Positions 1-27,000 of a stretch of 27,000 nt of DNA are shown here, piece by piece (the stretch's first letter is position 1; each line of letters starts with the position of its first letter). The notes below the pieces were generated by a model. That model did not search any database. It saw nothing but the letters and a program-made list of their open reading frames with translations, and was not told the DNA's origin. The DNA is from a virus: the IMG/VR virus record IMGVR_UViG_3300035035_000312, positions 1 to 27,000 of that record. One strand, 5' to 3'. Position numbers and translations under genes: made by a program.

Positions 1-531
1 ATAAGGCGGTCTTAAAGGCGCTTCCTCATGCGCTGTATAAGTACCTATAATGTTAAATCTATTGCCTTTCCATTCTTGATCCTTGCCAAAAACCTTTTCT
101 ACTTCATCTATTAGTGGTTGAGCTTGATGTAATCCAATATTGTAATCAGTTCTAACTAATTTTTTATTTACATAAACTTCATCATAAGTTTTTGTGCTTT
201 TAGGAACAGTAAAATCTTCTTCAATACCTTCTCCTAAATCTCCTTCACTTGCTTGTACTAATGTTGATGTTTCTAAAAAAAAACTATATTCGTGTGCTTC
301 CCATAAGTTTTTTAAATATTTAACATCATCTTCTTCAACATAAACTTTATTTTCTTTTTCTATTAAAAGATTTTGACTATCTTGTTTGCTGTACTCCATA
401 TAACAATTATTTTTAGTAACTGGATGTGTAACATTAATGGTTAATTTATTAAAAGGTTTGTTATTTTCATCAATATCGTTACTTGTTCCTATGTTTGCTG
501 TGTGAGATTTTTCTAGTTCAATTTGGCTCAT
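1..531 (-). CDS. Partial tail-region protein, C-terminus beyond window
   Basis: An open frame of 177 codons starts at an ATG (531-529) and runs off the left edge with no stop. The protein begins MSQIELEKSHTANIG. It is acidic with no transmembrane segment or signal peptide, and contains stretches such as VYVEEDDVKYLKNLWEAHEY and a tail rich in charged residues. Its start overlaps the stop of the upstream structural gene as ATGA, so the two are probably translationally coupled. I do not recognise the family. Position downstream of the fibre genes suggests a tail or virion-associated protein, which is inference from context only. Confidence 0.75.
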   Translation of the reverse strand, partial: MSQIELEKSHTANIGTSNDIDENNKPFNKLTINVTHPVTKNNCYMEYSKQDSQNLLIEKENKVYVEEDDVKYLKNLWEAHEYSFFLETSTLVQASEGDLGEGIEEDFTVPKSTKTYDEVYVNKKLVRTDYNIGLHQAQPLIDEVEKVFGKDQEWKGNRFNIIGTYTAHEEAPLRPPY

Positions 532-1157
532 ATTCTTCTTCTAAAAGTAATAGTGTTACTATCGCCATCATCTCCAAAAGGGGGATAAGGCAAAGTATTT
601 AAAGGTTGCGGTTGTTGTGTGTATGACAAAGCCCATGATGTATCTCCTACTGACTCTAAGTATGTAAAGCCAGTTCTGTTATAAGTAGTGCCATTAATAA
701 CTACACTTTTAAAAGCATTGTCGTTATTAGCCACAACACCTTTGACCGCTATAGTTAAGTTACTCGTTGTACCGCCTGAAACACCTCTTGTTTGTATAAT
801 TTGAATTGTAATGCCGCCTAAATAATCAGAAGCAGATGAAGGCGATAAAGAACCAAATGCACCACCACTAGGAGATGATACGCCTGATACAAATGTTCCC
901 CCCCAATATCCTCTCCAAATAGTAGTCGTTGAAGTATATTGACCAGATGTAGTAACTTGTCTATCTCCTACAGTCATAGTTATAGAAGCATCTGCAGCTC
1001 GGTTGTAATAAGTGTCAAAACTTGCAGTAGCGTTATTACTTAAATTTGCAAGAGATCTTATGTCTGCATCATTAATCGAACAAGTTGTACCTGTAGTACC
1101 ACCAGCTACAACATGAATTTGATCTAGGCTTATAGCACCTGAACTTGGAGTAGCCAT
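528..1157 (-). CDS. Putative tail structural protein
   Basis: A 209-residue protein with a Gly/Ser/Thr-rich, beta-strand-like composition. Its N-terminus (SGAISLDQIHVVAGGTTGT, about residues 6-24) and the motif FDTYYNR (about 47-53) resemble a group of small tail proteins seen in marine phages; this recognition is from memory and not precise. No enzyme motif is visible. The start codon shares a base with the stop of the S74 fibre gene (TAATG) and the end overlaps the next gene as ATGA, so it belongs to the tail operon. It is probably a fibre- or baseplate-associated structural protein, function otherwise unknown. Confidence 0.7.
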   Translation of the reverse strand: MATPSSGAISLDQIHVVAGGTTGTTCSINDADIRSLANLSNNATASFDTYYNRAADASITMTVGDRQVTTSGQYTSTTTIWRGYWGGTFVSGVSSPSGGAFGSLSPSSASDYLGGITIQIIQTRGVSGGTTSNLTIAVKGVVANNDNAFKSVVINGTTYNRTGFTYLESVGDTSWALSYTQQPQPLNTLPYPPFGDDGDSNTITFRRRI

Positions 1158-2470
1158 TATTTATCCTCTAATTCTTTTATTCTAGCTTCTAATTCTTTAA
1201 TAGCTTCTACTAACAATCCTACTGTGTTGCCATAATGAATGGCTAAATGCTCGTTTGACTTTTGACCATTTACTTCATCAGCTATAGTTTCAGTAGTATA
1301 AACCGCTTCTGGTAATACTTTTTGCAAATCTTGTGCTATTAAACCTGTGCCTTTCTTTTTATCTTTTTTATAAATAAAAGTAACGCCTTTTAATTTTTTT
1401 ATTTTTTCAACAGAATTTTCTATGACTTCTATGTTTTCTTTTAGTCTTTCATCAGAAACACTACCAAAAGCAGTAATATTTCCTTCTGTTGTAATATTTC
1501 CTGCATTAGTTATTTGAACTCTATCATTACCAGATGAGTTTCTTATATATATATTGTCTTGATATTGGATATAAAGTTGATTGCCATGAAATTGAATTTT
1601 TGCATTTTTTTCTCCAGACCAATTTCCAGATGTAAAGCTAATATCTGTATTAGCTTCTATATTAATTCCGCCATAAGCAAGTATTCTTCCTGCATCAGAC
1701 ATATCCGCTCTAAATGCTGTAATAGCTGTACCACCATCATCTCCTGATACAAAAAAATCTTTGTCTGCGCCTACTACTGTCATAACAAGACCAGCACTAT
1801 CTAAACCAATCTGGCCTATTTCTGTGCCACCATCTTTTAAAGATATGGTTGTGCCATCAGCATCAAGAATAATGTTTCCAGGAACATCTAATGTAAAATC
1901 TCCTGATCCTTGAGCTAGAGTTCCGGCATTATAAGTGAGGCCTGTTTCAGCTTCTAAAGTGTCTGCTGTCGAGCTTCCAGTAATTATTCTGTTATCAGCA
2001 TTATTATTAATAGTAGTTCCACCACCAACAGCGCCCCAAGCGTTGTTTTGATACCCTTCAAATTCATTTGTTGTGGAGTTGTATCTAAACATTCCATTAA
2101 CAGCAGATGCGTTTCTTTGCGCTGTAGTTCCTGCAGGCACTTTAATAGAGTCGTTTCCAGACAATGTTAAATTTTGAAAAGTTGGACTTATTGAGCTAGA
2201 TAAAGACAATGCTATAGAAACATTTGCTAAATTATTTAAAGTACCAGATCCAGTAACATCTCCAGTTAAAGTAACAGTTGGCGATTTATTTATTACAACA
2301 GCAGAAGCAATATCTCCACCATCTATGTTCAAAGAAATTGCTGTACCTGTTCCGCTAAATATTGCATCTAAAGCATCCAAATTAGAATTCAAAGAAATAC
2401 CCCAAGTATTTTCTGCTGCACCTGGCTCTGGCTTAGTAAGATTAAGATTGGTTGTGAACGTATCTGCCAT
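1157..2470 (-). CDS. Tail fibre/spike with C-terminal S74 intramolecular chaperone
   Basis: A 437-residue protein. Residues 1-335 are a long Gly/Thr/Asn-rich region with short beta repeats (for example GNIILDADGTTISLKDGGTEIG), typical of trimeric fibre shafts. Residues about 336-437 match the S74 chaperone of endosialidases and the T5 L-shaped tail fibre: GSVSDERLKENI with the Ser339-Asp340 auto-cleavage pair, then the conserved GLIAQDLQKVLPEAV, and an alpha-helical coiled coil at the end (LLVEAIKELEARIKELE). In this family the C-terminal domain drives trimer folding and then cleaves itself off at the serine. The protein is likely the receptor-binding fibre. It starts with ATG two bases after the upstream repeat protein ends. 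Confidence 0.9.
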   Translation of the reverse strand: MADTFTTNLNLTKPEPGAAENTWGISLNSNLDALDAIFSGTGTAISLNIDGGDIASAVVINKSPTVTLTGDVTGSGTLNNLANVSIALSLSSSISPTFQNLTLSGNDSIKVPAGTTAQRNASAVNGMFRYNSTTNEFEGYQNNAWGAVGGGTTINNNADNRIITGSSTADTLEAETGLTYNAGTLAQGSGDFTLDVPGNIILDADGTTISLKDGGTEIGQIGLDSAGLVMTVVGADKDFFVSGDDGGTAITAFRADMSDAGRILAYGGINIEANTDISFTSGNWSGEKNAKIQFHGNQLYIQYQDNIYIRNSSGNDRVQITNAGNITTEGNITAFGSVSDERLKENIEVIENSVEKIKKLKGVTFIYKKDKKKGTGLIAQDLQKVLPEAVYTTETIADEVNGQKSNEHLAIHYGNTVGLLVEAIKELEARIKELEDK

Positions 2471-2471
2471 G

Positions 2472-3014
2472 TTATGAAACCTCTTGTTTGTCTAATTCTG
2501 TCCAGGTTGTACTTGGATTTGTTTCGTTAGTCCAATTAGCATTAGAAACATTTTGTTCTGTCCAAGTATCTGCTGCAACATTTTGGTCTGTCCATTTTAA
2601 CCCACCGATAGAACTAAAACTAGCGATTGCAGCTATAGTCGCTTGAGCAAAATTTACTTTTGAGCCAAACGAATTGAAATTTGAAACAGCATTTATTGTT
2701 GAATTTGCGCTAACTATAAATTGTCCTCTTGAACTTGAGTGTGAAACTGCGCTCATAGTTACTTGGCCTGTAAATATTTGTGTACCTTCTGAAGAAAAAT
2801 TACTTGTACCTTGTATATTAGCTGTACCTAAAAATATTTTTGTTCCTTCAGAAGAAAAAGAAGAAACCGCAGGTATTGTACTTTGTCCGCCTACTACAAC
2901 GCTTCCAACTGCAACCATGTTGCTAACAGCATTTATTTCAGCTTCTCCTTGAAAAGCTAAATCATTCCATTTTGATCTGCTGTAGTAACCTTCGTTGTAG
3001 CCTATAGTGGCCAT
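2472..3014 (-). CDS. Two-tier repeat tail protein
   Basis: A 180-residue protein whose N-terminus (MATIGYNEGYYSRSKWNDLAF) resembles short marine-phage virion proteins. Residues 27-145 are six consecutive 20-residue repeats on the pattern IxAVSxFSSxGxxIFxGxAT; five are exactly 20 residues and the last is one residue short. Residues 140-179 are four 10-residue repeats with tryptophan at 141, 151, 161 and 171 (WTDQN, WTEQN, WTNET, WTELD). The alternating polar/hydrophobic pattern suggests a beta-solenoid or stacked beta-hairpins. It lies between the fibre gene and a Gp80-like gene, so it is probably a tail or fibre-attachment component. No catalytic motif is visible. Confidence 0.8.
   Translation of the reverse strand: MATIGYNEGYYSRSKWNDLAFQGEAEINAVSNMVAVGSVVVGGQSTIPAVSSFSSEGTKIFLGTANIQGTSNFSSEGTQIFTGQVTMSAVSHSSSRGQFIVSANSTINAVSNFNSFGSKVNFAQATIAAIASFSSIGGLKWTDQNVAADTWTEQNVSNANWTNETNPSTTWTELDKQEVS
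2478..2597 (-). repeat. Four tandem 30-bp coding repeats (Trp-Thr decapeptides)
   Basis: Four units of 10 residues with an invariant Trp-Thr pair (residues 141, 151, 161, 171 of the host protein) close the C-terminus. In the plus-strand DNA they appear as repeated gtcca blocks near 2499-2594. Confidence 0.75.
2580..2936 (-). repeat. Six tandem 60-bp coding repeats (20 residues each)
   Basis: The coding sequence repeats in 60-base steps. The translated units start INAVSNM, IPAVSSF, IQGTSNF, MSAVSHS, INAVSNF and IAAIASF. Nucleotide identity between units is limited, but the protein period is exact, which points to old duplication held in register by structural constraint. Confidence 0.8.
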
Positions 3015-3018
3015 GATG

Positions 3019-3411
3019 TTACGCTAGAGTAATGTCTAAATTTCCTGCGTTTATTCGGAAAACATCTCCAGAGTCGATAGTTTTAGATGCGGTAAGCGTA
3101 GAATATGCAAGTAAATTACCACTTGTTAAAGCATCAAATACACCAACTGCAACTACAGTTCCATAGTTTGCTGTTGCTTCAGGATATTCAATAGCTGAAG
3201 CATTAGTAGCTTCGGTTGGATTTGTGCCAGAAACAGTAAAAGTAGAAGTTTGTCTAGCATATCCACCACCAGAAACTTCTGTGCCACCACCAGTATCAGA
3301 TGGTGCTACTGTATAAAGAGCTACATATAAAGTAGATGGTGCTGTATAAGCAGTACCACCAAAAACATGGCCTAATACCTTGTTTTCTAAATAATCACTA
3401 AATGCTGCCAT
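3019..3411 (-). CDS. Gp80-like phage tail/virion protein
   Basis: A 130-residue protein: MAAFSDYLENKVLGHVFGG, then YTAPSTLYVALYTVAPSD (about residues 22-39), EVSGGGYARQ (45-54), and a C-terminal beta-rich region ending DSGDVFRINAGNLDITLA. The combination of an N-terminal helix, a 'LYVALYT..P.D.G' strand and a 'SGGGYARQ' loop matches a widespread small phage tail-fibre/virion family related to mycobacteriophage Gp80. The gene has a good GAGGT Shine-Dalgarno just before its ATG and sits between the adaptor and the repeat protein. A structural role at the tail or head vertex is likely; the exact location is unknown. Confidence 0.75.
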   Translation of the reverse strand: MAAFSDYLENKVLGHVFGGTAYTAPSTLYVALYTVAPSDTGGGTEVSGGGYARQTSTFTVSGTNPTEATNASAIEYPEATANYGTVVAVGVFDALTSGNLLAYSTLTASKTIDSGDVFRINAGNLDITLA

Positions 3412-3419
3412 GTCTTACC

Positions 3420-4067
3420 TCAATTCTTTAAATGATAAGTTGTTTTGTGTGCTTTGCCATAAGTTCTTCTTCTTGGTATTAAAGATCCTTTGCCAAATTC
3501 AGCACGTTCTTGTTCCATTCTCATTTCCTCTAATGCTTTTTCAAACAACTGAGAAAACATACTAACACGCTCATCTTCCATTAAATAAATAGAAGCGTGT
3601 TTTAGACAACCATACAAATAAACGTCTGGATGTCCTGTCGATACAAAATTAGTAGTGTTTGTGCTACTTAAAGCTGGTATCGAGCCATAATAAGTTAATT
3701 GTAAAGTATAATCTTTATCAGGTGTAGGTGCTAATTCTAAAGTTTTATCAACAATAGCAAAATAAACCGGTTGTCCGGAAGTATTGTCATTAGCCTTTCT
3801 ATAAACATCTAAAGACTCAATAGACTGTTGTAGTAAAGGTGTAAAGTCGCTAGATGTAATTTCTATATTTATAGCTTCTAGCCAATCTGAAGGTAAAGAA
3901 AGATATTGACCATCTGCAACTGCATTGGCTCTTATTACCATATCTTTTGTTCTTAATCTTCTGTTTAGTTCTCCTTCAGTAATATCAATGAAAGAGTCGA
4001 GTTTAGAAGTCAAATCACTTCTATTTAAAAAATCTGCTATCTGTGTTTTTAGTTCATCGTAAGTCAT
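3420..4067 (-). CDS. Head-tail adaptor (SU10/P22 gp4-like)
   Basis: A 215-residue protein beginning MTYDELKTQIADFLNRSDL, followed by a helical segment with ITEGELNRRLRTKDM (about 29-43), a beta-rich middle (YLSLPSDWLEAINIEI; TLELAPTPDKDYTLQLTYYG) and the helix DVYLYGCLKHASIYLMEDE (about 148-166). This layout is the phage connector/adaptor family that binds below the portal ring in P22-like and SU10-like podoviruses. The basic C-terminus (PRRRTYGKAHKTT) is usual for a protein threading between subunits. Its ATG overlaps the upstream stop as ATGA. Adaptor, portal and capsid types agree with each other. Confidence 0.85.
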   Translation of the reverse strand: MTYDELKTQIADFLNRSDLTSKLDSFIDITEGELNRRLRTKDMVIRANAVADGQYLSLPSDWLEAINIEITSSDFTPLLQQSIESLDVYRKANDNTSGQPVYFAIVDKTLELAPTPDKDYTLQLTYYGSIPALSSTNTTNFVSTGHPDVYLYGCLKHASIYLMEDERVSMFSQLFEKALEEMRMEQERAEFGKGSLIPRRRTYGKAHKTTYHLKN

Positions 4068-4354
4068 ACTTTACCTTGCCAAGTTCTGAAAAGTTTATTG
4101 TTAGGATCGTTTAACCATTTTTTCCATTTGGCTTTATCGTTCGCCCAACCTTCTCGTATAGCTTTTTGATATATTACCATAGGTACTTCCGCAACATGGC
4201 GTAATTCTTTACCTGGTTTAAATTCTTGTAGGTCTTTAACGTGCTTCAATATTGGCGCTACGTTTTGTTTGGTGTGATAAACAAACTTATCATCTTCGGT
4301 AGCAAATTCGCTAACAAAGTTTGTTCTTGAGTCTATTACTGTTCTTCTTGCCAT
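4064..4354 (-). CDS. Small conserved protein between capsid and adaptor
   Basis: A 96-residue basic protein with the conserved-looking stretch FKPGKELRHVAEVPMVIYQK (about 45-64), then REGWANDKAKWKKWLNDP and RTWQGKV at the end. Proteins with this signature occur in the head region of podovirus-like phages, but no function is established to my knowledge. The start codon lies right behind the U-tract of a strong hairpin terminator and there is no Shine-Dalgarno between them, so expression must depend on read-through and a poorly defined initiation site. The end is coupled (ATGA) to the adaptor gene. It is probably a minor virion or assembly protein. Confidence 0.7.
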   Translation of the reverse strand: MARRTVIDSRTNFVSEFATEDDKFVYHTKQNVAPILKHVKDLQEFKPGKELRHVAEVPMVIYQKAIREGWANDKAKWKKWLNDPNNKLFRTWQGKV

Positions 4355-4355
4355 T

Positions 4356-4386
4356 TTAAAAAAGAGGGGCGACTAAGCGCCCCCCT
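4356..4386 (-). terminator. Rho-independent terminator after the major capsid gene
   Basis: On the minus strand GGGGCG, a six-base loop (CTTAGT) and CGCCCC are followed by TCTTTTTT. The stem is 4366-4371 with 4378-4383. It lies 10 bases past the capsid stop codon, and its U-tract ends next to the ATG of the following gene. It should reduce transcription of adaptor and tail genes relative to capsid. Confidence 0.85.
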
Positions 4387-4395
4387 TAATTAAAC

Positions 4396-5331
4396 TTATG
4401 ATGTTGATAAGTCGTACACAGCACCATGAGCAGCTTCGTTGCTCACTTCTAAACCATATTCGACAACTATCATTTTAGTTTCAGCATCACCAATAGTTGA
4501 GATGTCGATAGTTTCAAAATCTCTAAGATAAGAAACTTTTGCATACTCAGGATCTAATAGTAAGGCAGTTCTACCTCTACTTCTGTTTGAAGGAACTACT
4601 TGTAGTTCTCCAAAGTCGCCAGAGTAGATAGATACAGATGCTTCAATAGTATTAGCATCTACAAACTGTCTAGCTGAACTTCTACCTGTAAAACCAGATA
4701 CAACTGATTTTACATGAGGGCCAACAACTAATAATGATGGCTCTCCACCATTAGTGAAACAAGACTGTTGAACAGTCTTAACAAGAGCTTCAGTTATAGC
4801 TCTTTGTGTTCCATTAGTAGTAGCTGCACCACTACCGCCATAAACACCATTAGTACCGATAGACTTGTTAGTAGTGATCCAAGTTTCTAAACCACCTGTT
4901 TGCCTAGCAGTAGTAGCGTTTCCAGCAGCTTTTGCGTTGTTTTGAGTTAAGGCTTCTTCCATATCTCTTTTCAACGCTTTAGCCATAAGAGCTAATTGAT
5001 GCGCCATTTCACTTCTTTTGCCAGCAGCATCAGAAGCATTTTGTGAACCTGTAACTGTTGCATCTCTGCTTGAAATCATACAGATATTGCTCACTCTAGT
5101 TGTAGCGGTTGAAGCCGCTCTTGAAAGTTCAAAACCTTCAAGTTTCCCTGTTGCACTTGGAGTTGGCAAAGACTCAACTTGCCAATCAAACTGCACATTA
5201 CTTACGTTATTTCTTCCTATGGCACTCATAACAGGAGTTGCTGTTGGAGAGATGTTATAAATAACATCGCTTAATTCTTCTCTGTCAGCAGTCGCAGTAT
5301 AAGTATCAAAGGCATTTGTAACTTTAGCCAT
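4396..5331 (-). CDS. Major capsid protein, SU10/DUF5309 family
   Basis: A 311-residue protein with an N-terminus typical of the SU10-type HK97-fold capsid family: NAFDTYTATADREELSDVIY and SPTATPVMSAIGR (about 6-41), then a long E-loop region and a helix rich in Met/Ala (AHQLALMAKALKRDMEEALT, about 109-128). Later come the conserved GGLETWI and GPHVKSVVSGF motifs, and near the end LLLDPEYAKVSYLRDFETIDI. Length fits the family (about 300-350). It is preceded by scaffold and by a strong AAGGAG ribosome-binding site, and followed by a terminator, as expected for the most abundant virion protein. Confidence 0.92.
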   Translation of the reverse strand: MAKVTNAFDTYTATADREELSDVIYNISPTATPVMSAIGRNNVSNVQFDWQVESLPTPSATGKLEGFELSRAASTATTRVSNICMISSRDATVTGSQNASDAAGKRSEMAHQLALMAKALKRDMEEALTQNNAKAAGNATTARQTGGLETWITTNKSIGTNGVYGGSGAATTNGTQRAITEALVKTVQQSCFTNGGEPSLLVVGPHVKSVVSGFTGRSSARQFVDANTIEASVSIYSGDFGELQVVPSNRSRGRTALLLDPEYAKVSYLRDFETIDISTIGDAETKMIVVEYGLEVSNEAAHGAVYDLSTS

Positions 5332-5338
5332 TTTTCAT

Positions 5339-5361
5339 ACTCCTTCTAGCTTTCGCTAGAA
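5339..5361 (-). promoter_or_regulatory. GAAA-tetraloop hairpin fused to the capsid ribosome-binding site
   Basis: In the minus-strand transcript TTCTAGC, the loop GAAA, and GCTAGAA form a perfect 7-bp stem (5355-5361 with 5344-5350). The 3' arm runs straight into GGAG, giving AAGGAG about 8 bases before the capsid ATG. GNRA loops are unusually stable. The hairpin occupies most of the scaffold-capsid spacer and could protect the mRNA end or position the ribosome. Confidence 0.7.
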
Positions 5362-5362
5362 A

Positions 5363-6382
5363 TTAAATTAAATTTTCAAAAACTTTAGCCGCATCCTGGA
5401 CTTTCCCGGATTTAGCTAATCTCTGTTTCGACTGTTTTAAAGGAGTTGTTTTCTTAACTTGATTGGCAGTACCAGGTCTAGCCACTCTAGCTGCAGATTT
5501 TTGTGTTGGTTTTTTCTTTGTTGCTTTTACAGTTTTATCATGCAACCAAGAATTTCTTAAACCTAATAAAATTCTGTAGTCATAAACTTGATCCATTTCT
5601 TGTGGCGTGAAACCTAGATTATTTATAGCGTACTCTCGAATAGCAATCTTTTCAGAGTTTGCTTTTTCGACATCTTTCCACTCAGGAACTTTTTTAATCA
5701 ACTCTTGGTTGCCAAGCTCAACAAATTCTTTAATTTGTTTCTGTTGTTCAGCAAATTCTTCATCTTTAATCCTTTGCTGTTCAGCTTGTGTAGCTTCCAG
5801 TTGTTTCTTTTTATCGTTCCAAATATCTTTTTCACGAACATAATTTAATGGATCACTTTCATATAAAGCGGCCCAATCAGGCTCTTGCCCTAGTTCAGCT
5901 TTTAAACTAGCTTCAAGTTTAGGCAATAAATCCTTATAAACTTCGTCTTTTTCCAATAACTCTGCTTGTTGGCTTTCAATCTCTTTACGTTGATTAGCCA
6001 ATTCTTGAGTCTTGCGTGTGTAGTCTTGCTGACGACTGTAGCCATTTTGGAGTTCTTCGAGAGTAACTTGAGTTTCTATACCATTTTGTTTGACAGTATA
6101 AAGCTCAGGTTGTTCGTTCTCCTCATGCTCTACTTGATCTTCTATCGACTCGTCTTGATTTTCTTCAAGAACTTCTTCATCTGTTTCTTCGATTTCTTCA
6201 GTAGCTTCTAATTCAACTTCTGTTTCCTCAGTTACTTCTTCAGTTTCTTCTACAGCTTCTTCAACAAGCTCTTGATTTTCTTCAACTGGTGCTTCTTCTT
6301 CAGGAGTCAGTAAGTTAGAAAACGCTTGTTCTGCTTGTTGTAAATTAGTTTGTAATGCAGTCGGTTTTTCCGGTGTTGCCAT
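5363..6382 (-). CDS. Head scaffolding protein
   Basis: A 339-residue protein with extreme charge partition. Residues about 27-95 are almost pure Glu/Asp/Val/Thr. Residues about 110-245 are Gln/Lys/Glu-rich predicted coiled coil (RKTQELANQRKEIESQQAELLEK; AEQQRIKDEEFAEQQKQIKEF). The C-terminus is strongly basic (VKATKKKPTQKSAARVARPG; KTTPLKQSKQRLAK) and ends in a short helix. Acidic head, coiled coil and basic C-terminal capsid-binding tail directly upstream of the capsid gene is the classic scaffold arrangement in P22- and phi29-like phages. Sequence families of scaffolds diverge strongly, so the call rests on composition and position. ATG with a TGAGGT site. Confidence 0.85.
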   Translation of the reverse strand: MATPEKPTALQTNLQQAEQAFSNLLTPEEEAPVEENQELVEEAVEETEEVTEETEVELEATEEIEETDEEVLEENQDESIEDQVEHEENEQPELYTVKQNGIETQVTLEELQNGYSRQQDYTRKTQELANQRKEIESQQAELLEKDEVYKDLLPKLEASLKAELGQEPDWAALYESDPLNYVREKDIWNDKKKQLEATQAEQQRIKDEEFAEQQKQIKEFVELGNQELIKKVPEWKDVEKANSEKIAIREYAINNLGFTPQEMDQVYDYRILLGLRNSWLHDKTVKATKKKPTQKSAARVARPGTANQVKKTTPLKQSKQRLAKSGKVQDAAKVFENLI

Positions 6383-6413
6383 ATTTTTACCTCATATAGT
6401 AAATAATGTTCAA

Positions 6414-6443
6414 ATTTTACTCTAAAAGACCAGGAAAGCTCAA
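6414..6443 (-). promoter_or_regulatory. Putative sigma-70 promoter for scaffold-capsid
   Basis: On the minus strand TTGAGC (6443-6438), an 18-base spacer and TAAAAT (6419-6414) lie in the only sizeable gap of the late region, about 32 bases before the scaffold ATG. Spacing and boxes are close to consensus (4 of 6 and 5 of 6). A local promoter would raise scaffold and capsid expression above the surrounding late genes. Confidence 0.5.
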
Positions 6444-6449
6444 GAATTA

Positions 6450-6713
6450 TTATCTAGTTATGCTTCTTATCTTGTCTAATTGAGTTTTAGTTATTCTGCC
6501 TTTTTCAATAATAATCCTTAGATGTTTTTCTACTTCTGGCAAAATTCTGATAGCTTTGTGCAGATCTTCTCTAAAACTACTATCAGCTTCAGAGGAGTTT
6601 TCCCACTTTTGCATATATTCTTCTTTGAGGTGCGCAACAGCTTTTTTAAATACTTCGCTATTTAAAATAACTTCTGCTTCATTGGCTTCTAAAATTTCTT
6701 TTTGTGATGGCAT
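6450..6713 (-). CDS. Conserved phage hypothetical protein
   Basis: An 87-residue, mostly helical protein: ILEANEAEVILNSEVFKKA, then KEEYMQKWENSSEADSSFRE, then LHKAIRILPEVEKHLRIIIEKG. The pattern 'N..F..A...L...Y...W..S...D...RE.L......L..V..HL...' is one I associate with a small phage protein commonly found beside head or lysis genes; no function is known. The gene starts three bases after the previous stop and is the last gene before the putative scaffold promoter. Confidence 0.65.
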   Translation of the reverse strand: MPSQKEILEANEAEVILNSEVFKKAVAHLKEEYMQKWENSSEADSSFREDLHKAIRILPEVEKHLRIIIEKGRITKTQLDKIRSITR

Positions 6714-6716
6714 AAT

Positions 6717-6938
6717 TTATGAGATAGCTTGATAAATGACTTCTTGCAATAAAAAACCAGTAACTCCTAAAAATATCGTTAAAACAAATATTAGTGTGTT
6801 TCTTATAGTTTTATTAACTGAAGTAATGGCGTTTTCAATAGCTTCTAAACGCCTATAGTTTTCTTTCCAACGCTGTTCACAAGCAGCTTCGTGAGAACTC
6901 AAACGCTTATCTATTTCTGCTACAGTTGCTCTTGCCAT
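6717..6938 (-). CDS. Coiled coil plus single-TM membrane protein, lysis-region
   Basis: A 73-residue protein: a helical, charged N-terminus (about 1-46, including RRLEAIENAITSVNKTIRN) and one hydrophobic segment (LIFVLTIFLGVTGFLLQEVIY, about 49-69) near the C-terminus. This layout resembles haemolysin XhlA-type proteins and some accessory holins. It directly follows the M15 peptidase, supporting a role in host lysis, for example as a second holin or membrane anchor. The function is inferred from architecture and position. Confidence 0.6.
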   Translation of the reverse strand: MARATVAEIDKRLSSHEAACEQRWKENYRRLEAIENAITSVNKTIRNTLIFVLTIFLGVTGFLLQEVIYQAIS

Positions 6939-7319
6939 TTAATAACTCCAAACAGTAGGTCTTGGTCTTTCTTCTGAATAATCTGCAATATCCAAGTGAA
7001 TAAACCTACTATTACCTTTTTGATTAACGCCAATACCTGTAAAACCATATTCTTTTGCATAAGTAATGATTTTATATGCTTCCACACCACGACACAATAT
7101 ATCGACTGCAAGGCCTGTACTATGTGTACCAGGCTTGGATTTTTTAGCTTCGATAGGATGTTCCGGGCAACGATAACCAGAACTAACAACAAAAGAAAAA
7201 TTTAAAAAAGTTCTAAGAGCTTGTAGCCTATTCAACAGTTCTTCTTTGATGCCTTCTTTGCCACAATGCTGACAAGCAAATTCTTCTGGCTTAAAATTTT
7301 TATAAAGTTCCCAATTCAT
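6939..7319 (-). CDS. Endolysin-type M15 peptidase
   Basis: A 126-residue protein from the ATG at 7319; an in-frame TTG two codons earlier is possible. It carries the zinc peptidase signature of the M15 (VanY/Ply D-Ala or L-Ala-D-Glu carboxypeptidase) family: SGYR (47-50), HSTGLAVD (66-73, with His66 and Asp73 as metal ligands) and HLD (108-110, His108). An N-terminal CxxC pair (Cys16, Cys19) is an extra, often seen in short phage M15_3 proteins. It would cut peptidoglycan peptides at lysis. It sits in a lysis cluster with holin-like genes; there is no signal peptide, so export would depend on the holin. The start overlaps the upstream gene. Confidence 0.88.
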   Translation of the reverse strand: MNWELYKNFKPEEFACQHCGKEGIKEELLNRLQALRTFLNFSFVVSSGYRCPEHPIEAKKSKPGTHSTGLAVDILCRGVEAYKIITYAKEYGFTGIGVNQKGNSRFIHLDIADYSEERPRPTVWSY

Positions 7320-7497
7320 CTGCAAACATTATTTTATCCGCCATTACATATTCGCCAACAACAACTAAGTCTTTATTCATTTTTTTTGCTTTTATTTTTG
7401 CTTCTGCATAAGTATCAGCATGAACTAAAGGGCCTTCAAATATTCTTACACTTTTATCAGATAAAACAGCAGGTATTTCTGTTATGAACATCGTCAT
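7300..7497 (-). CDS. Small hypothetical protein between holin and endolysin
   Basis: A 65-residue protein (MTMFITEIPAVLSDKSVRIF...) with strand-helix-strand character; the helix is TYAEAKIKAKKMNK (about 29-42). Similar 'surface strand, A.s...A...A' microproteins are common in marine phages, and the 62-residue protein at 9524-9712 has a comparable layout. ATG overlaps the holin stop as ATGA, and the end overlaps the start of the peptidase, so all three are co-translated. Function unknown. Confidence 0.6.
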   Translation of the reverse strand: MTMFITEIPAVLSDKSVRIFEGPLVHADTYAEAKIKAKKMNKDLVVVGEYVMADKIMFADELGTL

Positions 7498-7874
7498 TTA
7501 GTATCTGTGCGTTTTAATTTATCGTAAGACCTCAAACCTGACATACCTAGCAAAGCCATAAGGATCGCAGATAATTGTGAAAAATCAAACTCAGGCATTT
7601 CAATTTGAAAGCCAGAAGTTTTTATTATTACTTCTAAAATTGGTGCAAGAATAAAATGATAACCAAGTGCAAAGCTGCAAATCCACCCAACAGAGGGCCG
7701 CCAGTTTCGTTGAAATGGAGAGCCTTTTGCTTCTATTTTATTTACTTCAATTTGAGCTAGGTTTGCTTGATGAAATAAAGTAGCAAGTTCGTGGTCTAAT
7801 TGTGCTTGTAAATCTTTATCTTTTACAAACTTGCCTACTATATCGCTGACAGGTTTTATTAATTTATCAAACAT
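7494..7874 (-). CDS. Holin (GTA_holin_3TM-like)
   Basis: A 126-residue protein. An amphipathic N-terminal helix (about 1-45) is followed by the family hallmark NWRPSVGWICSFALGYHF (57-74) that opens the first hydrophobic segment (about 62-82), then a second one (about 100-114, LSAILMALLGMSG) and a basic tail (SYDKLKRTDTK). 'RxWRPxxGW' next to a membrane segment is typical of the GTA-type three-TM holin family. It would form the inner-membrane pores that let the M15 endolysin out. The gene overlaps genes on both sides by 4-8 bases, within the lysis cluster. Confidence 0.85.
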   Translation of the reverse strand: MFDKLIKPVSDIVGKFVKDKDLQAQLDHELATLFHQANLAQIEVNKIEAKGSPFQRNWRPSVGWICSFALGYHFILAPILEVIIKTSGFQIEMPEFDFSQLSAILMALLGMSGLRSYDKLKRTDTK

Positions 7875-8157
7875 CTCTTTCTTCAGTTTCTAAATCAGAA
7901 ATAAACTCTACAAAACCAGCATCTCCACCTACTAATAAATTATTTTTTTTCTCGCAGTTAAGCAATTTTTGTTGATAAATTTTATCTCTTTCTTCTGCTG
8001 AGTCGTAATAGTCTTGAGAAACAGTTTTTGTAGTTTCTAAAATTTTATAGAATTTTTGTTCTGACTCCTCAACAATAACTTCTTCGTGATGTAGTCCTTC
8101 TTCGCCTTCTTTGTAATAAAAGTTTGCTTCTTTAATTTTAAAAATTTTAGTCGCCAT
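7867..8157 (-). CDS. Small acidic hypothetical protein
   Basis: A 96-residue protein, acidic and mostly helical (MATKIFKIKEANFYYKEGEE..., YDSAEERDKIYQQKLLNCEK). No membrane segment or known motif. It overlaps the MscS-like gene upstream by 11 bases and the holin downstream by 8, so it is expressed with the lysis genes. Function unknown. Confidence 0.6.
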   Translation of the reverse strand: MATKIFKIKEANFYYKEGEEGLHHEEVIVEESEQKFYKILETTKTVSQDYYDSAEERDKIYQQKLLNCEKKNNLLVGGDAGFVEFISDLETEERDV

Positions 8158-8509
8158 CTTTACCCTCTAATATTTTTTGTAGTTTCATAGCTTTTTCATG
8201 CGCTGAGTCAGCGTGTAAATCTTTATCAACTATTTTCTCTAATTTTAAACTTTCTATCTTAGTATTGCTAATATATCGCCAAGTATAACCATCTTTTGAA
8301 TATACACCAAAGACAGTTGTTCCCATCCCTATTTTAATAATCATGGCTTGTTCGCCATCTAACAAGACCTTATCGCCTTCGTTGAATTGTGAGTTAAGTT
8401 TGAATTTAAGACCTTTGATGAATGATACCGAATAGTCTTTTAGAGCAAGTCCACCTAAGACACTTGCCAATAATAAAGATGCTTCGACATAATATTGCTC
8501 AAAATCCAC
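8147..8509 (-). CDS. Membrane-anchored protein with MscS-like beta domain
   Basis: A 120-residue protein with an N-terminal hydrophobic helix (about 9-25, VEASLLLASVLGGLALK). Next is a small beta domain: FNEGDKVLLDGEQAMIIKIG (about 42-61), TTVFGVYSKDGYTWRYISN (about 64-82) and IESLKLEKIV. The order 'F..GD.V..dG..a.I..I...T.......G....i.N..i' is that of the SM-like beta domain of MscS mechanosensitive channels. Only one helix precedes it and the MscS pore helix is absent, so it is not a full channel. The start is GTG with no clear Shine-Dalgarno. It lies just before the holin, so a part in membrane disruption or in shielding the host membrane is possible but unproven. Confidence 0.65.
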   Translation of the reverse strand: MDFEQYYVEASLLLASVLGGLALKDYSVSFIKGLKFKLNSQFNEGDKVLLDGEQAMIIKIGMGTTVFGVYSKDGYTWRYISNTKIESLKLEKIVDKDLHADSAHEKAMKLQKILEGKDGD

Positions 8510-8514
8510 TTGTC

Positions 8515-8661
8515 TTAACCATGAGTTTTTTGCACCTCAAACTCAGCAGTAAGACTAGCGCCTTTGTGTGGTTTAAATTTGCCTTCATGCTTCATTAATT
8601 TATAAGTCTTGCCAGACTTCATAAAATGAAAGCCTTTAGGTGCTTTTAATTTTTTTTTCAT
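8515..8661 (-). CDS. 48-residue basic protein
   Basis: The frame MKKKLKAPKGFHFMKSGKTY continues through KLMKHEGKFKPHKGASLTAE to FEVQKTHG. About one third of the residues are Lys/His/Arg. The stretch KAPKGFHFMK...KLMKH.GKF.PHKGASL resembles a short protein repeatedly found in marine podovirus-like genomes, always without known function. It lies five bases upstream of the MscS-like gene and two after the 22-residue gene, in the same strand and spacing as its neighbours, which supports it being real. Confidence 0.6.
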   Translation of the reverse strand: MKKKLKAPKGFHFMKSGKTYKLMKHEGKFKPHKGASLTAEFEVQKTHG

Positions 8662-8663
8662 GC

Positions 8664-8732
8664 TTAATATTTCTTTTTAGTTTTAGGCTTTTTGTTTTTT
8701 TTCTTTTTACCTTTTGAATGATAACCTGGCAT
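8664..8732 (-). CDS. 22-residue poly-lysine microprotein
   Basis: The whole protein is MPGYHSKGKKKK followed by NKKPKTKKKY; 12 of 22 residues are lysine. The start codon shares a base with the stop of the DUF5824 gene (TAATG). Proteins beginning MPGY with lysine runs are frequent in marine phages. It may bind DNA or RNA by charge; no function is known. Confidence is limited by its size. Confidence 0.5.
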   Translation of the reverse strand: MPGYHSKGKKKKNKKPKTKKKY

Positions 8733-8974
8733 TATTTTTTCCTCTTTTTTTTCTTTGGTCTTAGTAAATCTGCATCAGCTTTTCTAGCGCCACCTTTGCC
8801 TGTAGCAAACGATCTAACACGCCCAGCGGCCCATTGATGCGCAGAAGTACCTGGTCGAGATCCTGACGAATAATAAGCACCAAGACCTCGTTTATAAACT
8901 TTTGCTAGAGTGCTTTTAGAAATGCCACTAGACTTTGAGTATTTATTTAAAGTTGCTTCTTTACTTCCTGCCAC
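8732..8974 (-). CDS. DUF5824-like small basic protein
   Basis: An 80-residue protein. Residues about 15-55 contain SSGISKSTLAKVYKRGLGAYY and RPGTSAHQWAAGRVRSF, followed by GGARKADADLLRP and a terminal KKKKRKK. The 'SGI....L..VY.RG..A......PG....W...R..SF' pattern fits the DUF5824 phage family, usually found near portal/prohead genes. The start is GTG, supported by a perfect AGGAG seven bases upstream. The lysine tail suggests nucleic-acid contact. It overlaps the upstream gene by 14 bases. Confidence 0.7.
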   Translation of the reverse strand: MAGSKEATLNKYSKSSGISKSTLAKVYKRGLGAYYSSGSRPGTSAHQWAAGRVRSFATGKGGARKADADLLRPKKKKRKK

Positions 8975-9152
8975 TTTTACTCCTCTGTTTAGATATTCTG
9001 TTCATCATAGCTGGTGTTAATTTACCTTGTTTATATAGTTTAGCAGTTCTTTTTATTTCTTTCTCCCTAGCCTTTGGATTTTTTGCACCGCTTACATATT
9101 TCTTAGGCACGCCACCTTTAGTTTTAGGTACTTTTGCGAATTTGCGTTTCAT
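8961..9152 (-). CDS. 63-residue basic hypothetical protein
   Basis: The protein reads MKRKFAKVPKTKGGVPKKYV, then SGAKNPKAREKEIKRTAKLY and a Lys/Arg-rich end. 'VPKKYVSGAKNPKARE.EIKRTA..Y..G.L' is a conserved-looking block that I have met in phage proteins beside DUF5824, without known function. It starts inside the 3' end of the 42-residue gene (29-base overlap) and overlaps the DUF5824 gene downstream. Confidence 0.6.
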   Translation of the reverse strand: MKRKFAKVPKTKGGVPKKYVSGAKNPKAREKEIKRTAKLYKQGKLTPAMMNRISKQRSKSGRK

Positions 9153-9252
9153 CTTTTTTTAATTGATTGTGTTTTTTTAATTTTTGTTGTTCTTTTATTT
9201 TTTTTAATTGTTGTTTAGTTAATTTTCTTTGATGTTGTTGCGGTGCTACCAT
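9124..9252 (-). CDS. 42-residue Lys/Gln-rich microprotein
   Basis: The frame encodes MVAPQQHQRKLTKQQLKKIK followed by EQQKLKKHNQLKKDETQIRK and ST. The upstream AAGG and a 7-base overlap with the stop of the preceding gene (ATGGTAG) suggest coupling. It overlaps the next gene by 29 bases in another frame. Low-complexity A/T-rich coding makes a chance frame possible. Confidence 0.4.
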   Translation of the reverse strand: MVAPQQHQRKLTKQQLKKIKEQQKLKKHNQLKKDETQIRKST

Positions 9253-9524
9253 TTTACCTTATGACTCCAATATCGAGCGCTTAATTTACTAGGACTAGAG
9301 TCTTGTGCATTATGTCTAGCATAATAAGATTTTCTTCTAGCTTTGTCCTTTTTTGATTTAGGATTTTTACCAGCACCTTTTACTCCTTGTTGTCCAAACC
9401 TTATGGTTTTAATTTTATCGCCTACTTTAGCAACGACAATATGTGATTTGGTTTTGTGTCCAGGCGTTCTTTTCGGTTTGTTATACCCGGATACACCAGC
9501 TCGTTTTAATCTTGAGTCTTTCAT
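9246..9524 (-). CDS. Conserved basic phage protein (RFGQQG family)
   Basis: A 92-residue protein with recognisable blocks: RLKRAGVSGYNKPKRTPGH (about 5-23), KSHIVVAKVGDKIKTIRFGQQG (about 26-47), KARRKSYYARH (about 61-71) and the end ARYWSHKVKW. I recognise this block order from phage proteins that carry a DUF number (possibly DUF6321); the number is uncertain. No function is known. High charge and position immediately after portal suggest an association with DNA packaging or the prohead, which is inference. Confidence 0.7.
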   Translation of the reverse strand: MKDSRLKRAGVSGYNKPKRTPGHKTKSHIVVAKVGDKIKTIRFGQQGVKGAGKNPKSKKDKARRKSYYARHNAQDSSPSKLSARYWSHKVKW

Positions 9525-9712
9525 TAATGCAAAGTCGTTTCTTTAATTAAAAATATTTCTGTATCTTCTTCTATTTTATCCTTAAATAAAAATTTCATAA
9601 ATGATTTTGCTTGTTCAAAACTACGAGCTTTGATGTCTGTGCCAATATAAACGTGATCCCCAACTACACATTCCAAGTGGTATAACTTAATTGGTAAGGT
9701 CGAAGTCGTCAT
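9524..9712 (-). CDS. 62-residue hypothetical protein
   Basis: MTTSTLPIKLYHLECVVGDH is followed by YIGTDIKARSFEQAKSFMKF and an acidic end. Strand, helix and strand, with 'G..I.A.SF..AK' in the centre, resembling the 65-residue protein in the lysis cluster. It starts inside the 3' end of the portal gene (26-base overlap) and couples to the next gene through TAATG. Function unknown. Confidence 0.6.
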   Translation of the reverse strand: MTTSTLPIKLYHLECVVGDHVYIGTDIKARSFEQAKSFMKFLFKDKIEEDTEIFLIKETTLH

Positions 9713-11822
9713 TAAACAACCCCTGTGATTGAGTTTTAGCTATTTGCCTAATAGTTTCTCTATCACGTTCCATTAACGCATTTATTTCAGCAATATCAAT
9801 TTGTGTTCCATACTTGCCAGCTAATTCTGCTGCTTTTAATCTAATATCAGCTTCAGCTTCATCACGCTGTCTATCATCATCCATAATAATTTTCATACGA
9901 TCTGTTTCAGCATCAATAATAGCTTTTTGCGCTTGTACTTGAGCTTTTCTAATTTCTGCTTCTGCTAATAATTCCGCAGGATCAGGTTTGTTTTCCTCTG
10001 GCATTGGGGGCATAGGGGGAACTTGTGTGTTTATAAAACTTTGCGCATCCTTAAATCCAGCTAATTCAATCATTTTTGTAAGCGTGTTTGAATATTGCTG
10101 TAAATTTACCAAAGGATTATTTGGGCCTAACTGTTGTAAGATTTGTTCTTGCTTTCCAGCTAAATTACTCAACATAGCTATTTTTTCATCATCGCTATTT
10201 TTTGAAATAGCAACATTTACAGTTATATCTTTGTTTGCGTTCCAATAACGAGGATCTACTGGAATAAACTGATTGTTAAGCCTAAACATATCTTGCCCTT
10301 CTTGGTGTTTAACAACTAAGTTATTTACTAAGTTAAACAATTCTTTCATACCACCTTCAGCAAAATGACGACAAATCAACTCAACTCTGCCTTGCGCACC
10401 AGACATAGTAGCTGCTACTGCAGCTTTAGTAGTGCTTTGCAGAGCTTCTGCGTTTAAACCAGCACTTGCTTTAGAAACACCAGTTCTGTTTTCTTTTGCT
10501 TCGTCTAAATATCCTAAAACTGGAAAGGCTTCTTTACCCACGAAAGGTACTGAAAAAGGTTGCACCATACCTGGCGCTCTCATACGAATTGGTTGCCCTA
10601 TATCAGTATTTAATACATCGTCAATATTAACTTGGCCTTCAACGACACCCATTCTTGGAAAGATTGAATGGCCTAAAGAGTCTAAAGTATCACGCATAAT
10701 TTGTGATTTAGCTCTTTGAATTGGCATAACATAGTCTGCCGGGCAAGAGCCAATCGCAGTATGTGGCTCTGGATCAGGAGAAAACATTACAATCGGTAAA
10801 TCATCCCATTGTTCAACATTAATTACATTTATTCCTTCTCCAGCAGTACAAACTCTTATACGCTCGTCTATACCATCGCCATCTAAATCAAAAAATAAAT
10901 AATGTTCAACATATAAAACATTTTTGTTGCCATAACTTCCTCTGTCGTCAAAAACATTGTCGTCATAAGGATTACGAGCTTCAATTTCATCGTAGGTATC
11001 AGCATCTAAATTTGAGCCTGATCCTGCATATTGTTCAATTTCTTCTCTGTCATAACCCATAGCAACTAAATCACTTACAGTTTTAACCATGCGGTGTGCA
11101 ACATAAGGCGCTTCATAAATATTTCTTGCATTACGAGAAATTAAAACTTCTTCAGGGGGAATAGACTCAATGCAAACTTGGTTTTTTTTCTTAACACGCC
11201 TTATGGTTAAATCATAACTTGCAGGAGTTTCTTGTGTTATTTCTTGTCCTGTTTGTGGATCAATCATAGACTTGCTTTGCATTTCAACTTTTTCTTTGAC
11301 TACCTCTATATCATCATCCATAACTAAAGCCATGTATGCTTCAGGAGTTAAATTAGTATATTCGTGCGTAGAAGCTGAAATACTGTCATCCCAAAACGCT
11401 TTGACAAAACCTGATTTTCGTACGAGCGCATCTTTGAACGCATCGTAAAGAACTTTAAAGCCAGGATTTTTTTCTTGAATAATATAATTTATGTAGCTTG
11501 TTTGTTGTTCAGCTAATTCTATGTCCTCTGGATTGCGTGGTACAAATTCAACAACTTTTTTCGTGCCAAAAAATGTACGCATAATCGAAGGCATCATAAA
11601 TAAAATTGAGTCCCGGACATCGGTTGAAATAAACTCTGATTGCAAAGAACTATTTGCTTCAGGCTCGTTGCCTAAATAATATTCTGTGGCTTCTGCCCTA
11701 GACTCTCCGATTTGGTCGATGTAGTCTTTAGCATCATCCATTTCGGATTTAATGATGCTTTGTAACTCTCTTGTATCAATCTGTTCTTCTTGATTTTCTT
11801 CTTTATCTTTGTCGTATTCCAT
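9687..11822 (-). CDS. Portal protein (SU10/P22-like)
   Basis: A 711-residue protein of the long portal class. Notable segments are YYLGNEP (about 48-54), DSILFMMPSIMRTFFGTKK (about 71-89), a central HYLFFDLDGDGIDERIRV, then SPDPEPHTAIGSCPADYV and the stem helix ENRTGVSKASAGLNAEALQ. The C-terminal quarter is a long Ala/Glu/Gln-rich coiled coil (ELLAEAEIRKAQVQAQKAII), comparable to the P22 portal barrel. It forms the dodecameric ring through which DNA is packaged, with the terminase encoded directly upstream. Length and context agree with short-tailed phages. ATG with AGG, three bases after the terminase gene. Confidence 0.92.
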   Translation of the reverse strand: MEYDKDKEENQEEQIDTRELQSIIKSEMDDAKDYIDQIGESRAEATEYYLGNEPEANSSLQSEFISTDVRDSILFMMPSIMRTFFGTKKVVEFVPRNPEDIELAEQQTSYINYIIQEKNPGFKVLYDAFKDALVRKSGFVKAFWDDSISASTHEYTNLTPEAYMALVMDDDIEVVKEKVEMQSKSMIDPQTGQEITQETPASYDLTIRRVKKKNQVCIESIPPEEVLISRNARNIYEAPYVAHRMVKTVSDLVAMGYDREEIEQYAGSGSNLDADTYDEIEARNPYDDNVFDDRGSYGNKNVLYVEHYLFFDLDGDGIDERIRVCTAGEGINVINVEQWDDLPIVMFSPDPEPHTAIGSCPADYVMPIQRAKSQIMRDTLDSLGHSIFPRMGVVEGQVNIDDVLNTDIGQPIRMRAPGMVQPFSVPFVGKEAFPVLGYLDEAKENRTGVSKASAGLNAEALQSTTKAAVAATMSGAQGRVELICRHFAEGGMKELFNLVNNLVVKHQEGQDMFRLNNQFIPVDPRYWNANKDITVNVAISKNSDDEKIAMLSNLAGKQEQILQQLGPNNPLVNLQQYSNTLTKMIELAGFKDAQSFINTQVPPMPPMPEENKPDPAELLAEAEIRKAQVQAQKAIIDAETDRMKIIMDDDRQRDEAEADIRLKAAELAGKYGTQIDIAEINALMERDRETIRQIAKTQSQGLFNDDFDLTN

Positions 11823-11825
11823 TGA

Positions 11826-13358
11826 TTAACCTATGCGTATAATTTTAGATTTTAAAGGTTGCCTAAAATTATACCCCATAAACGACATACTGCCACTAAA
11901 GGAAGCTGCTGAACTGGCCATTGTTAATGAAAGTGCATCTGCTTTATCAGGAGATTTGATACCACGCTTTCGCATTTCTTCTTTACTTTCGAGTTTTATT
12001 TTTCCAGATGAGGTATATTTGTAGATAGGCGCAGCTAATTCAGAAACAAGCTCATCATCATTAGGAAGTCTGCAATCACGCTGCGCCAACCAATCTTTTA
12101 TTCCAAACCAAAGCTCTGCTCTAAGATTTAAGTAGTTTTTTTTAGTTGCAGGTGCTTCAGCAACATTTATGCCACGCACAGGCAAGTTTTGTTCAGCTAA
12201 TCTATCTACAACTCCAGATCCTAAACCAATCACATCAATTAAAATTTCTTGTGGTCGCTCTAAAGCGGTGCAATCATCGTATTTATTTTTAATTGCACCA
12301 CAAAGTTGCATCAAATCCATAGATTGAAAAGATTTTAATTCTAAGACTGTATTTCCTTGACGAACGCAAAGGGCAGAATTATCGCCACCATAACGTGCTA
12401 CGTCTAATCCCCAAATAATAGGCGCACTTGCTGATAAGGCTACATCACGATCTACAGCAGCTCTGATTAAATCCATTGGAATTACAGTATCATCGTCAGC
12501 ACGAGGGAATTCGCCCAATACTTCCACTCGTGCGACTGTTGAGTCCTCGCCATATTGTTCTAACATTTGTTGAAATAGCTCTTTATCTGTGCCTTCGACT
12601 GAACGAGAGTCTATTTGTTCCTGGTTCCAGTACGAGCGTTTGCTGTGAAAAGAGTCGTAAAATGGGCCAGTATTTCTTCTTGGATTAGAAAATGTGAACC
12701 AATATCTATCTGTGGTTGGCTCTGAGAAAAATCCTTCAGAAACGCTATAAATTGGCGAGGGAATACCTGATGCTTCATCCATAATCAAACAAACACCATA
12801 ACTTGAGTGAATACCAGCAAAAGCATCTGGATTTTCTTCAGACCATAACTGCGCTTGTGCGTAGTAATAACCGGTATCAATTTTTAAATCACGAATTAAT
12901 GCTTCTTCAAACCATTGTGCTGGCCTTATTGTGGTTGCAGTTTTATTAAACCAATGTGAATTTATAGCTAAAGTAAGCCATTTTCCTAATTCCGCCCATG
13001 TTCTTGAGCGTAATTGTTGTTCGGTGTTTGCAGTAACAATAATTGTTGATCCCAACCTGGTTGATAACATCCATAATATAAGCCAAGAAACTAATGCAGA
13101 TTTCCCTATACCACGACCACTAGCAACTGCCAAACGATACATTTCAGGTAAATCAATAGCTTGGTTTCTTTGAATATGTATTCCAATATCTCGCAAAATT
13201 TTTTCTTGCCACTTTCTAGGGCCTGAGAAGTTTTCGAGGGGAGTTCCTTCTTTTCCCCATTCAAATACGAATTTCACAAAGTTTAGTGGATCATCTTTGA
13301 TATTCATTGACCATAGCTCGGTCATTAGTTCTTTTTCTGCTTCTACACCATACTTCAT
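11826..13358 (-). CDS. terL: Terminase large subunit
   Basis: A 510-residue packaging motor. The ATPase half has Walker A SGRGIGKS (80-87) and Walker B CLIMDEAS (190-197), with an arginine-containing motif around SNPRRNTGPF. The RNase H-like nuclease half has GLDVARYGGD (317-326, Asp319), EILIDVIGLGSG (371-382, Asp375) and KADALSL (472-478, Asp474), giving the metal-binding acids. It cuts and translocates the phage DNA into the prohead through the portal. No Shine-Dalgarno is visible before the ATG; the 117-base gap upstream instead holds two hairpins. All catalytic residues are present, so it appears functional. Confidence 0.95.
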   Translation of the reverse strand: MKYGVEAEKELMTELWSMNIKDDPLNFVKFVFEWGKEGTPLENFSGPRKWQEKILRDIGIHIQRNQAIDLPEMYRLAVASGRGIGKSALVSWLILWMLSTRLGSTIIVTANTEQQLRSRTWAELGKWLTLAINSHWFNKTATTIRPAQWFEEALIRDLKIDTGYYYAQAQLWSEENPDAFAGIHSSYGVCLIMDEASGIPSPIYSVSEGFFSEPTTDRYWFTFSNPRRNTGPFYDSFHSKRSYWNQEQIDSRSVEGTDKELFQQMLEQYGEDSTVARVEVLGEFPRADDDTVIPMDLIRAAVDRDVALSASAPIIWGLDVARYGGDNSALCVRQGNTVLELKSFQSMDLMQLCGAIKNKYDDCTALERPQEILIDVIGLGSGVVDRLAEQNLPVRGINVAEAPATKKNYLNLRAELWFGIKDWLAQRDCRLPNDDELVSELAAPIYKYTSSGKIKLESKEEMRKRGIKSPDKADALSLTMASSAASFSGSMSFMGYNFRQPLKSKIIRIG

Positions 13359-13404
13359 AAAATTAAAAAAAAATTAGTTCATCAGTTTTATAGCCATAGC
13401 CACC

Positions 13405-13424
13405 CCCCCAGATTTTGCTGGGGG
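13405..13424. promoter_or_regulatory. 7-bp hairpin between terminase genes
   Basis: CCCCCAG (13405-13411) and CTGGGGG (13418-13424) form a perfect stem with a six-base loop. It sits inside a G/C-rich island in an otherwise AT-rich region. It is not followed by a U-tract on either strand, so it is not a standard terminator. Confidence 0.55.
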
Positions 13425-13440
13425 CCTAGAAACTTGCGGT

Positions 13441-13476
13441 AGGCGATGAAGCGGAGAAAAGAAAACTTCATCGCCT
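13441..13476 (-). promoter_or_regulatory. 11-bp hairpin abutting the small terminase stop
   Basis: AGGCGATGAAG (13441-13451) pairs perfectly with CTTCATCGCCT (13466-13476), with a 14-base purine/pyrimidine-biased loop. The stem includes the first base of the terS stop codon. No U-tract follows. It could be an mRNA processing/stability element, a translational switch for terL, or part of a packaging site. Confidence 0.6.
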
Positions 13477-13958
13477 TATGTTTCTGTTTTGGTAGGAGAG
13501 TTTGAAGCAGAAACATCAGAGTCTTTACTTTCCAAGAAGGAGTTCTTATCAATGTTTTCTTGATTATCCAATCGTTTAATTTTTTGAGTTGCACTTGGAA
13601 TACGATCTCTTGCGCTATTTATTATTTCTCCCAGATTTATTGTGTGATTGGTTTCAACAATATTTCTATCCTTCCAATTATCTGGATCTCGGTTCTTTAA
13701 GTAGAAAATAGCAGAAGTTTCCTTTCCTTCGAGCGCATTTTCGTACAACTTCGAGGAAACTGCTGCAAGAGCTTGCGCTCTCCCTTTTTTTAAACTGTGT
13801 TCTATTTGCTCAATATGCTTCTTCCTGGTAAGCGTAGAATTGCTAATACCCAATGCTGAAGCGATTTGTCGCTCTGAAAGGCCCATGCCGGCTAATCTTT
13901 CAATTTCTTTATGATCTAAAACAATAGGCTTTCTTCCTGGCTTTTTCTTCTTTTGCAT
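13476..13958 (-). CDS. terS: Terminase small subunit
   Basis: A 160-residue protein. The N-terminus is basic (MQKKKKPGRK). A helix-turn-helix lies at about 25-46 (GLSERQIASALGISNSTLTR), followed by a helical oligomerisation region (HIEQIEHSLKKGRAQALAAV) and the motif GKETSAIFYLKNRDPDNWKDR (about 78-98), which is common in small terminases and related packaging regulators. The C-terminus is polar and probably disordered. It recognises the packaging site and loads the large subunit, whose gene follows. No convincing ribosome-binding site; divergent to a plus-strand operon upstream. Confidence 0.87.
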   Translation of the reverse strand: MQKKKKPGRKPIVLDHKEIERLAGMGLSERQIASALGISNSTLTRKKHIEQIEHSLKKGRAQALAAVSSKLYENALEGKETSAIFYLKNRDPDNWKDRNIVETNHTINLGEIINSARDRIPSATQKIKRLDNQENIDKNSFLESKDSDVSASNSPTKTET

Positions 13959-13976
13959 AGCATATTTTAATCTTTT

Positions 13977-14029
13977 TACACTTTTAATTCACTAAATACA
14001 CTCTTAATTAATTTTAAATAAAGTGTAAA
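13977..14029. promoter_or_regulatory. Repeated TACACT(T/C)TTAATT boxes in divergent promoter region
   Basis: Two direct copies, TACACTTTTAATT (13977-13989) and TACACTCTTAATT (13997-14009), are 20 bases apart, about two helical turns. A third, inverted copy of the box core, AAAGTGTAAA (14020-14029), makes a 10-bp inverted repeat with TTTACACTTT at 13975-13984. They lie between divergent terS and the plus-strand operon. They look like operator sites for a regulator controlling both. Confidence 0.5.
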
Positions 14030-14109
14030 TAAATGACTTTTAGGTATTGCAAATGATATTTAAATATGTTTAAATGATTATATTGATTAATAAATAAAGG
14101 AGAAATATT

Positions 14110-14616
14110 ATGAAATATGTCGAACTTAAAAACATTAAAGTCCATCATGGACTTAGTGAAGAAACTTTTTGTTTTGAAGCATCTGTCTATTTAAAAGGCA
14201 AACGCATTGGAACAATAGGTAACAGAGGATGTGGTGGTTCTAATGAAATAGGTATCAGCAGATCAGATGAAGAACTCATTGAAAATTGGTTGAAAGAAAA
14301 TCTTACCTACGATGATTATGATGGAAACCAAACTCCAATGCACTTTGAAATGTGGTCGTTCTTAGAGGTTGAAAAACATTTACAAGAAAAAGAGTTGAAA
14401 CGCTTGTTGAACAAACAAGTTCTTGTAATGGATGATACTTGCAAACATGGAGAAAGTTTCAATTGGACTTTCAAGCAATATAAAAGACCTAAACAAGAAG
14501 TGATTGATGGTGTTACTAATATGCTAAAAAGCAGCAAGCAATATCAAAATCCTAGAGTCTTAAACAACATGACATTTGAAAAGGCTTATGAGTCTTTTTA
14601 TGGTTCACAATCTTAG
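14110..14616 (+). CDS. Conserved phage hypothetical protein
   Basis: A 168-residue protein: MKYVELKNIKVHHGLSEETF, then CFEASVYLKGKRIGTIGNRGCGG (about 21-43) and an acidic/helical remainder with WSFLEVEKHLQEKELKRLL. The beginning 'K.V......LSEET..F.A.LY..GK.IG...N.G.GG' recalls a phage protein of unknown function that I have seen in several genomes. A strong AAAGGAG site precedes the ATG. First gene of the plus-strand island; function unknown. Confidence 0.7.
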   Translation: MKYVELKNIKVHHGLSEETFCFEASVYLKGKRIGTIGNRGCGGSNEIGISRSDEELIENWLKENLTYDDYDGNQTPMHFEMWSFLEVEKHLQEKELKRLLNKQVLVMDDTCKHGESFNWTFKQYKRPKQEVIDGVTNMLKSSKQYQNPRVLNNMTFEKAYESFYGSQS

Positions 14617-14627
14617 GGAGAAATAAC

Positions 14628-14972
14628 ATGAAGATAATTGATAATCCAATAGACCAATATGGCAACCCTATACCAAAGGAAAAACAATGTTGTCGATGGT
14701 GTAATGAACCAATAAAAAGATACATTGAAAGAATTCCTATTGACCAACCAACTAATCATATTGTTGTGAGTAAAGATAGAAACAAAAAGACTTATGATGA
14801 ATGGGGAGATTTGGTTAGCGATCAAAAAGCTATTAGCAAAAGAGTTTGGGATGGACAGACATATAAAACTTTAAGTTATGGTAATTTTTGTATGGCCAAA
14901 TGTGCTATCGAGTATGCTAATTACATAGCAGAGAGAGTGAACAAAAAACCAGGAACAAAGGTATTTTTATGA
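14628..14972 (+). CDS. Putative zinc-binding protein
   Basis: A 114-residue protein with CCRWC (Cys21, Cys22, Cys25) near the N-terminus and CMAKC (Cys88, Cys92) near the C-terminus, likely forming one zinc ribbon around the intervening beta segment. The opening DNPIDQYGNPIPKEKQ is a short polar arm. No enzyme motif. GGGAG Shine-Dalgarno; the stop overlaps the following ATG (ATGA). A small nucleic-acid- or protein-binding early protein is likely, function unproven. Confidence 0.65.
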   Translation: MKIIDNPIDQYGNPIPKEKQCCRWCNEPIKRYIERIPIDQPTNHIVVSKDRNKKTYDEWGDLVSDQKAISKRVWDGQTYKTLSYGNFCMAKCAIEYANYIAERVNKKPGTKVFL

Positions 14973-15145
14973 ACAAAGAATATTTAAAAAGTCTTTCTGT
15001 AGATCAATTAGAAACTCGTATTTACGACTTAAACAATGAGTTAAACCAAGAGTGGCACTTACAAAGAATTATGAAACTAAGAACTGCTCAAAGACTACAG
15101 AGAGAAGTTGCTTATTGTGAAAAATTATTAAAGGAGAAAGCATGA
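14969..15145 (+). CDS. 58-residue helical microprotein
   Basis: MNKEYLKSLSVDQLETRIYD continues to a helix rich in Arg/Gln/Leu (RIMKLRTAQRLQREVAYCEK) and ends LLKEKA. Probably one helical hairpin or coiled coil. It is coupled to both neighbours (ATGA at both ends), which makes it credible. Function unknown. Confidence 0.6.
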   Translation: MNKEYLKSLSVDQLETRIYDLNNELNQEWHLQRIMKLRTAQRLQREVAYCEKLLKEKA

Positions 15146-15276
15146 GTAGAAACTATTTAGTACAAGCACATTTAGAGTATTTAGTCGAAGAAGGCTTGAA
15201 AAAGGGATTAACCGAAAAACAAGCGGTTGATTATGCAAACAATATATTTTTTTCAAAAGGAGATAACCATGAATAA
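15142..15276 (+). CDS. 44-residue microprotein
   Basis: The protein MSRNYLVQAHLEYLVEEGLK continues KGLTEKQAVDYANNIFFSKG and ends DNHE. Predicted helices; no motif known. A perfect AAAGGAG lies seven bases before the start. The end overlaps the next gene by eight bases, the overlap including that gene's ATG. Confidence 0.6.
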   Translation: MSRNYLVQAHLEYLVEEGLKKGLTEKQAVDYANNIFFSKGDNHE

Positions 15277-15397
15277 AAAACTATATTTTAAAAGACGAGC
15301 AAATTTAAAGTCTGCTATACGAAAATCACATTCTTTAGAGTTCAAAAAGATTTGGATTAACAAATTGATAGAACTTGATAAAATGTATCGTAGTTAA
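15269..15397 (+). CDS. 42-residue basic microprotein
   Basis: MNKKLYFKRRANLKSAIRKS, then HSLEFKKIWINKLIELDKMY and RS: highly basic with one amphipathic helix. AAAAGGAG precedes the ATG at good spacing. Last gene of the island before the large inverted repeat. It could bind nucleic acid or the host RNA polymerase, as many early phage microproteins do, but this is only a guess. Confidence 0.6.
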   Translation: MNKKLYFKRRANLKSAIRKSHSLEFKKIWINKLIELDKMYRS

Positions 15398-15403
15398 TCA
15401 AGC

Positions 15404-15452
15404 GTAGGAAGGTTTCTTTTCATGATATTTCTCCCCTTTGAAGCCTTCCTAC
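15404..15452. terminator. 13-bp inverted repeat at end of the plus-strand island
   Basis: GTAGGAAGGTTTC (15404-15416) pairs with GAAGCCTTCCTAC (15440-15452), including one G-T wobble, around a 23-base loop. It begins seven bases after the last plus-strand stop codon, so a transcript-end or bidirectional terminator role is plausible, but no U-tract follows. The loop contains on the minus strand GGGGAG and an ATG that opens only a nine-codon frame. Confidence 0.4.
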
Positions 15453-15462
15453 CACTTAAAAT

Positions 15463-15612
15463 ATGCAGAGATCTAAAACACTAATCACTCCCAAACACAT
15501 AAGCCACAAGAAAAAAACTTCTCAAGCTCGTAAAAAGAGAATTTCAACTAACACTATGAATAAAAACCACAGAAGGCAGCGTGGTTTAAATTTGAAAATT
15601 TCAGGTAGGTAA
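15463..15612 (+). CDS. Possible 49-residue very basic protein
   Basis: A frame from ATG 15463 encodes MQRSKTLITPKHISHKKKTS, then QARKKRISTNTMNKNHRRQR and GLNLKISGR, rich in Lys, Arg and His. There is no Shine-Dalgarno and its 3' end overlaps the convergent winged-helix gene by 12 bases. It may be a real microprotein or chance; listed because it fills the gap after the inverted repeat. Confidence 0.25.
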   Translation: MQRSKTLITPKHISHKKKTSQARKKRISTNTMNKNHRRQRGLNLKISGR

Positions 15613-16023
15613 ATTTTCTCGCAGCATTTTATTTAGTCCAACTAATAAAATATGTCTGCGAACGCCCCTTTTACTTTTCCGCATGAGCGTTTTATTTTCT
15701 TCATCTGCTAACCAAATAATATTTCTTTCCTCACTTGCTAATTCAATTAAAGCATTACTAACTGTCTTATGACTCATACCGCACATGAGCGCATAATATC
15801 TATTACTATCATGCGAACTCCAGGTTTCTAACCTATGCCTTTCACATAAGGCCCATAAAGTTAATTTACTTGCAGGTGTAAGTTCTTTATTCCCCACGTT
15901 CGCTCTAAACCATTTCCACACGATCTTTTTAGCTTCTCCGAACGAACGATATTTTCTCGCTACGCTCGTTTGCACGAACGCACTAGCGATTTCATTCTCT
16001 ATTTCTTCTACTACCCACCACAT
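15601..16023 (-). CDS. Winged-helix DNA-binding protein, possible replication initiator
   Basis: A 140-residue protein. An N-terminal helical region is followed by ELTPASKLTLWALCERHR (about 47-64), a helix-turn-helix with ALMCGMSHKTVSNALIELA (about 78-96), and a wing around SERNIIWLADEENKTLMRKS. This is the arrangement of the DNA-binding domains of phage O-like and plasmid initiators as well as some repressors. There is no helicase-loading domain, but the phage has its own primase-helicase. Its start codon lies eight bases after a 15-bp hairpin, with no Shine-Dalgarno, and four 21-bp-spaced repeats precede it. Initiator or autoregulator cannot be separated from sequence alone. Confidence 0.65.
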   Translation of the reverse strand: MWWVVEEIENEIASAFVQTSVARKYRSFGEAKKIVWKWFRANVGNKELTPASKLTLWALCERHRLETWSSHDSNRYYALMCGMSHKTVSNALIELASEERNIIWLADEENKTLMRKSKRGVRRHILLVGLNKMLRENLPT

Positions 16024-16030
16024 AATAAAT

Positions 16031-16066
16031 TAGAAAGCGTTGTTGCCTAAAGCAACACGCTTTCTA
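16031..16066 (-). promoter_or_regulatory. 15-bp hairpin next to the winged-helix gene start
   Basis: TAGAAAGCG pairs with CGCTTTCTA (16031-16039 / 16058-16066) and TGTTGC with GCAACA (16041-16046 / 16052-16057), with one bulged T and a five-base loop. On the minus strand it ends eight bases before the ATG. As DNA it is a dyad operator; as RNA it would replace the missing ribosome-binding site region. Confidence 0.65.
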
Positions 16067-16172
16067 TATATATATGTATATATATGGATATTGTCCCCTA
16101 GAATCGCCAAATAGTACCCTAGATTCTCCACTTTATACCCTAGAATCGCCATTTAGTACCTTAGAATCGCCA
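16064..16172. promoter_or_regulatory. Candidate replication origin: 21-bp iterons plus TA tract
   Basis: Four direct repeats have cores at 16097-16109, 16118-16130, 16139-16151 and 16160-16172, exactly 21 bases apart. Read on the minus strand the consensus core is TGGCGATTCTAGG; copies one and three are identical, copy two differs at two positions and copy four at one. The spacers are A/T-rich (AATAGTA, CTTTATA, TTTAGTA). Next to copy one is an alternating TATATA tract (16064-16087) that would melt easily. Iterons, an unwinding tract and an adjacent winged-helix gene are the standard parts of iteron origins. The last two copies lie inside the 3' end of a 42-residue gene. Confidence 0.6.
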
Positions 16173-16261
16173 CCTTTCTTCTTCTTTTTCTTAAAGATTC
16201 GGTCGAATTCTTCGTCAAATTTCTTTTTATTTATCGGTCTGGGCCAGTCGCCTTTACTCAT
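16133..16261 (-). CDS. 42-residue conserved-looking phage microprotein
   Basis: MSKGDWPRPINKKKFDEEFD is followed by RIFKKKKKKG and a tail GDSKVLNGDSRV. The first part (SKGD.PRPI...KF...FD.IF) resembles a small phage protein of unknown function often found beside PAPS-reductase-like genes. The tail is encoded by two copies of the 21-bp iterons, each contributing a Gly-Asp-Ser-Lys/Arg-Val block, so the repeats have written themselves into the C-terminus. Strong AGGAG site six bases before the ATG, overlapping the end of the upstream gene. Confidence 0.65.
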   Translation of the reverse strand: MSKGDWPRPINKKKFDEEFDRIFKKKKKKGGDSKVLNGDSRV

Positions 16262-16269
16262 TTTTTCTC

Positions 16270-17124
16270 CTAATCATGACAAAAACAATCAACGCTTTCA
16301 TCGTCTGCAAACAAATCAAACTGTTTATCGTTCTCGTTTTTAATTTCAATCATTTGTTTGTATGAAATATCATACTTAAAAGTTTTATTGGTTTTTTCTT
16401 CTTGTTTTACCCACCAGTCCGCAAGATCTTCTCTATGACTTAACATCTGAATTAATTGTCCTTTACCTTTTAAAAAGCACATATCACAGTTGCCAAACAA
16501 CGTATGTTTATCGGTAGCGAGTAAATTCAAATCAAAGTTATTTTTTTTCCAAAATTCCTGGATGTCTTGTTGTGTAACTTTGGCATCGTATAAAGGCGTA
16601 AAATAATCTGCCCTACCATTTCTGTCCTTTATTCTATGGACTCGTCTTGGCTCGTCTGCTCTAAGTCCAATAACTTGATCCATGTCTTTAAAACCTTGTT
16701 GCCTTTCAAACCAAATGATTGCTCTTTGTTTTAACAGAAAAGTACAAAATCTATTTGTTGAGTTTGGTAGTTTTCCATAGTGTGCTATAAGTTTCTCAAA
16801 TGGCTCGCCATTTCTACTAGCTGTTTCATAATTTACGAGCTTGTACTTGAACATCCAACCATCGGTATTATCGCCTTTAGCATCTTTATCGACATCATAA
16901 AGCTCAATCCAATGTATCTTACAATCCCATTTCTCCTCACAATCCCTAACAAAATCTAAAGTTTGTGGCATTTCTTTACCAGTATTAGCAAATACAACAT
17001 AAACATCCTTTGGCAAAGTGCCTTCATGCGCATCAATAATTTGCTTCAACATATAGCCAGAAGTACGACCACCACTAAAACTAATTAAGGCAGGCCCTTC
17101 TATTTTGTATGGATCATTCGTCAT
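16270..17124 (-). CDS. PAPS-reductase-family PP-loop protein
   Basis: A 284-residue protein of the adenine-nucleotide alpha-hydrolase fold. The PP-loop is SFSGGRTSGYML (15-26), followed by VVFANTGKEMPQTLDFV (43-59) and IGLRADEPRR (152-161). Cysteines at 127 (NRFCTFLLK), 213 and 216 (GNCDMCFLKGK), with 280 and 282 in the last residues (CFCHD), could bind an iron-sulfur cluster as in DndC/CysH relatives. It probably activates a substrate by adenylation, perhaps for sulfur or nucleotide chemistry; true PAPS reduction is unproven. It is encoded between a C5-methyltransferase and the putative origin. Good AAGGAG site. Confidence 0.8.
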   Translation of the reverse strand: MTNDPYKIEGPALISFSGGRTSGYMLKQIIDAHEGTLPKDVYVVFANTGKEMPQTLDFVRDCEEKWDCKIHWIELYDVDKDAKGDNTDGWMFKYKLVNYETASRNGEPFEKLIAHYGKLPNSTNRFCTFLLKQRAIIWFERQQGFKDMDQVIGLRADEPRRVHRIKDRNGRADYFTPLYDAKVTQQDIQEFWKKNNFDLNLLATDKHTLFGNCDMCFLKGKGQLIQMLSHREDLADWWVKQEEKTNKTFKYDISYKQMIEIKNENDKQFDLFADDESVDCFCHD

Positions 17125-17221
17125 CTTTCTCCTTTTTCTTGGGATATGCTTTCCACAATGCTTCGTTATATTCTCTCTCCGCCTTACGATTTTTTTTCTT
17201 TCTTCTTCTGATAAAGCTCAT
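17114..17221 (-). CDS. 35-residue basic microprotein
   Basis: MSFIRRRKKKNRKAEREYNE followed by ALWKAYPKKKEKDDE. Its ATG overlaps the stop of the membrane microprotein (ATGA) and its end overlaps the PP-loop gene by 11 bases; the latter's Shine-Dalgarno lies inside it. Such perfect coupling supports it being translated. Function unknown. Confidence 0.55.
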   Translation of the reverse strand: MSFIRRRKKKNRKAEREYNEALWKAYPKKKEKDDE

Positions 17222-17370
17222 AACCTAACCGCCAGGATTGTCAGAATAGAAATTAAAAGTATGTTGCTCATTAGTAGTAATAAACCTAACAATGTGTGAT
17301 ACCAAATCCAACGAGTAGCATAAGCGTTTTTTATAGATAAATCGCTAGGATCATATTCTTCTTTTTTCAT
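17218..17370 (-). CDS. 50-residue single-TM membrane microprotein
   Basis: MKKEEYDPSDLSIKNAYATR gives a polar N-terminus, followed by a hydrophobic stretch (WIWYHTLLGLLLLMSN; ILLISILTILAV, about 21-48). A likely single or tight double membrane span. ATGA overlap with the methyltransferase stop upstream and with the next microprotein downstream. No known family; a small membrane protein in an early operon may be a host-interaction or exclusion factor (speculative). Confidence 0.6.
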   Translation of the reverse strand: MKKEEYDPSDLSIKNAYATRWIWYHTLLGLLLLMSNILLISILTILAVRL

Positions 17371-18653
17371 AATTCCATGTTTTTCAAAATGTGAGCGATA
17401 ACATCAATAGTCCATCCATTTCCAAGCATCTTAAATCTTTGCGTATTCGACACATAGTTTGTGTAATTATCTGGAACTGTTTGCAATCTTTCACACTCTA
17501 AAGGCGTTAGCTTACGCCATGTAAGTTTTTCATTTTCAATACTTATCACATGGTCTTTGTTAAGACTTGGTGTAACAGTTCCAACTTTACCATCTTCTCT
17601 AGGTTGTAATTTTTTTGCTCTAAAAGGTGTGTGGTCTTTACCTGTTTGTTGTTTTACTAGCCTACGAATTGCTTTAGCTTCATCTGTTCTTACTTCTTTA
17701 TATGATTGCACTACAACTTTAGGTTTGGTTTCTTTTATTGCTTTTTCATTTACCCACATATTCCCATTACTGCTATTTGTTCTCAATGCTGTTGATTTAT
17801 TACCTTTGATTGTTTTTTTATTATAAGGATCATTAAATTCTGCGTTTTTATTTTCAACATATTTTTCTATTGATTTTTTTGATATATATTCTTTTTTACT
17901 TGTTTTAGTTTCAATAAAACTCGCATCAGTTGGCTCTTTATGTATTAAATATTTGTTGGGATGTCCACCACCACTTGTAAGCGCTGCGCTTTTATCTTTC
18001 TCTGTAAAACTAAAAATACCTTTTTCTAATCTATTAACCCCATCAAAATCTTTTGTCATGTAAGGAGATAGAGAATTTTCTATAGGCAAATCTTCTAAAA
18101 TATCTTTTAAAACTATGTTTTTATCCACAGGTTGTTCAACATTCGGTATGTTAGTCCAATATAACCTTTGTCTATTTTGTGCGCTTACTAAAGCTGAGTT
18201 TATTAAAATAGGTTTTATTTGACTGCCAAATAAATCGCCATCTTTATAATCCGGATAACAAGCTGATACTTGCTCAGTAATTACATTTTGGAATTGTTGT
18301 TTCATTTTTACATTTTCTAAAAGAAAATACTTTGGCTTGATTTCTTCTAACAATCTAATGAATTCAAAAAACAAAGCTGAGCGTGGATCGTCAAAAGCTA
18401 ATTGTTTGCCTGAAAAACTAAATCCTTGACATGGACTGCCTGCCAAAATCAAATCTACGTCTTGGTAATCTTCTGCTTTTAAATTACAGACATCGCCAAC
18501 TTGAATTGTTTCTGGAAAGTTTGCTTGTGTAACTTGAATTGCATATTTATCTATTTCGCTTGCATAGTAAGTATCAACTTCAATACCAAGTCTTTGCAAG
18601 GCTAGCTGACCACAACTCATTCCATCAAATAAACTTAAAACTTTTAATCCCAA
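17367..18653 (-). CDS. C5-cytosine DNA methyltransferase (Dcm-type)
   Basis: A 428-residue enzyme with all core motifs: I LSLFDGMSCG (6-15), IV SPCQGFSFSG (73-82, catalytic Cys75), VI LLENVKM (111-117), VIII AQNRQRLYWTN (158-168), and IX/X at the C-terminus (LTPLECERLQ; MLGNGWTIDV, about 409-418). The target-recognition region (about 200-360) includes three similar beta-hairpins (KSAALTSGGGHPN; KSTALRTNSSN; GTVTPSLNKDH). It transfers methyl groups from SAM to cytosine C5. No restriction enzyme is nearby, so it is an orphan, probably protecting phage DNA or altering packaging or regulation. The start is TTG, required to keep motif I; the upstream AAGGGGGA serves as ribosome-binding site. Confidence 0.92.
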   Translation of the reverse strand: MGLKVLSLFDGMSCGQLALQRLGIEVDTYYASEIDKYAIQVTQANFPETIQVGDVCNLKAEDYQDVDLILAGSPCQGFSFSGKQLAFDDPRSALFFEFIRLLEEIKPKYFLLENVKMKQQFQNVITEQVSACYPDYKDGDLFGSQIKPILINSALVSAQNRQRLYWTNIPNVEQPVDKNIVLKDILEDLPIENSLSPYMTKDFDGVNRLEKGIFSFTEKDKSAALTSGGGHPNKYLIHKEPTDASFIETKTSKKEYISKKSIEKYVENKNAEFNDPYNKKTIKGNKSTALRTNSSNGNMWVNEKAIKETKPKVVVQSYKEVRTDEAKAIRRLVKQQTGKDHTPFRAKKLQPREDGKVGTVTPSLNKDHVISIENEKLTWRKLTPLECERLQTVPDNYTNYVSNTQRFKMLGNGWTIDVIAHILKNMEL

Positions 18654-20488
18654 TTTATTCCCCCTTTTGTATTTTCAATAGGTTCTAAGACGACATCTTT
18701 TCTGAATAGAGTTTTAACTGAATAATCAATCTCACTATTAGACTTGACCATACTTGCTCTTACTACCCTAGTTCTGTCAAATTCTACGCCATTTTCTAAA
18801 CAAAGCCTTTCTGCTTCTTCTTGAGAGCCAAGATAAAGTGCGAGGGCAAATCTATGTCCATCAACAAGACTGCTGGCCCCCCTTATTGACATCCTGGCAT
18901 CAAGATTACTTTCAGTACCAACAAGTCCAGCTTTATTCATGTGATGAATTGAGAGTGTGGTTACTCCTAATCTTGCAGATATGTTGGCACAAAAACTAGC
19001 ATACATTTGTCCAGCTTCATTTGAACTACTGATTGATGCACTCACAAAACTTTGCACAGGATCAATGACAACCAATTTCAAATTGTTAATACTTTCAAGA
19101 GCGGTAATTAATTCATCTGCTTGAGTGGTTGTGTGCAAACCTTGCGAACTGTTATCCCCAAGCACTATCAACCTTTCTTTTAAACTAGGTATTGGTAAAG
19201 CATAGACTTCATTCAAGCCTTCAAACCTTTTTCCTTGTTTGTCCAAAGCATCAACTCTACGATGTAATTCTTGTGCATCATCTTCAGCAGATAGATAAAC
19301 AGCAGATCCAGAATTGACTATTTCATTTCCTAACCAAGAGCCTGAACCATGAGCCACTTTCAAGCATAAGTCTAATGCCAACATAGATTTACCTATACCA
19401 CCTATTGATGCCATAATTCCAGGCTTGCCAAGCTCTATAAAATTTTCAACCAACCATTCTCTTTTAGGAATTTCTCCTTTCAAGAATTTCACATTGAATT
19501 GTTTTAGTGGCAAACCATTATCTAATATTTCATTTCTTACAACATTTAAACCTTCCTTTTGGTGTAAGTCGTTATAATCGCCTAAGACAGAAGGCAATCT
19601 AACTACTGTATTATTAAGTGCTGATGATAATTCTTCTGCCTTCCTTTGCCCCACCTGGTTTTTATCATTATCAAATAAAATATAAAACCTAGCTTTTGTC
19701 ATTTTTCTTAAATTTGTTAGAGCAGTTAATCCAAAGTTTGCTGAAAATACACAAACCACAGGAAGGTTTGTGGCCATAAATACACTCATAGCGGTAGCAA
19801 CTCCTTCAACAACTAAAACTTGTTCTAAATCAGACCATTCAGACCAACTAAACCCAACTATAAAAACACTTCCTTTTACTTCACTAGCACTTACAAATCG
19901 TTTTTCTCCTAAAGGACTAATGTATTGCAGCGACCTTATTTCAGGCTTGACATTGGTAGTAGAATATAAAGGAACAACAAGAGAATTTCCTATTGTTTTC
20001 AATCCATAATTTTTAATTTGTTTCTTTGTGAGGTAATCGTGATTAACGCAATCTATACTTTTTCTAAAACGCTCTTGGCAATCTTTGGCTACTTGATTGT
20101 ACCTTTTTTTTCTTTCTTTTTTACTCCTCTCTATGTCGTGAGCAATATCGGATTTTAGTTTTTCACGATCTTGAAAAGAGAGTTTATTTATATCGGTATT
20201 AGACCATTTATAAGTATTCCCATCTCTCCAATTACCATAAACTATATTTATAAAGTTAGCGTTTTCGTTATAAACATACCAACCGGATTTCTCATTGTTT
20301 TTGTCAGGTCTATGGTTTGTACTTGCCTTGACCATACATCTTATGACTTCTCCTGATGTATCTAAATAGCTTACTGCTAAGCCATCACTATTCATTTGAT
20401 TGATTGCATCTGAAATGTCTTTGCCACTTCCAAAATGTAGTTCTTTATCTAAAACTAAACCATTCTCATAAAATTTAGTCAGATCCAT
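18644..20488 (-). CDS. TOPRIM primase-RepA-type helicase
   Basis: A 614-residue replication protein. The N-terminal 200 residues have no clear zinc finger. The TOPRIM domain has QVLVVEGVATAMSVF (223-237, Glu228) and LFDNDKNQVG (271-280), followed by GDYNDLH (303-309). The helicase/ATPase domain has Walker A SIGGIGKS (361-368), Walker B LKLVVIDPVQ (470-479), and the histidine-rich motif TLSIHHMNKAG (511-521), as in RepA/AAA_25 hexameric helicases. Combined primase and helicase proteins of this type drive phage DNA replication. Genes for SSB- and Sak4-like proteins lie upstream. It overlaps both neighbours. Confidence 0.88.
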   Translation of the reverse strand: MDLTKFYENGLVLDKELHFGSGKDISDAINQMNSDGLAVSYLDTSGEVIRCMVKASTNHRPDKNNEKSGWYVYNENANFINIVYGNWRDGNTYKWSNTDINKLSFQDREKLKSDIAHDIERSKKERKKRYNQVAKDCQERFRKSIDCVNHDYLTKKQIKNYGLKTIGNSLVVPLYSTTNVKPEIRSLQYISPLGEKRFVSASEVKGSVFIVGFSWSEWSDLEQVLVVEGVATAMSVFMATNLPVVCVFSANFGLTALTNLRKMTKARFYILFDNDKNQVGQRKAEELSSALNNTVVRLPSVLGDYNDLHQKEGLNVVRNEILDNGLPLKQFNVKFLKGEIPKREWLVENFIELGKPGIMASIGGIGKSMLALDLCLKVAHGSGSWLGNEIVNSGSAVYLSAEDDAQELHRRVDALDKQGKRFEGLNEVYALPIPSLKERLIVLGDNSSQGLHTTTQADELITALESINNLKLVVIDPVQSFVSASISSSNEAGQMYASFCANISARLGVTTLSIHHMNKAGLVGTESNLDARMSIRGASSLVDGHRFALALYLGSQEEAERLCLENGVEFDRTRVVRASMVKSNSEIDYSVKTLFRKDVVLEPIENTKGGINWD

Positions 20489-20819
20489 TGTCGTTGTTTA
20501 GCTCAGTTTCAAAATCAAAATAATTTAAAATAATTGTATTAAAAAAACTATCTCGTTGCTCGTTTGTCCACTTATGCAGCTCAAAACTACCTGTTTGTTT
20601 TGCAATCTGTAAATACTTTTCTTTTGATTGCTTTCTTGCGTACTTTACTCCAAGTGCATTTGTGTAAGATCTTCTAGCTAATTTCTCTCCTTTTTCTATT
20701 CTCTCTTTTAGTTTGTCTAAGTGCTTCATACTACAAGAAGCATAATATATTCCTTTGTGTTTAAAAAAGAAACCTTGTGCAGGATTTCCACAAATCCCAC
20801 ACAAGCTCTTTTTATTCAA
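20475..20819 (-). CDS. Putative zinc-ribbon protein of the replication operon
   Basis: A 114-residue protein with CGICGNPA (Cys7, Cys10) and YYASCSMKH (Cys29 and a following His), resembling a treble-clef or zinc-ribbon unit, then a basic helical region. 'C..C...A.GF....G..YASC...H' recalls a protein found near phage SSB/helicase genes; function unknown. The start is TTG overlapping the SSB stop (TTGA), a less common version of ATGA coupling. No Shine-Dalgarno of its own is visible, so expression depends on the SSB gene. Confidence 0.65.
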   Translation of the reverse strand: MNKKSLCGICGNPAQGFFFKHKGIYYASCSMKHLDKLKERIEKGEKLARRSYTNALGVKYARKQSKEKYLQIAKQTGSFELHKWTNEQRDSFFNTIILNYFDFETELNNDNGSD

Positions 20820-21286
20820 AATGGAATATCATCATCGCCAAAAGCATCAAGCGGTTTTGCTTCCGCTTCTTCTTTTTCAGCGATTGTAGGGCCAGCTTGA
20901 GTAGCTTTTGAAAAGCCTTTACCAAACTGTGCATCTAACTCAGGATAGCCATTATCATTAATTTTGACCATCCCAGTAAATCTAATTCCTCTTAATTCTT
21001 CTGTATTTTTAAGAGTAGTTAAATCACAAGCTGCTGCTAAAGCAGACAACTCTGTTTTACCTATTTCAACAGATTTTGCTGAATTAGGATTTGCTACTGT
21101 AAATAAACCTGAAACCAAACGACCTTCATGTTTAGGGCCTTGTATCTGAAAAGACATTCGACATCCTACCCAACCACTATCATTTCTTATTTCTTGTTCA
21201 TCAACATATTGCATAACATATTTGCCAGGCTCTATGTTTTCTTCTACTTCGCTTATTTCTAAGCCACCATACTGCTCAAGTTCCAT
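20816..21286 (-). CDS. ssb: DUF669 SSB-like protein
   Basis: A 156-residue protein. A DUF669-type OB-fold body (PGKYVMQYVDEQEIRNDSGW; MSFQIQGPKHEGRLVSGLFT; SVEIGKTELSALAAACDLT; GIRFTGMVKI) is followed by a flexible acidic region and the C-terminal tip DDDIPF. The acidic-Pro-Phe tail is the classic single-stranded DNA-binding protein partner-docking signal. It would coat ssDNA and recruit the Sak4-like ATPase or helicase encoded on either side. GAGG site. The gene symbol is assigned by function, not by homology to Escherichia coli Ssb. Confidence 0.82.
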   Translation of the reverse strand: MELEQYGGLEISEVEENIEPGKYVMQYVDEQEIRNDSGWVGCRMSFQIQGPKHEGRLVSGLFTVANPNSAKSVEIGKTELSALAAACDLTTLKNTEELRGIRFTGMVKINDNGYPELDAQFGKGFSKATQAGPTIAEKEEAEAKPLDAFGDDDIPF

Positions 21287-21407
21287 TTTTTACCTCACTT
21301 TTATTGTATTTACTTAAACAATTTGCACACAAAAATAAACCACCGCTTTTGTAAATAGCTTCTAGTTCACATTCATCGCAAAAAATAATATCTACATCAT
21401 CCATCAT
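21276..21407 (-). CDS. 43-residue zinc-ribbon microprotein
   Basis: The protein starts MMDDVDIIFCDECELEAIYK and has CDEC (Cys10, Cys13) and CANC (Cys27, Cys30), a perfect four-cysteine zinc ribbon, ending KNGT. It overlaps the Sak4-like gene upstream (ATGA) and the SSB-like gene downstream by 11 bases. The spacing and intact Cys pairs make it real despite its size. Likely a small nucleic-acid-binding or adaptor protein of the recombination module. Confidence 0.65.
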   Translation of the reverse strand: MMDDVDIIFCDECELEAIYKSGGLFLCANCLSKYNKSEVKNGT

Positions 21408-22132
21408 TTCAACATCTCCGCACGAACAGTTTCCCATTCAAAAGGTAGTGTTTCTGGGAGAGCATATCTGTTCTTAGCTAGATAAGCTGGTTTTTCTTGA
21501 CAGTAAATAATTCTCTCGCCACTAACTGCTTTAGTCGTCATGTTGCCACCCTTACCTTTGACTTGTACTGTTCCAAGTTTGTAGTTTGCAAAGAAACAGC
21601 AATCGCTATGTTCAAGAATTAAATCTGCTGCTTTTCTATGTAGCTTTAATTCATGGCGATCATAGGCTTCGATTTCTGGCGACTCAAAACGCTTGATTTG
21701 ATTATGTGCTATTTGCATTATCATAAATCCTTTTTCTCTTAATTCATTTAAAAGCCTTATGTACTCACGCCAATACTTCAATACTTCTACATAGCCTTTT
21801 CCATAACCAGGTTGCTCGATGCTTTTCCAATTATTATCTTGACAGGCTTTATCCCAAATCAGAGGTTCTAACCAATCCAAACTATCAACAACAAGAGTTT
21901 TATAATCATTATCATTATCAAGCAACGACTGTAAGTTTTTAAGAACATCTTCAAAACTTTGCGCTAATGGAAAATGATCTGCTTCGATTTTTCCCATCCC
22001 ATCTTCTGTAAGAATAAAGATTGGCTTGTTTGTACTTGCTGCAAAAAAAGTTTTACCTACTCCTGCGCCACCATAAAGAACTATTCTAGGCGGTTTCTGT
22101 TTAGCTTTCTTTCTTATGTTACTTAGACTCAT
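21404..22132 (-). CDS. Sak4-like RecA-fold ATPase (AAA_24)
   Basis: A 242-residue protein with Walker A YGGAGVGKTFF (20-30) and Walker B TLVVDSLDW (79-87), then GKGYVEVLKYWREYIRLLNELREKG, typical of AAA_24. This family includes Sak4-type single-strand annealing recombinases, which need an SSB partner; here a DUF669 SSB-like gene is two genes downstream and a Cas4-like nuclease two genes upstream. It probably performs phage homologous recombination or replication-fork repair. A GGAGAG Shine-Dalgarno lies inside the upstream gene. The C-terminus is basic/polar without further domain. Confidence 0.85.
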   Translation of the reverse strand: MSLSNIRKKAKQKPPRIVLYGGAGVGKTFFAASTNKPIFILTEDGMGKIEADHFPLAQSFEDVLKNLQSLLDNDNDYKTLVVDSLDWLEPLIWDKACQDNNWKSIEQPGYGKGYVEVLKYWREYIRLLNELREKGFMIMQIAHNQIKRFESPEIEAYDRHELKLHRKAADLILEHSDCCFFANYKLGTVQVKGKGGNMTTKAVSGERIIYCQEKPAYLAKNRYALPETLPFEWETVRAEMLK

Positions 22133-22367
22133 TTTTACTCTCCTTTATATCTATAATGTTATCGGTACTTTCCAAAGAACTTTTCAACTCTTGAATTAAT
22201 CTTCGTTTGTGGTCTTGTATCAAGGTAAGTTGGTTTTGCGCTTCTTGTTCTTTTGGCGCTAAATACTTAGCCATGTTTAATAATTCCATCTGCTCTTTTG
22301 ACAAATCAGCTTCTAAATATTCTTTATCGTCAATTTTCACAGTTGGACTTTTAACTTCTTCAGTCAT
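22119..22367 (-). CDS. DUF6447-like small protein
   Basis: An 82-residue protein from ATG 22367: SPTVKIDDKEYLEADLSKEQ, then a helical part AQNQLTLIQDHKRRLIQELK. 'PTV.IDGKEY...DLS.E....L' and the following QL coiled helix match DUF6447, a family of unknown function. An upstream ATG (22382) is in frame, but GGAG lies nine bases before 22367, and that start overlaps the nuclease stop (ATGACTGA), so the inner start is preferred. It is sandwiched between nuclease and recombinase. Confidence 0.7.
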   Translation of the reverse strand: MTEEVKSPTVKIDDKEYLEADLSKEQMELLNMAKYLAPKEQEAQNQLTLIQDHKRRLIQELKSSLESTDNIIDIKESKNESK

Positions 22368-23094
22368 ATTTACTATCTCCATTTAATTTATAGGTTTCAC
22401 ATACTCTTTTAGCTGGACAAAATCTACATTGTTCTCCAAAAGCGTAATTCGGTTTTTCTGCTTCACAAGCATCTAAAGCATTTTTTAAATCTGAAAATCC
22501 CCAATCTACCAAGTATTCTGCTGTAGTTTCCCACGAACGAACGCTTTGTTTAGATCTCGGTTGAACTATTGTCATAATTACTTTCATGTCTTCATGTCCA
22601 TAACGAGCTAATGCACCAAGTGCATAAATAGACATTTGCAAATTATTCTCAGGGCTTACAGGCCATTTGCCTGTTTTAAGATCGACTACTTCTATTATTT
22701 CTTTATTAAATAGAATTGCATCACTTGTACCCCAACACTCAGGATTTATTTCTTCAATACTGACTTGTTCTTCAATTAAAGGTTTGGTGTTAAGTTCTTT
22801 AGCTCTGCTCTCTATGTAATCAACGTAAAACTTTGCACAATCAATCATATCTTGGTCTGCATAAATTTCTACATCTTCTACAGTTTCACTCTTACCAAGC
22901 CAATAATCTTCAAGAGTTACCCCTTCTAAATGACCTTTCATAAGCATTTCTGCCATATTGTGAATAAAAGTACCAACGAGCGCTGGTCTGCCTACAGGTT
23001 CTCTTTCAATACCTTCTGAAAGTTTTATAGAGCCTGGACAAGCAAACCAACGCTCTGCACTTGAGGGGGAATATTTACTATGCTTAGATGGCAT
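22360..23094 (-). CDS. Cas4-like PD-(D/E)XK nuclease (DUF2800)
   Basis: A 244-residue protein. SKYSPSSAERWFACPGS opens it (6-22). The RecB-type nuclease core is GTFIHNMAEML (41-51, His45), WGTSDAIL (121-128, Asp125), EVVDLKTGK (135-143, Asp138 and Lys140) and QMSIYALG (153-160). Four cysteines (19, 223, 226, 232; QCRFCPAKRVC) are placed as in the iron-sulfur cluster of Cas4/AddB-type exonucleases. It should resect DNA to 3' or 5' ends for the recombinase. ATG 23094 gives the usual family N-terminus; an in-frame TTG at 23136 behind GAGGAG would add 14 residues. Confidence 0.85.
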   Translation of the reverse strand: MPSKHSKYSPSSAERWFACPGSIKLSEGIEREPVGRPALVGTFIHNMAEMLMKGHLEGVTLEDYWLGKSETVEDVEIYADQDMIDCAKFYVDYIESRAKELNTKPLIEEQVSIEEINPECWGTSDAILFNKEIIEVVDLKTGKWPVSPENNLQMSIYALGALARYGHEDMKVIMTIVQPRSKQSVRSWETTAEYLVDWGFSDLKNALDACEAEKPNYAFGEQCRFCPAKRVCETYKLNGDSKYD

Positions 23095-23116
23095 AAATAC
23101 TCTTTTGCTAACTTCT

Positions 23117-23305
23117 CTAGTCTGTTCTACCAACAAATGATTTCTCCTCTATCTCTTTTATGTCTTGCATATCGTACAAAATTTTGCCAGCAATTTTGTA
23201 ATATGGCGGCCCTTCGCCTTTTATTCTTTGATTTGCCAAAGTGCGTACGCTTTTGTGCCACCTTACAGCCAACTCTTTAGGTGTAATATAGTCCTTATCG
23301 TTCAT
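23117..23305 (-). CDS. Excisionase-like HTH protein
   Basis: A 62-residue protein: MNDKDYITPKELAVRWHKSV (1-20) is an HTH_17-type helix-turn-helix, followed by the wing and YYKIAGKILYDMQDIKEIE. The 'TP.ELA.R...S..TL...R..G.GP.Y.KIG..I.Y...D' pattern is typical of excisionases and small AlpA-type regulators. It is divergent from the DUF1289 gene and 350 bases from the integrase, so it may direct excision or regulate the early operon that it begins. Confidence 0.78.
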   Translation of the reverse strand: MNDKDYITPKELAVRWHKSVRTLANQRIKGEGPPYYKIAGKILYDMQDIKEIEEKSFVGRTD

Positions 23306-23317
23306 AGTTTTTCTTGT

Positions 23318-23347
23318 TTGTTAATGTTCCTACCAATGAGATATAAT
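23318..23347 (+). promoter_or_regulatory. Putative promoter of the DUF1289 gene
   Basis: TTGTTA (23318-23323), 18 bases, and a perfect TATAAT (23342-23347). Transcription would begin near 23354, only about nine bases before the ATG, and no Shine-Dalgarno is present, so the message would be nearly leaderless. Confidence 0.55.
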
Positions 23348-23362
23348 TAAAACATAAAAGAT

Positions 23363-23668
23363 ATGAAAAAGACAATGTGTTTTCGAGATCAATTAAAAAT
23401 GGATGGTTTCTCAAGTTCATTAGAGGACTCTCCATGTATAAGCGTTTGCTCTACAACTTATGGATTGAAGGACTCTTGTATATGTGGTCGTAATCTTAAA
23501 CAGATTAGTTCCTGGAACTCTTATGACACAGTTACAAAAAAGAAAATTGTTATGAAAGCTATTGCTGATAAAAAAAGTTTTCCTAGACAGAAACTTACTT
23601 TTTTGGCTAACGATCATAATATTTCCTTTGAAAAAGCAAAGCAGATCTTTGTTATTGATAAATTGTAG
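23363..23668 (+). CDS. DUF1289 family protein
   Basis: A 101-residue protein. Residues 22-60 carry the family signature: DSPCISVCSTTYGLKDSCICGR (22-43, Cys25, Cys29, Cys39, Cys41) then ISSWNSYDTVTKK. DUF1289 proteins are short bacterial proteins, mainly proteobacterial, with a Cys-rich motif that may bind a metal; their function is unknown. Here it stands alone on the plus strand with its own promoter beside the integrase and overlaps the integrase end by 17 bases, convergently. This is the layout of a moron gene expressed in lysogens. An additional C-terminal extension (about 62-101) is helical and basic. Confidence 0.82.
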   Translation: MKKTMCFRDQLKMDGFSSSLEDSPCISVCSTTYGLKDSCICGRNLKQISSWNSYDTVTKKKIVMKAIADKKSFPRQKLTFLANDHNISFEKAKQIFVIDKL

Positions 23669-24779
23669 TTGGTAAATTTACACCACATAGAATTTCCTTA
23701 CCGATTTTCTCTATATTTCTTTTGCTCGTTTTATCTTCAATATGCTGATAGCGTTTCATCATATTTAAAGATTTATGGCCCATTAGTTCTCCAGTCTGCA
23801 AATAATCAATGTCTGCACTATTAGCTGTAGTTGCAAAAGAATGTCGCAAATCATGGAGTCTAATATCAGCTATATTAGGGCAAAATCTCATACAAGCTAA
23901 TTTAACGCTGTTCCACAGCTTTTTTGGATTTTTGATACCTAATATCGTTTTATACTTTTTTTGCCTTGCAAGAGCTTCTATTAAAGAGCGACTTTGCGAA
24001 TTGAGCCAAATTTTTCTAGTTTTTAGGTATTTATCAGTTTTATGATCTTTAATTTCAATGTAATCGCCTTTCCAATCTTCCCATGTAGCTTTAGCCAATT
24101 CTGATTTTCGAGCGCCTGTCATTATCAATAAAAGTAAAAAACTTACTGAGTGCAGCAGAGATTTATCGTTTTCTAATCTTCTAAACAGTTCTTCAAAAAG
24201 AATTATTTTTTCATGATGTGTATAAAACCTTTCTCTTTTTGTTTCTGCGTGTTTTTTAATTCTAATCGTTGGATTTTGATTTACATATTCATAATCAATA
24301 GCTAATTCAAAAACTGTTCTTAAAATAGTCAAACAACGATTTGCAGTATATTTTGACCTAACACTTAAATTATCAAACCAATCTTTGACATCTGCTCTTG
24401 TTATAGAATTAATTAAAAGATTTCCAAAATTAGGTTTTATATCTTTCTCATACAAACGAACATACTCCGAAATAGTCTTTCTTTTATTTAGTGTTAATTG
24501 CTGTATGTATTTGTCAAAGAGATTATTTAACGTAGGTAAATTATTTATTTTTTTATTTAAAGGATCGTAGTTTGTTTCTAACAACATCCTAGCTTGTAGT
24601 TCACTTGCAATCTTACGAACTAATTGTATTGAAGTGCCACCATTGGCTATCTTCATATTTCTGCGTTTGCCATTGACAGTATATTTAAGATAATAACTAA
24701 TTTGCTTTTGACCTTTGCTGTTAGTCCAGGCTACTTGTTTAATACTTTGGTTTAGTTTATCTGAGGTTATCTTTTTCAT
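23652..24779 (-). CDS. int: Tyrosine integrase
   Basis: A 375-residue recombinase. An N-terminal arm-binding/SAM-like region (about 80-180) is followed by the catalytic domain with TGARKSELAK (221-230, Arg224), a lysine in IEIKDHKTDK (about 247), LHDLRHSFAT (308-317, His309 and Arg312), LMGHKSLNM (332-340, His335) and RYQHIE with the nucleophile Tyr344. All catalytic residues are present. It would integrate the phage at a host site by attP/attB recombination. It starts inside the 3' end of the upstream methyltransferase-like gene, where GGAG lies before ATG. No att site could be identified by eye. Confidence 0.93.
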   Translation of the reverse strand: MKKITSDKLNQSIKQVAWTNSKGQKQISYYLKYTVNGKRRNMKIANGGTSIQLVRKIASELQARMLLETNYDPLNKKINNLPTLNNLFDKYIQQLTLNKRKTISEYVRLYEKDIKPNFGNLLINSITRADVKDWFDNLSVRSKYTANRCLTILRTVFELAIDYEYVNQNPTIRIKKHAETKRERFYTHHEKIILFEELFRRLENDKSLLHSVSFLLLLIMTGARKSELAKATWEDWKGDYIEIKDHKTDKYLKTRKIWLNSQSRSLIEALARQKKYKTILGIKNPKKLWNSVKLACMRFCPNIADIRLHDLRHSFATTANSADIDYLQTGELMGHKSLNMMKRYQHIEDKTSKRNIEKIGKEILCGVNLPTTIYQ

Positions 24780-25404
24780 TTTTTTCTATCTCCATAAAAA
24801 TATCTTCAAACAGAGCTGAAGGAATTTGGCTGCGCAAATAAGATCCTTTTAATCCTTGTGTGCCTGTTTTTGATCCTCTTGGTGCAGGTTGATGGTGGCA
24901 GTCTTTATTTCCATTCCAACACATAGGCCTAGTTTTAAAATCAAAGTTAGTCCAAATGTCAGTAGGCTTCATTCTATTATCTCCATAAGAACAGTAAGTA
25001 ATAGTTTTTTGATATGGATGGTTTTTTATGATTGGCAGCTTCCTCAACTTTCCTCTTGGATTTTCAATAAAATAATATTTTGGTTTTAAAACATCTATAA
25101 TTTCATTGACCTTTTCTACTATTTCCATCCCAAAAAGCGCTTGTCCGGTTTTAGGCGTGTGGTCTTTATTCCAATGTTTGCCAATAGAAGCAACAGAAAA
25201 ATATGTGCAAGGCGGACTCGCCCAAATCATGTCAGGTATGCCATATTCTTCAAAAAGCATTTTATCGACATCAAAATCAAAAATATCACAAACCACATCT
25301 ATTTTTTCAAATGGCTCTATATCAGTAGTAAAGGTTTCATGTCCAAATTTTTCAGCTACTTTGCTAAAACTTCTTGAACCTGCAAATAATTCTAAAGTGT
25401 TCAT
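24757..25404 (-). CDS. Atypical C5-methyltransferase-like protein
   Basis: A 215-residue protein with a SAM-binding Rossmann start (LELFAGSRSFSKVAEKFGHE, 4-23), WASPPCTYFS (61-70, Cys66 in the catalytic position) and YYFIENPRGKL (110-120). Motif IV is SPPCTYF instead of PCQ, and motif VI is ENPRG instead of ENV, and there is no clear target-recognition domain or motif X. Such short proteins are common in phages and are often annotated as DNA cytosine methyltransferase; activity is uncertain. A perfect AGGAG site. It forms an operon with the integrase. Confidence 0.75.
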   Translation of the reverse strand: MNTLELFAGSRSFSKVAEKFGHETFTTDIEPFEKIDVVCDIFDFDVDKMLFEEYGIPDMIWASPPCTYFSVASIGKHWNKDHTPKTGQALFGMEIVEKVNEIIDVLKPKYYFIENPRGKLRKLPIIKNHPYQKTITYCSYGDNRMKPTDIWTNFDFKTRPMCWNGNKDCHHQPAPRGSKTGTQGLKGSYLRSQIPSALFEDIFMEIEKNEKDNLR

Positions 25405-25413
25405 CTTTTTCTC

Positions 25414-25500
25414 CTAGTTTAAATAAATTTCTAAATTCCAAATAAAAATAAATATAATTGCAAGCAGCAATAAAATTATTAAGTCTTTAGGCTCTCGCAT
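25414..25500 (-). CDS. 28-residue single-TM microprotein
   Basis: MREPKDLIILLLLAIIFIFI followed by WNLEIYLN: a single hydrophobic helix with a charged N-terminus. GAGAG lies before the ATG and the gene overlaps the multi-HTH gene by 14 bases. Its stop codon (TAG) lies inside the Shine-Dalgarno TAGGAG of the next gene. Function unknown; phages often encode such short membrane proteins. Confidence 0.5.
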   Translation of the reverse strand: MREPKDLIILLLLAIIFIFIWNLEIYLN

Positions 25501-26344
25501 TTTTATATCTCTCTATAGCAATCTTAGGCATATAGTAATGTCTTGTAATAAAATGAAATAAAACTTGTGATGATGATTTAGTTGTTCCTATCTCCTTTTC
25601 TAAATCTCTTAAAGTTTTACCATTTGTCAATCCTTCTCTAATCCAATCTAGTTTTTTGTTTATTTGTTCTTTATCAAGCGATACAGATGCTACTTGGTTT
25701 TGATTTAACTTGGGATTACGATACAAACCAATTTGTTTTAAATCTCTTAGTAATTTTGTAATCTGAGCAACTGAACAAGAAAGAATATTTGCACATTCCT
25801 CAATAGTAAGATTGTTCATTCTTAAATTAAGAACTCTCATGTGTCGCTCTGTAATTTGAAAATCAAATCTGAAATTATCTAATGGATCAATTAACTTTTT
25901 TTTCCAACAATTTAGCAAAGTAAATCTAACAAACTTTCTGTAAATAACTCCTGGATTTTTTTCAAAAAAATTATCTTTCCATTCTATCCATTCAGGAGTT
26001 CCATATAAATTTGTTATGGCATTGACAACTTCTGAAAAGACAGCATTTATTTTTTCCTTTGTATTATGAACAGTTCTTTCTTTTGTTGATCTAACATAAT
26101 AACCTTCTGCTTCTGCCCTATTAAGTAATTGTCTAATTCTCTCTCTTGTAATTCCATATCTATCGCCTAACGACTGATATGTATTTGAATGATCTAAATT
26201 CCAAAGTGTTAGCACTTCCAAATTTCTTTGGTTAGAAACCCATCTTAATTTTTTCTTTGCTCGACTTAAATTATATTCTGCTTTAAGAAGATGTTTTTTT
26301 AACGCCCATACGCTTTTTAAATTTTCTATTCTATTGATGTCCAT
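25487..26344 (-). CDS. Sigma-region-4-like multi-HTH regulator
   Basis: A 285-residue protein. Residues about 44-79 (LTLWNLDHSNTYQSLGDRYG then ITRERIRQLLNRAE) are nearly a textbook sigma-70 region 4, with the 'ITRERIRQ' recognition helix. Two further candidate helix-turn-helices are seen at about 164-203 (ITERHMRVLNLRMNNLTIEE; ANILSCSVAQITKLLRDLK) and 236-266 (GKTLRDLEKEIGTTKSSSQV). No region 2 is recognisable, so it is not a full sigma factor. It may recruit or redirect host RNA polymerase or act as a repressor. ATG with GGAG; first larger gene of the minus-strand early operon. Confidence 0.7.
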   Translation of the reverse strand: MDINRIENLKSVWALKKHLLKAEYNLSRAKKKLRWVSNQRNLEVLTLWNLDHSNTYQSLGDRYGITRERIRQLLNRAEAEGYYVRSTKERTVHNTKEKINAVFSEVVNAITNLYGTPEWIEWKDNFFEKNPGVIYRKFVRFTLLNCWKKKLIDPLDNFRFDFQITERHMRVLNLRMNNLTIEECANILSCSVAQITKLLRDLKQIGLYRNPKLNQNQVASVSLDKEQINKKLDWIREGLTNGKTLRDLEKEIGTTKSSSQVLFHFITRHYYMPKIAIERYKNARA

Positions 26345-26582
26345 TTTTTCTCCTTTTCATATTGTTTCTTTCTCTAGTTATTTCGTTTTCTAAACCAAAC
26401 CATTCTTCAACGATAACTTTTTTAAGTTCTGCATCAAGCAAATCTGTATCGTTGGATAATAGTTCAATGTGTTGTGGCTTAACAATTAAAGTTGCGTACC
26501 TATGATACTTCTCGTCAGTAAATTTAAAATGATAGCTAGTACCATAATAAATGTACTGTCCATTTTCATTTTTCAAAATCAT
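26331..26582 (-). CDS. Hypothetical protein, early operon
   Basis: An 83-residue protein: MILKNENGQYIYYGTSYHFK, then strands TDEKYHRYATLIVKPQHIEL, and an acidic helix ending in a basic patch NMKRRKNGHQ. No known motif. It overlaps the multi-HTH gene by 14 bases and has an AGGAG site upstream. Function unknown. Confidence 0.6.
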   Translation of the reverse strand: MILKNENGQYIYYGTSYHFKFTDEKYHRYATLIVKPQHIELLSNDTDLLDAELKKVIVEEWFGLENEITRERNNMKRRKNGHQ

Positions 26583-26599
26583 ATTTTTTCTCCTATGTG

Positions 26600-26635
26600 G
26601 TGTGAGGAAGTACAGGTGTCAAAACTCCCTCACAC
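26600..26635. promoter_or_regulatory. 8-bp hairpin upstream of the 83-residue gene
   Basis: GTGTGAGG (26600-26607) pairs with CCTCACAC (26628-26635) around a 20-base loop that contains TTGACA on the minus strand (a -35-like box). A -10 box downstream is weak (CACATA). Could be an operator with an overlapping promoter; the evidence is limited. Confidence 0.35.
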
Positions 26636-26641
26636 GCTTTA

Positions 26642-26905
26642 TTATTTTATATGTTCAATAACTTCTGGAATTGACTTTACCAAAAGCGTTATATTTTCTG
26701 TTACCCCTTTATGAATTTGATTTTTAATAGGTGCAGAAGGATTTGGAATTTCATAAACAATAAAATTATCGGTTAAAAAATATTTCCAATAATGTAACTT
26801 TTTATATTTTGGTTTATCTTTAGTGCCAGTAATTAACTCAACACTTCCTGCTATATAGTCTTTGGCAGTAGTACCGCCAAGCCATTTTGTTTTAATTTCA
26901 TTCAT
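26642..26905 (-). CDS. Hypothetical protein, early operon
   Basis: An 87-residue protein: MNEIKTKWLGGTTAKDYIAG, SVELITGTKDKPKYKKLHYWKYF (about 21-43), and IYEIPNPSAP-like central strands, ending VIEHIK. Beta-rich and basic, with no motif known. AGGAAATATT lies before the ATG. It is the first minus-strand gene from the right edge. Function unknown. Confidence 0.55.
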   Translation of the reverse strand: MNEIKTKWLGGTTAKDYIAGSVELITGTKDKPKYKKLHYWKYFLTDNFIVYEIPNPSAPIKNQIHKGVTENITLLVKSIPEVIEHIK

Positions 26906-26943
26906 AATATTTCCTCTTATTTAAGTTAATAAAAAGATGATAT

Positions 26944-27000
26944 ATGAGTGTTAGTGATAAAGCAAGAATAAAAATGATATTTAATTATTTAAAAGTGAAA
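26944..27000 (+). CDS. Possible start of a plus-strand gene
   Basis: An open frame MSVSDKARIKMIFNYLKVK runs off the right edge. It is divergent from the gene at 26642-26905, in the position expected for a regulator, but only 19 codons are visible and there is no clear Shine-Dalgarno. Reported as tentative. Confidence 0.25.
   Translation, partial: MSVSDKARIKMIFNYLKVK

Follow-up and report, generated by a model that had tools for sequence, protein, structure and literature searches.

A candidate iteron-type replication origin with a conserved bulged hairpin in a family of uncultured phages

Does a short set of regularly spaced repeats in the DNA of an uncultured marine phage mark the place where its replication starts? 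The question was raised by a first-pass annotation of a stretch of 27,000 nucleotides from the IMG/VR virus record IMGVR_UViG_3300035035_000312 (hereafter the window). It described four exact iterons spaced by 21 bp, beside a TA tract and a winged-helix gene, as a candidate phage origin. This interpretation is supported by our analysis: it is consistent with the data and favoured by them, but it is not proven. Judging from the sequence comparisons, we consider it probable that the phage has its replication origin at 16031-16172, with iterons bound by its own compact initiator and a hairpin that would serve as a priming or helicase-loading site. The relevant features are:

16152-16172, minus strand: iteron 1, TGGCGATTCTAAGGTACTAAA, read from the sequence
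16131-16151, minus strand: iteron 2, TGGCGATTCTAGGGTATAAAG, read from the sequence
16110-16130, minus strand: iteron 3, TGGAGAATCTAGGGTACTATT, read from the sequence
16089-16109, minus strand: iteron 4, TGGCGATTCTAGGGGACAATA, whose end overlaps the ATATCC motif
16086-16091, minus strand: ATATCC motif, placed after the final iteron in almost every relative
16067-16085, minus strand: alternating TA tract, candidate unwinding region
16031-16066, minus strand: hairpin in which one base is bulged, candidate site for priming or helicase loading
15601-16023, minus strand: 140-residue winged-helix protein, proposed initiator (predicted fold, weak family matches)
16133-16261, minus strand: 42-residue ORF (MSKGDWPRP...GDSKVLNGDSRV), whose 3' end is iteron sequence
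18644-20488, minus strand: Toprim primase joined to an RSF1010 RepA-like helicase (614 residues), proposed partner replication enzyme

Organization of the segment

On the minus strand, the coding strand here, the 42-residue ORF is followed by iterons 1-4 (16172-16089), the ATATCC motif (16091-16086), the TA tract (16085-16067), the hairpin (16066-16031), and the start codon of the 140-residue gene (16023). The TA tract does adjoin the repeats, as the first-pass annotation had it, and the array does lie 5' of a gene with a predicted winged helix, with the correction that the repeats are read on the minus strand. The claim of four exact repeats holds for the spacing but not for the letters. The cores start, on the plus strand, at 16097 (CCCTAGAATCGCC), 16118 (CCCTAGATTCTCC), 16139 (CCCTAGAATCGCC), and 16160 (CCTTAGAATCGCC), in steps of exactly 21 bp, and differ from the commonest 13-base core at 0-2 positions. 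The top array given by TRF in the window is at 16096-16172 (period 21, 3.7 copies, 78% matches, score 98). The match of the array at lag 21 is 0.78 over 54 positions, and the maximum among 30 dinucleotide shuffles of the whole window, at periods 15-30, is 0.66. When the window was scanned with a weight matrix, the four iterons scored 21.8-24.8 and the next best site 8.7, i.e., there is no comparable copy elsewhere in the window. The segment thus shows the marks of an iteron origin: regular direct repeats about two helical turns apart, an adjacent AT-rich region (the TA tract, and an AT-rich spacer in relatives), and a neighbouring gene for a DNA-binding protein with a predicted winged-helix fold.

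The ATATCC motif and the hairpin were both absent from the earlier description of the segment. The hairpin is the sole one in the window with at least 12 pairs including at least 5 G-C pairs, and five block shuffles of the window produced none of this kind.

The 42-residue ORF is replaced by different genes in some relatives. The last residues of these differing upstream genes are encoded by iteron sequence (GDSKVLNGDSRV in the window; also in L001, L007, and L008), a pattern suggestive of recombination at the border of the module. On the other side, small genes of the opposite strand lie between the initiator gene and terS (14110-14972, plus strand), and are found at the same place in relatives. 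The window also encodes a 285-residue protein (25487-26344, minus strand) whose residues 39-77 match sigma-70 region 4, with another, weak HTH match around residues 165-209.

Conservation of the segment in related phages

Scans of viral contigs yielded 21 close relatives when using the protein alone, 64 with an alignment of 14 rows, and 174 with an alignment of 24 rows, of which 80 were kept. The array is present by score in 26 of the 28 non-redundant members of the protein family, window included. L195 scores 0.63 and its array is visible by eye further along, and the contig of L057 is cut off at its hairpin, before any array. Twenty-two members have 700 or more upstream bases; 21 of these score 0.69-0.89, and the peak of 440 shuffles is 0.68. 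Of the control blocks of 1.1 kb taken from other parts of these contigs, 7% reach 0.67; the highest of them (0.80) falls on a simple, T-rich repeat at about 9154-9239 of the window, which is also listed by TRF. Some array-like matches were found away from the gene (L025, L026, L030, L031, L034, and L035), and were rejected as chance matches that lack the conserved context. According to the first-pass annotation, close relatives that kept the gene without the repeats would speak against an origin. This was not what we found: the array is kept wherever the gene and enough upstream DNA are present.

Close relatives retain the array, the ATATCC motif, the TA tract, and the hairpin, although their upstream gene differs. 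Relatives at about 40-50% identity have an identical layout with unrelated iterons, such as CGTACACCCGTATATACGATTAT (period 23), AATGCAAAGATACTTTGCAATA (22), GTGGCGTAGAGTACCCATGAG (21), and GCTTGTAGCAAAGCGCTACAAT (22), and the period is 21-23 bp in every relative. In nearly all members the array is followed by ATATCC, a spacer that is AT-rich and often a palindrome, and a hairpin, in which one base is usually bulged. In many relatives the counterpart of the TA tract is a TA-rich palindrome, e.g., TACATATATGTA. When the proteins are 75-85% identical, the mean identity is 0.63 in the array and 0.80 in the neighbouring ATATCC-hairpin block. A scan with nothing but the ATATCC-hairpin motif of clade B retrieved 45 new loci, 43 of which have the initiator gene downstream, and the other two end within 360 bases. 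The constancy of the layout across a large phage family, while the letters of the repeats change completely, makes the segment a likely replication start site.

The shape of the hairpin is also constant. We folded the hairpins of 20 representatives, and every one gave a stem of 10-16 pairs capped by a small loop. A single one-base bulge, on either arm, is present in 17 of them, and L017, L147, and L160 have a slightly larger interruption in its place. The z-values of the folds, whose energies were computed with RNA parameters, range from -4.1 to -8.7 in all but the weak case of L017, which is at -2.1. The outer stems differ between clades (GAGAGA/TCTCTC, AGAAAGCGT/ACGCTTTCT, GGAAC/GTTCC, GTGAGA/TCTCAC). 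Since the letters of the stems diverge strongly among clades, the shape seems to be maintained through two-sided changes, as judged by comparing stem with stem and not by a formal count of covariation. This comparison rests on the folds of individual sequences, as a MAFFT alignment with a hand-written structure was misregistered. In L001, where the hairpin lies just upstream of position 6001, the bulge sits on the arm opposite to that of the window, so that the element comes close to being its own inverse.

The candidate initiator and its iterons

Using 28 diverse rows as input, AlphaFold2 predicted a winged helix for the 140-residue protein with a pLDDT of 94.6 (an earlier input of 14 close sequences gave a poor model, with a pLDDT of 54). 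The predicted recognition helix covers residues 85-96, and the wing loop about 115-122, between the strands 112-114 and 123-127. At 140 residues, the protein is hardly larger than a lone DNA-binding domain, and no part for helicase loading is evident in it. The family search proposed in the first-pass annotation gave weak matches to families of phage replication initiation: the protein itself matches PHROG 270 (phrog_270) weakly over residues 31-97 (E 1.4e-4) and Pfam HTH_36 at an E of 0.014, below the Pfam cut-off. Family members hit seven PHROG families, of which five are named replication initiation and one is O-like; the O-like phrog_678 is matched by 3 of the 28 members. A search of PDB sequences with the protein gave zero matches. 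At the level of the fold, the viral matches are phage HTH proteins, including the putative replication protein O of phage Min27 (E 2.6e-3), and the PDB matches are generic winged helices, with the initiators 4pql (Z 6.6) and 4pt7 (Z 6.5) tied among them.

If the protein binds the repeats, its DNA-contacting parts are expected to switch with the class of iteron. In pairs of proteins 1-10 differences apart with unlike arrays, 33% of the differences fall in the recognition helix or the wing. The value is 8% in such pairs with similar arrays, and 12% is expected by length. Residues 84 and 86 (recognition helix) and 119 (wing) follow the iteron class in 39 of the 41 loci of one subclade, a count that overstates the evidence because both the classes and the residues were picked after seeing the data. 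Residues 84-85-86 and 119 are HRH-A in 17/18 loci of class beta and NRK-R in 10/11 of class alpha, and residues 84-85-86 are NRH in all 12 loci of class gamma. The exceptions are L074 and L173, whose iteron class is mismatched with their residues 84/86. In pairs of the L155/L169 type, the proteins have only four differences, three of which are residues 84, 86, and 119. The class is predicted by residues 84 and 86 in 95% of the loci, and by the nearest neighbour in the remaining protein in 73%. When the tree is taken into account, about 5 independent contrasts are left, of which about 3.7 go the same way and none the opposite way (p 0.125), and mutual information places residues 10 and 18 high as well. 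These two points, the few contrasts and the other high-ranking residues, leave room for shared ancestry. Hence, binding of the 140-residue protein to its iterons is supported but not proven, and the case made by these comparisons is good but not conclusive.

In 46 of 103 loci (L055-L094 and others) a MarR-like gene of about 120 residues stands between the hairpin and the gene of the 140-residue family, and the iterons, ATATCC, and hairpin remain together despite this insertion. We considered the MarR-like product as the iteron binder and rejected it: array identity tracks it less (rank correlation of 0.42) than it tracks the 140-residue family (0.51), and its gene is missing from the clade of the window.

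A few genes upstream, the 614-residue protein joins a Toprim_3 primase domain to an AAA_25 helicase, and its C-terminal half matches RSF1010 RepA (1g8y, E 1.5e-11). Of 20 contigs bearing the module, 19 have a reading frame of about 570-635 residues that matches the helicase-primase, the exception being a contig of 15 kb. AAA_25 alone is widespread among bacteria, being present in all 14 control genomes, and the informative part is therefore the long form near the module.

The anatomy of the locus suggests an order of events. Several copies of the winged-helix protein would line up along one face of the DNA helix, bound to the four 21-bp iterons, and the strain put on the duplex would open the adjacent TA tract. 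The Toprim and RepA-like helicase-primase may then be loaded where the strands have opened, and the bulged hairpin, now exposed in single-stranded form, would act as the loading or priming signal.

Comparison with known origins

The O protein of phage lambda binds to four iterons that adjoin an AT-rich tract (PMC7466680). The phage module resembles the lambda origin in having four iterons, an AT-rich tract, and an adjacent initiator gene, and the 140-residue protein is weakly O-like in sequence and fold. However, the lambda iterons lie inside the initiator gene, and those of this phage (16089-16172) lie upstream of it (15601-16023), so that the module is not a lambda ori. It also differs by an initiator without a second domain, by a RepA-like helicase with Toprim supplied by the phage itself, and by the conserved bulged hairpin after the array.

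IncQ plasmids divide the work among RepC, which binds iterons, RepA, which unwinds, and RepB, which primes at ssi hairpins (PMC6925257, PMC4434180), and the oriV of IncQ-3 plasmids has 20-bp iterons, an AT-rich region, and palindromes (PMC7557826). The module shares with the oriV of RSF1010 the iterons with a small initiator (proposed here), the AT-rich region, a helicase of the RepA family, and hairpin elements. In contrast, its primase is of the Toprim type and fused to the helicase, not of the archaeo-eukaryotic type of RepB', and the 27-kb window has one hairpin of such strength where RSF1010 has two ssi, one per strand. Because of these two differences, the module is not an IncQ system. 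It is also phage-borne and its array has a period of 21-23 bp. The phage module combines parts of the lambda and IncQ plans. Winged-helix Rep initiators act on the direct repeats of iteron plasmids (PMC4980987), and the module resembles those of known structure (4pql, 4pt7) in having a winged helix beside direct repeats, but their tie with unrelated winged helices means that a specific kinship is not shown.

Alternative explanations

The first-pass annotation had also predicted that GC skew would switch sign at the origin. It does not do so at the array, across which the skew of the window is one-signed. In seven contigs of 32-36 kb, the maximum of the detrended cumulative skew lies 0.65-0.97 kb past the array, where it coincides with the opposite-strand genes that follow the initiator gene and has a polarity opposite to the usual one. 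As the gene strand switches there, the break is explained by gene direction. We therefore set skew aside as a test of the origin: it is uninformative, and neither supports nor refutes it.

The array could instead be an operator through which the protein autoregulates its own operon, with the hairpin as a leader RNA or terminator and replication starting elsewhere. The array is directly 5' of the 140-residue gene, winged helices of MarR-like fold are mostly regulators, and the hairpin of the window lies 7 bases ahead of the start codon and overlaps one terminator-like call, on the plus strand. We nevertheless find this explanation unlikely. The hairpin keeps beside the iterons in the loci where the MarR-like gene intervenes, which would not be expected of a simple leader RNA of the initiator gene; it has no following T run on the gene strand, and an Rfam search with it gave nothing above threshold, just a sub-threshold microRNA match. 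Promoter-like sites are no commoner than chance, the family matches are named replication initiation, and autoregulation would in any case be compatible with origin function.

Two further roles for a protein that binds repeats seem much less probable still. The position of the gene, last in the replication-side operon and before the opposite-strand block and terS/terL, would suit an activator of late genes at the early/late boundary, with the array as its enhancer. Yet the array precedes the gene of the protein itself and is at least 2 kb away from the late genes, and no extra iteron copy is found near terS in the window, which leaves this role very improbable. A partition centromere of the tubC/parC kind, bound by a TubR- or ParR-like protein, is the least probable of all. 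TubR is indeed a winged helix that binds iterons, but ParA-type (PF13614) and tubulin-type (PF00091) proteins are absent from 14 of 14 contigs, some of which are fragments, and the window encodes an integrase and an excisionase-like gene, with which a plasmid-like prophage is not expected. A replication origin remains the reading that we favour.

Distribution and significance

A genome scan for the protein with A2 and a plasmid scan with L186 found nothing, and a genome scan with L145 found its own MAG contig and one doubtful short match. Three members of the family had no detectable relative among the 50,697 phage records of INPHARED. The module of L145/L213 is on a contig binned in the MAG Crocinitomicaceae bacterium MED621, a weak hint on the host. 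Limited text searches of open papers retrieved no description of such an origin family. It is possible, and we propose it tentatively as the less assured part of our interpretation, that these phages represent a widespread, undescribed class of origins. In this class a compact winged-helix initiator and its iterons would co-diversify quickly into many specificities, while a fixed bulged-hairpin platform would recruit the Toprim/RepA-like helicase-primase at a defined site.

If the origin reading is true, a replication start can be recognised in a large group of phages, uncultured and mostly marine, for which none is known. The bulged hairpin, whose shape is constant while its letters vary, is a candidate signal for a primase or helicase. 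The pairs of initiators and iterons would form a natural series from which to learn how specificity changes, and residues 84, 86, and 119 yield testable predictions of this specificity.
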